Positions 1-64,000 of a stretch of DNA of 64,000 bases are shown piece by piece. This stretch comes from Seonamhaeicola sp. (GTDB lineage Bacteria; Bacteroidota; Bacteroidia; Flavobacteriales; Flavobacteriaceae). The stretch spans positions 62,001 to 126,000 of the forward strand of contig NZ_JANQJQ010000005.1 of NCBI RefSeq assembly GCF_028281565.1. Direction: 5' to 3'. Both the position numbers and the translations under genes were made by a program. Position 1 is the first letter of the stretch. The number at the start of each line of letters is the position of its first letter. The notes beneath the pieces are model-generated. The model did no database searches and had not been told where the DNA came from. It worked only from the letters and a program-made list of their open reading frames with translations.

Positions 1-1386
1 CAACCGACCGAAGCGTTTGTTGAAGAGGTTAGTAAAGAGCGGGAAGGCAATACTGACGAATGCACGGTATCAAAGTATAAAATGGCGCCCGGCTTCAGTG
101 AGATGATATTGCTGGACCCCACAAGCGATGTTATTTACCCCGGAGCTATGTTAAAGGGAGAATCCATTCCAACAGGAGAGTATATAGGGATCACCGGTGG
201 CAGGGCGCCCATCACCTTATCCGTATCCCTGGAGAGTTTAAACGGAAAACCTTCGGTAGTCATTGAAAATCCGAACATCAGTACGGTTAGAGAAGGTGTT
301 AAAGAGATGCTTCAACAAGGCGTGACGGGGTCTGCTTCGGCCAAGGTTAATTTTACCACTGAGGAAGTGTATTCCGAGGAACACCTGAATATAGCCCTTG
401 GAGCAAGTTACACCAAAGGTAAAAACAGTGTTTCAGGATCTTTTAACTTTAGTAGTTCCGAAAAGAAGTACAAGTACGTTGTTAAATATTTACAGGTTTA
501 CTACACCATCGACCTGACCATTGAAGATTCAAGAAACCCCGGAAAATTATTCACAGAAGTTCCGCAGCTTAATAGTACAAGTCCGGTGATTGTATCATCT
601 GTTAAGTATGGACGCATGTTGTTGTACACAGTTGAGACTAACGAGAACTGGTCTGATACCCATGCCGCCTTTAATGCCGCTTTTGCAAACGGATCGGCCG
701 GTGGATCGGGAGAACATGAGAGTTTTTGGAATAGTTCTACAGTGAAGGCCCTGGTTATAGGAGGCTCCTCCGGTGATGCCGCCAAGGTAGTTACCGGTCC
801 GCAAGGCGTATACGATTATATCACCGAGGGCGGCGAATATTCAATTGATTCTCCGGGCGCGCCACTTGGGTATACCCTTAGATACATACGTGAAGGCTTT
901 CCTATTGCCAATGTGGTTTTGGCAAGTGAATACAATATCAGAACCTGCTATGAAGCCTATCAAAAATTCGGAATAGAACTATACGGGTTTAATCCATGGA
1001 ACGTGGTAGGAGAGAACAACCTGGAAATATATGGCGATATGCGAATAAGAGTTTATCAGGACGGTAATAAAAAGGAAGAAATTAAGTGGCATCATGGTGC
1101 CAATCCATCCATGAATATCAATGAACGGACCTTTTTCGAAATTCAAACCCCAGATTCGAGTTCAGAGGTTGAACTGTATAAGCCCGACTTGGAGACAGAT
1201 TATATTGAATTGTATTCGTCATTTTATGAAGCCAACGGGGCCTTTTCTCCGCTTTATTTTGGAAACGGAACGGAAAAAATCCTATTGAAGAACGTTCAAA
1301 ACACCAAGGAGCCCTATATCCGTATTATTTTAAAGAACGACACAGATGAAATGCGAACGTATTTTTACGTTTGGCGTATTTATTAA
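1..1386 (+). CDS. Cholesterol-dependent-cytolysin-like pore-forming protein, 5' truncated
   Basis: The reading frame is open from base 1, so the ATG at 82 is probably internal (it follows 27 in-frame codons ending KYK) and the true start lies outside the window. Visible are hallmarks of the thiol-activated cytolysin fold, numbered from the ATG at 82: DVIYPGAML near 16, a hairpin region around 85-125 followed by SSEKKYKYVVKY and YYTIDLT, then VSSVKYGRML, AAFNAAF and the VIGGSSGDAAKVVT block that aligns with the VLGGDAxxxNKVVT segment of perfringolysin-type toxins. The last ~135 residues have no tryptophan-rich undecapeptide (ECTGLAWEWWR in classical toxins), so membrane recognition should differ from cholesterol binding. 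This fits the CDC-like (CDCL) proteins known from Bacteroidota. The likely role is pore formation against neighbouring cells; the target is inferred, not seen. Confidence 0.82.
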   Translation, partial: QPTEAFVEEVSKEREGNTDECTVSKYKMAPGFSEMILLDPTSDVIYPGAMLKGESIPTGEYIGITGGRAPITLSVSLESLNGKPSVVIENPNISTVREGVKEMLQQGVTGSASAKVNFTTEEVYSEEHLNIALGASYTKGKNSVSGSFNFSSSEKKYKYVVKYLQVYYTIDLTIEDSRNPGKLFTEVPQLNSTSPVIVSSVKYGRMLLYTVETNENWSDTHAAFNAAFANGSAGGSGEHESFWNSSTVKALVIGGSSGDAAKVVTGPQGVYDYITEGGEYSIDSPGAPLGYTLRYIREGFPIANVVLASEYNIRTCYEAYQKFGIELYGFNPWNVVGENNLEIYGDMRIRVYQDGNKKEEIKWHHGANPSMNINERTFFEIQTPDSSSEVELYKPDLETDYIELYSSFYEANGAFSPLYFGNGTEKILLKNVQNTKEPYIRIILKNDTDEMRTYFYVWRIY

Positions 1387-1524
1387 GGCAGAACCATGCT
1401 ATTAGTCAATGAAGCAGTCGGCACCTAAAGTTGTAGATTCAACAACTTGGTGCTGGCTGTTTATTCCTGTCAAAAAAGGATGCTCCATAGTGCATAAATT
1501 AAAGGTCAATTAAAAATTCAAAGA

Positions 1525-2445
1525 ATGAAAACACCAATATATTATTACATATTTTTTACCCTGATCAGTTTACAAAGTTTGCCTGCGCAAACATTTGAAG
1601 TAGACGGTATTAATTATAATGTCCTAAATGCTACCCAAGTAGAAGCAACCAGCAAATCGGGTTGTTACACCGGGGACATAACCATACCGGCCACAGTTGA
1701 TTATGCTTCAACTACTTACAATGTCACTGCTATTGGATATGAAGCCTTCAGAACCTGCTTAAATGTAACCGGCATAAGTCTGCCAAATTCAATTACAGAA
1801 ATTAAAGATTATGCCTTTAGAGACTGTAGAAATATTACCACCATAACATTACCGGATTCGGTTACAAACATAGGGGAAGGTGCTTTTTTGTACTGTACGG
1901 AGTTAGTCTCCGTAAACATACCCAATGCTGTGACAACGATAAAAATGCACACGTTTTCTCAATGTGGTGAATTAACATCCATTACTATACCTGAGCTTGT
2001 AACTTCTATAGGTACCTACGCGTTTAGTAGTTGTTTCAAACTAACTGCAGTAAACGTAAATATAAATACACCAATAAATATTGCATCGCAAGTATTTTTC
2101 AATCTTGATATATCTCAAATGGTTTTAAATGTGCCTCCGGGAAGTGAGACAGCGTATGCTTCGGCATCTGTTTGGCAGGGCTTTGGAGCTATAAATGGCA
2201 CATTAAGTGTAAATGTTGTTGAACAAAACAAAGCATTAAGGCTATACCCAAATCCGGTTAAAGACAGGATGCGTATTTCCGGTTTAAAACAACCTGAAAC
2301 CTATGCTATTTATAATGTTATTGGAAAACATGTAGCAGGTGGTTCGGTTCAAAATGAAAACCCCATTCACATGAGTACATTAACAAACGGATTGTATTTT
2401 TTAAAGTTAAAAAATGGAAATACCTTAAAATTTATAAAAGAGTAG
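1525..2445 (+). CDS. Secreted BspA-type leucine-rich-repeat protein with T9SS C-terminal sorting domain
   Basis: 306 aa. Residues 1-21 form a signal peptide ending PAQ. Residues ~65-205 hold about five LRR_5/BspA-type repeats of the form 'LPNSITEIKDYAFRDC', with the IPxxVTxIGxxAF periodicity seen in bacterial surface LRR proteins. The last ~70 residues begin LRLYPNPVKDRM and end NTLKFIKE, the typical type A T9SS sorting domain. The protein should therefore be exported by Sec, cross the outer membrane through T9SS and be anchored or released. The LRR part probably binds protein or glycan, but the ligand cannot be told. It follows the cytolysin-like gene by ~140 bp and converges on mutS2 with a 12-bp gap. 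Confidence 0.85.
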   Translation: MKTPIYYYIFFTLISLQSLPAQTFEVDGINYNVLNATQVEATSKSGCYTGDITIPATVDYASTTYNVTAIGYEAFRTCLNVTGISLPNSITEIKDYAFRDCRNITTITLPDSVTNIGEGAFLYCTELVSVNIPNAVTTIKMHTFSQCGELTSITIPELVTSIGTYAFSSCFKLTAVNVNINTPINIASQVFFNLDISQMVLNVPPGSETAYASASVWQGFGAINGTLSVNVVEQNKALRLYPNPVKDRMRISGLKQPETYAIYNVIGKHVAGGSVQNENPIHMSTLTNGLYFLKLKNGNTLKFIKE

Positions 2446-2457
2446 GAGCATTATAGT

Positions 2458-4614
2458 TTAATCTACCAATTCTAACTGTTCCAGACTAACTTTGGTTGTA
2501 AATACGCCATAGTTCACTATGGCTTTGTTTTTTTCAATCTTGTCAATGGTGCCTATGGAGCGCCCGTCTTCCAGTCTGACACGGTCACCCACTTTTAAAA
2601 CAGGCTTTGGTTTTGGTGCTTCAACAGCTTTTTTCCTGGCGGCTTTTTTCTTTTTTCTAATGACTTCAACCTTTTTTTCAACCTCCTGCTTTACCTGTTT
2701 CTCTTTGGCTTTTTCAACTCTTTTTTGTTTAGCTGAAACTTTTTTACGCTTGGAGTTTTCAATTTGAACCACTTTGAACAGCTCAGACATTAACTCGCGC
2801 TTTTGTTTATTATTGAAATACTTTTCGGCCAGATCATTCACCTTTTGCCCCAGGTAGATCAGGCGTTGGTTGCTGTCATACAGCTCCTGGTAACTTTCCA
2901 GCTTCCTTTGGATTTTCGCATTGATCTCTTCTAATTTATCGGCTTCTTCACTTGTTTTTTTCTCATTAAGTTTTAAGGATTGCCCGGTTTTTTCTAACCT
3001 GGAACGCTCTTTTTGAAGTTTGGCTATTGTGGCATCAAACCTGACTTTGCTGCGCTCTATCTTCTTTTTAGCCCGGTTTATTAAACTATACGGAATGCCG
3101 TTTTTCTGAGCTACCTCAAAAGTAAAAGAACTACCTGCCTGGCCAACAACCAATTTGAACATAGGTTCCAGAGTACGTTCATTGAAGAGCATATTAGCAT
3201 TTACCATACAAGGCAATTCTGTGGCCAATATTTTTAAGTTTGAATAGTGCGTGGTAATAATGCCAAAGGCTTCCCGGTGATAGAATTCTTCTAAAAATGT
3301 TTCGGCCAGTGCGCCACCAAGTTCCGGATCACTACCGGTTCCGAATTCATCAATTAAGAAAAGCGTGTTTTTGTTGCACTTTCTTAAAAAGTAGTTCATT
3401 TGCTTTAAGCGGTAGCTATAGGTGCTTAAATGATTTTCAATAGATTGATTATCGCCAATATCGCTTAAAATCCTGTCAAACAAGCAAGCTTTACTGCGCT
3501 CATGTACCGGAATTAAGAGGCCGCTTTGCAACATAACCTGCAGTAATCCGATGGTTTTAAGGGTAATGCTTTTACCACCGGCATTGGGCCCTGAAATAAC
3601 AATAATTCTGCTATCCTGTTTTAATTCAATGGTCTGAGGAAAGGTTTTTTCACGCTTTTCCAAATTGGTTAAATAGAGTAGCGGATGGTAGGCATCCCGT
3701 AAAAACATACTGCTTTCATACGTTATCTCAGGTAGAATAGCATCCATAGAACGCGCATATTTGGACTTGGCAGCTATCACATCCATTTGAATTAAAAACT
3801 CCTGGGAATCTCTTAAAAGCGGTGTAAACGGCCTTATAAAGTTGGTAATGTCCTTGAGGATCCTGATGATTTCCTCTTTCTCTTCGTATTCCAGGTTATT
3901 TAGTTCCCTGGTATGCTGAAGGGTAGCTTCGGGTTCAATATAAACAATACTACCGGTCTTGCTGCTACCCATTATGGAACCTTTCACTTTACGTCTGTAC
4001 ATAGCTTTAACAGCTAATACGCGTCTGTTATCAATAACAGATTCTCTGATATCGTCTAAATATTCATGGCTGTGATACAGGTTGAGAGCGGTAGCGAAGC
4101 TTTGGTTTATTTTTCCTTTGACCAAATTGATGGACTGCCTTAGCTGATAAAGCAGGTCTGAAGCATTGTTTTTGATATCACCGAATCTATCAACAATATG
4201 GTTTATTTTTTCAATGATCTCTTTGGTAACTTCTATGTTGGAAGCAAAATTATTTAGTTGCGGATAGTATTCCTCGAACTTTTTTAGGAAAAGAACAATG
4301 TCGTTAGTCGTTGCTGAAATGGAAGTTATTTTTTTTAAACTGTAAACCTCTAAGTACGTATTGTCTATGTTTAATAACTTCAACTCTTTATTTATAGTTT
4401 CGAACCTGTGATTCGGGATCTTATTTTCGTTGTAAAAAGAGGATAAATATTCATTGGTCAGTTCCAGAGCCTTCAGAATATCGTCTTTAGATTTGAAAGG
4501 TGTTATTTGTAAAGCGCGTTCGTTTCCTAAAGGGGTAATGCAGTGTTCACTAACCTGTTCTAAAACGGTAGGGAATTCTAAATCTTGCAACGTCTTTTCG
4601 TGAATATGTATCAT
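2458..4614 (-). CDS. mutS2: MutS2-family DNA-binding ATPase without Smr domain
   Basis: Read from the ATG at 4614 (717 aa, beginning MIHIHEKTLQDLEFPTVLEQ, which matches family starts). An in-frame ATG 33 bp upstream is also possible. The Walker A motif GPNAGGKS lies near residue 341 and the Walker B/signature region DEFGTGSDPELGGALAE near 425. A lysine/glutamate-rich coiled region precedes a C-terminal KOW-like segment (LKVGDRVRLEDGRSIGTI). MutS2 proteins act on recombination intermediates and collided ribosomes rather than classical mismatch repair. Many carry a C-terminal Smr nuclease domain; here the protein stops just after the KOW-like segment, as I believe is usual in Flavobacteriia. 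It is convergent with the LRR gene and divergent from the DUF2911 gene. Confidence 0.88.
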   Translation of the reverse strand: MIHIHEKTLQDLEFPTVLEQVSEHCITPLGNERALQITPFKSKDDILKALELTNEYLSSFYNENKIPNHRFETINKELKLLNIDNTYLEVYSLKKITSISATTNDIVLFLKKFEEYYPQLNNFASNIEVTKEIIEKINHIVDRFGDIKNNASDLLYQLRQSINLVKGKINQSFATALNLYHSHEYLDDIRESVIDNRRVLAVKAMYRRKVKGSIMGSSKTGSIVYIEPEATLQHTRELNNLEYEEKEEIIRILKDITNFIRPFTPLLRDSQEFLIQMDVIAAKSKYARSMDAILPEITYESSMFLRDAYHPLLYLTNLEKREKTFPQTIELKQDSRIIVISGPNAGGKSITLKTIGLLQVMLQSGLLIPVHERSKACLFDRILSDIGDNQSIENHLSTYSYRLKQMNYFLRKCNKNTLFLIDEFGTGSDPELGGALAETFLEEFYHREAFGIITTHYSNLKILATELPCMVNANMLFNERTLEPMFKLVVGQAGSSFTFEVAQKNGIPYSLINRAKKKIERSKVRFDATIAKLQKERSRLEKTGQSLKLNEKKTSEEADKLEEINAKIQRKLESYQELYDSNQRLIYLGQKVNDLAEKYFNNKQKRELMSELFKVVQIENSKRKKVSAKQKRVEKAKEKQVKQEVEKKVEVIRKKKKAARKKAVEAPKPKPVLKVGDRVRLEDGRSIGTIDKIEKNKAIVNYGVFTTKVSLEQLELVD

Positions 4615-4790
4615 TTTGATGCTAAAAGAGAAAGCAAATTTAAACATTCTAAGTAGATACTTACTGTGTTAAAGTATTCTTAACAGAAATGTTAATTAAC
4701 AGTTGGGCTAAATTCTTTAACAAAACTCTAACGTTACCCGATCTTAAATGTGTCTATCTTAAGGACGCAATCAAAATAAAACAAACTAAA

Positions 4791-5894
4791 ATGAAAACTA
4801 ACTACCTTATCAACTCACTGTTATTTCTCTTATTAATTTTTGGTAATAATTTAGACGCTCAGATAAATTTGCCCAGGGCAAGTCAGCAGGCATCCGTCTC
4901 TCAGCGTATCGGTATTTCAGATGTTAGTATCACTTATGCGAGGCCAAGTGTTAACGGAAGAGAAATTTGGGGTAAATTGGTGCCTTTCGGTATGAATGAT
5001 CTGGGGTTTGGTACATCGAAAGCGGCTCCCTGGCGGGCCGGAGCTAATGAAAACACTATAATTAGTTTTACTCATGACGCTAAATTAGAAGGAAAAGAAA
5101 TAAAGGCCGGTACTTACGGTTTGCATATTGAAGTGGTAGATGAAAACAATGCAAATATTATTTTGTCCTATGATACGGACTCTTGGGGAAGTTATTTTTA
5201 TGATGAGGCAAAGGATGCTTTGAAGGTTGGGGTAAAGATGAATGATGTTCCTCATAAAGAGTTATTGACTTACGAAGTGAATACTGTTGATGCGAATTCT
5301 GCTATTGTATCCCTTGTTTGGGAGAAAAAAGAAATACCTTTTAAGGTAGCCTTTGATGTTTCTAACCTGGTGTTATCTGATTTTAGGTCGAAATCTAAAG
5401 GGAACTTGGGTTTTATGAGGCAAAATTGGGAGCAGGCTGCCAACTATGCTCTTAATAATAATGGGGATTTGAATGAGGCTCTGGGATGGATTGATGGTGC
5501 GATCGCCGGGAATTTTTATAGCCAGAAAACATTTAATAACCTTCAGATAAAAGCGCAAATCCTGGAAAAATTAGGAAAAGCAGATGAGGCTTCTAACTTA
5601 ATGGACGAAGCACTGTCTTTAGCAACCATTTTTCAGGTGCATCAGTACGGAAGGACTTTAATAGCTAAAGGCGAAAAAGATAAAGCTATGGAAGTCTTTA
5701 AAATGAATGCTAAAAACAACAAAGGCCAATGGCCGGTACATTATGGTTTGGCAAGGGCGCTTTCGGCTAAAGGCGATTATAAAACGGCATTAAAACATTT
5801 AAAAATAGCTTTAGGTAATGCGCCAAATGATGCAAGTAGGGGTAGGGTTCAGGCCAATATAGAAAAACTGGAAAAAGGAATAGATATAAATTGA
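4791..5894 (+). CDS. Secreted DUF2911 protein with TPR repeats
   Basis: Start set at the ATG at 4791 (367 aa) because it gives a clean signal peptide (MKTNYLINSLLFLLLIF...DAQ). The longer in-frame reading from 4689 adds a non-signal extension. Residues ~25-165 match DUF2911: SQRIGISDVSITYARPSV followed by a GREIWG motif, then 'APWRAGANENTIISFTHDAKLEGKEIKAG' in pieces typical of the family. Residues ~200-367 form TPR-like helices with NALxxxGxxxxA patterns. The function of DUF2911 is unknown; the protein is probably periplasmic or outer-membrane associated. A hairpin with a T-run follows the stop. Confidence 0.85.
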   Translation: MKTNYLINSLLFLLLIFGNNLDAQINLPRASQQASVSQRIGISDVSITYARPSVNGREIWGKLVPFGMNDLGFGTSKAAPWRAGANENTIISFTHDAKLEGKEIKAGTYGLHIEVVDENNANIILSYDTDSWGSYFYDEAKDALKVGVKMNDVPHKELLTYEVNTVDANSAIVSLVWEKKEIPFKVAFDVSNLVLSDFRSKSKGNLGFMRQNWEQAANYALNNNGDLNEALGWIDGAIAGNFYSQKTFNNLQIKAQILEKLGKADEASNLMDEALSLATIFQVHQYGRTLIAKGEKDKAMEVFKMNAKNNKGQWPVHYGLARALSAKGDYKTALKHLKIALGNAPNDASRGRVQANIEKLEKGIDIN

Positions 5895-5938
5895 AAATCA
5901 CGCCAAACATCAATCAAACTACAAACAACTATGTGATG

Positions 5939-5965
5939 CCCGATTAGATTTCTGATCGGGTTTTT
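5939..5965 (+). terminator. Intrinsic terminator after the DUF2911 gene
   Basis: A 6-bp perfect stem CCCGAT / ATCGGG with a 10-nt loop is followed by TTTTT on the plus strand. It lies between the convergent DUF2911 and recG genes and abuts the recG stop codon. Confidence 0.65.
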
Positions 5966-8069
5966 AACTTATGTAATTCCAGATATTCTTGTATTTTGAC
6001 AGTGCTTTGTAGGTATTTAAAATAGCTGCGTTTTCAGTGCTTGAAAGTGAAGGGTCTTCTTTTAAGATCTTTTTGGCGTAATAGCGTGCTTGTTGCAAAA
6101 GGTCTTTGTCCTTAACGATGTCTGCAATCCTGAGATTTAACACGCCACTTTGTTGTGTTCCCATAACATCGCCGGGCCCGCGGAGTTTTAGGTCAACTTC
6201 TGCAATTTCAAAGCCGTCATTGGTTTTAACCATGGTCTCTAAGCGGGTTTTACTGTCGCTTGTTAATTTGTGGCTGGTCATTAAAATGCAATAGCTTTGT
6301 TCTGCACCACGACCCACACGACCACGTAACTGGTGTAATTGCGAGAGTCCGAAACGCTCGGCACTTTCAATGATCATTACTGAAGCATTCGGGACATTGA
6401 CGCCCACCTCAATAACGGTAGTAGCTACCATAATCTGAGTTTCTCCTTTTATAAAGCGTTGCATTTCATAATCTTTATCAGCGGGTTTCATTTTCCCGTG
6501 CACTATGGAGATTTGATAATCCGGAAGTGGAAAATCCCGGGCAATACTTTCGTAACCATCCATCAGATCTTTATAATCCATTTTTTCACTTTCTTTAATT
6601 AGCGGATATACAATGTAGATCTGTCTGCCTTTTTTGATCTCGTCCCTGATAAAACGAAAAACATTTAGTCGGTTTTTGTCGTACCGATGTACTGTTTTGA
6701 TAGACTTCCTTCCGGGAGGTAATTCATCAATGATTGAGATGTCTAAGTCGCCATAAACCGACATAGCTAAAGTGCGCGGAATAGGAGTAGCGGTCATAAC
6801 CAAAATGTGTGGAGGTGCGGAGCCTCCCTTATGCCATAATTTACTTCTTTGGGCAACTCCAAAACGATGTTGTTCGTCGATAATAGCGAGCCCTAAGTTT
6901 TTAAATTTCACCTTGTCTTCAATAAGCGCATGCGTGCCAATCAAGATCTGTAAATCGCCATTTTCCAAAGATTTGTGAATTTCTTGTCTGTTTGAAGTTT
7001 TAGTTGATCCAGTTAATAGTTTTATTCTGATATTCAATTTATTACACCATTCTAATAATCCATTATAGTGTTGAACTGACAAAATTTCAGTCGGAGCCAT
7101 TAAACAAGCCTGAAAACCGTTGTCAAGTGCGATTAATATTGACATAAACGCTACTATGGTCTTTCCGGAACCTACATCACCTTGCAAAAGCCGGTTCATT
7201 TGTGCATGACTCCCTAAATCGGATCGGATTTCTTTTAACACACGTTTCTGTGCATGGGTCAGATCAAAGGGCAAATGCTCTTGAAAAAACGTATTAAAGT
7301 AGTTGCCGACTTTTTCAAAGGTGTGTCCTTTTATTTTTGATTTATGAATTAAATTTTTCAGAATTAATTGCAATTGAATAAAAAATAATTCTTCAAATTT
7401 TAGTCGTAATTGTGCCTTGGAAAGCAAGTCCTGATTTTTGGGGAAATGGATATTCAGTAAGGCGTCACTTTTTGAAATCAACTGTAATTCTGAAAGTAAG
7501 TTTTGAGATAAAGTTTCAGAAAATTTGCCTTTGGTTTCTAAAAACAGTTGTTGCACAATTTTACTAACAACCCGGTTACTGATGCCTTTGTTTGATAATT
7601 TTTCTGTAGACGGATAAATGGGTTGAATACCGGAGCGTAAGCTTTTTTTATGGTCTTCCAGTAATTCAATATCCGGGTGAGGCATGTTGAATTTTCCACT
7701 AAACCAATTGGCTTTACCAAAGATCACATAAGGCGTATTGAGTTTAAGGCTTTCACGAATCCATTTTTGTCCTCTAAACCAAACCAGTTCCATAGTACCC
7801 GTTTCGTCCTGAAACGTGCCCACTAACCGCTTGCCTCTTTTTTGAGCCACTTCCCTGAATCCGGTGATAACACCAACAACCTGAATTTCGGCATTGCTTT
7901 GTTGTATTTGGTTGATCTTGTAATACCTGGTGCGGTCAATATAACGGTTTGGAAACAGGTTTAGTAAATCCTGATAGGTGTGAATACGCAATTCTTTCTT
8001 AAGTAGATCGGCCCTATTGGGGCCAACGCCTTTGAGATAGTCTATGGGAGTTTGGAGATTCACGCTCAT
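5964..8069 (-). CDS. recG: ATP-dependent DNA helicase RecG
   Basis: 701 aa from the ATG at 8069 (MSVNLQTPIDYLKGVGPNRA). An upstream ATG at 8105 would add 12 residues with no family support. Visible in order: the N-terminal wedge domain with an OB-fold-like region (~50-160), Walker A GDVGSGKT, the DEQH box DEQHRFG, motif III TATPIPRTLA, and motifs V-VI ending QLRGRVGRG, then the C-terminal TRG-like region. RecG unwinds branched DNA and drives fork regression and Holliday-junction processing. Full length for the family. It stands alone on the minus strand, convergent with the DUF2911 gene. Confidence 0.95.
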   Translation of the reverse strand: MSVNLQTPIDYLKGVGPNRADLLKKELRIHTYQDLLNLFPNRYIDRTRYYKINQIQQSNAEIQVVGVITGFREVAQKRGKRLVGTFQDETGTMELVWFRGQKWIRESLKLNTPYVIFGKANWFSGKFNMPHPDIELLEDHKKSLRSGIQPIYPSTEKLSNKGISNRVVSKIVQQLFLETKGKFSETLSQNLLSELQLISKSDALLNIHFPKNQDLLSKAQLRLKFEELFFIQLQLILKNLIHKSKIKGHTFEKVGNYFNTFFQEHLPFDLTHAQKRVLKEIRSDLGSHAQMNRLLQGDVGSGKTIVAFMSILIALDNGFQACLMAPTEILSVQHYNGLLEWCNKLNIRIKLLTGSTKTSNRQEIHKSLENGDLQILIGTHALIEDKVKFKNLGLAIIDEQHRFGVAQRSKLWHKGGSAPPHILVMTATPIPRTLAMSVYGDLDISIIDELPPGRKSIKTVHRYDKNRLNVFRFIRDEIKKGRQIYIVYPLIKESEKMDYKDLMDGYESIARDFPLPDYQISIVHGKMKPADKDYEMQRFIKGETQIMVATTVIEVGVNVPNASVMIIESAERFGLSQLHQLRGRVGRGAEQSYCILMTSHKLTSDSKTRLETMVKTNDGFEIAEVDLKLRGPGDVMGTQQSGVLNLRIADIVKDKDLLQQARYYAKKILKEDPSLSSTENAAILNTYKALSKYKNIWNYIS

Positions 8070-8158
8070 AAAAGCTAAATTATGACTTTCATGAAAAAAC
8101 GTCAAAAGAATAATGCTATTAGAGTAAAATAACTAAAATGAGTAGTTGTTGTACTTAA

Positions 8159-8245
8159 TTTTGAGTATGTGTGTGAAATTTTCCTCTTTTTATTTGGTGT
8201 TGTGTGTATATTATTACGAAAAATTGATAAATTACATACTCAAAA
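8159..8245. promoter_or_regulatory. Perfect 12-bp inverted repeat upstream of the kinase gene
   Basis: TTTTGAGTATGT at 8159-8170 and its exact reverse complement ACATACTCAAAA at 8234-8245 flank 63 bp of AT-rich DNA just before the histidine kinase start at 8261. The half-site core TTTTGAGTA appears again at 11056, upstream of the membrane-protein gene. A regulator site is inferred; it could also be a chance pairing or an mRNA leader stem. Confidence 0.45.
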
Positions 8246-8260
8246 GCAACCTAACCAACC

Positions 8261-10348
8261 ATGTCTCTGAAAGTGAGCCAACGCATTATTTCTATATTGC
8301 TTAACCCTTATATTGTTGCCTTACTGGTGTCTGTTGCAATTATTGCTGGTATTCCTGATTCTTTTTCAAGGTATGAGGTGAGTTTAGAAACGAAAAACTA
8401 TAGTAACCTTTTAACAAGTAAGGTGTATCATCACGATTTTGACGGTGATGGATTGAGTGAACGTATAGAAGCACAGACCAATACTTTGGGTAATGCCAGT
8501 TTTTTGTATTATCATTCCAACGATGATTTTGTAGACCAAATTAATTTTAACAGCAAATGGCCGTTTAGACCAAAAAAAGATACCAGAAACCTATCGTTTA
8601 GTGATATTAATGGTAATGGGCATAAAGAAGTTTTTTTGATAACTCAAAGAGCAGATTCTATTTTTTTAAATATAATAGAGCTTTTTGTCGATCATGGTAT
8701 TGAGCTTCACAATATATTTATTGACACCATTGGTAAGTTTAATGGGGAACACAAATTTTGGATTGGCACATCTTCCATAGATCTGGAAAAAAGTAGCAAC
8801 GGGAATGAAGTGGTATTTGGTATTTTGACTGGGTTTGCTGCTAATCCACGTAATATATACAAATATAACCTTGAAGATAATAGAATAATAAAATCGCCTC
8901 ATCTAACCAATTCATTAGCCCTAAAAGAAACGTATGATTTGGATGCCGATGGAAGGAATGAAATCCTGTTGCATGGCTCTGCTTATGGGAATGCCATAGA
9001 AAGTGTTTATTCAAAACGTTCGGATTATAGTACGTGGTTGACGGTGTTGGATGATGATTTAAGCTTTTTATTTGAGCCTGTGGGATTTAAGGGGCTGGGA
9101 TCGACATACTGCTATGAATTTAAGAAGGGTAAAGCGTCAAAAGTAATTGCGCTCTTCAGATCCAGGCAATATAAAAAACAGACCTCCAAACTCCTTACAC
9201 TATCCATAGATGGTAAAATAGAAGGCGAAGCCCTGGTTCCAAGTGGTAAACAAGTATTGGTAAAAGTAAATGACACTGAATTTGTAATTTTTAATAATGA
9301 TAAAGGTGTGTTTCGTGTCTACGATAATAATTTGAAGTTAATAAAAGAAATAACAACAGAACCTTTTAGGTATGCTTATTTGTATGATGTGAATGGAGAT
9401 GAAACTAAAGAATGGCTAGTGATGCATAACGACTACAAACATGTTTCCATTTATACCCTCAATTTTAAACAGCCGGTTACTTTTGAGTTAAGTGGACCTG
9501 AAGAAGCCCGGGTTAATTTAGGTTTTAGAGAAATAAGAACTAATAAACGCCAGCTATTTTTTCAAAAAGATAAGTTTTTAATGTATTGCGATTACCGCGA
9601 AAACCCATTATATATATACCAATACGGTATTTATATTGCTATATACTTTGGCATTTTGGGCTTGGTTTTTTTGATTCTTAAAGGGCAGAGCATCAGGGAG
9701 GCCAAAAAACAGGCTATAGAAAGCGAAATTGCAGAGTTGCAAATCAAGACTATAAAAAATCAGGTAGATCCCCATTTTGTGTTTAACGCGATTAATACAA
9801 TTAGCGAAATGACTTTGGCGGATAATAAGTTAGAAGCAGATAACTTTATATGTCGTTTTTCGGACTTTATGAGGGATACCTTGCAAAATTCTGATAAGAT
9901 AATGACCACTTTAAAAGAGGAGCTGGAGTATACAGAGAACTTTATTAAACTACAAAAGATACGCCATAACAATAGTTTTGATTACGATATAAGTGTTGAT
10001 TCAGCTATAAATACAGAAACAAAAATACCTAAACATGTATTGTTTACTTATGTAGAGAATGCCATTAAGCACGGACTGACATTAAATCCAATTAAAGGCA
10101 TGCTTAAAATTGAAGTTAAGAAACAAAAACAAGGTATGTTATTGACGGTGGAGGACAATGGTGTTGGTTTAAGGAAGAGTAAGGCTAATAATAAGCATTC
10201 TACCGGTAGTGGTTTACTTATAATGGAAAAGATATTTGATTTGTATGCAAAACTCAATAAAAAGAAAATTATCCATAATATGATTGAGTTAAAAGATAAG
10301 GTTGACAATAATAAGGGTGTTAGAGTGGAAATTAAAATATTAAATTAA
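8261..10348 (+). CDS. LytS-type sensor histidine kinase with periplasmic VCBS/FG-GAP-like sensor
   Basis: 695 aa. A membrane segment near residues 12-30 is followed by a ~430-residue outside domain with calcium-loop-like repeats (DFDGDGLSE, DINGNGHKE, DLDADGRNE, DVNGDETKE), as in VCBS/FG-GAP beta-propellers. A second membrane segment lies at ~455-475, followed by a cytoplasmic His_kinase (PF06580) domain with the phospho-acceptor in DPHFVFNAIN (His505). The ATPase domain has the N-box ENAIKHG and the G-box VEDNGVGL. It should phosphorylate the response regulator that starts 8 bp downstream. The propeller suggests sensing of an extracellular polymer or protein, but the ligand is unknown. Confidence 0.88.
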   Translation: MSLKVSQRIISILLNPYIVALLVSVAIIAGIPDSFSRYEVSLETKNYSNLLTSKVYHHDFDGDGLSERIEAQTNTLGNASFLYYHSNDDFVDQINFNSKWPFRPKKDTRNLSFSDINGNGHKEVFLITQRADSIFLNIIELFVDHGIELHNIFIDTIGKFNGEHKFWIGTSSIDLEKSSNGNEVVFGILTGFAANPRNIYKYNLEDNRIIKSPHLTNSLALKETYDLDADGRNEILLHGSAYGNAIESVYSKRSDYSTWLTVLDDDLSFLFEPVGFKGLGSTYCYEFKKGKASKVIALFRSRQYKKQTSKLLTLSIDGKIEGEALVPSGKQVLVKVNDTEFVIFNNDKGVFRVYDNNLKLIKEITTEPFRYAYLYDVNGDETKEWLVMHNDYKHVSIYTLNFKQPVTFELSGPEEARVNLGFREIRTNKRQLFFQKDKFLMYCDYRENPLYIYQYGIYIAIYFGILGLVFLILKGQSIREAKKQAIESEIAELQIKTIKNQVDPHFVFNAINTISEMTLADNKLEADNFICRFSDFMRDTLQNSDKIMTTLKEELEYTENFIKLQKIRHNNSFDYDISVDSAINTETKIPKHVLFTYVENAIKHGLTLNPIKGMLKIEVKKQKQGMLLTVEDNGVGLRKSKANNKHSTGSGLLIMEKIFDLYAKLNKKKIIHNMIELKDKVDNNKGVRVEIKILN

Positions 10349-10356
10349 TTAAACGT

Positions 10357-10923
10357 ATGGAAACAAAAACGATTAAAGTAATTGTGGTAGATGACGAAAC
10401 CAGAGCCTTAAACCGCATGAAAATTTTGTTGAATAACTTTCCATATGTTGAAATATTGGAATTGATTGATGATGCCGAAAAAGCATTTAGTGCTATTCTA
10501 TATCATAAACCACATCTGGTATTTATGGATATTGAGATGCCCGGGCGTTCAGGTTTGGAACTGGCCGAGGACATCAATAAGAATAATTTGGATACTAAAA
10601 TCATTTATATCACGGCTTATGATCACTATGCCATAAAAGCTATAAAGACCTATGCCTTTGACTATCTGTTAAAACCCGTAAATATTGACGAGCTTAAAAC
10701 AACCTTAGAACGTTTTAAAACCAAATTACTGTCTAATCTGAGTAAACGTGAATTTGAGATCATTCGTTTAATAGGTAAAGGCTTGAACAGTAAAGCTATT
10801 GGAGAAACACTCTTTTTAAGTCGCCATACAGTTGATACTTACAGGCGTACCATTCTTGAAAAAACGGGTTGCAAAAATGCTGCTGAGTTGATCAGTTACG
10901 CAACCAGGAATCATTTAATCTAA
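10357..10923 (+). CDS. Response regulator, receiver plus LuxR-type HTH
   Basis: 188 aa, 8 bp after the kinase, so co-transcribed. The receiver domain at 8-120 has the acidic pair VDDE, phospho-acceptor Asp58 in FMDIEMPG, and the conserved lysine in LLKPV. The C-terminal ~60 residues are a LuxR/FixJ helix-turn-helix (LSKREFEIIRLIGKGLNSKA then SRHTVDTYRR), and the linker is very short. LytS-type kinases are usually paired with LytTR regulators; the LuxR partner here is a variation also seen elsewhere in Bacteroidota. Targets may include the genes downstream, where the TTTTGAGTA motif recurs. Confidence 0.9.
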   Translation: METKTIKVIVVDDETRALNRMKILLNNFPYVEILELIDDAEKAFSAILYHKPHLVFMDIEMPGRSGLELAEDINKNNLDTKIIYITAYDHYAIKAIKTYAFDYLLKPVNIDELKTTLERFKTKLLSNLSKREFEIIRLIGKGLNSKAIGETLFLSRHTVDTYRRTILEKTGCKNAAELISYATRNHLI

Positions 10924-11046
10924 ATAGTCATTCGGTTGCTAAGTATATTTCTTTTTGGATTACTCAGTTACCAGGGCTATTTTACTTAATCTTTGAAAAC
11001 AAACACTTTATCTTTCCGTTTATCTATACTTTTTACCATTGGTCTT

Positions 11047-11081
11047 AACTCTCAATTTTGAGTACTAAAACTCTCAGAGTT
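11047..11081. promoter_or_regulatory. Clustered dyad motifs upstream of the membrane-protein gene
   Basis: Within 35 bp lie AACTCTCA, TTTTGAGTACT (11056-11066) and the odd-length palindrome AACTCTCAGAGTT (11069-11081). TTTTGAGTA matches the half-site of the inverted repeat before the kinase gene at 8159. A regulator-binding cluster in the 250-bp gap between the regulator gene and the 11174 gene is inferred from this recurrence only. Confidence 0.35.
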
Positions 11082-11173
11082 ATCAATATTGTTAGGTGGT
11101 TTTCCATTTAAATTTACAGCAAACAAAAAAATCAAGAAGCTGTATTGGCAAAAAGATTAAAATTTAAACAAAC

Positions 11174-11671
11174 ATGGTCACATTTATTGTTAAAGTCATA
11201 GTGACGTTATTTTTATTTCTAGTAGCAGCTATAATAACTGGGTTTTGGCTTTTATTTGGGACAGTTTATTTGGTTTTGATGCTAACACGCATCATTATTA
11301 TTTATACTATAGCTCTAATTAACTCTTTTATCAGTGGAACGGTTTTAAAAGAAGATTATAACAAAGCTATAGAGGAAATTGTAAACACATATGTTTTTAA
11401 TTATGTAAAGATATGTTCATTGCCAATAATGATATGGCATAACCAATTGACACCGAGTAATCAAGGTTTAAAACAAATTTTATCAATAGAACTTTTAGAA
11501 ATAAAGAAGAGTTGGTTTATAACAACTACGGTATTCGTATCATTTATGTTGTCTTTTGGTTTGTGTTTATCGTGTTTGCTGTATGCAAATAATAAAGAAA
11601 TGATAGACGCTTATTTAGAAGGTAAAATTATTTCTTCCAATATAGAAATGCAGAGAAGATCAAATCAGTGA
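11174..11671 (+). CDS. Hypothetical membrane protein
   Basis: 165 aa, not recognised. There is a long hydrophobic stretch at residues 3-47 (probably two membrane passes), an amphipathic middle section (KEDYNKAIEEIVNTYVFNYVK), another membrane segment at ~115-140, and a basic tail ending QRRSNQ. It sits downstream of the two-component pair and upstream of the 54-residue basic peptide gene, all on the plus strand. Very AT-rich codon use. It could be a target of the neighbouring regulator; this is inference from position and the shared motif. Confidence 0.6.
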   Translation: MVTFIVKVIVTLFLFLVAAIITGFWLLFGTVYLVLMLTRIIIIYTIALINSFISGTVLKEDYNKAIEEIVNTYVFNYVKICSLPIMIWHNQLTPSNQGLKQILSIELLEIKKSWFITTTVFVSFMLSFGLCLSCLLYANNKEMIDAYLEGKIISSNIEMQRRSNQ

Positions 11672-11768
11672 TAAAAGAGCAGATTAATTGCCAAGTAGAT
11701 TTTTAAAAGTTGTCAAGGAATAAATAGAAAATATCAGAATATAGTGTTTAATTTTTAAAACTTGAGAT

Positions 11769-11933
11769 ATGTCAAATTTAGTTAGAGCTGCTAAATATAG
11801 GGAGCGAGCAGCAAAGTATAGGCTACAAGCAGAAAAACTTAGAAAAAGAGGTAATGAAGTAAGGGCTGCGCAATATGAACGGTCTGCAGCAGCTGACGAA
11901 GTAAAAGCAGCTAAGCTAGAAAGAAGAGCGTAA
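11769..11933 (+). CDS. Small Ala/Arg/Lys-rich helical protein (54 aa)
   Basis: An ATG-to-TAA frame of 54 codons that starts MSNLVRAAKY and ends AAKLERRA. It is made almost only of A, R, K, E, Q and Y in a repeating pattern (AAKYRERAAKYR, RAAQYERSAA), which predicts one long amphipathic basic helix. It contains no proline, one glycine and no cysteine. A perfect 12-bp intrinsic terminator follows 14 bp after the stop, supporting a real transcription unit. Not recognised; it could be a nucleic-acid-binding, membrane-active or structural peptide. It lies 97 bp after the membrane-protein gene. Confidence 0.55.
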   Translation: MSNLVRAAKYRERAAKYRLQAEKLRKRGNEVRAAQYERSAAADEVKAAKLERRA

Positions 11934-11947
11934 TTCCTTTTTATTTT

Positions 11948-11982
11948 AAGAAGCCATTTGAATTAATTTAAATGGCTTCTTT
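11948..11982 (+). terminator. Intrinsic terminator with perfect 12-bp stem
   Basis: AAGAAGCCATTT and its exact complement AAATGGCTTCTT enclose a 10-nt loop, followed by a short T-rich stretch. It closes the small-peptide gene. The 168 bp from here to the M1 peptidase gene hold nothing else I recognise. Confidence 0.75.
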
Positions 11983-12149
11983 GCGTTTGTGGCATTTTTG
12001 GACTAAAGTTTGCTATATTGGTTATATGAAATGAGCATTAATAAGTTTTATCATTTAAATTGTCGCAAATGGTAAAATTTTAATGCGAATTACTGAATGA
12101 GAAGAAATCTTTTGTTTCTTCAAAATTCTAAACGAAAGATTTCGAACAG

Positions 12150-14126
12150 ATGAAATTATTGAGCCTCATTTTCTTTTTCTTTATAGCTTTTTCAGGGTTT
12201 TCCCAGCAAACGGATTGTGTAGATTTTAAAACGGCCCATGCAGACCTGTCCATTAAACCGAATAGCAGCGAGGTAGGAGGTCATGTAGTTTATACTTTCG
12301 AAGTATTAAAAGATATAGACTCCATTTATCTAAACGCCAATAATTTTTTGCATGTAGAAGGTTTATTAAACGAAACGATATTTCATGATTATGATAAAAA
12401 ATATTTTGTTGTAAAACATGAATTCAAAAAAGGAGAGACGCATCAATTGGATATTGGTTTTGTGACTCAGCCCAAAAAGGCCTTTTATTTTATTGGTTGG
12501 GATGAGGGAGAAGGTGATTTCGAGAACTTCAATCACCAGAAAAAGCAGGTTTGGACTCAGGGTCAGGGTAAATATACCAGCAACTGGTTGCCTAGTATTG
12601 ATGATATGAATGATAAAATTGAGTTCGATTTATCAATAACATTTGATTCTGACTATAAAGTTATTGCCAATGGTAAGCTAACGAATAAACAAATAAACGA
12701 ATCGACAATAACCTGGCATTACGATATGCAAAAACCCATGTCCAGTTATTTGGTGGCCTTAGCCATTGGGAAATATGATAAAAAGGTCGAGTACTCTAAA
12801 AGTGGTATTCCTTTGGAAATGTATTATTACCCGGAAGATTCGCTAAAGTTTGAACCTACCTACCGTTACACAAAAAGGATGTTTGATTTTTTAGAGGAAG
12901 AAATAGGTGTGCCGTATCCATGGCAAAATTACAAGCAGGTACCAGTAAAGGATTTTTTATACGCCGGTATGGAAAATACCGGAACAACTATTTTTTCAGA
13001 CAGTTATGTTATTGATTCCATTGGGTTTGCAGACAAGAATTGTGTAAATGTGAATGCCCATGAATTGGCGCATCAATGGTTTGGCAATTTGGTAACGGAA
13101 ACCTCCGGTACGCATCATTGGTTACAGGAGGGTTTTGCTACCTATTATGCCTTATTAGCTGAAAAAGACATTTTTGGGGAAGATTATTACTATTGGAGGT
13201 TGTATGAATATGCCCGGGAGCTACTGGAGCAAAATAGGGCAGGGCAAAGTACTTCGTTGTTGGACCCAAAATCCAGTAGTACTACTTTTTATAAGAGAGG
13301 TGCCTGGGTATTACATGTGTTGCGTGAGAAAGTAGGTAATAAGGCTTTTAAAGAAGCGGTAAAGCGCTATTTGTTGAAACATCAGCTTAAAAATGTGGAG
13401 ACTAATGATTTTATAAGTGAAGTTGAAAAGGCTGGTGTGAAGGATTTGGATGCTTTTACTGAAAACTGGTTAAACACTCAAACTTTTATGTATGATAAGG
13501 CTTTGGAGAGTCTTAAAAGATCTGTTTTTATCCAGGAATATATTATGGCGGATTGTGAAGCACAGACCGCTAAGTGTCAGGAGTATTTGTCGTCCTGGAT
13601 CTCTGATGAGGCTAAATCAAAAGTTGTATTTCAATCACCTGAGCTTATCAATAAGCAAGCTTTTAAAAACCCATTAAAAGTCAGGCAGGCTATAGCTCAA
13701 AGTTTAACAGATATACCATCAGAATTAAAAGCTGATTACGAATCGCTTTTAAATGATAAGTCCTACAGGACCATTGAATCGGCTTTGTTTAGCTTATGGC
13801 GTAATTTCCCTGAGGATAGAGAAAAATATCTGACTCAAACCAAAGATGTTGTTGGTTTTAATGATAAAAATGTCAGGATCCTTTGGTTGACGCTGGCCTT
13901 AATAACCGAAGATTTTGAAGTTGAAAATAAAAAGGCTTATTTTGATGAATTAATTGGTTATACAGGTTCTGAATACGGTTTTGAAGTGCGGCAAAACGCG
14001 TTTCAGTATTTAAATCAAATACAGGCTTGCAATAAGACTTGTGAAGACAATTTAAAACAAGCTACAACACATCATAACTGGCGCTTTAAAAAGTTTGCTA
14101 AGGCACTTCTGGAAACTCAGGAATAA
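12150..14126 (+). CDS. Secreted M1-family metallo-aminopeptidase
   Basis: 658 aa with a signal peptide (residues 1-19, ending FSQ). The exopeptidase motif appears as AGMENTGTT (GAMEN-like). The zinc site is HELAH at 304-308 with the third ligand Glu327 in LQEGFATYY, giving the exact HExxH-x18-E spacing of gluzincins. The N-terminal ~190 residues are the beta-saddle domain; the C-terminal ~200 residues are helical, HEAT-like. It should remove N-terminal residues from peptides in the periplasm or outside the cell. Single gene, next to a REP-like element. Confidence 0.92.
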   Translation: MKLLSLIFFFFIAFSGFSQQTDCVDFKTAHADLSIKPNSSEVGGHVVYTFEVLKDIDSIYLNANNFLHVEGLLNETIFHDYDKKYFVVKHEFKKGETHQLDIGFVTQPKKAFYFIGWDEGEGDFENFNHQKKQVWTQGQGKYTSNWLPSIDDMNDKIEFDLSITFDSDYKVIANGKLTNKQINESTITWHYDMQKPMSSYLVALAIGKYDKKVEYSKSGIPLEMYYYPEDSLKFEPTYRYTKRMFDFLEEEIGVPYPWQNYKQVPVKDFLYAGMENTGTTIFSDSYVIDSIGFADKNCVNVNAHELAHQWFGNLVTETSGTHHWLQEGFATYYALLAEKDIFGEDYYYWRLYEYARELLEQNRAGQSTSLLDPKSSSTTFYKRGAWVLHVLREKVGNKAFKEAVKRYLLKHQLKNVETNDFISEVEKAGVKDLDAFTENWLNTQTFMYDKALESLKRSVFIQEYIMADCEAQTAKCQEYLSSWISDEAKSKVVFQSPELINKQAFKNPLKVRQAIAQSLTDIPSELKADYESLLNDKSYRTIESALFSLWRNFPEDREKYLTQTKDVVGFNDKNVRILWLTLALITEDFEVENKKAYFDELIGYTGSEYGFEVRQNAFQYLNQIQACNKTCEDNLKQATTHHNWRFKKFAKALLETQE

Positions 14127-14137
14127 CATTGGTGTGA

Positions 14138-14220
14138 GTGCGAACGGAGTGAAGCAATCCAGGTGCTTGCATCATAAATAATGATGAGATTACTTCGTCG
14201 ATTCCTCCTCGTAATGACGC
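14138..14220. repeat. REP-like imperfect palindrome
   Basis: GTGCGAACGGAGTGAAGCAATC faces a roughly complementary GATTACTTCGTCGATTCCTCCTCG across ~28 bp. This resembles the dispersed 'CATTGCGA...GAAGCAATC' palindromes common between genes in Bacteroidota. It fills the gap between the convergent M1 peptidase and PorP/SprF genes, where it may fold in the mRNA. Confidence 0.5.
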
Positions 14221-14279
14221 AAAAAAGCAAAGTTAGCGGATTTCAGCTGCTAACTGATGACTGAATACTGGGACTGTGA

Positions 14280-15278
14280 CTATTTTCTGCGTTCTAACCT
14301 GGCAGGATTTCTGCAGACTAAACAACTGGCAAGATAGGTTATGGAAAACTCGTAAACACCATCTGTCCTGCCAATTTTAGAGGTGTTAAAGTCATAAGAA
14401 AATCCAAAGCGCAATTGTTCAAGCTCTAAACCGGCAAAAGCATTAACGGACGTTAATAAATGGCTGTTATTACTGTTTTTTGCAGGATTAGTAACAGCAG
14501 TAGCTCCCAAAAAGAGCTTCTCCAATTTTATCATGGACGTCAGGTCCAGTCTGTTGTATTCACCTTGTTGCATATAATTGACTGATAACATAATGTCGTT
14601 ATAATCATAGTAGGGAAATTTATAGTTTGCATGTATGGAATAAAAAATATCCAGTGGCAGATTATTGTTTTCAACAAAAGAAATATTAGGCCTGTTTAAA
14701 TGTTTGATTGTGGCTCCTAACCATAGGTCCGTGCCATTTCGGGCATTTTTTTTATCAAAGACAAATCCCGCCGAAAAATCAAAAAAAGTAATATTCCTGT
14801 TAGCGTTTAAGAAATAGGCGTCTGATGTATTTGGGTTTATGGTTTCTGAAAAGATATTTATTTGATCGGATAAAACCAAGTTGCTAAAGTTGAATGATTT
14901 TGTTCCAAACCCGACCTCAATTGCCGGTCTGAAATACCACTCGTTTGCCAATCTTACATGATACGAGTAATTGATATTTCCTTGCAGGTGGTTGTATTTA
15001 GTGTTGTTTTCGTGTTGATTTAAAATACTAATACCCAAACCGCCAATAGTTTCAACCCAGGTATTGAAAAACACATAGTCAGTATCTACCCGTAAACCTA
15101 AATTAGGCCATTGGGTTCTATGAATTAACCCAAAATACGAAGCGTTTTCAAAGCCGGAAAAACCAGGATTTAAAGTTTCCGGAATTTGAAAATATTGACT
15201 AAATACGGGGTCCTGGGCTGTAACTTGATGACACAAAAAACTGCTGATAATTATTGAAAAGTATATTCTTATTTTCAT
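14280..15278 (-). CDS. PorP/SprF-family type IX secretion outer-membrane protein
   Basis: 332 aa. A signal peptide (cleavage after VTAQ) is followed by DPVFSQYFQIPETLNPGFSG, the family signature, then HRTQWPNLG. The rest alternates amphipathic beta strands as in a ~14-strand barrel. The start lies 5 bp after the stop of the 2026-aa CHU_C adhesin, so the two are co-transcribed. In F. johnsoniae, SprF is needed to secrete or attach SprB, and PorP-like proteins are generally encoded beside their CHU_C (type B sorting) partners. This gene is therefore predicted to serve the adjacent adhesin. A second homologue lies at 44502. Confidence 0.88.
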   Translation of the reverse strand: MKIRIYFSIIISSFLCHQVTAQDPVFSQYFQIPETLNPGFSGFENASYFGLIHRTQWPNLGLRVDTDYVFFNTWVETIGGLGISILNQHENNTKYNHLQGNINYSYHVRLANEWYFRPAIEVGFGTKSFNFSNLVLSDQINIFSETINPNTSDAYFLNANRNITFFDFSAGFVFDKKNARNGTDLWLGATIKHLNRPNISFVENNNLPLDIFYSIHANYKFPYYDYNDIMLSVNYMQQGEYNRLDLTSMIKLEKLFLGATAVTNPAKNSNNSHLLTSVNAFAGLELEQLRFGFSYDFNTSKIGRTDGVYEFSITYLASCLVCRNPARLERRK

Positions 15279-15283
15279 TATGC

Positions 15284-18200
15284 TTATTTAATTAGGACAA
15301 AAGCACCTTTTGACTTTATGATTTCCCCGTAAAGCGTTACGCCGGAAAAAGTGAAGTAATAGTTGCCGTTTTCTGCGTTAGTGTCTTTTATTTTTCCATT
15401 CCAACCACGCAGGCTATCGCCTTCTTCGGAAAAAACCATACTACCCCAGGTATCGTAAATTTCAAATGTCATATTAGATAATCCGATCTGTGACGGCAGG
15501 AAAAAATCATTTAGTATATCATTATTTGGGGTAAATGCATTTGGTATTATCAGGCTGTAACCTTTTTGAATATTAAGTGTAATTGTTTTGGTATACACAC
15601 AATCAAAAGGGTATACTACAGTTTGTGTGACCACATAGGTGCCTACCTCTTTGTATATGTGAACAGGGCTTTCTTCACTTGAAAATGTACCATCTCCAAA
15701 ATCCCAGGATATTCCAATAAAATCTCCCGTAGAGGTGTTAGTAAATTGAATAGGGTCTTCAATAGAATAAAAGCCGTAGTTGATAAAAGCATTTGAGCTT
15801 ATATCAAAATCAGGGTCACCTAATTCCGGAATATCTACATTATAGGAATACGATGTGTTACATCCTAAACTATCAATCACATCTATAGTTACCAGTCCAT
15901 TCAGGTCGGTTTGCATGATCTCACCGTTAGCTCCGCTTATGGTGCCGCTGGACCAGGTAATTTGATAGGGAGGGACGCCACCACTTGGATTTGCTACAAA
16001 AGATTGTTCTATGGTTTTGGTATCGCAGTTGTGGTCTGTAATCACATCGACTTCTATTGCTAAAGGTTCAAAACGATTGACAATAAAGCTTTCAGAGATT
16101 TCACAACCGCTGGCGTCCGTAACATTTAGCGTATAATTCCCGGGCGGGATATTACTCAAATCCTCAGTGACGGCACCATTAGACCATCTATAGGTTAATG
16201 GTAATGTTCCGCCTGTTACAATAACATTAATAGCTCCTGTGTTGGCGTCGTCACAATCAAGAGCGTCGGTTTTGACCCCAGTTAATTCTAATGGATCAGG
16301 TTCTGTAATTACAAAGGTTTCACTTATTACACATGATTTTCCATCGATAATTGTAACCGTATATGTTCCTGGTCCAATATTATTTCGTTCAATGCCTGCT
16401 GTTGGGTCATCATCCCAATTCAAGTCTAAAGGGTCAATGCCTCCTTCCAGATTCAGTACTATTCTGGCATCATTTGCTCCATGGCACGACACATTGGCAA
16501 CCTCCGGGGAAATTCTAAAGACAGGAGGTGAGGCAATTTCAACGGTGACTGATTTTACACAATCGGTGGCATCTGTAACCGTAATTACATAGGTGCCCGG
16601 TGATAAATTGGTTTGTACCAATCCGGAGCCTAAATTGCTCCAGGATACTGTATAGGGTGCATTGCCTCCGGTAATGCTGTTTATTGTAATAGAGGCATCA
16701 TTATCACTGTAACATTCAATTTCTGTAGCGGTATAATCTATAATGATTTCATCAGATTGATTGATAATGACCTCCAAAGTGTCCGTACATCCTGATCGGT
16801 CTGTAACAATTAAATTATAGGTGCCTGAAAAAAGACCGGTTAAGTTTTGATTTGTGCTTGTAAAACCATTCGGTCCTGTCCAGCTGTAAGTGTAATCAAA
16901 AACACCCGGAGACACTTCAAAAGGCCTTCCGCCTGTGATGTTGATGTTGATATTACCTGTAGCCTCCCCAAAACAAATGACATCTACTTTAGAATCTAAG
17001 CTAACCTGTAATTCTGGTGGCTCAACAATTGTAAAGCTCTGTGAAATGGGTGCACAATTGTTAGCATCGGTTACAGTTATTTCGTAATCTCCCGATGCGA
17101 GGTTGGCTAAGTCCTGAGAGGTGTCATAAATTAAGCCATTTCTCGTCCAGTTATATGTGTATGGCTCCGTACCACCGGAAACTTCAATATTAATGTTACC
17201 GTCATTAGCGCCAAAACAAGAAATGGTTTCAGGGTCAAAATCTATGGTGCTGAAAATTAATTCATCAGGCTCGGTAATTGTAAAAGTTTCGTTATATGGA
17301 CAACCACCGTCATCTAAAATAGAGACTGTGTAAGTGCCGGGAGCAAGGTTAGAAATATCCTCGTTTGAACTGTTAAAGCCATTTGGGCCGGTCCAATTGA
17401 TTTGATATGGGTTTCCGGTAGGGAACGGCACGCCACCGGAAATGGTAATATCCAATGCGCCCCCATTATCCAAATAACAAAGGCTGTTGGATTGTATGGT
17501 GGTAATACTGATAGATGGATTAACAGTAACTACAACTTCAAAGGTATTCCCTATACATGTGCCTAATGTAGGTGTAACTGTATAGGTAACCGTAGCCGGT
17601 GCTATGGTAGTATTGGTTAAAGTTTGTGAAATTGAATTTTGAGGTGCAGTTTCTTGAGAAGCTCCTGTTATGGCTCCAACAGGATTGATCGCCGGGGTTG
17701 ACCAGGTGTAGGTTGTCCCAGCGGGAGCTATGTCCCCTCCGGAATTATCCGGTGTGATGGAAAATGCATTGCCACTGCAAATAATATCGGATTTATTGCT
17801 GATGTCCGGTGTTTCATTTACAGTGTTTTCAGCTACTTGCGAGATGATTTCGGTACAGCCTCCGGATGAAAATGTAATGATAACATAATAAAACATAGTA
17901 CCGACTGTTCCGGAAGGTGGCGTATAACTTGTACCGGTTTCACCGATTATTGCTGTACCTGTATTGGTGTCATTGATAGTATTACTGTACCATTGATAAG
18001 TCGGGATGCCCACCCCATCCGCATAGGCAATCGTTAAGGTGTTAAATATATCCCCAAAACATATGGTTTCCGAAACCGGCTGATTGGTAATAGTTGGAGC
18101 TGGGTTAATAATGACTTCAGCAGTGTTGCTCACAACACTACACCCGGGATTGGCCTGCGTTATGACCACATAATAATATTGAGTGCCTACGTTTGATGTG

Positions 18201-21200
18201 GGTGGTGTATATATGGCATTTGTAGCCCCAGGAATTAAAGTGCCTCCCGTATTAGAATTTGTTGGATTGCTGTACCATTGATAATTGTAGTTTGTGCCAA
18301 GGCCTCCGGAAGCTGTAACCTCAAGGTCTTGTGGAGCAACGCCTTGACAAAGGGTTTGTGATATAATGGGCTGACTAGTGATTATGGGATCGTCTACCAC
18401 TACAACTTCGGCGACTTCACTGGTAATGGCACTGCAGCCGCTACCGCTGACAGAGATTTCAACGTAATAAAAATAATTTCCCGGTACTGTAAATGCCGGA
18501 GGCCCATAACTGATGGCTGTAGCCCCCGGAATGAGGGTCCCTCCTGTATTGGAGTTTACGGTATTGGAATACCATTGGTAGGTAACCGTACCGGTACCCC
18601 CGGAGTGCGTCACTTCCAAATCGGGGTTTGTTGAGCCGCCAACACAGATACTCTGTGTTGCTAAAGGGTTTGTATCAATCCGGATCCCATCAACGATCTC
18701 AACGCGTGCCACGTCTGATACGATTTCATCACAACCGGCACCGGAAGCGAAAGAAGCAATAACATAATAATAGGTGATGCTTACAGGATTGTTTGGTGGT
18801 GTGAAAGTAGCATTCGTTTCACCTGCAATGGCTGTGCCGGTAGTTGTATTATTAACCGTATTACTGTACCATTGATACGTTGGAGTGCCCGGGCCATTAA
18901 CAGTAACGGACAGCGGTGTAACAGGTCCGTTTAAACAAATGGTTTCGTTTTGTGGCTGACTGGTAAATCCAGGAGCGGGGTCTACCGTAATTACTAAATT
19001 TACAGGAGTGCCTACACAACTTCCATTTGATGGCGTGATAACGTAAGTAACATCTTCAGAAGTTGTGTTAGAATTGAATATGGTTTGAACAGGAATTGTA
19101 TTGGAAGTGCCGTTAGCAATAAAACCGGTAACACCGGCAGGTGCTGTAGCTGTCCATGAATATGTGGTCCCGCTGATATCTGAGGTCAGATTTACCTCAG
19201 TAGTCTCTGTTCCCGAACATATGGTTTGTGTTAGATCTGTATTGGTTATTGATGGCAGGGCATTTATAGTGAAAGTCTGTGAGCTGACTGTGGTTCCACA
19301 GCTTGTTGTAACATGAAATAAAATGTTATATGTACCGGGTGTGCTATATGTAATGGTTCCCGGATTAAGAGAATTAGTTGTTGCCGGAGAGCCTCCCGGG
19401 AAATCCCAAAGATAAATAATGTTTTCAGTTGAAGGTGCGCAGGTTTGTAAATTAGCGGAAGGGGTAATGGTAGCCGTACCGCATGAGTCTGCAATAGGAT
19501 TTATTGATGTTATTGGTGGTTGTTTAACCTCAATGGTTTGAGAGGTGGTATCACTACCGCAGGTATTTGTTGTTGTAAGTGTTAAGGTGTACGTTCCGGC
19601 ACTAATAAATTCAAATGATGGTGAGGCGGAGGTTTCATCAGAACTATTTGTAAAACTCCATTGTCCCGGACCGGTTCCGCAAAATCCAGGAGTATAAGCA
19701 ACTTCCCAAAGATAGGTTACGCCATCACAGCTATTGCTTAAATCCGTAGTATTTGTGGTTTGAACTGCTAAGGGGGTACATCCATTATTGCTATCTAAGG
19801 TGAAATCAGCAATTAAATTAGGTTCAATGCATATTGTTTTTGTTATGGTATTTGTTACGCCACAGGAATTTTCAGCATACAGGGACACGGTAAAAGTGCC
19901 TGTTGAAGTATAGGTGTGAGTAGGGTTTCTATCTGTTGACATATTGCCATCTCCAAAATCCCAATAGTAGCCATCATTAACTGCACAATTATTGGTATAA
20001 CCATCTAATGAGGTATTCTCAAACAATACAGGTGTATTGACACAGCTGGTGGGGGGGGCTTCGAAGTCCACTTCAGGTTTTCTTAATATAATTATAGGGC
20101 CCGCTGTTAAATTGGTCTGACCGCAAGAGGTTGTAATGGCTAAAAAGACAGTGTAGCTATCAGGACAACTGGTTTCCGTATAAGTGTGTGGTATTGGAAA
20201 ATCTTGTGAGTTCACAGGGTCAGCAGCATTAAAATATACGGAAGCTTCTAATTGTGCTTGTGAATAGTTTACAATAGTGCCATCGCCATAATCAATATAA
20301 TAATTAGTATCCGGGGGGTTGGTAGCCCATGCCCCTATGGCAAATTCTATAGGGTTGACAGGGGTACATAAATTCACTGTATTCCCGGGATTTACAATAG
20401 CTCCTGTAGGGTTGCTGGAATTCTTTACAAGATAGATAACCGAATTATCACAGTTAGTGCCTCTGGCTGTGATCTCCATATTAAAAGACCCTAATTGCGT
20501 GTAGGTGTGAGTGGCTGGAAAGGTGACGTTAGTTTCCACAGGGCTTCCATCTCCCCAATCTACATCGTATGAGTTTATACAGGATGCAGACACATTGTCA
20601 ATACCAACATTAATAGTGAAGGAGGGGTCCAGAGTATTGTTGCCGCAATTGTTAAAGGGATCAAATCGATTGTCAATATCGTAAAATTCTAATCGAGGTT
20701 TTTGCTGTACGGAAACAGCTTTAGTAATAGAGTTGGTGCAACCGTTAGAATCAGTAACGCTTAAGGTAACATTTGAGTTTTGAAATCCACAACCAATGGA
20801 TGTGAAAATATGGGATGGATTACTGGTAGTACTGGTTGTGCCATCTCCAAAACTCCAATTGTATGTAAACGGAGCGCTTCCTGTTATATTAGGTGTGAAG
20901 TTAACCGAAGTTCCGGAGCAGGCCCCGGGATTGTCAAAGTTAAAATCTACCGTTGGCAGATCATTTACAGTAACAGTTGCGGAACCATTTTCAGTGGTCG
21001 TATCATTATTGCCATCCGTCACGGAAATAAGTTCATAAACATAGGAGCCAACACTATTTGTGCTAACCGGGAGTGTCACAGAACTGTTGTTCCCCGTGGT
21101 AGAAATTGTTTGGTTAGCTCCATTATTAATTGAATAGGTGAACGTGTATGGCGTACTTCCTCCGGAGCCTGTAAATGTAATCTCCGGATTTGGAGAACTG

Positions 21201-21364
21201 TTTAAGCAAACATCGGTGGTGCCGGAAATAGAAGCATTGGGAGGTAAATTTGAAGATATCCCGAAGTTAAGGGGAAATGGAATAAAAGTTGTATGATTGA
21301 TAGCAAATAAAGATGCAATTATTAGGATAGAAAATAATGCAACAAGAAACAACTTCTTTAGCAT
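15284..21364 (-). CDS. Giant SprB-like adhesin with PKD, Ig-like and SprB repeats and CHU_C sorting domain
   Basis: 2026 aa. A hydrophobic N-terminal signal (MLKKLFLVALFSILIIASLF) comes first. PKD-like domains fill ~130-700 (repeated WSFGDGT / YYWDFGDGN / THTYTSTGTFTV). About five Ig-like modules with YQWYSNT lie at ~790-1180. Seven or eight SprB-repeat units (SCFGANDGNINIEVSGG..PYTYNW, GTYTVTITDxxGC) lie at ~1295-1830. Another PKD sits near 1880, and a C-terminal CHU_C domain (IIPNAFTPNNDILNDFF...YDTWGSMVF) near 1945-2026 marks it as T9SS type B cargo. It is probably a mobile surface adhesin for gliding or attachment. It is followed by its PorP/SprF partner. The tandem repeats make this gene a likely site of copy-number change. 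Confidence 0.9.
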   Translation of the reverse strand: MLKKLFLVALFSILIIASLFAINHTTFIPFPLNFGISSNLPPNASISGTTDVCLNSSPNPEITFTGSGGSTPYTFTYSINNGANQTISTTGNNSSVTLPVSTNSVGSYVYELISVTDGNNDTTTENGSATVTVNDLPTVDFNFDNPGACSGTSVNFTPNITGSAPFTYNWSFGDGTTSTTSNPSHIFTSIGCGFQNSNVTLSVTDSNGCTNSITKAVSVQQKPRLEFYDIDNRFDPFNNCGNNTLDPSFTINVGIDNVSASCINSYDVDWGDGSPVETNVTFPATHTYTQLGSFNMEITARGTNCDNSVIYLVKNSSNPTGAIVNPGNTVNLCTPVNPIEFAIGAWATNPPDTNYYIDYGDGTIVNYSQAQLEASVYFNAADPVNSQDFPIPHTYTETSCPDSYTVFLAITTSCGQTNLTAGPIIILRKPEVDFEAPPTSCVNTPVLFENTSLDGYTNNCAVNDGYYWDFGDGNMSTDRNPTHTYTSTGTFTVSLYAENSCGVTNTITKTICIEPNLIADFTLDSNNGCTPLAVQTTNTTDLSNSCDGVTYLWEVAYTPGFCGTGPGQWSFTNSSDETSASPSFEFISAGTYTLTLTTTNTCGSDTTSQTIEVKQPPITSINPIADSCGTATITPSANLQTCAPSTENIIYLWDFPGGSPATTNSLNPGTITYSTPGTYNILFHVTTSCGTTVSSQTFTINALPSITNTDLTQTICSGTETTEVNLTSDISGTTYSWTATAPAGVTGFIANGTSNTIPVQTIFNSNTTSEDVTYVITPSNGSCVGTPVNLVITVDPAPGFTSQPQNETICLNGPVTPLSVTVNGPGTPTYQWYSNTVNNTTTGTAIAGETNATFTPPNNPVSITYYYVIASFASGAGCDEIVSDVARVEIVDGIRIDTNPLATQSICVGGSTNPDLEVTHSGGTGTVTYQWYSNTVNSNTGGTLIPGATAISYGPPAFTVPGNYFYYVEISVSGSGCSAITSEVAEVVVVDDPIITSQPIISQTLCQGVAPQDLEVTASGGLGTNYNYQWYSNPTNSNTGGTLIPGATNAIYTPPTSNVGTQYYYVVITQANPGCSVVSNTAEVIINPAPTITNQPVSETICFGDIFNTLTIAYADGVGIPTYQWYSNTINDTNTGTAIIGETGTSYTPPSGTVGTMFYYVIITFSSGGCTEIISQVAENTVNETPDISNKSDIICSGNAFSITPDNSGGDIAPAGTTYTWSTPAINPVGAITGASQETAPQNSISQTLTNTTIAPATVTYTVTPTLGTCIGNTFEVVVTVNPSISITTIQSNSLCYLDNGGALDITISGGVPFPTGNPYQINWTGPNGFNSSNEDISNLAPGTYTVSILDDGGCPYNETFTITEPDELIFSTIDFDPETISCFGANDGNINIEVSGGTEPYTYNWTRNGLIYDTSQDLANLASGDYEITVTDANNCAPISQSFTIVEPPELQVSLDSKVDVICFGEATGNININITGGRPFEVSPGVFDYTYSWTGPNGFTSTNQNLTGLFSGTYNLIVTDRSGCTDTLEVIINQSDEIIIDYTATEIECYSDNDASITINSITGGNAPYTVSWSNLGSGLVQTNLSPGTYVITVTDATDCVKSVTVEIASPPVFRISPEVANVSCHGANDARIVLNLEGGIDPLDLNWDDDPTAGIERNNIGPGTYTVTIIDGKSCVISETFVITEPDPLELTGVKTDALDCDDANTGAINVIVTGGTLPLTYRWSNGAVTEDLSNIPPGNYTLNVTDASGCEISESFIVNRFEPLAIEVDVITDHNCDTKTIEQSFVANPSGGVPPYQITWSSGTISGANGEIMQTDLNGLVTIDVIDSLGCNTSYSYNVDIPELGDPDFDISSNAFINYGFYSIEDPIQFTNTSTGDFIGISWDFGDGTFSSEESPVHIYKEVGTYVVTQTVVYPFDCVYTKTITLNIQKGYSLIIPNAFTPNNDILNDFFLPSQIGLSNMTFEIYDTWGSMVFSEEGDSLRGWNGKIKDTNAENGNYYFTFSGVTLYGEIIKSKGAFVLIK

Positions 21365-21549
21365 AAGTTATGGTAATAAATTAATAGCAATACTAAGGTA
21401 TACATTCTTTTTAAGCTGATGTAATAAAATTCGAAATAAAGTAGTTTTTTTCTGTAAAACACGAAGTATTAAACAGGCGATTCAATTATTATTGTTTAGT
21501 AGTTCAATTATGAAGTCTAATTATTATATTTATGTATAAAAACGATTAA

Positions 21550-22464
21550 ATGAGAGCATTAGTTATTTCCGGAGGAGGGAGTAAAGGCGCTTATGCCGGT
21601 GGTGTGGCACAGTATCTTATTGAAGAAGACGAAAGGGATTACGATCTGTTTTTAGGAACCTCTACGGGCAGTTTGTTGGTGCCTCATTTAGCGGCGGGTA
21701 GAATAGATAAGCTTCATGAGGTGTATACCAGTGTAAGTCAAAATGATATTTTTAGTGTAAACCCTTTTGTGATTAGAAAAAAGGGCAGGCGTGAGTTTGT
21801 TTCCATTGACTTCATTAATACACTTTGGCAATTTATACGAATGAAACGAACCTTTGGAGAAAGTAAGGCGTTGCGAAGACTGATTAGAAGAAAATTTACA
21901 GAAGAAGAGTATCATTTAATAAAGCAGACCAAAGATGATGTGGTAATTACGGTTTCTAACTTATCTAAAAACAGGGTTGAGTATAAATCTATTAACGTAT
22001 GTACCTATGATGAATTTTGCGATTGGATTTGGATATCCTGCAACTATATTCCGTTTATGTCTTTGGCAACTAAAAATGGCCATGAGTATGGCGACGGAGG
22101 CTTGGGGTGCATAGTTCCAATACGTGAAGCGATATTAAGAGGCGCTAAAGAGGTAGATGCTATTGTTCTAAAGTCGGCGTCCTTAGATCAAACCAAGGTG
22201 CTTGGGCAAAACCCTTTTTCGTTAATGGTGAGTCTGTTTGGGCATTTGTTGGATAGAATGGAGCGTAATGATGTGACTATTGGCAAGCTGGCAGCTAAAA
22301 CAAATGATGTACAACTCAATTTGTATTATACACCATCAAAGCTCACAGAGAACTCATTGATATTTGATAAGAAATTAATGACTTCCTGGTGGCAACAAGG
22401 GTTCGATTATGCAAAATTTAAGTGTGAGGAAGCCAGGTCTAACGAGTTGAGGGAGGAATATTAG
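21550..22464 (+). CDS. Patatin-like phospholipase
   Basis: 304 aa with no signal peptide. The oxyanion loop GGGSKGAYAGG lies at residues 8-18, the nucleophile Ser38 in GTSTGS (GxSxG) and the catalytic Asp182 in YGDGGL (DGG motif): a complete Ser-Asp dyad. Patatins hydrolyse acyl esters of phospholipids. The C-terminal part (residues 210-304) is variable. The gene stands alone. Whether the substrate is the cell's own membrane lipid or an external one cannot be told. Confidence 0.88.
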   Translation: MRALVISGGGSKGAYAGGVAQYLIEEDERDYDLFLGTSTGSLLVPHLAAGRIDKLHEVYTSVSQNDIFSVNPFVIRKKGRREFVSIDFINTLWQFIRMKRTFGESKALRRLIRRKFTEEEYHLIKQTKDDVVITVSNLSKNRVEYKSINVCTYDEFCDWIWISCNYIPFMSLATKNGHEYGDGGLGCIVPIREAILRGAKEVDAIVLKSASLDQTKVLGQNPFSLMVSLFGHLLDRMERNDVTIGKLAAKTNDVQLNLYYTPSKLTENSLIFDKKLMTSWWQQGFDYAKFKCEEARSNELREEY

Positions 22465-22480
22465 AGTTTGTTTGAATGGC

Positions 22481-22604
22481 ATCCATGTGATTAAGACCAG
22501 AGGGTCAAGGACCAAAGACAGGAGACGCAGGACAGAAGACCAAATTCCAAAAACTGAACACTGAGACTGCCCACTGCATACTGCCCACTGAACACTGCAC
22601 TACC
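22481..22604. repeat. Low-complexity CAGT/ACTG-rich dispersed repeat, copy 1
   Basis: A run of near-repeats (GACTGCCCACTGC, ATACTGCCCACTG, AACACTGCAC) is preceded by CCAAATTCCAAAAACTG and AGACCAGAGG-type segments. The reverse complement closely matches the run at 27195-27330, including the adjoining TTTTGGAATTTGG segment. It sits between the stops of two convergent genes. It looks like a non-coding dispersed family; origin unknown. Confidence 0.5.
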
Positions 22605-23121
22605 ACAACTCAGCCACCTCTTCTTTTATAAAAGAAAGTGCGGCATCACTTGGTGCTTTGCGTTCCATCATTTCGGTTAAAATAACTTCTCTTAACTTAT
22701 TGGCAGTATCCGTTTTTTCAGATAAACTTGCTTTTCTGATTAGCTGAATGGTAGCATTTTTAGCAGCAATGATAATGCTCCAACACCGGTCGCTTACATA
22801 GATTTGCTGGGACAGGTTATGCTCAAATTCCTGTTCAATGTTTTGTATAAGTAAAGATTCGTAATCTTCTTTATTGGAGGATATTGGCGTGACTCTTACC
22901 AGTAATTTCGAAGGTGTTAGTCTTTCCAAAAACAAAGCCATTCTTTCATAGGCTTGTAAACGTAAGGGAAGCGCATTAACCTGCAGATCTTTCTTCAATA
23001 GAAAACGTCTTCTGCCATCTTCATTTTTAGTATGTTCTCTAAAAAAATAATAGGCAATTACTCCGGTGATTACGGCAGGAACAGTGTATAAAAAAAGGTC
23101 GATAATTCGAGATACATCCAT
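22600..23121 (-). CDS. Hypothetical single-pass membrane protein
   Basis: 173 aa. One N-terminal membrane segment (residues ~8-27) is followed by a charged soluble domain starting FREHTKNEDGRRRFLLKKD, with NALPLRLQAYERMALFLERL in the middle and a helical C-terminus ending FIKEEVAELW. I recognise it only as an uncharacterised protein of the kind conserved in Flavobacteriia. It lies 5 bp after the stop of the FMN glutamate-synthase-like gene on the same strand, so the two are probably co-expressed. Confidence 0.75.
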   Translation of the reverse strand: MDVSRIIDLFLYTVPAVITGVIAYYFFREHTKNEDGRRRFLLKKDLQVNALPLRLQAYERMALFLERLTPSKLLVRVTPISSNKEDYESLLIQNIEQEFEHNLSQQIYVSDRCWSIIIAAKNATIQLIRKASLSEKTDTANKLREVILTEMMERKAPSDAALSFIKEEVAELW

Positions 23122-23126
23122 AGTAG

Positions 23127-24701
23127 TTATGCTTCGGTTTGGGCGTTATGTTTTCCTCCCAAATATACACATTCTTTTAAATCCTGCATGCCAGTAAACG
23201 GCACGGAAACCTTTTCATACATATAGGTTCTGTTCAGTTCCTTAGATAGATTATGGTCGTCAACATTCATTTCAATATCGCCCATTGTAAACTGGCAGGG
23301 ATGTTCATAACCCGCTGCATGGGTAATCTCTATAAGTTCTTTTCTGAACGTTTTAAAATATTGTGCCAATCGAACCGACTTTAGCGATGTGTCAATCCCA
23401 CTTTGCAACCATTTGCTTTGGGTAGCCACACCACTCGGGCAACGATTGGTATGACATATCTGGGCCTGTATGCAGCCAATACTCATCATAGCTTCCCGGG
23501 CTACATTAATGCAGTCAGCACCCATGGCAAAGGCCATAGCCGCTTTGGCAGGGAAGCCTAATTTCCCACTGCCAATAAATACTATACGTTCTGTCAGGCC
23601 TTTACTTTGAAAGAGTTTGTATAGATCACTAAAACCATATACCCATGGCAATGATACATGGTCTGCAAAACTGGGCGGTGCTGCACCGGTGCCGCCTTCA
23701 CCACCGTCAACGGTGATAAAATCCGGGCCTTTACCGGTTTTTAACATAATATCTGCTAATGCCTCCCATTGGTTTAATTTGCCGATAGCGGCTTTAATAC
23801 CCACCGGTAAACCGGTTTTCTCTGCGATGGCCTCAATAAAATCAACCAGTTCCGGGACATTTGAAAATGCCGAATGATTTGGAGGCGATAACACATCTTT
23901 TCCAACTTCAACCCCTCGAATACCGGCAATCTCTTTGGAGATCTTCTTACCGGGTAAAACACCGCCTTTTCCGGGTTTAGCCCCTTGAGATAATTTGATT
24001 TCTATAGCTTTAATGAACGGATTGTTTTCTACCAGTTTTACCATCTTTTCCATAGAAAAATGCCCGTTTTCATCTCTAACTCCAAAATACCCGGTACCGA
24101 AATGAAAAACAACATCGCCACCGTGACAGTGGTAAGGTGATAAACCACCTTCTCCAGTATTGTGGTAAGCATCTGCCAGATCTACACCTTTATTCAAAGA
24201 TTCTACAGCCCTAGCCGAAAGCGAACCAAAACTCATGGCAGACACATTAATTATAGAGGCCGGTCTATAAGGTTTTTTTCGCTTGTTATAGAGTCCCATA
24301 ACCTTAGCGCAAGGCAAAAAGGTTTTATCTGTGGCGTTGGGGTGATTGGCCTTAATTTTAAAGGGTATCATGGCATTGTTGACAAAAATATGCTGGTGTT
24401 CGTAAATATCTCTGTCGGTTCCAAAACCTTCGTAATTATTTTCCTTTTTTGCAGAGGCGTAAATCCAGCTACGCTCTATGCGGTTAAAAGGCAATTCTTC
24501 CCTGTTATTGGCTACAAAATACTGGCGCATTTCAGGGCCAATACTCTCCAGCCAATAGCGTAAGTGCCCAACTATGGGATAGTTATGGCTAATGGTGTGC
24601 TTCCTTTGAAAAAATACATCGCGAATGGCAACGAGCGCTAAAACAATTAAAACCCAGGCCCACCAGGGCAGGTTTGAAAGTGCGGTTAAAATTGAATCCA
24701 T
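23127..24701 (-). CDS. FMN-binding glutamate-synthase-family protein, membrane anchored
   Basis: 524 aa. One N-terminal membrane segment (residues ~11-27, WWAWVLIVLALVAI) precedes a GltB-like central/FMN barrel with SFGSLSARAVESLNKG, the LSQGAKPGKGGVLPG loop, VDGGEGGTGAAPPSFADHV, and the cysteine-containing CIQAQICHTNRCPSGVATQ. It resembles the alpha-subunit synthase domain without the N-terminal glutaminase, so it cannot use glutamine on its own. The electron partner and substrate are unknown. It is transcribed together with the 173-aa membrane protein downstream. Confidence 0.87.
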   Translation of the reverse strand: MDSILTALSNLPWWAWVLIVLALVAIRDVFFQRKHTISHNYPIVGHLRYWLESIGPEMRQYFVANNREELPFNRIERSWIYASAKKENNYEGFGTDRDIYEHQHIFVNNAMIPFKIKANHPNATDKTFLPCAKVMGLYNKRKKPYRPASIINVSAMSFGSLSARAVESLNKGVDLADAYHNTGEGGLSPYHCHGGDVVFHFGTGYFGVRDENGHFSMEKMVKLVENNPFIKAIEIKLSQGAKPGKGGVLPGKKISKEIAGIRGVEVGKDVLSPPNHSAFSNVPELVDFIEAIAEKTGLPVGIKAAIGKLNQWEALADIMLKTGKGPDFITVDGGEGGTGAAPPSFADHVSLPWVYGFSDLYKLFQSKGLTERIVFIGSGKLGFPAKAAMAFAMGADCINVAREAMMSIGCIQAQICHTNRCPSGVATQSKWLQSGIDTSLKSVRLAQYFKTFRKELIEITHAAGYEHPCQFTMGDIEMNVDDHNLSKELNRTYMYEKVSVPFTGMQDLKECVYLGGKHNAQTEA

Positions 24702-24849
24702 TAAAATTAGTATAGTAGTTTTAAGTAAAACATTTGAAGTTAAAGATATTTAAATTTTGTATAAGAACTAATTGTTTATAATTATTAATAAAACCCTTCC
24801 ATTAAAAGCGAAACAATAGTTATTTTCACATGATAAAATTGAAGATGAT

Positions 24850-27180
24850 TTGGAACAATATTTAAGCCAGTTAAATGATGCGCAATTGGCGCCTACTTTA
24901 CAAAAGGAAGGCCCTATGATTGTTATTGCGGGTGCGGGTTCCGGTAAAACACGGGTGTTAACCTACAGGATTGCCTATTTGATGAGCCAGGGGATTGATG
25001 CGTTTAATATATTAGCGCTTACCTTTACCAATAAGGCGGCTCGTGAGATGAAAGAGCGTATTGCTACCATTGTGGGAGACGGAGAAGCGAAGAATTTGTG
25101 GATGGGGACCTTCCATTCCGTGTTTGCCAAAATCTTACGTATTGAAGCTGATAGATTGGGCTACCCAAGTAATTTTACCATTTATGATACCCAGGATTCG
25201 GATAGATTGATAGCGTCTATCATAAAGGAAATGAATCTTGACAAGGATATTTATAAATACAAACAGATCCGTTCCAGGATTTCGTCATATAAAAACAGTT
25301 TAATCACGGTCAGGGCGTATTTTCAGAATCCCGAATTGATTGAAGCAGATGCCATGGCCCGTCGCCCCAGAATGGGGGATATCTATAAGGAGTATGTGGA
25401 AAGGTGTTTTAAAGCCGGTGCTATGGATTTTGATGACCTGCTATTGAAAACCAATGAGCTTTTAACACGTTTCCCGGAAGTATTGGCAAAATATCAAAAC
25501 CGCTTTAAATACATTTTGGTGGATGAGTACCAGGATACCAATCATTCCCAATATTTGATCGTTAGAGCCTTGTCTGATAAGTTTCAGAATATCTGTGTGG
25601 TTGGGGATGATGCCCAAAGTATCTATGCGTTCCGGGGGGCAAATATTAACAATATCCTGAATTTTCAAAAGGATTATGACGATGTTAAAGTGTTTCGGCT
25701 GGAGCAAAATTACCGCTCTACAAAGAACATTGTGAATGCTGCAAACTCGGTCATTGATAAAAACCAGACCAAGTTGGAAAAGGTGGTTTGGACCGCTAAT
25801 GAAGAAGGCGGGAAAATTAAAGTCCATCGTTCTTTAACCGATGCTGATGAAGGGCGCTATGTGGCCAGTACTATTTTTGAGAATAAAATGAACCATCAGT
25901 TGCAGCATAGTGATTTTGCTATTTTGTATCGTACTAATGCGCAGTCGCGTTCTATTGAGGATGCTTTGCGTAAACGGGATATTCCTTATAGGATCTATGG
26001 TGGCTTGTCATTTTATCAGCGAAAGGAGATAAAAGACGTGTTGTCCTATTTAAGATTGGTAATTAACCCGAAAGATGAAGAGGCTTTAAAGCGTGTGATC
26101 AACTTTCCGCCACGGGGTATCGGGCAGACCACGGTTGATAAACTCATTGTGGCAGCTAATGGGTATGACAAACCCATTTTTGAAGTGATGAAGCACATTG
26201 ATAAAACCGAGGTCATGATTAGTTCCGGTACCAAAACCAAACTTCAAAATTTTGTAACCTTAATTGAAAGTTACCAGGTTTTAAACCAGACCGCGGATGT
26301 TTTTGAATTGGCTGAACATGTTACCAGATCCAGTGGATTGATACGGGAGTTTAATAAAGATGGGACGCCTGAGGGCATTACCAGAATGGAAAATATTGAA
26401 GAGCTCTTAAACGGTATGAAGGATTTTGTTGAAGGCCAAAAAGAGCTGGCAGATGCTACCGGATCGTTAGCGGAGTTTTTGGAGGATGTGGCCCTGGCAA
26501 CCGATTTGGATAATGATAAAGGCGATGCCGATCGGGTGGCTTTAATGACCATTCATTTGGCAAAAGGCCTTGAGTTTCCGTATGTGTATATTGTTGGCTT
26601 GGAAGAAGACCTGTTTCCCAGTGCCATGAGTATGAATACGCGTAGCGAATTGGAAGAAGAGCGCCGTTTGTTTTATGTAGCCTTAACACGTGCCGAAAAA
26701 CAGGCGTATTTAACCTATGCGTTATCACGTTATCGTTGGGGAAAACTGATAGATTCCGAGCCAAGCAGGTTTATTGAAGAGATTGACGATCAATATTTGG
26801 ATATTCTTACACCTCCCGAAGAGCGCCGATTCAATCCTATGTTGGATGCCGGTATTTTTGGTGATCCGGAGCCTGATAAAATCAGGTTTAAACCGGCAAA
26901 ACAGTCCACGTTTAAAAAAGGTACTGCAAAAAAAGAACCTGCTAAATTTCAGGTGACTACACCTAAAAATCTAAAGCCTGTTTCTAAATCTAACGGAAAC
27001 ACTAATTTATTTGATAGTAAATTAGCCGTTGGTAATATGGTAAAACACTTGCGCTTCGGAACCGGTGAAGTTCTAAAAATTGAAGGTAATGGAGCAGATA
27101 TGAAAGCCGAAATTAAGTTCGATACCGGAGGTGTTAAGAAACTTTTGCTAAGATTCGCTAAATTGGAGGTTGTTGGTTAG
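24850..27180 (+). CDS. pcrA: UvrD/PcrA-family DNA helicase (TTG start)
   Basis: 776 aa. No in-frame ATG exists upstream; the TTG at 24850 gives MEQYLSQLNDAQLAPTL, which matches family N-termini. Superfamily 1A motifs: Q-motif near 7-14, Walker A GAGSGKT at 28-34, motif II DEYQDTN, motif III GDDAQSIYAFRGA, motif IV QNYRST, motif V TIHLAKGLEFPYVYIVGLEE, and motif VI ALTRAEKQAYLTYA. The C-terminal Tudor-like tail (GNMVKHLRFGTGEVLKIEG) binds RNA polymerase in PcrA-type proteins. Role: 3'-5' unwinding in excision repair, replication restart and removal of stalled transcription complexes. Confidence 0.93.
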   Translation: MEQYLSQLNDAQLAPTLQKEGPMIVIAGAGSGKTRVLTYRIAYLMSQGIDAFNILALTFTNKAAREMKERIATIVGDGEAKNLWMGTFHSVFAKILRIEADRLGYPSNFTIYDTQDSDRLIASIIKEMNLDKDIYKYKQIRSRISSYKNSLITVRAYFQNPELIEADAMARRPRMGDIYKEYVERCFKAGAMDFDDLLLKTNELLTRFPEVLAKYQNRFKYILVDEYQDTNHSQYLIVRALSDKFQNICVVGDDAQSIYAFRGANINNILNFQKDYDDVKVFRLEQNYRSTKNIVNAANSVIDKNQTKLEKVVWTANEEGGKIKVHRSLTDADEGRYVASTIFENKMNHQLQHSDFAILYRTNAQSRSIEDALRKRDIPYRIYGGLSFYQRKEIKDVLSYLRLVINPKDEEALKRVINFPPRGIGQTTVDKLIVAANGYDKPIFEVMKHIDKTEVMISSGTKTKLQNFVTLIESYQVLNQTADVFELAEHVTRSSGLIREFNKDGTPEGITRMENIEELLNGMKDFVEGQKELADATGSLAEFLEDVALATDLDNDKGDADRVALMTIHLAKGLEFPYVYIVGLEEDLFPSAMSMNTRSELEEERRLFYVALTRAEKQAYLTYALSRYRWGKLIDSEPSRFIEEIDDQYLDILTPPEERRFNPMLDAGIFGDPEPDKIRFKPAKQSTFKKGTAKKEPAKFQVTTPKNLKPVSKSNGNTNLFDSKLAVGNMVKHLRFGTGEVLKIEGNGADMKAEIKFDTGGVKKLLLRFAKLEVVG

Positions 27181-27194
27181 TTTTTAAGTAGCCG

Positions 27195-27330
27195 GTCACA
27201 GTGTTCAGTGTTCAGTTGGCAGTAGGCAGTTGGCAGTTGTAATTCCGGGTATACAGTTTTGGAATTTGGAATTTGAACCATCACTGCGCCTTTGCTCCTT
27301 TGCGAGAGAATTCAGTTGGCAGTTGCAATT
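27195..27330. repeat. Low-complexity CAGTTGG-rich dispersed repeat, copy 2
   Basis: CAGTGTTCAGTTGGCAGTAG and following GGCAGTTGGCAGTT runs, then TTTTGGAATTTGGAATTTG, and a second TTCAGTTGGCAGTTG. In inverse orientation this matches the element at 22481-22604. It occupies most of the 211-bp gap between the convergent helicase and CBM-protein genes. A short frame through it (27273-27494) is not coding. Confidence 0.5.
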
Positions 27331-27391
27331 CCCGGTATGTTGTTTTGGAATTTGGTATTTTGTTTTGGAATTTAGAACTCTGTGAAGAGCT

Positions 27392-28360
27392 CTACTTCAC
27401 CATACAAACCGAGTTTATATTGCCTTTGCCGTCGTATTCCCTAACGTCATTGTTTGGATCGGTGATCCATTTGCCATCCACAATAAATTTATAATGGTGT
27501 TTTCCACCGGATAAAGGCACTACATATTTCCAGCCGTAGTCCATTTTGCGCATTTCATATTTATGCTCATTCCAATCATTAAACGAGCCGGCCAGAATGA
27601 CCTTTTTCGCGTTGGTATATCCCCTTAATTTAAAGGCAGTGTATTCCTTTATATCGATCACCGAATTATACTCACCGTATTCATTAGGGGTTTTATTCGG
27701 GTTATGCGGATCTTCCATCCAATGTCCGTCAACTATAAAGCGATATTGGTACACATCCGGCTTCATTTGTAATGTTAATTCCCAGCCGTCAGAGGCCTTT
27801 TTCATTTTAAAAAGGGACTCGTGCCATTTATTAAATGATCCGGCTAAAATGACCTTTTTAGCCTTAGTGTAGCCCTGAAGTTTAAAATGAGCATTGCCAT
27901 CTTTACTAGGGTGTGCCGTGTACATTTTCAGGTTATAGATACCACTTAGTTTCTTGCCATTTTTAATGGCCTTGGTAATATTGGGATCTCGCTTTGAGGG
28001 TTCTGCCCAATACGCATTGTTAATAACAAATTTGAATTCATAGGAGAACGCATCGGTGAAATCAGCGATGCTTTTTTTCAACTGGTAAATGTGATCAGCT
28101 ACTTTATTCATTTTCCAGTGGTCCCTGGACCATAAATTGAATTCACCGGCAACCACCACATTTTCAATATCGAAATCTTCAAACTCCAGGATCTGACCCG
28201 TGTACTCCTGGGTGAATTTGGAATAGTCTCTGACATCAAATGTGAAAACTACAGAGTCACCTTCAATTTTATAGCCTTTAAAGGTGTCTTTTTGCCCATA
28301 CACAGTTAGACTTAGAAAAGCCATAACGATAAAAGTGATATGTGACATTAGTGGTTTCAC
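27392..28360 (-). CDS. Secreted protein with three glycogen-binding-like (CBM48) domains
   Basis: 322 aa. The signal peptide ends near VYGQ (residue 23). Two close copies of an AMPK/CBM48-type E-set module occupy ~150-235 and ~240-322: each has YTxAKKVILAGSFNxW, then WxxxxxL, YxFIVDGxWxxDPxN and the GxxNSV end. A more diverged N-terminal third copy (VVAGEFNLWSRDHWKMNKV ... FKFVINNAYWAEPSKRDPN) covers ~50-145. No catalytic domain is seen. Such modules bind alpha-glucans, so the protein may capture starch- or glycogen-like polymers or regulate an enzyme. Its start overlaps the stop of the retropepsin-like gene by 4 bp (ATGA). Confidence 0.8.
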   Translation of the reverse strand: MKPLMSHITFIVMAFLSLTVYGQKDTFKGYKIEGDSVVFTFDVRDYSKFTQEYTGQILEFEDFDIENVVVAGEFNLWSRDHWKMNKVADHIYQLKKSIADFTDAFSYEFKFVINNAYWAEPSKRDPNITKAIKNGKKLSGIYNLKMYTAHPSKDGNAHFKLQGYTKAKKVILAGSFNKWHESLFKMKKASDGWELTLQMKPDVYQYRFIVDGHWMEDPHNPNKTPNEYGEYNSVIDIKEYTAFKLRGYTNAKKVILAGSFNDWNEHKYEMRKMDYGWKYVVPLSGGKHHYKFIVDGKWITDPNNDVREYDGKGNINSVCMVK

Positions 28361-29319
28361 TTGTAGTTTATCGGGTAATTTATAAAGTATAATTTCTTTT
28401 TTTGATAATTAATAATAGTTCGTTTTTGAGCAAAAAACTCATAACCTAAAATACCGTCCAGATCGGTTCCAAAAGCTTCGTTCATTTTGCTCAGGTTGGT
28501 TAAAACAGTATACATAGGGCCAAAATAGATGGACTCACTTAATCTAACACGGTGCAACTTTCCTGCCAAAACTTCAACACGTCGTTTACTGACGCCTCTT
28601 AAAATCAACCGCTTTTTAGGAATAAAATACTTTAAAGCGTCTTTATTAATGCGCTTGTTTATCTGATTAAACTCTGCAGCGGTATCAATCCCAAATTTTA
28701 TTTTTTGATTATTGACAGTGCCGTTCACCACAATAGTATGGTTTTTTAAATTAAAATCTAAACTATCAACTATTTTTTCTAAATATACATGTTTATCCAG
28801 GGTATTTCCAAACGCATCAACTTTAGACAGGGTGATCTGATTAAGATGCATATCTACAAAGACTTCATAATCTTTTAAGATATTATAACCAATAATGCCC
28901 AGGATCTTTACTTTTTTTGTCTTTTCTATATGAGACAGGTTGATGACATCAGAGGTTTTGTTTTCCAACCTAAAATTTTGAAGGATGAATTCTTTAATTT
29001 GCTTTTCGTACAGATCTTCAACCGAATGCAAAACACCAGAAGTACTTTGATTTTTCCTCTGATGTTCATACAAATCAGGAAAATGTACTTTGTTGAGTAT
29101 CATACTTTCCGCACCGGTATCAATAATGAAATTGCCTCTTTGGTTCAATAATTCGGCTTCAACCACCATCAAATGATCCACCAGCTTAAACGGGATCCTG
29201 GTAGTATATTGATTCACTGTTTCGGCATTGGAAAAGAGAATGGGGTTTAATGCACCGGTATTAGCAAAGGCTAAATGGGTGCTTAAAGCAAGACATAATA
29301 TGATAAAAGATCTTAGCAT
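28357..29319 (-). CDS. Secreted retropepsin-like aspartyl protease
   Basis: 320 aa with a signal peptide (cleavage after LAFA). It has two aspartyl half-sites: NFIIDTGAESMILN near residue 65-78 (canonical D-T-G) and FGIDTAAEFNQIN near 210-222 (D-T-A). Each is followed by the GILG/GIIGYNIL or GILGYEF hydrophobic-hydrophobic-G motif, so both lobes of a duplicated retropepsin fold are present in one chain. Residue 3 of the second triad is Ala instead of Gly, which may alter activity. Translationally coupled to the CBM48-domain protein by a 4-bp overlap. Confidence 0.8.
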   Translation of the reverse strand: MLRSFIILCLALSTHLAFANTGALNPILFSNAETVNQYTTRIPFKLVDHLMVVEAELLNQRGNFIIDTGAESMILNKVHFPDLYEHQRKNQSTSGVLHSVEDLYEKQIKEFILQNFRLENKTSDVINLSHIEKTKKVKILGIIGYNILKDYEVFVDMHLNQITLSKVDAFGNTLDKHVYLEKIVDSLDFNLKNHTIVVNGTVNNQKIKFGIDTAAEFNQINKRINKDALKYFIPKKRLILRGVSKRRVEVLAGKLHRVRLSESIYFGPMYTVLTNLSKMNEAFGTDLDGILGYEFFAQKRTIINYQKKKLYFINYPINYK

Positions 29320-29363
29320 ATATTACTAAGACTAATTTAAAAATGAAATGTTACAGGTTTTCT

Positions 29364-30236
29364 TTATAAATTGTTAATTATGAAAATTTTAAGTTTTGAC
29401 CAAGTGTCTAAAAGATTGGCTCCTGTCCAGCCATGGGCTTCGTTGGGATATAAAGTAAATTCATGGTGAACGTTCAGGGCAACTAATTTATCACGCATAG
29501 CAGTGCCCTGGCTTGATGGTACCAGGGGGTCTAAACCGCCATAAAATAATATAGTTGACGGGGCGCTGGCAGTTACCCTATGGTACGGACTTAACATTTC
29601 TAAAAAAGCAGTGGATGGGTTTTCGCCGTAAATATCAATAATTTCCTGTAGATTGGGATCTGTGTTGTTTAGATAATGCGGATCCGTAAAGTTGGTGGGG
29701 CCTACAATACTGCAAACCATATTTACATTAGAGTCAGTGTCAAAAGCATAACTCCAGAGCAACGACAAATGACCACCGGCACTGCTACCGATAAACCCCG
29801 TTTTTTCTGAAATAGTATATTTAGATTTATTTGTTTTTAAGTAGTCAATAATACTGGTAATATCATCTATTTGCATGGGGAAAGGCGGATTTGAATCATC
29901 AGCCAGCCTATAGTTTATATTGGCTATCGCTATTTCGGGAATTTCAGTTTTGATCAGATCTTTCAGGTAGTTCATGGAGCTTTTGTCACCCGATGTCCAT
30001 CCGCCGCCATGAACTAAAAGGAGTGTTTTGGTGTCAGAAGTTCTGTTGGCAGGTAAATACAGGTCGAAAGTCTGGTCAGTATCACTGCCGTATGAAATAT
30101 TTAATTCCTGGTACGCTTTTGTAGGATCTATAGCATCCGGCGTGTTATTGTTGTTGGAATCTACCTGTTCGTTGGAACAGTTATAAGTAATACTGATCCA
30201 AAGGATATTTAAGATGATAAATCTCAGTAATTGCAT
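29364..30236 (-). CDS. Alpha/beta-hydrolase esterase (BD-FAE-like), probably exported
   Basis: 290 aa. An N-terminal hydrophobic stretch ends in a cysteine (YNC at residue 20), so it may be a lipoprotein with a relaxed lipobox. The oxyanion motif VHGGGW lies at 75-80, nucleophile Ser152 in GSSAGGH, the acid in YGGLDPLVP (~234) and the histidine in NEAHGW (~266): a full triad. The HGGG-type loop puts it near hormone-sensitive-lipase/carbohydrate-esterase families. Substrate unknown. It lies 44 bp upstream of the retropepsin/CBM pair on the same strand and may share its transcript. Confidence 0.85.
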   Translation of the reverse strand: MQLLRFIILNILWISITYNCSNEQVDSNNNNTPDAIDPTKAYQELNISYGSDTDQTFDLYLPANRTSDTKTLLLVHGGGWTSGDKSSMNYLKDLIKTEIPEIAIANINYRLADDSNPPFPMQIDDITSIIDYLKTNKSKYTISEKTGFIGSSAGGHLSLLWSYAFDTDSNVNMVCSIVGPTNFTDPHYLNNTDPNLQEIIDIYGENPSTAFLEMLSPYHRVTASAPSTILFYGGLDPLVPSSQGTAMRDKLVALNVHHEFTLYPNEAHGWTGANLLDTWSKLKIFIINNL

Positions 30237-30282
30237 AAAAAAATAATGTTTATTTTGTAAACGCTATCACAATATACTTATT

Positions 30283-30903
30283 ATGGCTGAATTTTTAAGA
30301 ATATACGAGGAAAACCCCAACCCTAAAGAGATTGACAGGGTGGTTGCTATTCTTAAAAAAGGCGGACTCATCATCTATCCTACGGATACGGTGTACGGTT
30401 TAGGGTGTGATATTACCAATATAAAAGCTTTGGAGCGCGTGGCACAGATTAAGGGTGTTAAGCTGGAAAAAGCCAATTTTTCATTTGTATGCCATGACCT
30501 GAGTAATTTGAGCGATTATGTAAAGCAAATAGATACTTCGGTTTTTAAAATATTAAAACGGGCACTTCCCGGACCCTACACGTTTATTCTTCCCGGATCT
30601 AAATCCTTACCAAACCCTTTTAAAAGGAAAAAGACCGTTGGTATTCGTGTGCCCGACAACAACATTGCTTTGGAAATTGTAAAACAGTTGGGGAATCCTA
30701 TTATTTCTACCTCTATTTATGATGAAGATGAAGTGATTGAGTATACCACCGACCCGGAATTAATTCTTGAGAAATGGGATAACCTGGTAGACCTGGTCAT
30801 TGACGGTGGTTATGGCGGTAATGAAGCGTCTACTGTGATTGACTTATCTGATGATGCCCCTGTAATTGTCAGGGAAGGGAAAGGAAGCCTGGAAATCTTT
30901 TAA
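30283..30903 (+). CDS. L-threonylcarbamoyladenylate synthase (TsaC/Sua5/YrdC family)
   Basis: 206 aa, YrdC fold. KKGGLIIYPTDTVYGLGCDI carries the nucleotide/threonine pocket; KxRxK-like residues follow (ERVAQIKGVK), then SFVCHDLSNLSDY, GPYTFILPGS, KKTVGIRVPD and IISTSIYDEDE. It makes threonylcarbamoyl-AMP for the t6A modification of tRNA position 37. Short form without the Sua5 C-terminal domain. Because the family contains YciO paralogues, the essential TsaC role is likely but not proven. Divergent from the esterase gene. Confidence 0.87.
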   Translation: MAEFLRIYEENPNPKEIDRVVAILKKGGLIIYPTDTVYGLGCDITNIKALERVAQIKGVKLEKANFSFVCHDLSNLSDYVKQIDTSVFKILKRALPGPYTFILPGSKSLPNPFKRKKTVGIRVPDNNIALEIVKQLGNPIISTSIYDEDEVIEYTTDPELILEKWDNLVDLVIDGGYGGNEASTVIDLSDDAPVIVREGKGSLEIF

Positions 30904-31030
30904 AAATTTGATTTTTATCATACAATTATAATAAGATAATTCTTATATTTAAGCTCTCTCCATTAAGAATTATACAATACCTTTTGCTGTTATAATTATG
31001 TAATAAAAAGGAAGCGATGCTGCGGAGTTA

Positions 31031-31229
31031 CTTTAAATGTTTTCACTCGGCGATTTCATTTTTATGGACTCGTTGAAACATTTAAATACATAAAAATGCC
31101 CCGTATTGTAAGACGAGGCGGCTTAAATGTTTTAGCTCGTAGTTTGATAATTTTTTATATAGAAACTCGTGAAACATTCAAGAATAAAAAAGGCGACAAG
31201 AATTAACCTGCCACCTTGAATGTTTTCAC
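31031..31229. repeat. Five copies of a ~14-bp motif in alternating orientation
   Basis: A motif close to GTGAAAACATTTAAG appears at 31031-31046 (reverse), 31072-31086 (forward), 31122-31134 (reverse), 31169-31182 (forward) and 31215-31229 (reverse). Centres are 41, 49, 47 and 47 bp apart. Neighbouring copies can pair as hairpins in two alternative registers. It lies in the 521-bp gap between the threonylcarbamoyl synthase gene and cas9, downstream of the tracrRNA. Not similar to the CRISPR repeat. Function unknown. Confidence 0.6.
31091..31119 (-). terminator. Possible minus-strand intrinsic terminator downstream of tracrRNA
   Basis: On the minus strand GCCTCGT / ACGGGGC forms a 7-bp stem (one G-T pair) with an 8-nt loop, followed by ATTTTTATG. 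It lies between copies 2 and 3 of the alternating motif and could stop read-through from the tracrRNA promoter. Confidence 0.45.
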
Positions 31230-31319
31230 AACGGAATAATCTTTCCTATAGATGAAAAATAAATTATTAACAAAATGCGGGTTTCCGTAATGTAATTTTA
31301 GATAAGAGTTAGATATTAA

Positions 31320-31397
31320 AATAAAAGAAACCACTACCGAAGCAGTGGTCTAGATTTTCTCTGTGGCTCTATGGCCTTATTGTGAATTGTCTTTCAG
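31320..31397 (-). ncRNA. tracrRNA of the type II-C CRISPR-Cas9 system
   Basis: Minus strand. Bases 31397-31380 read CTGAAAGACAATTCACAA, which pairs with the first 18 nt of the crRNA repeat with only one bulged A. A short GGC-CATAGA-GCC nexus-like stem follows, then an 8-bp hairpin ACCACTGC / GTAGTGGT closed by a UUCG loop (31349-31330) and a TTTCTTTTATTTT tail: an intrinsic terminator. A TATATTTA box at 31410-31403 resembles the Bacteroidota -7 element and would place the 5' end close to the first anti-repeat base. A longer form reaching the weaker stem near 31277-31290 is possible. The gene is divergent from cas9, 28 bp away. Confidence 0.85.
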
Positions 31398-31424
31398 GAC
31401 TGTAAATATATAAAAATAAAAATT

Positions 31425-34400
31425 ATGAAAAAACTGGGATTGGATTTAGGTAGTTCTTCCATAGGATGGTTTTTACGTGATGGTGAAGAGATTTTAAAAT
31501 TTGGAACGGTAATATTTGATTCTGGAATGGTAAAGGGTACGTCGGGGTATTCTTCACCAACCAAAGATAGACGCGAAGCTAGATTAAAAAGAAATCCTAT
31601 AAAAGCGCGCAAATACAGGAAGAAATTAATACTAAGTGTGTTGGTTGAAAAGAAAATGGTACCATTGACCAAATCAGAACTAGAAAATTGGATCAACTAC
31701 AAAAAGGGAAAACCAAAGCGATTTCCAAATAGCAAAAATTTTAGAAAATGGCTGCAGTGCGATTTTAGCTTCGATAACGGATTGTTATATAAAAATCCTT
31801 ATGAACTCAGAGTAAAAGCACTTGACCAAAAACTTAGCCCTATGGAACTTGGTCGAACCTTATACCATTTAGTCCAACGCAGAGGTTTTAAAGATATTGG
31901 CGAAACCAATAAGGAAACAAAAAAACAAATTGAACGAAGAGTAGAAAGCGGATTTCAAGAAGCGCTTCACAAACATCGTTCCATTGCAGATGCCTTACAA
32001 AATGAATATTTAGCAAAAAACTTAAGAGCAAGAGATAATTATCCCTATCGTGACGAGTATGAAGATGAACTGATAAAAATTCTAAACCACCAAGGTTATT
32101 TAATTAGTAAAAACCCTGAAAATCAATTTGTTGATAATTTTGTTCGTAGTATTCATAAGGCGATTATATGGCAACAGCCCCTCAAAACTCAAAAGGGCAA
32201 CATTGGCAAATGCACCCTTGAACCCAAGAAAAAAAGATGTGCCGTATCACATCCTCTTTATGAAATTTTTAGAGCTTGGCAATTCATCAATACCATAAAG
32301 GTGAAAAATGAATCAGATGATTATGAATTTATTTCACAAGAATACCGAAATAAGCTTTTTAAAACCGTTTTTTTAAAGAAAGACGCTAACTTTAAGTTTG
32401 AAGTTATTAGAAAGGCATTGGATAGGCTCTATCAAAAAAATAAAACTTACAATTATCCGATTAATAGTAAGACCAATACCTATGAAACTACGGTCGCTGG
32501 AATGCCATTTTGCAAAAAAATTATTACACTCTATGGAGATCAAGCCGAAGAAGATTTAAACATAGTTGAAAAATTTACCATTGGTTCAATGTCTAAGCAC
32601 TACAATGACTATTCATTGCTTGATATTTGGCATAACATAACAGAATTTGATGAAGATGCCCTTGTAAAATTTGGTAAAAATAAACTCAATCTTCGGGATA
32701 AAATAAGAAAACACAAAGGAGTAGAGAGGGCCATTTCACCTTTGGTTGAACTCAAGAATTTATTACCTAAGGGCTATGGTAACCTGAGTCAATTTGTACT
32801 TAGGAAGATAATTCCATTACTAAAGGATGGATTCTTATACAACGATGCCGTGCTTTTAGCCAATTTACCTAATGCTTTAGGCGAGAATTACAGTGAAAAA
32901 AAACAAACGGTTACTGATTTGTTAAATGAAGCTAACTCAATATACAACCACCGCAAAAAAGTTGTGCAAATTGTAAATAAACTCATAGAGGACTACAAAG
33001 GCAAAGTTGAAGCTTTCATAAATGGACATGAAGATAGTATTTTCGGATACAAAGACTTTACCTATCTTTTACAAGATTCAGACAACTATGATATAAAGAA
33101 TGCTTGTGAAAACCACTTTGGAAAATCAAGATGGAAGAATTATCAGGAAAAAGACCTACTCATAAACGAAGTTGGTAAAGAGTATCAAGAGTTCTTTTTT
33201 GATGTTAATCGTGATTATAGAAAACTTGAAACACTTCAAGTGATTTTTGAAGAATTATTGAGGCAAGAAAACATAGTTCTCAAGAAATCACTTTATCATC
33301 ACTCTAAAAGAGATAATCTTTATGGTGCCACAATAAAATATCGAAATACAGATATTGATATTCTTCCCTTGGCACAAACCAATGCTATTAAGAACCCAAT
33401 GTTTAATAAAGCCATGAGTGTATTGCGGAAGCTTATAAATACATTAATAGTAAATGGTGATGTTGATGAATACACAGAGGTTATTGTTGAGATTGCCAGA
33501 GAATTGAATGACAATAACAAACGTATTGCCATAGAGCGTTACCAAAAGCAAAGAGAAAACAAACGCAAGATGATTAGGGCTTTTCTACATGAGTACAAAG
33601 CCAACAATAAATTAACTCTTAATGTAGAAGAAAGCATACAACAGTTTGAGTTGTGGGATGAACAGATTTTAGAAGCAACCCATGATGAAAAGGGAAAAAA
33701 ACAACTAAACATTGACCGAAAAGAAATACTTAAGGAAAAAAGCGCCATAAAACGCTATGAACTTTGGATGGAACAAAAAGGGCAATGTATGTATACTGGC
33801 AAAATGATTTCCATTAGTCAACTTTTTTCATCAACTACCAATATAGAACATACCATTCCAAGAATTTTATTACCCGACAATACTTTGGCAAATCAAACCA
33901 TAGCATTTGCTGACTATAACACTAAAATTAAAAACAGAGAGCTGCCAATTAATTTACCCAATTATGAAAAAGACGTTGACGGTATTGGCACAGCTATTAA
34001 GCCCAGACTTGCTCAATGGGAAAAAGTGAGAGATGGTTTTAAGATGGCTTTTGAAACTCGCCAGAAACCTAAAGGTGTAGAAGATGAAAAAACAAAAAAC
34101 ACTAGAATACAGGAAAAGCATTTTTACAAAATGCACTATGACTATTGGAAAGATAAAATAGAACGTTTTACTGCAACAGATGTTAATGACCAGTGGGCAA
34201 GACGCCAGCTTACCGATACACAGAGCATAAGCAAATATGCTAGAGAGTTTTTAAAAACATATTTCAATAAAGTAGCGGTGCAAAAGGGTTCGGTTACTTC
34301 AGATTTTAGGAAGATGTTAGGCTTTGAAGATAAAGAGAATCCTAAGAGCCGTGCAAAACATACACATCATACTGTAGACGCAGCAGTATTAACATACATT

Positions 34401-35741
34401 CCTTCAAATGCAAGTAGAAGAGACACTTTAATTAAAAAGATGTATGACTTAAAGGACAAAATAGGGGATCAATTAGATTATAAACCTCACTCTCATTTTA
34501 ATTCTCAAAAAGTAAAAAATCAGATTGAAAATAATACATTAATATTCAATTATAAAAAGGACAACGTGGTTACGCAAACCTTTAAAAAGGTACGAAATGC
34601 TGGCAAAATTCAGTACAAAAAAGAAAGTAATGGCAATAAACTCTACAACCAGCCATTGATGCAAGCAGGTGATACCATACGCACGTCCTTATTTAAAGAT
34701 TCATTCTTGGGTAAAATAAAAAATGTAGAACGTTTTGAAGACGGTAGTCCAAAACGAAACATTGAGAATACGGATTGGGTTTACAAAACAGGCGATGATG
34801 AGTTTTCTTATGTAAAAAGAGAAGATATTTCAAAAATTTCAAGAGCAAACCTAAACGATATTGTTGATCCGCATTTGGCAGAACATATTGCAGGTCAATT
34901 AGGAAATAAACCAATATTAGATTTTCAGGGTAATCCTATACGCCATGTCAGGATTAAAAAGAAAGCGGGCAAACAAGTCAAAAAGCGTGTAGACTACCTT
35001 AGTGATAAAGACTATAAGAACTTCTTTTATGCAGAAAGTGGCTCAATTCCATATGGAATAATGCTATTTAATCCCATAAACGATGAACGTGAGTTGTTAC
35101 AGGTACACGCCTATCAAGTATCAGAAGTGTTTCGAGCTAAGCGGAGATTTGATATTGAATATTTTGTTGAACGATACTTCCCCGGGAAAACAAGGTATAA
35201 AAAGCTATTGCTTAGAATAGGACAAAAGCTTTTGGTACTAAAAGATGATTTTGATTATGAACAACGAAAAGAATCAGAATTTCAAGGAAATCGACTTTAT
35301 AAAATCATAAAAATCGATAATGGTAGTCTTTGGTTAAAATACCACTTAACGGCTACGGCAGATGATAATATTGACGCATTGGTAAAAGAAAAGAAAGATG
35401 AAATTTTATGGAACTACGAAAAGAGTTTTGGTTTACCAAAAGTTGTAGAAGATAAGAGTATCGAAGATATCAAAACTAGAAATGAAGATTTACAACGACG
35501 TAAATATAAGTTAAACAGTTGGAAAGATTATAGGATACAACGTTTGGTTGATAAGATAGGAAAAGATAAAGCCAGTGAAGTTAAAAAGGAATTAGACAAA
35601 TTTAAAAAGGTAAACTCAACCATTGAAATTGAAGGAGAAACTCCTTTACTTAAACTCAATACATCAAAAAGCTGGAATTTTCTTTATGAAGGTACGGACT
35701 TTGAATTGTCAATTTTAGGGGAATTAATTTTTAAAGAATGA
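31425..35741 (+). CDS. cas9: Type II-C Cas9 RNA-guided DNA endonuclease
   Basis: 1438 aa, the large Bacteroidota form. RuvC-I LGLDLGSSSIGW (Asp7), arginine-rich bridge helix ~47-75 (DRREARLKRNPIKARKYRKK), RuvC-II VIVEIAREL (Glu689), HNH with NIEHTIPR (His809; Glu precedes it where SpCas9 has Asp, normal in this clade) and RuvC-III HHTVDAA (His981/His982, Asp985). All catalytic residues are present, so the nuclease should be active. The C-terminal ~400 residues are the PAM-interacting region. It uses the divergent tracrRNA and the array at 37-39 kb. Its stop overlaps cas1 by 4 bp (ATGA). By eye it is distinctly more AT-rich than cas1 and cas2. Confidence 0.97.
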   Translation: MKKLGLDLGSSSIGWFLRDGEEILKFGTVIFDSGMVKGTSGYSSPTKDRREARLKRNPIKARKYRKKLILSVLVEKKMVPLTKSELENWINYKKGKPKRFPNSKNFRKWLQCDFSFDNGLLYKNPYELRVKALDQKLSPMELGRTLYHLVQRRGFKDIGETNKETKKQIERRVESGFQEALHKHRSIADALQNEYLAKNLRARDNYPYRDEYEDELIKILNHQGYLISKNPENQFVDNFVRSIHKAIIWQQPLKTQKGNIGKCTLEPKKKRCAVSHPLYEIFRAWQFINTIKVKNESDDYEFISQEYRNKLFKTVFLKKDANFKFEVIRKALDRLYQKNKTYNYPINSKTNTYETTVAGMPFCKKIITLYGDQAEEDLNIVEKFTIGSMSKHYNDYSLLDIWHNITEFDEDALVKFGKNKLNLRDKIRKHKGVERAISPLVELKNLLPKGYGNLSQFVLRKIIPLLKDGFLYNDAVLLANLPNALGENYSEKKQTVTDLLNEANSIYNHRKKVVQIVNKLIEDYKGKVEAFINGHEDSIFGYKDFTYLLQDSDNYDIKNACENHFGKSRWKNYQEKDLLINEVGKEYQEFFFDVNRDYRKLETLQVIFEELLRQENIVLKKSLYHHSKRDNLYGATIKYRNTDIDILPLAQTNAIKNPMFNKAMSVLRKLINTLIVNGDVDEYTEVIVEIARELNDNNKRIAIERYQKQRENKRKMIRAFLHEYKANNKLTLNVEESIQQFELWDEQILEATHDEKGKKQLNIDRKEILKEKSAIKRYELWMEQKGQCMYTGKMISISQLFSSTTNIEHTIPRILLPDNTLANQTIAFADYNTKIKNRELPINLPNYEKDVDGIGTAIKPRLAQWEKVRDGFKMAFETRQKPKGVEDEKTKNTRIQEKHFYKMHYDYWKDKIERFTATDVNDQWARRQLTDTQSISKYAREFLKTYFNKVAVQKGSVTSDFRKMLGFEDKENPKSRAKHTHHTVDAAVLTYIPSNASRRDTLIKKMYDLKDKIGDQLDYKPHSHFNSQKVKNQIENNTLIFNYKKDNVVTQTFKKVRNAGKIQYKKESNGNKLYNQPLMQAGDTIRTSLFKDSFLGKIKNVERFEDGSPKRNIENTDWVYKTGDDEFSYVKREDISKISRANLNDIVDPHLAEHIAGQLGNKPILDFQGNPIRHVRIKKKAGKQVKKRVDYLSDKDYKNFFYAESGSIPYGIMLFNPINDERELLQVHAYQVSEVFRAKRRFDIEYFVERYFPGKTRYKKLLLRIGQKLLVLKDDFDYEQRKESEFQGNRLYKIIKIDNGSLWLKYHLTATADDNIDALVKEKKDEILWNYEKSFGLPKVVEDKSIEDIKTRNEDLQRRKYKLNSWKDYRIQRLVDKIGKDKASEVKKELDKFKKVNSTIEIEGETPLLKLNTSKSWNFLYEGTDFELSILGELIFKE

Positions 35742-36658
35742 TAAAACGCACCCTCTTTTTCAGCAACCCAGCCTATTTAAGCACCAAAAACCAACAATTG
35801 GTGGTCAACTTTCCTGAAGAAGGTAAAGACGAAAAGACAATCCCGATTGAAGATCTGGGCTATGTGGTATTGGAAGACCCTCAGATCACTATTACTAATG
35901 GCTTGTTGATGAAATTAGTGCAAAACAAGACCGCAGTGATTACCTGTGATAAGCAGCATTTACCTTGTGCCTTATTGCAACCTTTGATAGGCCATACCGA
36001 ACAGACCGAACGGATGCGTCACCAACTAAATGCCAGTATCCCTTTAAAAAAGAACTTATGGCAACAAACCGTGACCGCAAAAATAGACAACCAGGCCAGT
36101 CATTTTCTGTCCAGGGGGAAAAATGCATTACGATTAAAACGGTATACCAAAGCGGTAAAAAGTGGCGATCTGGGTAACCAGGAGGCTTTGGCAGCAGCCT
36201 TCTATTTTCAGAATTTGTTTCATATAGACGGGTTCAGCCGGAATCAAAAGGGCATCCCTCCCAATAACCTGCTCAATTACGGTTATGCTATTTTACGTGC
36301 CGTTGCAGCCCGGGCTTTGGTAAGTAGTGGCTTGTTGCCTTCAGTGGGCATTTTCCACCATAACAAATACAATGCCTTTTGTCTGGCCGATGATGTCATG
36401 GAACCTTACCGGCCATTTGTAGACACTATGGTATATGACATTGTGGAAAGTGGCTGTAACATTGAAGAACTCAATAGAAATATCAAGGCCGACCTGTTAA
36501 TGATCCCGGCTATGGATGTTGTGATAGACGGTAAGCAAAGTCCATTGATGAATGCGATGAGCAGAACAACGGCGAGTCTTTATGAATGTTTTGAAGGCAC
36601 CCGCAGAAAGATACTCTATCCGGAATTTCGCTCATCATTACAAACATTTGTGGGTTAA
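35738..36658 (+). CDS. cas1: CRISPR integrase Cas1 (type II)
   Basis: 306 aa. MIKRTLFFSNPAYLSTKNQQ is the type II Cas1 start. The metal site is formed by Glu in QEALAAAFYFQNLF, His in GIFHHNKYNAFCLADD and the acidic residues of DDVMEPYRPFVD. With Cas2 it inserts new spacers next to the repeat. It overlaps cas9 by 4 bp and is followed by cas2 after 14 bp. Its GC content looks clearly higher than cas9 (some 60-bp stretches above 50% against about 35% in cas9), a sharp change at the overlap. Confidence 0.96.
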   Translation: MIKRTLFFSNPAYLSTKNQQLVVNFPEEGKDEKTIPIEDLGYVVLEDPQITITNGLLMKLVQNKTAVITCDKQHLPCALLQPLIGHTEQTERMRHQLNASIPLKKNLWQQTVTAKIDNQASHFLSRGKNALRLKRYTKAVKSGDLGNQEALAAAFYFQNLFHIDGFSRNQKGIPPNNLLNYGYAILRAVAARALVSSGLLPSVGIFHHNKYNAFCLADDVMEPYRPFVDTMVYDIVESGCNIEELNRNIKADLLMIPAMDVVIDGKQSPLMNAMSRTTASLYECFEGTRRKILYPEFRSSLQTFVG

Positions 36659-36663
36659 AATGA

Positions 36664-37017
<354 letters not shown>

Positions 37018-37020
37018 GAT

Positions 37021-37049
37021 TGTCATTCCTGCGAAAGTAGGAATCCATA
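37021..37049. repeat. Dispersed hairpin element after cas2
   Basis: ATTCCTGC and GTAGGAAT form an 8-bp stem (one G-T pair) with a GAAA tetraloop. The sequence TGTCATTCCTGCGAAAG belongs to a hairpin type found scattered in many bacterial genomes. There is no T-run, so it is a poor terminator for the cas operon. It lies next to the array end where spacers are probably added. Confidence 0.5.
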
Positions 37050-37090
37050 TTTAATGAACCAGTTCTTTTTTGGGATTTTAACTAACCTCA

Positions 37091-37129
37091 TAAAAAACAG
37101 GATACCAGCCTGTTACAGCAAGTATCCTG
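37091..37129 (-). terminator. Intrinsic terminator of the leftward CRISPR transcript
   Basis: CAGGATAC (37098-37105) and GTATCCTG (37122-37129) form a perfect 8-bp stem. On the minus strand the stem is followed at once by TTTTTT. The upstream arm uses the first four bases (CCTG) of the cas2-proximal repeat. On the plus strand there is no T-run, so the terminator serves transcription leaving the array towards cas2. Confidence 0.8.
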
Positions 37130-38993
37130 TGAATCATCCATAAAATTAAGGAACTGAAAGCAATTCACAACTGAAAAGAATTCTTCCCGTCACTTCGGCG
37201 TCCTGTGAATCATCCATAAAATTAAGGAACTGAAAGCAATTCACAACTATTACTATATACTGAAGGCACTTTTTACACCTGTGAATCATCCATAAAATTA
37301 AGGAACTGAAAGCAATTCACAACAATGGATTATTTGTTGCAAATGAACTTAATCCTGTGAATCATCCATAAAATTAAGGAACTGAAAGCAATTCACAACT
37401 ACAATAGGTTCAATATCTAATTCATACGACCTGTGAATCATCCATAAAATTAAGGAACTGAAAGCAATTCACAACAAAGGAATTTGAAAATACTTTAAAA
37501 AACACCTGTGAATCATCCATAAAATTAAGGAACTGAAAGCAATTCACAACAGAAGCGGTGTTTAAACGCGTGGGAAAGTTCCTGTGAATCATCCATAAAA
37601 TTAAGGAACTGAAAGCAATTCACAACCAATCTACTTTTTAAGTGCCGATGGTGGCGCCTGTGAATCATCCATAAAATTAAGGAACTGAAAGCAATTCACA
37701 ACTATGACAGGGCGTACAACGAGGTTCAAAATCCTGTGAATCATCCATAAAATTAAGGAACTGAAAGCAATTCACAACTGAAATTTGTTTCTTGAACTAT
37801 CCCGAACCCCTGTGAATCATCCATAAAATTAAGGAACTGAAAGCAATTCACAACCTTATCGTATTAGGAATAACCTTCATTTATCCTGTGAATCATCCAT
37901 AAAATTAAGGAACTGAAAGCAATTCACAACCCCACTGTCCTTTTTTCACTTTTGCCATTTCCTGTGAATCATCCATAAAATTAAGGAACTGAAAGCAATT
38001 CACAACGAAATTAGAAGAACAGGCTTTTGGAGAAACCCTGTGAATCATCCATAAAATTAAGGAACTGAAAGCAATTCACAACGATGTTCTGATACACCTT
38101 TAAAAAACTTGTCCTGTGAATCATCCATAAAATTAAGGAACTGAAAGCAATTCACAACATAGGTCTGTGAACTGTGTACCTGCATACTCCTGTGAATCAT
38201 CCATAAAATTAAGGAACTGAAAGCAATTCACAACTGGTTTGTCAAAATATAATTTATCATCAGCCCTGTGAATCATCCATAAAATTAAGGAACTGAAAGC
38301 AATTCACAACAATGTCTTGTTGGGTCATGATGTTTAATTCCTGTGAATCATCCATAAAATTAAGGAACTGAAAGCAATTCACAACGATATGTGTATTTCT
38401 CCGTTAACTTTGTATCCTGTGAATCATCCATAAAATTAAGGAACTGAAAGCAATTCACAACCCACTCTCAAGAAGGACGATTATCAATTGTCCTGTGAAT
38501 CATCCATAAAATTAAGGAACTGAAAGCAATTCACAACTAAAAACCTTATTTCACGTTGAGTGTTTCTCCTGTGAATCATCCATAAAATTAAGGAACTGAA
38601 AGCAATTCACAACTATGTTTCATAAACTTTTAATACACCGCAACCTGTGAATCATCCATAAAATTAAGGAACTGAAAGCAATTCACAACGCGGAGGGGTT
38701 CTTCTTAAATGGAACCGTCCCTGTGAATCATCCATAAAATTAAGGAACTGAAAGCAATTCACAACCAAGGTAATCAAGCCCTCTTAAAGTAGATTCCTGT
38801 GAATCATCCATAAAATTAAGGAACTGAAAGCAATTCACAACGGGTTCTTGTGCATAATCACCGCTAATGGCCTGTGAATTATCCATAAAATTAAGGAACT
38901 GAAAGCAATTCACAACTATTGCTTTGCAACACTAACAACAAATCTTCCTGTGAATCATCACTAAAATTAGTAAACTGAAATTTAAGTCACAAG
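37126..38993 (-). CRISPR. CRISPR array, 25 repeats of 46 bp, 24 spacers
   Basis: The plus-strand repeat starts CCTGTGAATCATCC and ends GCAATTCACAAC (46 bp). The first 23 copies (37126 to 38841) are identical; copy 24 (38871) has one C-to-T change; copy 25 (38947) is degenerate. Spacers are 30 bp, four of them 29 bp. The ends TGTGAAT and ATTCACA are inverted. The crRNA sense is minus: the anti-repeat of the tracrRNA pairs with GTTGTGAATTGCTTTCAG, and a terminator lies at the cas2 side. In that sense each repeat has TTG at position 2 and TAATTTTA at 25, a TTG-N20-TAnnTTTG-like promoter. No spacer matched another part of the window by eye. Confidence 0.97.
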
Positions 38994-39360
38994 CCATTAT
39001 GTTTAGGCATTAGTAAGCTCGTTGCAAAGACCTGTGCCTGGGTAAAGAACAACCTCCGAAATTCAGTGTAGTTAAAGCAATTCATGATAAGAGGTATACA
39101 AAAAAGTGTACAAAATATCTTGTGATCATCCATAACCCTTCGAGTGCCTCAGAGCGAGTATTAAGGAGCTGAAATTTAAGTCACAAGTCATTAGTGTACA
39201 GACATTATTAAGCGCGTTGCAAGAATCTGAGCACACGTAAAGAGCAATCTCCGAAATTCAGCAAAACTAAAGCAATTCACAACATTGTTAACAAGTCTGT
39301 TGAAAACTTATTTCTCATGAATTATTCATAAAATAAAGGAACTGAAACCCGAAACAAAAC
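38994..39360. repeat. Fossil end of the CRISPR array with a duplicated ~172-bp block
   Basis: Two related blocks follow: 38947-39118 (172 bp, its first part being repeat 25) and 39119-39313 (195 bp, longer because of a 23-bp insertion at 39136-39158 inside the repeat). Each has a degenerate repeat ending CTGAAATTTAAGTCACAAG, then ~95 bp ending ...AAAGCAATTCA, then exactly 30 bp of spacer-like DNA (39089-39118; 39284-39313). A last degenerate repeat (CATGAATTATTCATAAAAT..., 39314-39360) follows. The ~75-bp inner segments are roughly 75-80% identical. This is a decayed, locally duplicated array end. Confidence 0.8.
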
Positions 39361-39745
39361 AACTTAAATAAGGACTATAATATTAAAATATTGAATGTAT
39401 TTTACTTAAAATCAAGTACTTATATTTATTGTTTATTGAGATATACAATGCCTAATTTTAAGGATAGCAAAAAATGAAATCAAAAAAGCGGCAGTTATAA
39501 AAAAAATATTATTTTAGCCACAGAGAATTCTCTCTCATTCTCTACACTCTGAAAGTTTTTTTAGAGTGTTCTCAGCCAAATATTTAATTTATTAAAACAA
39601 ACCCCAACCTTTGTTTTAATTAAAAAAACAACAAGCATGTAACTGATGTGTACATGTATTGCTTGGCGTTTTTTTAAAAATTTCCAACACGTTTATATCC
39701 GCAGGGATACTATGGTGTGTTGAACTAAGACGAATTAACCAAAAA
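39361..39745 (+). other. Non-coding gap before the surface operon, with two hairpins
   Basis: 385 bp of AT-rich DNA without a credible gene. An inverted repeat ACACTCT / AGAGTGT lies at 39544-39569. A larger interrupted hairpin, CAAGCATGTA (39632-39641) with TACAT..GCTTG (39651-39665), is followed by a T7 run at 39669-39675 on the plus strand. That has the shape of an intrinsic terminator or a leader attenuator 70 bp before the start of the tandem-repeat protein gene. What transcript it would end is not visible. Confidence 0.4.
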
Positions 39746-42700
39746 ATGAATATTAACTTTAAATCTATCAATGTGAAAAAACTACTTGTTATTTCAGCGT
39801 TCCTGACTTTGGGAACAGTTTATGCTCAGGTTGGGGTTGGAACACCACTTCCTGATGAATCCGCTCAACTCGATGTGGTTGCAACCGATAAAGGGGTGTT
39901 AATCCCCAGGCTTGCATTAACCGGGTCTACAGACGCCTCTACCATAGCAAATGGTAACGTTACAAGCCTTTTAGTATTTAATACGGCCAGTAACGGTGAC
40001 CTAACACCCGGGTATCATTATTGGGATGGTACCAAATGGCAGCGATTAACGAATATTGATGATGTTCTTAATCTGGAAGTCCTGACCACACTTGTTAATA
40101 ATAATGACGGTACCTTTACCTATACCGACGAGGATGGTGTGGAATTTATTTTTGATGCCAATACCACCACTGTAACAAATGTCATAGCCGGTAACAGAAT
40201 AGCCACGTTAACCGAAGCCAATGGAACAGCCACCGATATTAATGAAACCGTAACTACCTTTGTTGACAATGCGAACGGTACTATTACCTATACAGATGAA
40301 GCAGGTGTGGCTAACACTGTAAACAAATCCGATATCACAGATAACGGCGATGGTACTTACACCTTTACCAATAACGATGGCTCCGATGTAACTATCGATA
40401 CGAACGGGATCGCTATTTCCAATGTGATCGCTGGGAACCTAATCGCTACAGTGACCGAAGCTGATGGTACTACGGTAGATATTGACGAGACTATTACCAC
40501 TGTAACAGGAACAGTCAGCGGACACCTGATTGCTACCTACACTGCTGAGGGAGGAGCAACTACCGATATCAATGAGACTATAACCACCTTTGTGGACAAT
40601 GCAGACGGTACTATTACCTTCACTGATGAATCAGGTACGGCCAACACTGTAAATAAGTCTGATATCACAGATAACGGCGATGGTACTTACACCTTTACCA
40701 ATAATGATGGTTCCGATGTAACAATCGATACCAACGGGATCGCTATTTCCAATGTGATTAACGGGAACCTGATCGCTACAGTGACTGAGGCCGACGGTAC
40801 TACAGTAGATATTGATGAAACCATTGCTACCTTTGTAGACAATGCAGACGGTACTATTACCTATACTGATGAAGGAGGTACAGCCAGAACAGTGAACAAG
40901 TCTGATATCACAGATAACGGTGACGGTACTTATACCTTTACCAATAACGATGGTTCCGATGTAACCATCGATACCAACGGGGTCGCTATTTCCAATGTGA
41001 TCGCCGGTAACAGAATAGCTACCGTTACAGAGGCTGATGGTACTACGGTAGATATTGACGAGACCATTACTACCATAACGGGAACAGTTAGCGGAAACCT
41101 GATCGGTACCTATACTGCAGAGGGAGGCGCAACTACCAATATTAATGAAACCGTAGCTACCTTTGTAGACAATTCAGACGGTACTATTACCTATACCGAT
41201 GAAGGAGGTACAGCCAGAACAGTGAACAAGTCTGATATCACAGATAACAGTGACGGTACTTATACCTTTACCAATAACGATGGTTCCGATGTAACGATCA
41301 ACACCAACGGGATTGCCATTACCGATGTAATAGCCGGAAACCTGATTGCAACAATAACCGAAGCCGATGGAACCGTTACCGAAATTGATGAGACCATAGC
41401 CACATTTGTAGATAATGCGGATGGTACCATTACGTATACCGATGAGGGCGGGACAGCCAGAACGGTAAATAAATCAGACGTCACAGATAATGCAGACGGC
41501 ACCTATACCTTTACCAATAACGATGGGACTGACGTAACGATCAACACCAACGGGATTGCCATTACCGATGTAATAGCCGGAAACCTCATTGCAACAATAA
41601 CCGAAGCCGATGGAACCGTTACCGAAATTGACGAGACTATAACAAGCTTGGGTCAGAACAATGCCACCGGAGATATTACCTATACTGATGAAGATGGTGG
41701 TACTACCACCGTTGACGTCATCAGTACAAATGCGGGCAACCTGATCTCAGCAGGTACCGATGGCGGAGCCTTTGTGGATGCCGCCGGGTTAACAGGAGAC
41801 GGCTCCATTACCTCAAATGATCTGACAGTAACCGGAGGCACCAATGCCACTTTAAACGACGTTACTCTGGACATTGCCGCCGGGGCCGTCGGAACCACCG
41901 AATTAGCAAATACTGCCGTAACCACAGCTAAAATTGCAGATTCGCAGGTGAACAGCGCCAAAATAGTCGATGGAACGATCACTAACAGTGATATTGCCAG
42001 TAATACAATTGAAGGTAGCAGGATATTGAACGCAACCATTGAGGCAGTAGACCTTGCCAATGATGCGGTTAGCCTGGCCAAATTGGCGAACGGTACCCTT
42101 GCTGGACAACTCATGAGATGGAATGGTACGGATTGGTTACTGGTTGCCGATACTTCGGTAGGTACAGATGACCAGACAGCCACCGAGGTAACGTATGACA
42201 ACACTACTTCAGGGTTGACAGCCACTACCGTTCAGGCAGCAATAGATGAACTCAATACAAACAGTACCGACGATCAGAATATCGAGAACCTTGCTGTAAA
42301 CAATCTAACAAATGTTCTTACTGTAGGGATAGAGGATGGAACTTCTCAAACAGTGGACCTTTCCCATTTGGATGATGCCGGAACCGATGATCAGAATATC
42401 GAGAGTCTTGCAGTAAACAATATTACAAATGTTCTTACTGTAGGTATAGAAGATGGAACTTCTCAAACAGTAGACCTTTCTCACCTTGATGATCCCGGTA
42501 CGGACGACCAGAATATTAGTGGTTCCGGGCTTTCCGGTACTACCCTTACCATAGGTATCGAAGGTGGTACAAATGAGACTGTAGACCTTTCCAGCCTTGT
42601 AGGGACCGATGATCAGAATATCGCGAGCCTTGCGGTAAACAATCTAACGAATGTTCTTACTGTTGGAATAGAGAATGGTACTTCTCAGAGCGTTGACCTT

Positions 42701-43189
42701 TCTCACTTGGATGATGCAGGAACGGATGACCAGAATATCAGTGGTTCCGGACTTTCCGGTACTACCCTTACCATAGGTATTGAAGGCGGTACTTCCGAAA
42801 CGGTAGACCTTTCCAGCTTACAGGATGGAACAGGAACAGATGATCAGACAGCAGCAGAGGTAAGTTATGATAATACTACTTCAGGTTTAAGTGCAGCAAA
42901 TGTAAAGGCAGCAATAGACGAGTTGGTAAGTGAAGCAAATACAAAGCCTATTACATCTACTAATAGTAATATTACCCTGGATGCTTCTAATTATACGGTT
43001 GTAATTAATTCAGGAGCCACTACAGTAACATTACCAGTTGCCGCTGTTGCAAATCAAGGTAGAATTTATATTTTAATTAATAGTAGTGGGGGTGCTGTAA
43101 CTGTAACAAATGGACCGAATGCTTCAATTGCAAATGGCGTGAGAGAATGGGTACAAAGTACTGGAACTGCTTGGATTAAAATAAACTAG
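39746..43189 (+). CDS. Secreted tandem-repeat surface protein
   Basis: 1147 aa from the ATG at 39746, which places a signal peptide (MNINFKSINVKKLLVISAFL...YAQ) first; an upstream frame start at 39659 would bury it. A head resembling the VGTPLPDESAQLDV domains of flavobacterial surface proteins is followed by about five copies of a ~80-residue unit (TFVDNADGTITYTDEGGTA, VNKSDITDNGDGTYTFTNND, AISNVIAGNLIATVTEADGT). Next come tail-fibre-like LTTAKIADSQVNSAKI repeats, then five DDQNI..LAVNNLTNVLTVGIEDGT units. No T9SS sorting domain is visible; the C-terminus ends WVQSTGTAWIKIN. First gene of an operon with the CHU_C, PorP and PorE-like genes. Confidence 0.85.
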   Translation: MNINFKSINVKKLLVISAFLTLGTVYAQVGVGTPLPDESAQLDVVATDKGVLIPRLALTGSTDASTIANGNVTSLLVFNTASNGDLTPGYHYWDGTKWQRLTNIDDVLNLEVLTTLVNNNDGTFTYTDEDGVEFIFDANTTTVTNVIAGNRIATLTEANGTATDINETVTTFVDNANGTITYTDEAGVANTVNKSDITDNGDGTYTFTNNDGSDVTIDTNGIAISNVIAGNLIATVTEADGTTVDIDETITTVTGTVSGHLIATYTAEGGATTDINETITTFVDNADGTITFTDESGTANTVNKSDITDNGDGTYTFTNNDGSDVTIDTNGIAISNVINGNLIATVTEADGTTVDIDETIATFVDNADGTITYTDEGGTARTVNKSDITDNGDGTYTFTNNDGSDVTIDTNGVAISNVIAGNRIATVTEADGTTVDIDETITTITGTVSGNLIGTYTAEGGATTNINETVATFVDNSDGTITYTDEGGTARTVNKSDITDNSDGTYTFTNNDGSDVTINTNGIAITDVIAGNLIATITEADGTVTEIDETIATFVDNADGTITYTDEGGTARTVNKSDVTDNADGTYTFTNNDGTDVTINTNGIAITDVIAGNLIATITEADGTVTEIDETITSLGQNNATGDITYTDEDGGTTTVDVISTNAGNLISAGTDGGAFVDAAGLTGDGSITSNDLTVTGGTNATLNDVTLDIAAGAVGTTELANTAVTTAKIADSQVNSAKIVDGTITNSDIASNTIEGSRILNATIEAVDLANDAVSLAKLANGTLAGQLMRWNGTDWLLVADTSVGTDDQTATEVTYDNTTSGLTATTVQAAIDELNTNSTDDQNIENLAVNNLTNVLTVGIEDGTSQTVDLSHLDDAGTDDQNIESLAVNNITNVLTVGIEDGTSQTVDLSHLDDPGTDDQNISGSGLSGTTLTIGIEGGTNETVDLSSLVGTDDQNIASLAVNNLTNVLTVGIENGTSQSVDLSHLDDAGTDDQNISGSGLSGTTLTIGIEGGTSETVDLSSLQDGTGTDDQTAAEVSYDNTTSGLSAANVKAAIDELVSEANTKPITSTNSNITLDASNYTVVINSGATTVTLPVAAVANQGRIYILINSSGGAVTVTNGPNASIANGVREWVQSTGTAWIKIN
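40230..41650 (+). repeat. In-frame tandem DNA repeats of two alternating lengths
   Basis: Five copies of a unit beginning with the codons for TFVDNxDGTIT start near 40258, 40588, 40830, 41160 and 41400, spaced about 330, 242, 330 and 240 bp. The long form carries an extra ~87 bp encoding TVSGxLIxTYTAEGGATT. Neighbouring copies are nearly identical in DNA, so slippage or recombination could change copy number. Confidence 0.8.
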
Positions 43190-43193
43190 TAGT

Positions 43194-44465
43194 ATGCAAA
43201 TACCAAAAATAATAGTCCAAAAAGGATGGAGTGCATTCCTGCTGCTTGCAGCGGCAGGGGTGGTCTCCCTACAAGCTCAAGTGAGTAATACGGGACAACT
43301 TGTAATCACCCCCGGTACCCAAGTCTCTACCCTAAGTGATTTTAATAACACGGCAACGGGCTCACTGATGAACGATGGTGAACTTTTCATCTATTCCAAT
43401 TTTAATAATGACGGGCTGATATCGTTTGTTGATGCGGCAAACGACGGATTCACACGTTTTGAAGGTCTGGCGGTCCAGCAAATAACAGGTAGTGAAATTA
43501 GTGAATTTTACAATGTTTTATTTAATAATGGAACGGCACAAACAGCTTTCGAGTTAAGTGGCCATATAAGTGTTGTAAACGAAGCTGAGTTTAATTTTGG
43601 TGTCGTACGGACCGAAGGGTTTGGCGGTAGCATTATTTTTGAGCAGCTGGCCGATCATGTCAGTACATCCGATGATAGCCATGTGGACGGACTGGTACAT
43701 AAAAGAGGTGATACCACATTTGATTTTCCTATTGGAGACAGCGGTTTTTACAGGAATGCAACCATTTCCGCACCGGATAACGCGACGGATATTTTTTCTT
43801 CCAGATACGTTCTGGAAAATAGTAATACCGCTTATCCTCATAGCTTAACAGCCGGTGTGATAGAATTAATAAACGATGCCGAATACTGGATACTCAATAG
43901 GGAGCAGGGTAATTCTGATGTCGTATTAACTTTAGGCTGGAGTGATGACACCACACCGGCAGCTATTTCTGCCAGTCCTACCTCGGCCATACATATTGTA
44001 CGCTGGGATGCCGATGAAGGGTTTTGGGTGGATGAAGGCGGTATTGTGGATGACCTGAGCCAGACCGTTACAACCATAACAAATGTATCGGGCTATGGCG
44101 TCTATACATTGGCCAGGGTAGAGGAAGAGCTGGTATTGCCCGGAGGCGTGGTAATTTACAACGGTTTATCACCTAACGGAGATGGTGACAACGATTTCTT
44201 CTTAATTGATGGTTTGGAAAGACATCCGGATAATACCGTGCAGATTTTCAATCGTTGGGGTGCTAAAGTTTTCGAAACGTCGGGTTATAATAATTCTGAT
44301 AATGTTTTTGATGGTACCTCCAGGGGCTCATTAACAATAAGTAAAAATGAGCAACTTCCAACGGGTACGTATTTCTATATTATTAATTACACGGCAGGGG
44401 TAGGAAGCACGTCCCAGGCTGTTAAAAAGGCAGGATACCTGTATATAAATAAAGATGATCATTAA
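43194..44465 (+). CDS. CHU_C (T9SS type B sorting) surface protein
   Basis: 423 aa, starting 4 bp after the tandem-repeat gene. The signal peptide (residues ~1-29) ends LQAQ. The middle part has beta-rich repeats (DFNNTATGSLMNDGELFIYSN) and reads like a flavobacterial surface-adhesin body with DFPIGDSGFYRNATISAP. The C-terminal ~85 residues form the gliding-motility CHU_C domain: YNGLSPNGDGDNDFFLIDGL, VQIFNRWGAKVFE, GTYFYIINYTAG, AGYLYINKD. It is T9SS cargo, probably handled by the PorP/SprF protein encoded next. Confidence 0.88.
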   Translation: MQIPKIIVQKGWSAFLLLAAAGVVSLQAQVSNTGQLVITPGTQVSTLSDFNNTATGSLMNDGELFIYSNFNNDGLISFVDAANDGFTRFEGLAVQQITGSEISEFYNVLFNNGTAQTAFELSGHISVVNEAEFNFGVVRTEGFGGSIIFEQLADHVSTSDDSHVDGLVHKRGDTTFDFPIGDSGFYRNATISAPDNATDIFSSRYVLENSNTAYPHSLTAGVIELINDAEYWILNREQGNSDVVLTLGWSDDTTPAAISASPTSAIHIVRWDADEGFWVDEGGIVDDLSQTVTTITNVSGYGVYTLARVEEELVLPGGVVIYNGLSPNGDGDNDFFLIDGLERHPDNTVQIFNRWGAKVFETSGYNNSDNVFDGTSRGSLTISKNEQLPTGTYFYIINYTAGVGSTSQAVKKAGYLYINKDDH

Positions 44466-44501
44466 ATCTCTGTTTAATATCATTAGTTTAAAATTAAAAA
44501 C

Positions 44502-45416
44502 ATGAAAAATATAAAATATATATTGATAGGTATCGTGCTTATATGTCAGTATACGGCAAGGGCCCAACAAGACCCTCAGTATACACAATACATGTATAAC
44601 ACGGCCTCTTTTAACCCTGCTTATGCTGGTAGTAATAATACACTTAATTTTAATTTATTACACCGCACACAATGGGTTGGCCTGGATGGCGCACCAAAAA
44701 CACAGGTGTTCACTTTTAGCACACCAATGAAGAGTAATAACGCCCTGGGTTTGACTGTTATTAATGATGAGATTGGGCCGTCAGAAGAACTTTATGTCTC
44801 AGCGGCTATGTCTTATGTACTTCCAATTAGCAAAGATGTTGACTTTGCATTTGGTATCAGTGCCGGGTTACATTCGTTACAAGTGGATTATACAAAGTTA
44901 AACACCTTTGATCCCATTGATGATCAGTTTCAGGTAAATGTAAATCGTCTGGCACCGCAAATAGGTTTGGGTAGCTTTATTTATTCCCATAATTGGTATG
45001 TAGGTGCATCAGTACCTAATATGCTGCGTACGGAACACTATGACCAAGTAGCAGTGTCTACGGCTTCAGAACGTTTGCACTTCTATTTAATTGGAGGCTA
45101 TGTCTTTCAGTTAAATGACCGTTTAAAATTCAAACCGGCTACATTGGTTAAAGTGGTTTCCGGAGCGCCATTGGCTTACGACTTATCTGCTAACTTTTTA
45201 CTGAACGATACCTTTACGTTGGGGGCTTCTTACCGCTTAAATGCTGCGGTGAGTGCCTTGGCAGGTTTTCAGATCTCCAGGAACCTAATGATTGGTTATG
45301 CCTATGATTTTGGTACTACCGAGTTGGTCCGCTATAATTCGGGGTCCCATGAAGTATTTCTGAGGTTTCAGATCTCCAACGCAGTAAAAGGCAGGACATC
45401 ACCCCGCTTTTTCTAA
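44502..45416 (+). CDS. PorP/SprF-family type IX secretion outer-membrane protein (second copy)
   Basis: 304 aa. The signal peptide ends ARAQ, followed directly by QDPQYTQYMYNTASFNPAYAG, the family signature, and LLHRTQWVGLDGAP. The rest is an amphipathic beta-barrel ending RTSPRFF. It lies between a CHU_C cargo gene and a PorE-like gene, the arrangement expected for a dedicated cargo-attachment module. It clearly differs from the homologue at 14280, which serves another adhesin. Confidence 0.9.
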   Translation: MKNIKYILIGIVLICQYTARAQQDPQYTQYMYNTASFNPAYAGSNNTLNFNLLHRTQWVGLDGAPKTQVFTFSTPMKSNNALGLTVINDEIGPSEELYVSAAMSYVLPISKDVDFAFGISAGLHSLQVDYTKLNTFDPIDDQFQVNVNRLAPQIGLGSFIYSHNWYVGASVPNMLRTEHYDQVAVSTASERLHFYLIGGYVFQLNDRLKFKPATLVKVVSGAPLAYDLSANFLLNDTFTLGASYRLNAAVSALAGFQISRNLMIGYAYDFGTTELVRYNSGSHEVFLRFQISNAVKGRTSPRFF

Positions 45417-45445
45417 ATGAAGTGGACATTTAATATTAAGATCAG

Positions 45446-47365
45446 ATGAAAAAACGATTTATCAAATTATTATTTAGTGCACTGCTATTGGCAGGCCTAA
45501 TAAGTTACGGACAAACAAGGAAACTAAATAAAGCGAATAAACAATACGACGGTTTCGCTTATATAGATGCTGCAGCAATTTATTTGCAGGTAGCAGAGTC
45601 TGGGTACCAATCTGAAGAGCTATTTCAGAAACTTGGAAACACCTATTATTTTAAGGCTAATTATCAGGAGGCGGCAAGATGGTATAAGGCGCTTTTTGCA
45701 TTAAATAATGGTGGCTCTGAGTTTGAATACTTTCTCAGATATTCACAATCTTTAAAAGCTTTAGGCTTAGAAAAGGAAGCTGAGCGTATGTTTGATACCT
45801 ATTTAAATAAATCAGGAGTCCTCAGCGATGAGTTTTCTTCGTCCTTAGATTACTTAACCATCATAAGGGAAAATAGTAATAGGTATGACATTGAACCTTT
45901 ACCATTAAATTCTGAAGGTACGGATTATGGAGGGTTCCTATATGAGGATACATTTTATTTCGCTTCAACCCGAAACCTAAAGCACAGGCCTGCAATTGAC
46001 GCCTGGAATAAGGAGCCTTTTTTAGATATTTATAGCGTTGCCTATAATAGAGAGGGAAAAACGTACGGTGAGGTTGAACCGGTTGAGGGAGACGTAAACA
46101 CCAAATTTCATGAGTCTTCCGCGGCCATTACAAGTGATGGTAAGACATTATACTTTACCAGGACGAACAATACCCCTAGAATCAAGAAAAGTAAAAAAGA
46201 AAAGGTTCAACTAAAGATTTACAGGGCCACCAAGGTAGACGGTGAATGGACTAATATAGAAGATTTGTCTATTAATGGAGACAATTATTCCAATGCGCAT
46301 CCTGCTTTAAGCCCGGATGATAAAGTATTGTACTTTGCATCCGACATGCCTGCTTCTATTGGACAAACCGATATTTTTTCGGTTGCCATAAATGAAAATG
46401 GATCTTTGGGGAAACCCATAAATTTAGGGCCGGAAATAAATACCAGGGGAAGGGAATCTTTTCCGTTTATTACAAATGGCTATGAGCTTTATTTTTCTTC
46501 GGATGGGCACTTTGGTCTTGGAGGCTATGATGTCTTTTATATGGATCTGAAAAAACAGGGCATGCAATTACTTAATGTGGGAGGACCGGTCAATGGGCCG
46601 GCAGATGATTTTGCTTTTTCTATCAATACAGAAGATAAAACAGGTTTTTTTAGTTCCAACAGAGACCAGATAGACAATATTTTTAGCTTTAAGGAAACAA
46701 AGCCGATAAGTCAACTGTTAGAGGCCTCTTTAAGTGGTAAAATTACTAATGAAGAATCAGCAGACCCTATAGCGAACGCTACCATAGAGATAATAAATAA
46801 AGATACCGGCTTGTCCGAAACAATAAAAAGCGACGAAAACGGACGGTATATGGCCATTATCAACAAGTTTGAACCCCATACTGTTAGGATAAGTAAAAAA
46901 GGGTATGATACAACAGATAAATTTATTGGCAAAGGACAGGATAGTTATCAGGCGGATTTTCAGTTGACGCGTAACGTGTTTGAATTAAGTGAGAATGCAG
47001 ATTTGGCTAAAATGCTAAACATCCAGCACATATATTTTGATTTTGATAGTGCTGTGATCAGGGATGATGCCAGGGTGGAATTGGAAAAGGTCGTTGCGGC
47101 CATGCAGCAACACGCCAATTTACAAGTAGATGTGCGTTCATATACCGATAGTAGAGCCGATGATGCGTATAACCTACTTCTTTCTGACAAAAGGGCGAAA
47201 GCAACCATAGATTATTTGGTTAGCAGAGGTATTAATGAAGATAGGCTTAGCGGAAAAGGCTATGGCGAAACGCAACTATTGAATAATTGTGATAATAACA
47301 CAAAATGTTCAGACGCCGAACATCAGAAGAATAGAAGAAGTGAATTTATTATATCTGCTATATAA
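45446..47365 (+). CDS. PorE-like OmpA protein (TPR, PD40 propeller, CarboxypepD_reg, OmpA)
   Basis: 639 aa. Signal peptide ~1-22. TPR-like helices 25-130 (YLQVAESGYQSEELFQKLGN). PD40/WD40-like propeller ~150-410 with repeated AITSDGKTLYFTR, ALSPDDKVLYFASD and FSSDGHFGLGGYDVFYM. Carboxypeptidase-regulatory-like domain ~430-510 (SGKITNEESADPIANATIEI). OmpA peptidoglycan-binding domain ~520-639 (IYFDFDSAVIRDDA, GYGETQLLNNC, NRRSEFII). This domain order is that of PorE, which ties the T9SS outer-membrane complex to peptidoglycan. It is probably a paralogue dedicated to this operon. A strong terminator follows. Confidence 0.88.
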   Translation: MKKRFIKLLFSALLLAGLISYGQTRKLNKANKQYDGFAYIDAAAIYLQVAESGYQSEELFQKLGNTYYFKANYQEAARWYKALFALNNGGSEFEYFLRYSQSLKALGLEKEAERMFDTYLNKSGVLSDEFSSSLDYLTIIRENSNRYDIEPLPLNSEGTDYGGFLYEDTFYFASTRNLKHRPAIDAWNKEPFLDIYSVAYNREGKTYGEVEPVEGDVNTKFHESSAAITSDGKTLYFTRTNNTPRIKKSKKEKVQLKIYRATKVDGEWTNIEDLSINGDNYSNAHPALSPDDKVLYFASDMPASIGQTDIFSVAINENGSLGKPINLGPEINTRGRESFPFITNGYELYFSSDGHFGLGGYDVFYMDLKKQGMQLLNVGGPVNGPADDFAFSINTEDKTGFFSSNRDQIDNIFSFKETKPISQLLEASLSGKITNEESADPIANATIEIINKDTGLSETIKSDENGRYMAIINKFEPHTVRISKKGYDTTDKFIGKGQDSYQADFQLTRNVFELSENADLAKMLNIQHIYFDFDSAVIRDDARVELEKVVAAMQQHANLQVDVRSYTDSRADDAYNLLLSDKRAKATIDYLVSRGINEDRLSGKGYGETQLLNNCDNNTKCSDAEHQKNRRSEFIISAI

Positions 47366-47406
47366 TTTTGTTATAGTCAGAAATTGATTGATAGCGACTT
47401 GAAGAT

Positions 47407-47437
47407 AAAAAAGCTCAACCTTAGGTTGAGCTTTTTT
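47407..47437. terminator. Bidirectional intrinsic terminator
   Basis: AAAAAAGCTCAACCT and AGGTTGAGCTTTTTT form a perfect 15-bp stem around a single T, so either strand ends in a T-run after a GC-containing stem. It separates the convergent PorE-like and OmpA lipoprotein genes. Confidence 0.9.
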
Positions 47438-47459
47438 ATTTTTTTATTTGAAGTGCTGA

Positions 47460-48299
47460 TTAGTTACCAGCGGCAGAAAGGTTTTTCATTTCTTTTTCAA
47501 TCATGTCATAGAACTGATCGATTTTTGGTAATACAACAACACGTGTACGTCTGTTCTTAGCTCTGTTTTCGGCAGTATCGTTATCTACTAAAGGTACAAA
47601 TTCTGCACGACCGGCAGCAATAAGTTGTTTAGGGTTCACACCTAATTCCTGTAGCACTCTGATGATAGATGTAGAACGCTTAACACTTAAATCCCAGTTA
47701 TCCAATAAAGGCTCTTTTCTGTAAGACACATTATCAGTATGACCTTCGATCATAGCTTCAAAATCCGGCTTGCTGTTTATAACTTTAGCTACTTTGGCAA
47801 GTACGTCCTTAGCTTGAGACGTTACATTATAACTACCGCTTTTAAACAATAATTTATCTGCAATAGAAATAAATACAACACCTTTTTCTACACTAACCTC
47901 AATATCCGGGTCGTTAATTCCAACCTCACGTTTTAAGCTGGTTACCAAAGCTAAAGTAACACTGTCTTTTTTGGTAATGGCATCCTGTAAACGCGTAATT
48001 TTAAGATCTTTCTCCTGAAGGCTTTCAAGCGTTTTTTCTATACTGCTTGCACTTTTAGAAGATATGATTTGTAAATTGTCAATTTGCTTTTTTAAGCCGT
48101 CTACCTGACCTTCCAGAACTTCTGCTTTAGCTGTTGCCGAGGCCTTTTCTTCTAAACAAGAGTTTAATTTAACGGTTGCAGAATTTAATAAATCTTGAGT
48201 TTCTTTTTGTTTTTCCTGTAGCGCGGTGAATTCTTTTTTAGAAACACATGAGCTTAACACTAATAATGATGATAAGCTGAATAATAAAAGTTTTTTCAT
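47460..48299 (-). CDS. OmpA-family outer-membrane lipoprotein
   Basis: 279 aa. Lipobox VLSSC gives a lipidated Cys18. A coiled coil covers ~22-125 (FTALQEKQKETQDLLNSATV, LKKQIDNLQIISSKSASSI). The C-terminal OmpA/MotB domain (~140-270) has LLFKSGSYNVTSQAKDVLAK, IEGHTDNVSYRKEPLLDNWD and NRRTRVVVLPK, with the peptidoglycan-binding Asp and Arg in place. It probably links outer membrane and cell wall. Single gene using the bidirectional terminator. Confidence 0.9.
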   Translation of the reverse strand: MKKLLLFSLSSLLVLSSCVSKKEFTALQEKQKETQDLLNSATVKLNSCLEEKASATAKAEVLEGQVDGLKKQIDNLQIISSKSASSIEKTLESLQEKDLKITRLQDAITKKDSVTLALVTSLKREVGINDPDIEVSVEKGVVFISIADKLLFKSGSYNVTSQAKDVLAKVAKVINSKPDFEAMIEGHTDNVSYRKEPLLDNWDLSVKRSTSIIRVLQELGVNPKQLIAAGRAEFVPLVDNDTAENRAKNRRTRVVVLPKIDQFYDMIEKEMKNLSAAGN

Positions 48300-48403
48300 A
48301 ATGGATTATAAGAAAATTACGGATTAATTTATTTAGTTGATTGTGCAAAAATATGCAAAAAACCACTTAATTTACTAATGTTAACAAAACTTTTGCTAAG
48401 TAT

Positions 48404-49393
48404 TTATAAACTGTGGTAATTGGTCTTGTTATTTACGAAATAATCAATCACAATGGATGTTCTTTGATAATATTTTATCCTGTTTTCTACAGATTTTCGC
48501 TTTTTTAATAATAGTCTTAAATTATTGTAGAAACTGAAATGTGCCTTTATGACGGCAAATGTGTGCCTGGGCTTGAATTCTAACAAAAACTTTATACCGG
48601 CAATACCATCTAAAATGAGTCGAATAAAAACGAGTGGAAACAAAGCCCCTTTGGCATTTTTAGTTAAGGCGAATAAACTATTTCTGAAATTGAGAAATGT
48701 CTTTTTGGGGTTCGTGTTTTTTAAGGTGGCACCACCCACATGATACACTTTTGAAGTACCGGTATACTTAACAAAGTAACCTGAGTTTTTAGCACGCCAG
48801 CAAAGGTCTATTTCTTCCATGTGAGCAAAAAAGGTTTCGTCAAATCCGTTAAGTTCATGGAATACCCGGTTTCTTATAAATAGACAAGCTCCGGATGCCC
48901 AAAAAATAGCGGCGTTATTATTGTATTGTCCGGTGTCCTTTTCCAGGGTGTTAAAAATTCTGCCACGGCAATAGGGATAGCCATATTTATCAATAAACCC
49001 ACCTGCGGCCCCGGCGTATTCAAAATAGTCCTTTCGTTTGAAGTCTAATAATTTTGGCTGAATAATAGCGGTGTTTGGTTCTGCCTTAAAAATTTCAATG
49101 ACAGGAGCTAACCAGTTTTCAGTAACCTCAATATCACTGTTGAGCAAACAAAAAACATCTTCGTTTAAATCTTTTAAAGCATCATTGTAACCTTTGGCAT
49201 AACCGCCGTTTTCTTTATTTTGAATGATCCGGACCGAGGGATAGTTTGATTTAACAAAAGCTACTGAATCGTCAGTGGAAGCATTATCGGCAACATAAAC
49301 AGTAGCTTCCTTAGAGTGTGCTATAACCGAAGGTAAAAACTGTGCTAACAAGTTTTTACCATTCCAGTTTAATATGACTACGGCTATGTTCAT
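48404..49393 (-). CDS. Family 2 glycosyltransferase
   Basis: 329 aa. GT-A fold: MNIAVVILNWNGKNLL, VADNASTDDS, NKENGGYAKGYNDAL, the acidic motif LLNSDIEV (DxD-like) and later WASGACLFIRNRVF with DETFFAHMEEIDLCWRAKNSG, the rhamnosyltransferase-like ExDxxxR block. The C-terminal ~80 residues form a membrane-associated helical region. It probably adds a sugar to a surface polysaccharide. Its start overlaps the HsdR_N gene stop by 4 bp (ATGA), so the two are translated from one message. Confidence 0.9.
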   Translation of the reverse strand: MNIAVVILNWNGKNLLAQFLPSVIAHSKEATVYVADNASTDDSVAFVKSNYPSVRIIQNKENGGYAKGYNDALKDLNEDVFCLLNSDIEVTENWLAPVIEIFKAEPNTAIIQPKLLDFKRKDYFEYAGAAGGFIDKYGYPYCRGRIFNTLEKDTGQYNNNAAIFWASGACLFIRNRVFHELNGFDETFFAHMEEIDLCWRAKNSGYFVKYTGTSKVYHVGGATLKNTNPKKTFLNFRNSLFALTKNAKGALFPLVFIRLILDGIAGIKFLLEFKPRHTFAVIKAHFSFYNNLRLLLKKRKSVENRIKYYQRTSIVIDYFVNNKTNYHSL

Positions 49394-49839
49394 TTAGAGT
49401 ACTCAGGAATATCTTTTAAAAAATTATAACGCTCATTTTCAAAATCCATTTGGCAATAATAATGATTTAATCCGTTAGTTACCATTAAATAGCTGGCATT
49501 TAAAACCAGGTTATATCGTGCAATTTGATCAAATGTGGTTTGATTGATAGCAACTTTTGGAGCTTTGCATTCAACAATTAAATGAATGCTGCCATCGGTA
49601 TTAAAAATAACAATATCATAGCGTTTTTTTAAGTCATTAACGGTCAGTTCTTTCTCAACATTGATCAACGAGTTAGGATATTTTTTTTCATGAATCAGGT
49701 ACTGAACACAATGCTGACGCACCCACTCTTCAGGTTGGAGAACCACGAACTTTTTACGGATGCCATCGAAAATAGAAACTTTATTTTCGTTATTTTTGAA
49801 TCGAAACGAATATGTAGGGAAATTTAGTTTTTGCACCAC
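49390..49839 (-). CDS. HsdR N-terminal (PD-(D/E)xK) nuclease-like domain protein
   Basis: 149 aa. KKFVVLQPEEWVRQHCVQYL and YPNSLINVEKELTV precede a PD-(D/E)xK core: KRYDIVIFN (Asp) and LIVECKAP (E-x-K), then FDQIARYNLVLNASYLMVTNG. This is the HSDR_N_2 type that in type I restriction enzymes cuts DNA. Here it is a stand-alone domain with no helicase, HsdM or HsdS nearby, conserved in this form in Bacteroidota. Active residues are present, but a restriction role is not supported by context. Coupled to the glycosyltransferase gene. Confidence 0.85.
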   Translation of the reverse strand: MVQKLNFPTYSFRFKNNENKVSIFDGIRKKFVVLQPEEWVRQHCVQYLIHEKKYPNSLINVEKELTVNDLKKRYDIVIFNTDGSIHLIVECKAPKVAINQTTFDQIARYNLVLNASYLMVTNGLNHYYCQMDFENERYNFLKDIPEYSK

Positions 49840-49857
49840 ACAAATTTAGAATTATAA

Positions 49858-49943
49858 TGTCACTTCGAGTGATTTTCGAAAGAAAATATTATCGGGAAGT
49901 TCCGGATACTTCGTTCTTTTAAAGAACATAACTCGAACTGACA
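49858..49943. repeat. 86-bp inverted-repeat element
   Basis: TGTCACTTCGAGT (49858-49870) faces ACTCGAACTGACA (49931-49943): 12 of 13 positions complementary. The inside holds a second AAAGAA/TTCTTT-type pairing. This resembles the CTTCGAGTG-starting palindromes scattered in flavobacterial genomes. It fills the divergent gap between the HsdR_N and holA genes. The core CTTCGAGTG also occurs in the 23-bp insertion in the fossil CRISPR repeat at 39136. Confidence 0.6.
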
Positions 49944-49965
49944 ACACCAATAAAATATTGAGCCT

Positions 49966-50970
49966 TTGGACGAAGTCAAACAATTAGTAACCGATATCAA
50001 AAATAAAAACCTGAAACCCATTTATTTTTTAATGGGCGAAGAACCATACTATATCGATAAGATCTCGGATTTTATTGAAGATAATGTGCTGGCAGAAGAA
50101 GAACGGGGGTTTAACCAAATGGTTTTGTATGGGCGCGATGTGTCTGTTGAAGATATAGTTGGAAACGCCAAACGATTTCCGATGATGGCAGAACATCAGG
50201 TGGTTATTGTAAAAGAAGCCCAGGATTTATCGCGTACCATAGAGAAGTTGGCTGCCTACGCAGAAAATCCGCAACCCACAACGGTTTTAGTGGTTAATTA
50301 TAAGTACAAGAAAATTGACAAACGAAAGGCCCTGTATAAAATCCTTAAGAAAACCGGTGTTGTTTATGAAAGCAAAAAACTATACGAAAACCAGGTAGCT
50401 GACTGGATACGCCGGGTTTTATCACCCAAAGGCTATACCATTTCACCTAAAGCTGCCCAAATGCTTGTAGAGTTTTTGGGAACCGATCTGAGTAAGATTA
50501 ATAATGAGCTGGAAAAACTTCAAATTATCTTATCCAAAGGCACTCAAATTTCGCCGGAGCATATTGAAGAAAACATTGGTATCAGTAAAGACTTTAACAA
50601 TTTTGAATTACGCAAAGCCATTGGAGAAAAGAACGCAGTTAAGGCCTACAGAATAGTCAATTACTTTGCTGAAAATCCAAAGGACAATCCTATGGTAGTT
50701 ACGGTGTCATTGTTGTTTAACTTCTTTTCACAGTTACTTCATTTTCACGGATTAAACGATAAATCCCCCAGAAATGTGGCGTCGGCTCTAAGAGTAAACC
50801 CATACTTTGTGAATGAGTATATCACCGCAGCAAAAAATTATCCCATGCGAAAAGTAAGTGCGGTGGTTGCTACGTTGCGCAGGTTTGACGTGAAGAGTAA
50901 AGGCGTTGGTGCCAATGCCGTTCCGCAAGGAGACCTGTTAAAAGAATTGCTTTCAAATATTCTAAACTAG
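49966..50970 (+). CDS. holA: DNA polymerase III delta subunit (TTG start)
   Basis: 334 aa from TTG at 49966 (MDEVKQLVTDIKNKNLKPIY), 22 bp past the inverted-repeat element; there is no earlier in-frame ATG. FLMGEEPYYIDKISDFIEDN gives the delta-specific Walker-like start, followed by RFPMMAEHQVVIVKEAQDL, LVEFLGTDLSKINNELEKL and the C-terminal collar domain with LRRFDVKSKGVG. Delta opens the sliding clamp during loading. Full length. Convergent with the transporter gene, 4 bp apart. Confidence 0.9.
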   Translation: MDEVKQLVTDIKNKNLKPIYFLMGEEPYYIDKISDFIEDNVLAEEERGFNQMVLYGRDVSVEDIVGNAKRFPMMAEHQVVIVKEAQDLSRTIEKLAAYAENPQPTTVLVVNYKYKKIDKRKALYKILKKTGVVYESKKLYENQVADWIRRVLSPKGYTISPKAAQMLVEFLGTDLSKINNELEKLQIILSKGTQISPEHIEENIGISKDFNNFELRKAIGEKNAVKAYRIVNYFAENPKDNPMVVTVSLLFNFFSQLLHFHGLNDKSPRNVASALRVNPYFVNEYITAAKNYPMRKVSAVVATLRRFDVKSKGVGANAVPQGDLLKELLSNILN

Positions 50971-50974
50971 TTAG

Positions 50975-52477
50975 CTACAAATAAACGGAAACTGTTAATA
51001 CCAGCATGGTGAAAATGACCAGGATAATGACCAAAGGCATAACAAACTTCAACCATTTGTCATAACCCACTTTTACGATAGCCAATGATGCTAAGATCAA
51101 TCCGGTTGGGTTAATAAAAGCAAATAAGCCCATGCCGTATTGATAGGCATTTACAATCAACTCTCTGCCAATGCCAACACCATCGGCCAGGGGTGACATT
51201 ATTGGCATGGTTAAAACGGCCATGCCTGAGGACGATGGAATAAAAAACGATAACCCCCCGTAAATGTATAGCATGGCATTAATGAACAGGCCTTTATTCA
51301 TATCGTTTGTAGCGGTACTGGCATAATATAACATGGTGTCACTTATTTGGCCGTCGTCCATGAGTACTGAAACCCCTCTTGCAATTCCAATAATAATAGC
51401 TACTCCTAATAAGTCACCGGCACCTTTTACAAAGGTTTCAACAAAAGTATATTCTTTAATTTGTCCGATGATTCCAATCAAAATAGCACCAACGAAAAAG
51501 ACAGCTATCATTTCTTCAAACCACCAGCCTAAAAGAGATACACCGGCCACCATCACTATAAAGCACAAGGCGAATACAACTAATATAGCTATTAATTGAG
51601 AGGTGAGCTTTTTAGATGCGCTAATGTTATTTTTAAATAAAGATTCTATGGCTTCCTTTTGGTCATAGATCACAGATCTTGTCGGGTCGTTTTTTACGCG
51701 TTTTGCATATCTTAAAATATATAGGATACAAGTAGCCAATCCAATGGCCCACATAACAATTCTCGCGGTTAAACCGGTTGTCCAGTTAATGCCTGCAGCA
51801 TCAGAAGCGATAATGGCGCTGAACGGATTTACCGTAGAACACATGGTACCAATCGAGGAGCCTATATAAATACAGGCCAGAGCCACCATAGCATCATATT
51901 TGGCAGCTAAGAAAATCGGGATCAAAATAGGGTAGAAGGCAATGGTTTCTTCAGCAAGTCCGAACGTTGTTCCGCCAACAGCAATAAGCATTGTAACCAG
52001 AATAATTAAAATATATTCATGGCCCCTTAAGGTGGCTGCAAGCCATGAGATACCGGCATCAAAGGCCCCGGTATGGTTCATGATGCCTATAAGGCCTCCA
52101 ATAAATAGCACCAGGAAAATAATATCAGAAGCTTTAATAATACCTTTTATAGGTGACTTAATAAAGGCTATAAGGCCTTGCGGCGTTGCTGCTACCTTTT
52201 TATAGGTATTGGGTATACTAATGGGTTTCCAAATATCACCATTGGTGAATTTTTCCAAAGGAATTTTAATTTCGAGTGTATTTAAAGTTTCCTGGGAGGC
52301 TTCTAAAGTTTTGGTTTGGTCCAAACTGGTTCTGACAAAATGATCTTCGGCTTTATTATAGGTTAAGGTATCAAATTTACCTGACGGAACCAACCAGGTA
52401 AGAACAGCTGTTAAAGCGGCAATACTAAGTAAAATGGTTTGTGCAGTAGGAAACTTTAATTTTTTCACACGTTTCAA
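50975..52477 (-). CDS. YfcC-family (DcuC superfamily) membrane transporter
   Basis: 500 aa with about 11-12 membrane segments. N-terminal FPTAQTILLSIAALTAVLTW followed by LVPSGKFDTL and an outside loop (~35-100). Typical family blocks include GGLIGIMNHTGAFDAGI, GTTFGLAEETIAFYPILIPI, GSSIGTMCSTVNPFSAIIAS and FFIPSSSGMAVLTMPIMSPLAD. Relatives are annotated as basic amino acid or C4-dicarboxylate antiporters; substrate specificity cannot be read from the sequence. Single gene. Confidence 0.87.
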   Translation of the reverse strand: MKRVKKLKFPTAQTILLSIAALTAVLTWLVPSGKFDTLTYNKAEDHFVRTSLDQTKTLEASQETLNTLEIKIPLEKFTNGDIWKPISIPNTYKKVAATPQGLIAFIKSPIKGIIKASDIIFLVLFIGGLIGIMNHTGAFDAGISWLAATLRGHEYILIILVTMLIAVGGTTFGLAEETIAFYPILIPIFLAAKYDAMVALACIYIGSSIGTMCSTVNPFSAIIASDAAGINWTTGLTARIVMWAIGLATCILYILRYAKRVKNDPTRSVIYDQKEAIESLFKNNISASKKLTSQLIAILVVFALCFIVMVAGVSLLGWWFEEMIAVFFVGAILIGIIGQIKEYTFVETFVKGAGDLLGVAIIIGIARGVSVLMDDGQISDTMLYYASTATNDMNKGLFINAMLYIYGGLSFFIPSSSGMAVLTMPIMSPLADGVGIGRELIVNAYQYGMGLFAFINPTGLILASLAIVKVGYDKWLKFVMPLVIILVIFTMLVLTVSVYL

Positions 52478-52541
52478 TCTAAAAAATTTTTATTTCCACC
52501 GAAGATAATATTATTTTAGTTTGATATTAGATATTAATATT

Positions 52542-53207
52542 ATGAATGTAGAGATTCACCCAAGTTGGAAACCTTATTTAGAACCGGAGTTTAACAAGCC
52601 GTATTTTAAAGATTTAGTTGATTTTGTAAAGTTTGAATATAAAAATCACACGTGTTTCCCACCGGGGAAAAAGATATTTAACGCCTTTAATCACTGTCAT
52701 TTTAATGATGTTAAAGTAGTAATCATTGGTCAGGACCCTTATCACGGTTATGGACAAGCCAATGGTTTGTGTTTTTCGGTGAATGCCGGTATAGAACATC
52801 CGCCATCATTAATAAATATTTTTAAGGAAATTGAGCAGGACTTAAAAAATCCTTACCCTGAAAGTGGCGATTTATTACGTTGGTCTGAGCAGGGTGTTAT
52901 GCTTTTAAATGCAACACTTACGGTAAGAGCGCATCAGGCGGGGAGCCATCAAAAAAAAGGTTGGGAAACCTTTACTGATGCTGTTATAAGGACCATTAGT
53001 GAACATAAATCTGATATTATATTCATGCTTTGGGGCGGTTTTGCCAAACAGAAAATAAGATTGATTGACGGAACGAAGCATCATATTTTAACTTCCGGAC
53101 ATCCTTCACCGTTAAGTGCCAACAGGGGATACTGGTTTGGGAACAGGCATTTTAGTAGAGCGAATACTATTCTGGGAGGCTTAGGGATTCCTCCAATTCA
53201 GTGGTGA
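52542..53207 (+). CDS. ung: Uracil-DNA glycosylase (family 1)
   Basis: 221 aa from the ATG at 52542 (MNVEIHPSWKPYLEPEF), preferred over a TTG 21 bp upstream that adds no family sequence. The catalytic water-activating motif is GQDPYHG with Asp65, then GLCFSVN, LLRWSEQGVMLLNATLTVR and the DNA-intercalation motif HPSPLSANRG. It removes uracil from DNA at the start of base-excision repair. Complete and standard. Confidence 0.96.
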   Translation: MNVEIHPSWKPYLEPEFNKPYFKDLVDFVKFEYKNHTCFPPGKKIFNAFNHCHFNDVKVVIIGQDPYHGYGQANGLCFSVNAGIEHPPSLINIFKEIEQDLKNPYPESGDLLRWSEQGVMLLNATLTVRAHQAGSHQKKGWETFTDAVIRTISEHKSDIIFMLWGGFAKQKIRLIDGTKHHILTSGHPSPLSANRGYWFGNRHFSRANTILGGLGIPPIQW

Positions 53208-53228
53208 TTTTAATGTAAGCCTTAAAAA

Positions 53229-53441
53229 TTAACTTCCTGTTGGGGCCAATTTTTCTTCAGAACCGGTAGTTACTGAAATATCCGGATTAAGTACAATTGG
53301 TTTTTTGTTAACCTTTGAAGGCTTGTTAGTTTTGTTAACACTAAATTTTAGCAACAATAAATTAATTACAACTAGTGCTGAAACAAAAAGTACTATTGTT
53401 AATAACATAAGGGTTGGGGTTATGTTATCGGCAAAATACAT
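53229..53441 (-). CDS. Small single-pass membrane protein (70 aa)
   Basis: 70 aa. MYFADNITPTLMLLTIVLFV is followed by ALVVINLLLLKF: one membrane span at ~10-32 with a basic, lysine-rich cytoplasmic tail (SVNKTNKPSKVNKKP). Not recognised. It is convergent with ung, and a 209-bp AT-rich intergenic region lies on its other side. It could be real because the composition is a normal small membrane protein and both flanks lack other genes. Confidence 0.5.
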   Translation of the reverse strand: MYFADNITPTLMLLTIVLFVSALVVINLLLLKFSVNKTNKPSKVNKKPIVLNPDISVTTGSEEKLAPTGS

Positions 53442-53645
53442 TTTAAATCGCTAAAATGCAAATTATTCCGATTTTATGTAAATCAAAAGCGAAAATATTA
53501 AAAAAAATACTACAAAGCAAAGTGTTTGCTACTTATTTTCATTTTTTGATCGTTATTTAATGTTGGCTTAATATTCCAAACATGCTGTTAATATTTTGAT
53601 ATAAAAATTATTTAGCTAATAGTGAACTATTTGTTTAAATAAATT

Positions 53646-53653
53646 TATTTTTG
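53646..53653 (+). promoter_or_regulatory. Possible -7 box for the menaquinone operon
   Basis: TATTTTTG fits the Bacteroidota -7 consensus TAnnTTTG and lies 18 bp before the menB ATG. No well-spaced upstream TTG was found, so this is tentative. Confidence 0.3.
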
Positions 53654-53671
53654 ACCAACAAAACTAACAGG

Positions 53672-54511
53672 ATGGAAAAAGCTAATTGGGTAACTGCCAA
53701 AGCCTATGAAGATATTACCTATAAAAAATGCAATGGGGTGGCCCGCATTGCGTTTAATCGCCCCAATGTTAGGAATGCTTTCAGGCCGAAAACAACCAGC
53801 GAGCTTTACGATGCTTTTTATGATGCTAATGAAGATGTAAATATTGGTGTTGTATTGCTTTCTGCCGAAGGGCCTTCAACCAAAGACGGGGTGTATGCTT
53901 TCTGTAGTGGAGGGGATCAAAAAGCCAGAGGGCATCAGGGTTATGTTGGGGAAGATGGGTATCACCGTTTAAACATTTTAGAAGTACAAAGGTTGATCCG
54001 GTTTATGCCGAAGGCAGTAATCGCTGTGGTTCCGGGTTGGGCAGTTGGTGGCGGTCATAGTCTGCATGTAGTTTGCGATCTGACACTTGCAAGTAAAGAG
54101 CATGCTATTTTTAAACAAACAGATGCCGACGTAACCAGTTTTGACGGCGGGTATGGATCAGCTTATCTGGCCAAAATGGTCGGACAGAAAAAGGCGCGGG
54201 AAATATTCTTTCTAGGGAGAAACTATTCAGCACAGGAAGCTTTTGAAATGGGAATGGTCAACAAGGTTGTGCCTCATGAAGAGTTAGAAGACACTGCTTA
54301 CCAGTGGGCTCAGGAGATATTGGCAAAATCACCTACTTCTATCAAGATGCTTAAATTCGCCATGAATTTAACAGACGACGGTATGGTAGGGCAACAGGTA
54401 TTTGCAGGAGAAGCTACCAGGTTGGCTTATATGACAGAGGAAGCCAAAGAGGGACGCAATGCGTTTTTAGAAAAAAGACCTCCTAACTTTGAAAAAAAAT
54501 GGATTCCATAA
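53672..54511 (+). CDS. menB: 1,4-dihydroxy-2-naphthoyl-CoA synthase
   Basis: 279 aa from the ATG at 53672 (MEKANWVTAKAYEDITYKKC); a TTG 21 bp upstream is less likely. Crotonase fold with ARIAFNRPNVRNAFRPKT, the SGGDQKARG loop, VVPGWAVGGGHSLHVVCDLT (oxyanion hole), and TSFDGGYGSAYLAKMVGQKK. It closes the second ring of o-succinylbenzoyl-CoA to DHNA-CoA in menaquinone synthesis. First gene of the cluster menB-menA-UPF0173-menC-CPBP-menE. Confidence 0.95.
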   Translation: MEKANWVTAKAYEDITYKKCNGVARIAFNRPNVRNAFRPKTTSELYDAFYDANEDVNIGVVLLSAEGPSTKDGVYAFCSGGDQKARGHQGYVGEDGYHRLNILEVQRLIRFMPKAVIAVVPGWAVGGGHSLHVVCDLTLASKEHAIFKQTDADVTSFDGGYGSAYLAKMVGQKKAREIFFLGRNYSAQEAFEMGMVNKVVPHEELEDTAYQWAQEILAKSPTSIKMLKFAMNLTDDGMVGQQVFAGEATRLAYMTEEAKEGRNAFLEKRPPNFEKKWIP

Positions 54512-54512
54512 T

Positions 54513-55415
54513 ATGAGGCATATTTCAGTTTGGATTTCAACCATGCGCTTGCGCACATTGCCTTTATCAGTTTCAGGGATTATTATTGCTTCTTGTTTAG
54601 CCGAATATAACGGCTGTTTTAATTGGAAAATTTTTGTCCTGGCTATTTTAACCACCTTAAGTTTGCAGATACTGTCAAACCTGGCAAATGACTATGGCGA
54701 TGGTATTAAAGGAACAGATAATAATGATAGGATTGGTCCGGAACGAGCTATTCAAACCGGGAAGATCTCTCCGGAAGACATGTTCAATGCCATCAAATTA
54801 AATGTGTTGATCTCTATTGCTTTAGCGCTTACATTGATATTTACTGCTTTTGGTGTACATCACTTTTTACTTACCTTGATTTTCTTTGTACTGGGTATCA
54901 TAAGTATTGTGGCAGCCATTCGCTATACGGTTGGAGGCAATGCTTACGGGTATAAAGGATTAGGGGATGTTTTTGTCTTCGTATTTTTTGGTTTGGTGAG
55001 TGTTTGCGGTTGTTATGTTTTGTATGTCAAAACCATAGACCATGTTACTTTTCTGCCGGCATGCACCATTGGTTTGTTAAGTGCCGCCGTGCTTAATTTG
55101 AACAACATGCGCGATAAAGTTTCCGATGAAAAATCCAACAAAATGACTTTGGCAGTTAAATTGGGACAAAAAGGGGTACAACGATATCATTTTGCTTTAA
55201 TTATTTTAGCTATTGTTTTATCAGGATTGTTTGGAATATTATATTATACATCGCTTTACAACCTGATTTTTATGGTAGCTTATATTCCATTAATACTACA
55301 TTTGGTTAAGGTGGATAAAACCACAGACCCTAAGCTACTGGACCCCGAATTAAAAAAGTTGGCATTAACAACGGTATTGTTGGCAATTCTTATGGGAATA
55401 GGACATTTATTGTAG
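54513..55415 (+). CDS. menA: 1,4-dihydroxy-2-naphthoate polyprenyltransferase
   Basis: 300 aa from the ATG at 54513 (MRHISVWISTMRLRTLPLSV), 1 bp after the menB stop. UbiA-family membrane protein with about 8-9 segments. The first aspartate motif is NLANDYGDGIKGTDNNDRIG, the second NNMRDKVSDEKSNK. It attaches the polyprenyl tail to DHNA with loss of CO2, giving demethylmenaquinone in the inner membrane. Confidence 0.94.
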   Translation: MRHISVWISTMRLRTLPLSVSGIIIASCLAEYNGCFNWKIFVLAILTTLSLQILSNLANDYGDGIKGTDNNDRIGPERAIQTGKISPEDMFNAIKLNVLISIALALTLIFTAFGVHHFLLTLIFFVLGIISIVAAIRYTVGGNAYGYKGLGDVFVFVFFGLVSVCGCYVLYVKTIDHVTFLPACTIGLLSAAVLNLNNMRDKVSDEKSNKMTLAVKLGQKGVQRYHFALIILAIVLSGLFGILYYTSLYNLIFMVAYIPLILHLVKVDKTTDPKLLDPELKKLALTTVLLAILMGIGHLL

Positions 55416-55459
55416 ATTTTTTTTGTAATTTTCTGTATCAAATTTAAACTTTGAATACA

Positions 55460-56137
55460 ATGAAAATCACATTCTTAGGTCACGCAAGTTTAGCCATTCA
55501 TGTACAGGGAATTGACATACTTGTAGACCCTTTTATAACTGGAAACTCTAAAGCTTCAAATATCAATATTGAAGCACTTAAAGCCGATTATATTCTTGTT
55601 ACCCATGCACATCAGGACCATATTTTAGATGTGGAAGCTATTGCAAAACACAATGGTTCTAAAATAATCTCTAATTACGAGATTGTCACGCATTATAATA
55701 ATCTTGGCATAGAAGGCCATCCCATGAATCATGGGGGGCAATGGGATTTCGATTTTGGCACCGTGAAATATGTAAACGCCATTCACACCTCTTCTTTCCC
55801 GGATGGAAGTTACGGCGGACAACCAGGTGGTTTTGTAATAGAAGGCGAACATAAGAATATCTATATAGCAGGAGATACGGCATTGACTTTTGATATGAAG
55901 TTAATCCCAATGCAAACCAAGTTGGACTTAGCCATTTTACCCATAGGCGATAACTTTACTATGGGTATTGAGGACGCCATTATAGCGAGTGACTTTATTG
56001 AGTGTGATAAAATATTAGGATATCATTATGATACTTTTGGTTATATTGAAATTGACCATGATGCAGCAAAAAGAAAATTCTTTGAAAAAGGCAAAGATCT
56101 GATGCTTCTTGATATAGGAGCCTTTATTGAGCTGTAA
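55460..56137 (+). CDS. UPF0173 metallo-beta-lactamase-fold hydrolase
   Basis: 225 aa from the ATG at 55460 (MKITFLGHASLAIHVQG). Metal motif THAHQDH at 48-54 (HxHxDH), then NHGGQWDF, IHTSSFPDGS, YIAGDTALTFD and ILGYHYDTFG, i.e. the two-metal UPF0173 family. It lies between menA and menC, with menC starting at the very next base after its stop. Substrate unknown; the tight position inside the men cluster hints at a role there, for instance hydrolysis of a pathway ester or thioester, but this is inference. Confidence 0.9.
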   Translation: MKITFLGHASLAIHVQGIDILVDPFITGNSKASNINIEALKADYILVTHAHQDHILDVEAIAKHNGSKIISNYEIVTHYNNLGIEGHPMNHGGQWDFDFGTVKYVNAIHTSSFPDGSYGGQPGGFVIEGEHKNIYIAGDTALTFDMKLIPMQTKLDLAILPIGDNFTMGIEDAIIASDFIECDKILGYHYDTFGYIEIDHDAAKRKFFEKGKDLMLLDIGAFIEL

Positions 56138-57181
56138 ATGATAAAAGCATCCTATAAAAAATACATTCTTAATTTCAAGCAGGCCAGTGGTACCTCCAGG
56201 GGTATTCTGAAAACCAAGGAAACCTGGTTTATTATATTAAATTCAGATGGTAAACAAGGTATCGGTGAATGCGGACTTTTCAGAGGGCTATCTACTGATG
56301 ACAGGCCCAATTATGAAAAAAAACTTAAATGGGCTTGCGAAAATATAAACCTTGGTTTGGATATTTTGGTCCCTGAGCTTGTAGAATGGCCAAGTATTCA
56401 GTTGGGATTGGAAATTGCGTTCCGGTCTTTAAATGCTCAGGACAGTTTTGAACTGTTTCCATCTAAATTTACGCAAAGTAAGGCTTCTATTCCCATTAAC
56501 GGATTGATCTGGATGGGCTCAGAAGCTTTTATGAAACAACAGATTGAAGACAAAATTGCTGCCGGTTTCAGTTGCATTAAGATGAAAATTGGTGCTATTG
56601 ATTTTCAGGCAGAGTGTAATCTTTTAAGATCCATCCGGGCATCGTTCACTTCAAAAGACATAGAATTGCGGGTGGATGCCAATGGTGCTTTTGATCCCTC
56701 TGAAGCGTTGGAGAAACTAAAAATACTGGCTGATTTCGATTTACATTCCATAGAACAACCTATAAAACAAGGACAAATAGAAGACATGGCTGAACTTTGT
56801 GAAGTCACCCCCTTACCAATTGCTTTGGATGAAGAATTAATAGGTGTTTTTTCTGTAACAAAAAAACGTGAATTGATACAAACCATAAATCCGCAATTTA
56901 TTATATTAAAACCCAGTTTGGTAGGCGGTTTTGGAGGTAGTGACGAATGGATAGAAATAGCTGAACAAAATCAGGCAGGTTGGTGGATTACCAGTGCTTT
57001 AGAAAGTAATATCGGACTCAATGCCATAGCGCAATACACGTATATGAAACAGAGCGGTTTGCCTCAGGGATTGGGAACCGGTAGTTTATTTACTAACAAT
57101 TTTGATAGTCCATTACAAGTAAAAAATGGTACATTGCGGTACAATAAAAAGCAGGTTTGGAATTTAGAACTTTTAACTTAA
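56138..57181 (+). CDS. menC: o-Succinylbenzoate synthase
   Basis: 347 aa. Enolase superfamily: capping domain with ETWFIILNSDGKQGIGECG, barrel with the Lys pair CIKMKIG, metal ligands in RVDANGAFDP, SIEQPI and ALDEEL, and the second catalytic lysine in FIILKPSLVGG. It dehydrates SHCHC to o-succinylbenzoate. It begins at the base after the UPF0173 stop codon, so translation is tightly linked. Confidence 0.93.
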   Translation: MIKASYKKYILNFKQASGTSRGILKTKETWFIILNSDGKQGIGECGLFRGLSTDDRPNYEKKLKWACENINLGLDILVPELVEWPSIQLGLEIAFRSLNAQDSFELFPSKFTQSKASIPINGLIWMGSEAFMKQQIEDKIAAGFSCIKMKIGAIDFQAECNLLRSIRASFTSKDIELRVDANGAFDPSEALEKLKILADFDLHSIEQPIKQGQIEDMAELCEVTPLPIALDEELIGVFSVTKKRELIQTINPQFIILKPSLVGGFGGSDEWIEIAEQNQAGWWITSALESNIGLNAIAQYTYMKQSGLPQGLGTGSLFTNNFDSPLQVKNGTLRYNKKQVWNLELLT

Positions 57182-57191
57182 AACTTTTAGA

Positions 57192-58166
57192 ATGTATATA
57201 GCTCAGGCATTTAATGTATTACACGATTGGTGGCGGTATTTAGTGGGTACTGTAATTGTAGTTATAGCTGTTATTATCGGGCAAATTCCGTTTACTGTAG
57301 CGGTTATAGCAAAGGCAGTAAGTAGTGGAGAGGGTATGACCGGCTTAGACGAAACTAAAATGTTATCGATTTTAGAACCCAATTTGAGTTTATTTTTAAT
57401 GTTATTGTCGTTTGCCGTTGGATTAGTAGCTGTCTTGTTAGTTTCTAAATATTTACACAAACAACCCCTAACGCATTTAACCACAGCCAGAAAACGGATA
57501 GACTGGAAACGTTTTTGGTTTGTATTTATTCTTTGGGGCGTGGTGTCCAGTGGCTTTATAGTAGTTGAGTATTATATATCGCCGGAAGATTATGAGCTTA
57601 ACTTTAATTTGGTACCGTTTCTGATTCTGTGTGTAATAGCTATAATCATGGTGCCGTTACAGACCAGCTTTGAGGAATATTTATTTAGAGGTTATTTAAT
57701 GCAAGGTATTGGCGTCATAGTTAGAAACAAGTGGGTGCCACTAATCGTTACATCTGCAGTGTTTGGTTTATTACACATTGCCAATCCGGAAGTCAAGCAA
57801 CTGGGATACGTTGTTATGGTCTATTATATTGGAACCGGCTTGTTTTTAGGTATTATGACGTTAATGGATGAAGGTATAGAACTGGCACTTGGGTTTCACG
57901 CGGCGAATAATTTGTTTACAGCACTTTTAGTAACGGCCGATTGGACCGCCTTTCAGACGCATTCGGTTTTAAAAGATATGTCAGACCCTGAAAAAATAGG
58001 TTTTATGGAAATATTTGTTCCGGTGTTTGTTGTATTTCCCATACTGCTTTTTATTCTCTCCAGAAAGTATAAATGGACCCATTGGAAAGATAAATTATTC
58101 GGAGCTGTTGTGCCTCCACCAAAAGAAGATTATAAAATTTTAGAAGATATTGGCAATGAATCCTAG
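57192..58166 (+). CDS. CPBP-family intramembrane metalloprotease
   Basis: 324 aa, about eight membrane segments. Protease motifs: EEYLFRG near residue 161 (EExxxR), FGLLHIANPE and GFHAANNLF (two His motifs), all present. CPBP/CAAX-type proteases act on membrane or prenylated proteins; in bacteria many have unknown substrates. It sits 10 bp after menC and its 3' end overlaps menE by 11 bp, so it is part of the operon though not a known menaquinone enzyme. Confidence 0.9.
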   Translation: MYIAQAFNVLHDWWRYLVGTVIVVIAVIIGQIPFTVAVIAKAVSSGEGMTGLDETKMLSILEPNLSLFLMLLSFAVGLVAVLLVSKYLHKQPLTHLTTARKRIDWKRFWFVFILWGVVSSGFIVVEYYISPEDYELNFNLVPFLILCVIAIIMVPLQTSFEEYLFRGYLMQGIGVIVRNKWVPLIVTSAVFGLLHIANPEVKQLGYVVMVYYIGTGLFLGIMTLMDEGIELALGFHAANNLFTALLVTADWTAFQTHSVLKDMSDPEKIGFMEIFVPVFVVFPILLFILSRKYKWTHWKDKLFGAVVPPPKEDYKILEDIGNES

Positions 58167-59223
58167 TTACAATAAAGTCCACAATAGGTTTAAACTAAAC
58201 GGTATTTATTATTCATACGAAGACCTTATGGAAGTAGCTTACAGCTACGTTAAGGAAGGCGAACCTTACCAACGGGATATTGGGAGTTTTCTGTTGGATT
58301 GGTTAGATCAACACGACACCATTACGGTTAAGACCTCAGGTTCTACAGGAACCGCTAAACTTATAAAGGTAAAAAAACAGTCTATGGTAAATTCTGCCAT
58401 AGCAACCGGAGATTTTTTCCATTTAAAGCCTGGCGATAAAGCGTTACATTGTTTGCCAACAACTTACATTGCGGGCAGAATGATGCTTGTTAGAGCTATC
58501 ATGCTTGGGCTGGAAATAGATTTAATAGAACCTGCTTCCAAACCGGTTTTTAATACCAATAAAGCATACGATTTTTGTGCTATGGTCCCTATGCAGCTTA
58601 AAAATGCTATTGAAGATTGCAGCAATATTAAAACTATTATTGTCGGCGGGGCAGCCGTTTCAGGAGCACTTTTAAAACAAATAGAAAAAAGCCCTTGTAA
58701 GGTGTATGCTACTTACGGGATGACTGAAACGGTCACCCATATTGCTTTAAAAAAGCTTAATAATATTGGAAGGCCGCATGACCTTTATTTTAAAATACTT
58801 CCAAATATTGAAATATCTCAGGATGAAAGGGCTTGTTTGGTCATAGATGCTCCATATCTGGCTAATGAAAAGGTGGTAACCAATGATATTGTTAAACTGT
58901 ATTCCAAAACCGAATTTCAATGGTTAGGCAGATTTGATAATATGATCAATTCAGGAGGGGTCAAGGTATTTCCGGAACAGATAGAGAAAAAGCTCAGAAG
59001 TACTATAGACCGACGCTTTTTTATTGCTTCCGAACCTGATGAGACCCTGGGTGACAAGGTTGTTCTCGTTCTTGAGGGCGATTCTGACCCATTGGATAAT
59101 TCAGCTTTTGATAATCTGGATAAATACGAAAAACCTAAAGCAGTTTACACGGTCAAAGCGTTCGTTGAAACTGGTTCAGGGAAAATTCAACGTAAAGAGA
59201 CTTTAGAATTGTTGAATAACTAA
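58156..59223 (+). CDS. menE: o-Succinylbenzoate-CoA ligase, short form
   Basis: 355 aa from the ATG at 58156, overlapping the CPBP gene by 11 bp; the TTG at 58150 is a weaker choice. AMP-binding motifs: TSGSTGTAKLIKV (P-loop), AGRMMLVRAIMLG, TYGMTETVTHIA, GRFDNMINSGGVKVFPEQIE and the C-terminal catalytic lysine in GSGKIQRKE. About 100 residues shorter than the ~450-490 aa of the enterobacterial and Bacillus enzymes, mainly at the N-terminus, as I believe is usual in Bacteroidota. It makes o-succinylbenzoyl-CoA, the MenB substrate. Confidence 0.9.
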   Translation: MNPSYNKVHNRFKLNGIYYSYEDLMEVAYSYVKEGEPYQRDIGSFLLDWLDQHDTITVKTSGSTGTAKLIKVKKQSMVNSAIATGDFFHLKPGDKALHCLPTTYIAGRMMLVRAIMLGLEIDLIEPASKPVFNTNKAYDFCAMVPMQLKNAIEDCSNIKTIIVGGAAVSGALLKQIEKSPCKVYATYGMTETVTHIALKKLNNIGRPHDLYFKILPNIEISQDERACLVIDAPYLANEKVVTNDIVKLYSKTEFQWLGRFDNMINSGGVKVFPEQIEKKLRSTIDRRFFIASEPDETLGDKVVLVLEGDSDPLDNSAFDNLDKYEKPKAVYTVKAFVETGSGKIQRKETLELLNN

Positions 59224-59225
59224 TT

Positions 59226-60446
59226 GTGTTTTCAGATCAATTTAAAAACACGTACAAACCAAAACGCTTAGCAGTAAAACTTAGTGTAAAGGGCGAGCAG
59301 TCCGTTTTAAAGAAACATCCCTGGGTATTTTCAAATAGTATTGTAAAGATTAATAATGATGCCAATACTGGGGATTTAGCCATCATTTTTAGTAAACGCA
59401 AAAATAAAGTCATTGGCCTGGGCTTATATGATGCCGATTCTCCTATCAGGATCAAAATGATTCATTTTTCTGCATCGGAAATTAACGAAACGTTCTTTTT
59501 AAACAAGATTGAAGCAGCTTTTGAAAAACGGTTTGAGTTACTTAAAACAAATACCAATAGCTACAGGTTACTTTTTGGTGAAAATGACGGGTTTCCGGGG
59601 CTTATAGCGGATGTCTATGCTACTGTTTTGGTAGTAAAATTGTATTCGGAGATATGGCTCCCGTATTTGGAAACCATTTTAGAAAGCCTTTTAAAAATTT
59701 CAAAGGCGGAAACCATTGTAATGCGTTTAAGCAGGAGTTTGCAACAGTCCGAGAATCACCAATTAGTGGATGGAACGGTTGTTTATGGGAATTTAAAAGA
59801 TGAAGTCGTTGAATTTGTAGAGCACCATGTAAAATTTTCGGCTAATGTCATAAAAGGGCACAAAACCGGTTATTTTTTAGATCACAGGCATAACCGAAAA
59901 CAGGTTGGAGCATTCAGTAAAAATAAAACCGTTTTAGATGTATTCTCATATGCAGGAGGTTTTTCAGTGCATGCATTATATAATGGCGCCAAAGAAGTTA
60001 CAAGCTTGGATATAAGTAAGCAAGCCCTTGAAATGGCTTATGAAAATGGCAAGTTGAACGCATATTCAGGCAAGCATATAACCATGGCCGGGGATGCTTT
60101 TGAAGTACTTAAAAAACTGATAAGTAAGAATAAAACCTTTGATGTAGTTGTAATAGACCCGCCAAGTTTCGCCAAACAACAGTCGGAAGTTGAGTTGGCC
60201 AAAAAGAAATATGCACAATTGGCTGAACTGGGGGAAAAACTCACGGCAAAAAATGGCCTTTTAGTTTTGGCATCCTGTTCTTCCCGGGTGCTGGCACGAT
60301 CTTTTTTTGATATAAACCTTCAAACATTACGAAGACAAAAAAGGGTGTTTAAAAATATTTTAAACACCCATCATGATATAGACCATCTGGTAACATTTCC
60401 GGAAGGCGCTTATTTAAAATGTGCCTATTATCGTTTTAAAGATTAA
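59226..60446 (+). CDS. RlmI-like class I rRNA (cytosine-C5) methyltransferase (GTG start)
   Basis: 406 aa, GTG at 59226, 2 bp after menE. N-terminal PUA domain (VLKKHPWVFSNSIVKI, GLGLYDADSPIRIKMI), central region with LLFGENDGFPGLIADVYATV, and a Rossmann methyltransferase: DVFSYAGGFSVHALYNGAKE (motif I), VVVIDPPSFAKQ (motif IV) and LASCSSRVL with the catalytic-type cysteine. RlmI methylates C1962 of 23S rRNA; the exact target base here is inferred. End of the men transcript; its 3' end overlaps the PepSY-like gene by 4 bp. Confidence 0.88.
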   Translation: MFSDQFKNTYKPKRLAVKLSVKGEQSVLKKHPWVFSNSIVKINNDANTGDLAIIFSKRKNKVIGLGLYDADSPIRIKMIHFSASEINETFFLNKIEAAFEKRFELLKTNTNSYRLLFGENDGFPGLIADVYATVLVVKLYSEIWLPYLETILESLLKISKAETIVMRLSRSLQQSENHQLVDGTVVYGNLKDEVVEFVEHHVKFSANVIKGHKTGYFLDHRHNRKQVGAFSKNKTVLDVFSYAGGFSVHALYNGAKEVTSLDISKQALEMAYENGKLNAYSGKHITMAGDAFEVLKKLISKNKTFDVVVIDPPSFAKQQSEVELAKKKYAQLAELGEKLTAKNGLLVLASCSSRVLARSFFDINLQTLRRQKRVFKNILNTHHDIDHLVTFPEGAYLKCAYYRFKD

Positions 60447-60943
60447 ATAAAGTCTCCCTTTTCGTTAGTTCTAACGGTGACTATTTTATTGTCATTTTTA
60501 ATTTTGACTTTATATTCCTTTTTTAGGTCATCTGCTTCACAATGATATTTTATAAAATAAACATCTTCAACAATAGCCCAATTTGGATAACGATTGGATA
60601 TGGCCTGCATAACGGCTAATGGCAATCTGACATTGTTATATTTTTCTATGGTTCTGATAATTTTACCGTTTTTATCAATGGCGGCTACAATTTTCCCTTC
60701 CGGGATAAAGAATGACACTTTGTAGGTATCATACTCATCATCGTAGAGTTCTGATAATTCAGCATTATCATAATTTGAAACGGCTTCTTCCAACTGCTTG
60801 ACGCGAACCGGGGCATCATCAGAATCCGTAGCATTTAAATATTTATAATTTACAGAGATTACTGTGTTTGGCAGTTCAATAGTTTGAGCTTGTAATTGAG
60901 AAACAATTATAAGAGCAAGTAAGGTTAACAATATGTTTTTCAT
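60443..60943 (-). CDS. Secreted PepSY-like protein
   Basis: 166 aa with a signal peptide (cleavage after LQAQ, residue 20). Two PepSY-like half-repeats: EEAVSNYDNAELSELYDDEY with YKVSFFIPEGKIVAAIDKNG, and LPLAVMQAISNRYPNWAIVE with YHCEADDLKKEYKVKIKND. A beta-lactamase-inhibitor-like or PepSY fold is likely. Function unknown. It has a well-formed promoter with a palindrome between -33 and -7, matching the divergent nitronate-monooxygenase-like gene. Confidence 0.8.
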   Translation of the reverse strand: MKNILLTLLALIIVSQLQAQTIELPNTVISVNYKYLNATDSDDAPVRVKQLEEAVSNYDNAELSELYDDEYDTYKVSFFIPEGKIVAAIDKNGKIIRTIEKYNNVRLPLAVMQAISNRYPNWAIVEDVYFIKYHCEADDLKKEYKVKIKNDNKIVTVRTNEKGDFI

Positions 60944-60972
60944 GATTGAAAAGGTTTAAAAATTAATGAATT

Positions 60973-61003
60973 CAAAATTAATTATGCATGCATAATAAAA
61001 CAA
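60973..61003 (-). promoter_or_regulatory. Promoter of the PepSY-like gene
   Basis: Minus strand: TTG at 61003-61001 (-33) and TAATTTTG at 60980-60973 (-7), a perfect TAnnTTTG box. The spacing is 20 bp, and the spacer holds the palindrome at 60981-60996. The start codon at 60943 lies 29 bp downstream of the -7 box. Confidence 0.75.
60981..60996. promoter_or_regulatory. Palindromic operator, copy 1
   Basis: ATTATGCATGCATAAT is a perfect 16-bp palindrome placed between the -33 and -7 boxes of the PepSY-like gene. A bound repressor here would block polymerase. The second copy is at 61077. Confidence 0.75.
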
Positions 61004-61074
61004 TGATAAACGTCATAAAACCAGATATTTAACTCAATTTTAGCGACTGAATTTTGTAACTGATTGATTATTAG

Positions 61075-61105
61075 TTGTTATGCGTGCATAATATTTTTAT
61101 ATTTG
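61075..61105 (+). promoter_or_regulatory. Promoter of the nitronate-monooxygenase-like gene
   Basis: Plus strand: TTG at 61075-61077 (-33) and TATATTTG at 61098-61105 (-7), an exact TAnnTTTG box with 20-bp spacing. The ATG at 61124 follows after 18 bp. The palindrome at 61077-61092 lies in the spacer, with the same geometry as the divergent promoter. Confidence 0.78.
61077..61092. promoter_or_regulatory. Palindromic operator, copy 2
   Basis: GTTATGCGTGCATAAT matches copy 1 at 14 of 16 positions and keeps the TTATGC..GCATAA arms. Its position between -33 and -7 equals that of copy 1. Confidence 0.75.
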
Positions 61106-61123
61106 TGAAAATTAATCGTTCAG

Positions 61124-62071
61124 ATGGCTGAAAAACTTACCGAATTATTAAGCATTAAGCATCCCATTATTCAGGCCCCCATGTTTTTGGTATCCAATGT
61201 AGACATGGTCACAGAAGCAATGAAAAGCGGTATAGCCGGTTGTATTCCGGCATTGAATTACAGAACACTGGATGAACTGCGTTTAGCTGCCAGGGCACTT
61301 AAAAGGGAAAAAGTTGAAGGGGGTTCGTTTGGGTTTAATTTAATAGTCAATAAGTCGAATATTAAATACAAAGGGCAACTGGAGGTTTTATGCGAAGAAG
61401 GTTGTGATTTTATAATAACGTCGTTGGGAAGTCCTGAAGAAACCATTAAGCAGGCACATAAAGTCGGAATAAAGGTGTTTTGTGATGTAGTAGATCTAAA
61501 ATTTGCGAAGAAAGTAGAAGGGCTGGGAGCCGATGCCGTTATTGCAGTTAATAATGAGGCTGGAGGACATAGGGGTGCCATGTCTCCTAAAGATTTAATA
61601 ACCCAATTGGTAGCTAATTGTCAAATTCCCATTATCTCAGCCGGAGGTGTAGGTTGCAAGGCAGATGTAGATACCATGCTTAGGTATGGTGCAGCCGGAG
61701 TTTCTGTGGGCAGTCCGTTTATTGCATCTGTTGAAGCCAATGTTACGGATGAATACAAGCAGGCCTGCGTGGATTATGGAGCCGATGATATTGTAATGAC
61801 TGAGCGTATTTCCGGGACACCATGCACGGTGATAAACACACCATATGTTCAAAAAATTGGTACCAAAGCTACGTGGATAGAAAACCTGCTTAACAAAAAC
61901 CGAAAATTGAAAAAATGGGTTAAAATGATTCGTTTTTCAATAGGCATGAACGCCACGAAAAACGCTGCTACCAAAGCTACCTATAAAACCGTTTGGGTAG
62001 CCGGCCCCAGTATAGAACATACCAAAGCCATTTTACCTACTAAGGATATTGTAAAAAAACTAATAATTTAG
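61124..62071 (+). CDS. Nitronate monooxygenase-like flavoprotein (NPD family)
   Basis: 315 aa. FMN-dependent TIM barrel: IKHPIIQAPMFLVSN at the start, EAGGHRG with the likely catalytic His149, PIISAGGVGCKADVDTML and GAAGVSVGSPFIA (phosphate-binding). It probably oxidises alkyl nitronates or a related small nitro compound; some family members reduce quinones instead. It is controlled by a promoter with a built-in palindrome shared with the divergent PepSY-like gene. Its 3' end overlaps the next, convergent gene by 12 bp. Confidence 0.88.
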   Translation: MAEKLTELLSIKHPIIQAPMFLVSNVDMVTEAMKSGIAGCIPALNYRTLDELRLAARALKREKVEGGSFGFNLIVNKSNIKYKGQLEVLCEEGCDFIITSLGSPEETIKQAHKVGIKVFCDVVDLKFAKKVEGLGADAVIAVNNEAGGHRGAMSPKDLITQLVANCQIPIISAGGVGCKADVDTMLRYGAAGVSVGSPFIASVEANVTDEYKQACVDYGADDIVMTERISGTPCTVINTPYVQKIGTKATWIENLLNKNRKLKKWVKMIRFSIGMNATKNAATKATYKTVWVAGPSIEHTKAILPTKDIVKKLII

Positions 62072-62416
62072 CATGGCCTTCTGACGTTTTTTTGCTTTTT
62101 TCTTTCCAACAAATAAGCTTAATGTAACACTTGCTGTTAAACCTCCTAACGAAGTAGCCGCCATATCCCCCGCATCAAATCTATTAAGTTCCTTACCGCT
62201 ATCAATAACTTCTTTAGTAATACCTGCCAGAGTTGAAGCGCCTAAACCATACCAGAAAGCTTTCTTTTTATCTTTGGTTGTGGCATAAACTATGGCATAA
62301 GTACCGGCTGAAATAACTGCGCCTGCAGCAAAATGATACTCACCGTCATTAGAAATAAATTGTGCCTGACATAAACCTGTAAATGATAAGATTAAAACTG
62401 TTACTAGGACTTTCAT
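62060..62416 (-). CDS. Small secreted or lipoprotein-like protein, YfiM-like
   Basis: 118 aa. Signal peptide MKVLVTVLILSFTGLCQAQ; the Cys16 follows TGL, so lipidation is conceivable. The mature part has small-residue-rich helices (GYHxAAGAVISAGTYAIVYA-like, GLGASTLAGITKEVIDSG, AGDMAATSLGGLTASVTL) and a basic tail KKKAKKRQ. It resembles DUF2279/YfiM periplasmic proteins, tentatively. Convergent with the nitronate-monooxygenase gene. Confidence 0.7.
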   Translation of the reverse strand: MKVLVTVLILSFTGLCQAQFISNDGEYHFAAGAVISAGTYAIVYATTKDKKKAFWYGLGASTLAGITKEVIDSGKELNRFDAGDMAATSLGGLTASVTLSLFVGKKKAKKRQKAMLNY

Positions 62417-62542
62417 AAGGTATAGGATTTTAGTTAACGCAGCAAGTTTAAGTAAAAATTGTACTACAAACCTTATATAATTGTTAAATTACGTGTTTCT
62501 TTGATTAAAAGAAGTTTTTACCAACTTAGAAATAAGATCATC

Positions 62543-64000
62543 TTAGTGGGCCTTTCTCTTGTTTACATACCAGAATACAAATAGGGTGATAACAATTATA
62601 ACACCGATAATCAGCAGGATTTTCACAATTGCAATGATGCCGTTAAAAATAACATCCCCGTTTTTACTTGAAAGGCTAAGAGCGGCATAATTTTCAGGAA
62701 TAAAGATATAGTACCCAGTAGTTTGATCTACTTTTTTTATATCCTGAATGTATTGTTTATATTCATCTTTAGTTATGTGGTCTTTTTGAGTTTCCAGGTA
62801 ATAATAAAGGTCAATCTCTTTTTTAGCTTTATCATACCCTACTTTCCATTCATAGTAGAAACCGTCTGAGTTCACAAATAACTTATCATTTTCAATGCCC
62901 CAGTCCATAGGGAGGCTAATATTGATTTTATGCTCTCTTATTATTGGGTAGATCATAGATACTTCGGCTTCTCTTTGATCCTTAGTGGGAACATATAAAG
63001 TACCTATAAGACTACTTGGAATAAAATTCACTGCAATGTGGTTTTCTTTTTCCGGCATAGGCTGCCATATACTATCCAACAGATATTCTTCATATACCTT
63101 AAAGACGTTTCCGTAGGTGTTGTCTTCAAACTTTGGAGGATTTACGGAGGATACATTATAATAGTAATTTGAATAAAACCGTTCGTACTCCTTCTTAATG
63201 GAGCCAATACTATTGTTTTTGAAATAATTACGCATATTGTCCGCCTCAGATTCGTAATACGTTGTGGTCACTTTTAAATTGGCACCTTTACCAACTTCCA
63301 TAATAGTATATTCCTCCTGAATTTCAATTTTGTTTTCCGAAGCTGTTTTAATTTCGTCAAAACCTTCATTATCCTTTTTAATGACTAATCCGAAACCATA
63401 GTCCGGAAAATGCGTACTATCATAATCGCCTCCCTGATTTGATATGGTTGGATCATAATAATACCCCACTTTATCTTTAATAACTTTTACCACACAGTGA
63501 TCAAAGAACTTAGGCGACGGTAAAAATTCTTTTATGGTATGTTTTAAAGAGGTGTTTACAAGCATCGGATACGCTTCTATGCCCATTTTTTTAAGCATGG
63601 TTGTCATCAACAGGCTTTTGTCTTTACAATCTCCAAAGCGCTGTTTAAAAACCTGGTTTGGCGAAAACGGTTTGTAAGCCCCAATACCGGATTCCAGGCC
63701 TAAATACCTAATGTCGTTTTGAACAAAATTTAAAGTAGCTTTTATTTTATCTCCAATGTCTTTATTAGCCGAATCAATGTCATCAATTTTGGCTTGCAGT
63801 TCAGCATCAATATTGTCCTTTATATGATAAACATCAAGACCCCAATCAACAACTTCTTTCCAGGAATTGTATTCACTAACAATGATAGTTTCATAAAGCA
63901 GCTTCCAGGAAGGCGTATTGTCTTCATAATCTAATGCTTTGGTATTTGTTGATACCCATTGGTATTTATACAGATTGTTTTCCTTTGAAATTGCCGGTTC
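62543..64000 (-). CDS. DUF3857/transglutaminase-like membrane protein, 5' end beyond window
   Basis: The frame is open from 64000 down to the stop at 62543, so the gene begins outside the window. The part seen carries the transglutaminase core: TLNFVQNDIRYLGLESG, the catalytic Cys in RFGDCKDKSLL (codon near 63635), His in FFDHCVVKV, and Asp in YYYDPT. A beta-rich C-terminal domain and one membrane segment near the end (KILLIIGVIIVITLFVFWYV) follow, then NKRKAH. Family members are secreted or membrane-bound proteins of Bacteroidota; the substrate is unknown. An ATG at 63610 lies inside the domain and is not the start. Confidence 0.88.
   Translation of the reverse strand, partial: EPAISKENNLYKYQWVSTNTKALDYEDNTPSWKLLYETIIVSEYNSWKEVVDWGLDVYHIKDNIDAELQAKIDDIDSANKDIGDKIKATLNFVQNDIRYLGLESGIGAYKPFSPNQVFKQRFGDCKDKSLLMTTMLKKMGIEAYPMLVNTSLKHTIKEFLPSPKFFDHCVVKVIKDKVGYYYDPTISNQGGDYDSTHFPDYGFGLVIKKDNEGFDEIKTASENKIEIQEEYTIMEVGKGANLKVTTTYYESEADNMRNYFKNNSIGSIKKEYERFYSNYYYNVSSVNPPKFEDNTYGNVFKVYEEYLLDSIWQPMPEKENHIAVNFIPSSLIGTLYVPTKDQREAEVSMIYPIIREHKINISLPMDWGIENDKLFVNSDGFYYEWKVGYDKAKKEIDLYYYLETQKDHITKDEYKQYIQDIKKVDQTTGYYIFIPENYAALSLSSKNGDVIFNGIIAIVKILLIIGVIIVITLFVFWYVNKRKAH

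Follow-up and report, generated by a model that had tools for sequence, protein, structure and literature searches.

Small hairpin-ended elements that probably inserted recurrently at one site of type II CRISPR repeats in Flavobacteriaceae

What are the two odd blocks that end the CRISPR array of a Seonamhaeicola species? They lie in a 64,000-nt stretch of contig NZ_JANQJQ010000005.1, referred to here as the window; the genome is labelled G000 among the Flavobacteriaceae genomes compared, in which G labels denote genomes and L followed by digits denotes fetched loci. The plus strand carries cas9 (31425-35741; 1438 aa; NCBIfam TIGR01865, E 1.8e-101; Pfam HNH_4 and RuvC_III), cas1 (35738-36658; NCBIfam TIGR03639, type II Cas1, E 1e-89) and cas2 (36673-37017; NCBIfam TIGR01573, E 2.7e-21). 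The interval from cas9 to the array contains no further plus-strand ORF of at least 80 aa, i.e. no fourth adaptation gene. The array itself has 24 normal repeats of 46 nt on the minus strand (37126-38916), separated by spacers of about 30 nt; 23 repeats are exact and the one at 38871 has one mismatch. A candidate tracrRNA adjoins cas9 (31327-31405, minus strand), with an anti-repeat from about 31380 and a terminator-like hairpin at 31327-31350, and its predicted duplex with the normal minus-strand repeat has an energy of -23.3 kcal/mol. A leader-like hairpin (GGATACC...GTATCC, 37100-37127) touches the first repeat on the cas2 side, and similar sequence lies at the cas2-side array end in G356, G250, G123 and G182. 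This order of cas9, cas1, cas2, array and tracr-like RNA, as read from the DNA, indicates a type II CRISPR-Cas locus with a layout that we take to be II-C. Because the minus-strand repeat pairs with the anti-repeat and the leader-like hairpin is on the cas2 side, we regard the opposite end (38947-39360) as the array's oldest portion and as lying upstream in the crRNA sense, in agreement with the first-pass annotation, which had placed it 5' of the array.

The two blocks described by that annotation are real. They span 38947-39118 (172 bp) and 39119-39313 (195 bp) and are identical at 131 of 161 ungapped positions of a global alignment, which scores 67 (300 letter shuffles of block 2: mean 8.3, largest 22.4). 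They share an inner segment of 85 bp at 76% identity without gaps, their spacers are exactly 30 bp long (39089-39118 and 39284-39313), and a fossil repeat of normal length follows block 2 (39314-39359, minus strand), matching at 31 of 46 positions. Two proposed dimensions needed correction: the length difference is indeed a net 23 bp, but it is composed of a 24-bp insert plus one-base differences instead of a single 23-bp insertion, and the segment put at about 92 bp is present but measures 96/97 bp against the normal repeat. Each block is one 46-bp type II repeat interrupted by this insert between CTGAA and AGCAATTCA. Block 1 consists of the first 33 bases of a degenerate repeat, in plus-strand order and ending in CTGAA (38947-38979), the 96-bp insert (38980-39075) and the last 13 bases of the repeat in the mutated form AGCAATTCATGAT (39076-39088). 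In block 2 the repeat, likewise on the minus strand, is split twice: a first part ending in CCATAA (39119-39135), a 24-bp insert of the form CCCTTCG..CTCAG-like (39136-39159), a middle part ending in CTGAA (39160-39173), the 97-bp insert (39174-39270) and the last 13 bases, intact as AGCAATTCACAAC (39271-39283). The insertion site of the long segment follows TGAA, 13-15 bases short of the end of the repeat that gives rise to the crRNA tag. Its exact point is ambiguous by AA or AAA because the two insert ends share these bases; with the shared AA, block 2 retains an intact 15-nt crRNA-side tag. The predicted pairing with the tracr anti-repeat is -21.4 kcal/mol for block 2, -13.6 for block 1 and -12.4 for the fossil repeat.

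The spacer position of block 1 matches the flank of a repeat remnant in G333 at 23 of 24 bases, and 20 of its bases have two near-copies, with one and two mismatches, on contig C26 of its own genome; rather than a captured spacer, it may be a short repeat element. A 115-nt block 2 query found two places in its own genome, both of them these blocks, and no match in six other genomes of the genus. The region 38940-39370 had no match in phage or plasmid collections, and a class-wide search for TAAAGCAATTCACAAC returned only its own genome (1 of 355, the genomes not being sorted by possession of this repeat).

Repeats expanded at the same place occur elsewhere in the family. A hand count, not a random sample, gave 35 copies in 14 Flavobacteriaceae genomes of 13 genera: six in G027; four each in G356, G134 and G047; three each in G182 and G262; two each in G000, G001 and G123; and one each in G128, G179, G250, G333 and G150. 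Both repeat halves are recognisable in 23 of the 35 (all copies of G000, G027, G356, G134, G047, G128 and G179, and one of G001). The 3' repeat half is truncated or absent in G182, G333, G262, G150 and the second G001 copy; in G123 it is the left side that is rearranged; and G250 has the element in inverted orientation, with ends that differ slightly. Eight of these genomes (G000, G001, G027, G047, G123, G128, G179, G356) were among the 13 of 397 matched by a pattern, the 3' half-repeat not preceded by G, each of which was then read individually. The other five matches had different explanations: G307 and G007 are apparently coding, G119 is a one-base change, G293 is a site beside tracr-like sequence and G317 is a short odd case. 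The expanded repeats of G134, G182, G333, G262, G150 and G250 were found later, the repeat pattern of G134 being read by hand and the inserts of G262 and G150 recognised by eye. When the 397 genomes were searched with Cas9, ten had a match at E<=1e-60, their number including the window's own genome. Among the arrays reached in this way, six of eight carry an insert (G000, G027, G179, G250, G262, G150; not G246 and G260), a count restricted to arrays that have this repeat family and whose old end is visible; it omits G323, whose contig showed no array, and G324, whose repeat is different. The related-locus search with Cas9 gave one distant locus, at 34% identity. Among the titles and abstract openings of the literature matches listed, no report of inserts inside CRISPR repeats was found.

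These genomes bear directly on how the blocks arose. The first-pass annotation had supposed the entry into a repeat of a segment with the borders CTGAAATTT/AAATTCAG, and this is supported: other genera have the same place in the repeat filled, and in the normal repeats of those arrays the site is empty. Its companion proposal, simple duplication of the segment together with the repeat, is less well supported. Tandem blocks in G262 and G182 agree with it, but block copying alone is not sufficient in G027, G356 and G047 because expanded repeats alternate with normal ones and have mostly different spacers. In G027, for example, six repeats with a 57-bp insert at the same point are interspersed with normal repeats, and their spacers differ but for one that is repeated. 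For the window's two blocks, block duplication and separate insertion are both possible.

The inserts can be sorted into type S (about 50-57 nt), type L (about 92-97 nt), to which those of the window belong, and a minor type X. The S inserts of G027, G356, G123, G134, G182 and G250 (reversed) are mutually homologous. Type L comprises the inserts of the window, G333, G047 and G128, with those of G262 and G150 assigned by their ends; its length is near constant, and its interiors are 67-73% identical between the window and G333 and 24-45% identical in other pairs of genera. Type X is common to G179 and G001. The ends of the elements are shared: the left end is the target's own TGAA, the right end is RTTCA followed by TAAA, and the right part pairs back onto the left. 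Double inserts, in which a short CCCTTCG-type element occupies a first point of the repeat, are found at the same place in four genera, represented by window block 2, G179, G182 and G333. The 24-bp insert of block 2 resembles an CCCTTCGACTGCGCTCAGGG-type interspersed repeat that has 16 matches with at most four substitutions in 802,069 bases of fetched loci; a string search for the core of this insert had no match in the window, presumably because the window copy is too diverged. At locus L114 of G182, the interval from cas2 to the active array contains three tandem units, each of leader-like sequence and a double-insert repeat, an arrangement reminiscent of a restarted array.

The inverted ends noticed in the window segment are confirmed by a helix that covaries across the L inserts. 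This helix, located at the insertion point and common to S and L, is the only consistent structure. In S, 99.3% of cells are paired and 41 cells are changed on both sides, and the best slid control reaches 48.6%; the alignment was fitted to the model, and the helix had first come to light in a separate, independent alignment of 12 copies by MAFFT. In L, 97.2% of cells are paired, eight are changed on both sides and the best slid control reaches 54.2%, with two of the five covariation measures not above shuffles (61/500 for pairs changed on both sides and 495/500 for pair types). The helix includes the repeat's own CTGAA, and part of the left arm in S and L is the target itself. Terminal inverted repeats, as in MITEs, are present in S and L in the form of this covarying end pairing. 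TTCAG is found in 15 of 18 parsed array copies of S (G027, G356, G123, G182), in 14 of which it is complementary to the preceding CTGAA, and in 6 of 9 aligned L copies; among the 96 other S copies a single one has it, a copy located within a tracr-like anti-repeat. Among dispersed S copies, the base before TGAA does not covary with the base after TTCA (43/90 against 40.4 expected, p 0.29; 96 dispersed rows collapsed to 90 distinct, and 5 of 119 matches unparsed and dropped).

Type S is dispersed through genomes. A first model, R1, gave 13 strong matches, every one of them in an array; its weaker matches elsewhere are probably in part due to chance. A wider model, R3, was built with the convincing weak matches, leaving out four (L053, L057, L058, L063) that were seemingly coding sequence. 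At E<=0.001 per genome, R3 has matches in 142 of 397 genomes and at most 12 in any one, with E-values that are rough and counts that include array copies. In total, 119 S matches from 92 searched loci were aligned. At 86 S loci outside six known arrays, neither a repeat-end motif nor a thrice-repeated 18-mer lies near the match (L104 excepted, owing to masked bases). S lay outside ORFs of at least 100 aa in 21 of 21 loci looked at; it adjoins varied genes, and some copies form close inverted pairs. One copy splits the second tracr-like anti-repeat upstream of cas9 in G027. The L model, R2, had seven strong matches in 14 chosen genomes and, at E<=1e-4, eight matches in 4 of 378 genomes, all of these in repeats or their remnants; three matches outside arrays (E 0.08-0.09) were taken as noise. 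The absence of L outside repeats is weak evidence because R2 did not list the inserts of G262 and G150 genome-wide; among the fetched loci it gave a weak match to the former and none to the latter. The first-pass annotation had named many unrelated genomic copies, as of a generic MITE, as a finding against its own reading. A related short type does lie at many other genomic places, so that a generic repeat element is involved, but none of the matches there were of the long type seen in the window.

Inverted S elements flank an AbiC-like and GmrSD-like gene pair in G179 (L078:3216-7317) and a NACHT-domain gene in G119 (L080:1488-4725). The idea that S flanks defence genes in general was dropped, as the ORFs beside 21 other S loci were miscellaneous by eye.

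On the basis of these observations, we consider it probable that the odd blocks result from recurrent insertion of small REP/MITE-like hairpin-ended elements at a fixed point of the repeat. Each block would consist of a type II repeat and one such element of the long type, and the elements would form a loose group with common ends. S would be an interspersed repeat of REP/MITE-like character in Flavobacteriaceae, with CRISPR repeats among the sites it has entered, presumably through a transposition-like process acting in trans, and L may, by analogy, move as S does. Block 2 would contain, in addition, a second short recurrent repeat element, which occupies another fixed point of that repeat. 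Copies might last at the oldest end because the crRNA tag is left intact and the leader-proximal repeat, used for spacer capture, is undisturbed. One feature sits uneasily with such insertion: a near-constant L length with a drifting interior is not required of a plain mobile family. In addition, no transposase is linked to S or L insertion. Y1_Tnp, the sole transposase family searched, has no match in 8 of 20 S- or L-bearing genomes, and no S match was found within about 1.5 kb on either side of 30 of the 43 Y1_Tnp matches (85,549 bases). No target duplication is seen beyond the ambiguous AA(A), which may be chance.

Known elements provide partial parallels. REPs and MITEs are interspersed repeats of bacteria. 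S is likewise short, dispersed and outside ORFs; its helix covaries, and some copies are arranged in close inverted pairs. It differs in its low number of matches per genome, in having no demonstrated RAYT link and in also occupying a fixed place inside CRISPR repeats; the arrangement of REPs flanking a Y1/RAYT gene was not seen at the 30 Y1_Tnp loci. L differs in being found only inside CRISPR repeats or their remnants. Elements of the IS200/IS605 type are associated with palindromes. S and L resemble them in inserting after a short target with no clear duplication and in the pairing of target bases with a stretch inside the element. S departs from them, however, in lacking a Y1 transposase nearby at those 30 loci and in the outer base that does not covary in dispersed copies.

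The position of the inserts is where insertion has to be weighed against a function. Expanded repeats lie at the old end of the arrays, as found by rank tests in G027 (6/38, P 1.5e-5), G356 (4/20, P 0.0025), G134 (4/25, P 1.3e-4) and the window (2/26, P 0.003, or 0.011 with the normal-length terminal fossil as the 27th repeat); the repeats within each array are not independent of one another. Age by itself would give this pattern, and so would selection against enlargement of the leader-proximal repeat; in a type II-A system, according to the excerpted text of PMC6895254, integration is set by a ruler inside the repeat. It is also conceivable, if doubtful, that the expanded repeat at the upstream end of II-C arrays has been domesticated, disarming the extra (oldest) repeat or otherwise regulating the array, for example through an insert that folds a repeat half away from tracrRNA or RNase III. 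There is room for such a role because no enzyme was found, L is seen only in repeats, and L stays constant in length while its interior drifts. The old-end position, the inserts in six of eight arrays reached through Cas9, the use of the repeat's own CTGAA in the helix and the weak tracrRNA pairing of block 1 and the fossil repeat (-13.6 and -12.4 against -23.3 kcal/mol) would all suit it. The problem of the extra II-C repeat is, moreover, already published: the excerpted text of PMC12080349 describes repeat mutations, an upstream terminator and an upstream hairpin as strategies. The window is similar in that the oldest repeats are altered at the same array end, but none of the three strategies in that excerpt involves an insert within the repeat.

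Several observations count against a domesticated part. Arrays hold several copies, some followed by normal repeats, S occurs away from arrays at the 86 loci checked, and the relatives G260 and G246 have no inserts. In the window, block 2 has an intact tag and still pairs with the tracrRNA, and the terminal repeat is itself unexpanded. Insert type does not follow Cas1: on a tree of 15 Cas1 rows, the labels L, S, X and none require eight changes where the minimum is three, and 171 of 200 shuffles are as low, though this tree is soft because 6 of its 12 inner branches are open. This scatter fits repeated insertion or exchange better than one inherited part. A combined reading is similarly tentative: a hairpin-element lineage would have specialised on CRISPR repeats, as the TTCAG bias and the detection of L only in repeats suggest, and the old expanded repeat would mute the extra II-C crRNA.

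Explanations without a mobile element fare worse. It is very unlikely that accidents of Cas1-Cas2 or recombination inside the repeat produced the inserts locally; an array does acquire DNA itself, and the tandem blocks of G262 and G182 could be read in this way, but related insert sequence occupies the same repeat place in different genera and S has copies away from arrays. Plain decay, in which old repeat-spacer units diverged and were copied as a block, is just as improbable. The terminal repeat at 39314 has decayed, and old II-C repeats mutate most in the account excerpted from PMC12080349; the interior, however, is matched by homologous sequence (67-73%) at this position of the repeat in G333, and the L inserts of G047, G128, G262 and G150 have the same ends. 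The first-pass annotation had named homologous segments in other loci as what would separate its reading from simple decay; such segments were found in other CRISPR loci, and simple decay is therefore rejected. Its suggestion of a leader, a scaRNA-like RNA or a natural guide RNA, prompted by the location 5' of the array in the crRNA sense, is unsupported and very unlikely: the leader-like hairpin is at the opposite, cas2 side, no tracr-like tail is visible by eye in either block, Rfam has no match in the window, and the folding of the two window inserts, on plus and minus strand alike, does not surpass that of shuffles (z 0.18 to 1.35). More broadly, 19 of 20 fold z-scores for ten inserts on both strands lie between -1.86 and +1.66, the exception being -2.56 (G356, plus strand), and Rfam at gathering scores found only two tRNAs in 20 loci.

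The inserts have consequences for how arrays are understood. CRISPR repeats are expected to be fixed in length, and recurrent inserts at one place can leave the crRNA tag intact. The inserts show either a small element using CRISPR repeats as a safe harbour or arrays gaining expanded repeats as a regulatory part; the occurrence of similar insertions in arrays of other members of the family suggests that a small genomic parasite, perhaps a tamed one, lives inside an immune system. Array-finding programs that assume a fixed repeat length may cut such arrays short.

Two further features of the locus deserve record. At 31000-31240 (minus strand), upstream of the cas9-proximal tracrRNA, there is a second tracr-like stretch (GGATTATTCCGTTGTGAAAACATT..) that contains hairpins and also occurs upstream of cas9 in L016 and L045; its anti-repeat is not seen in the window, is split by the S element in G027 and is kept in G293. 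Beside the array, at 39659-43189, is a large repetitive open frame with 300-bp internal repeats that are 72-74% identical.
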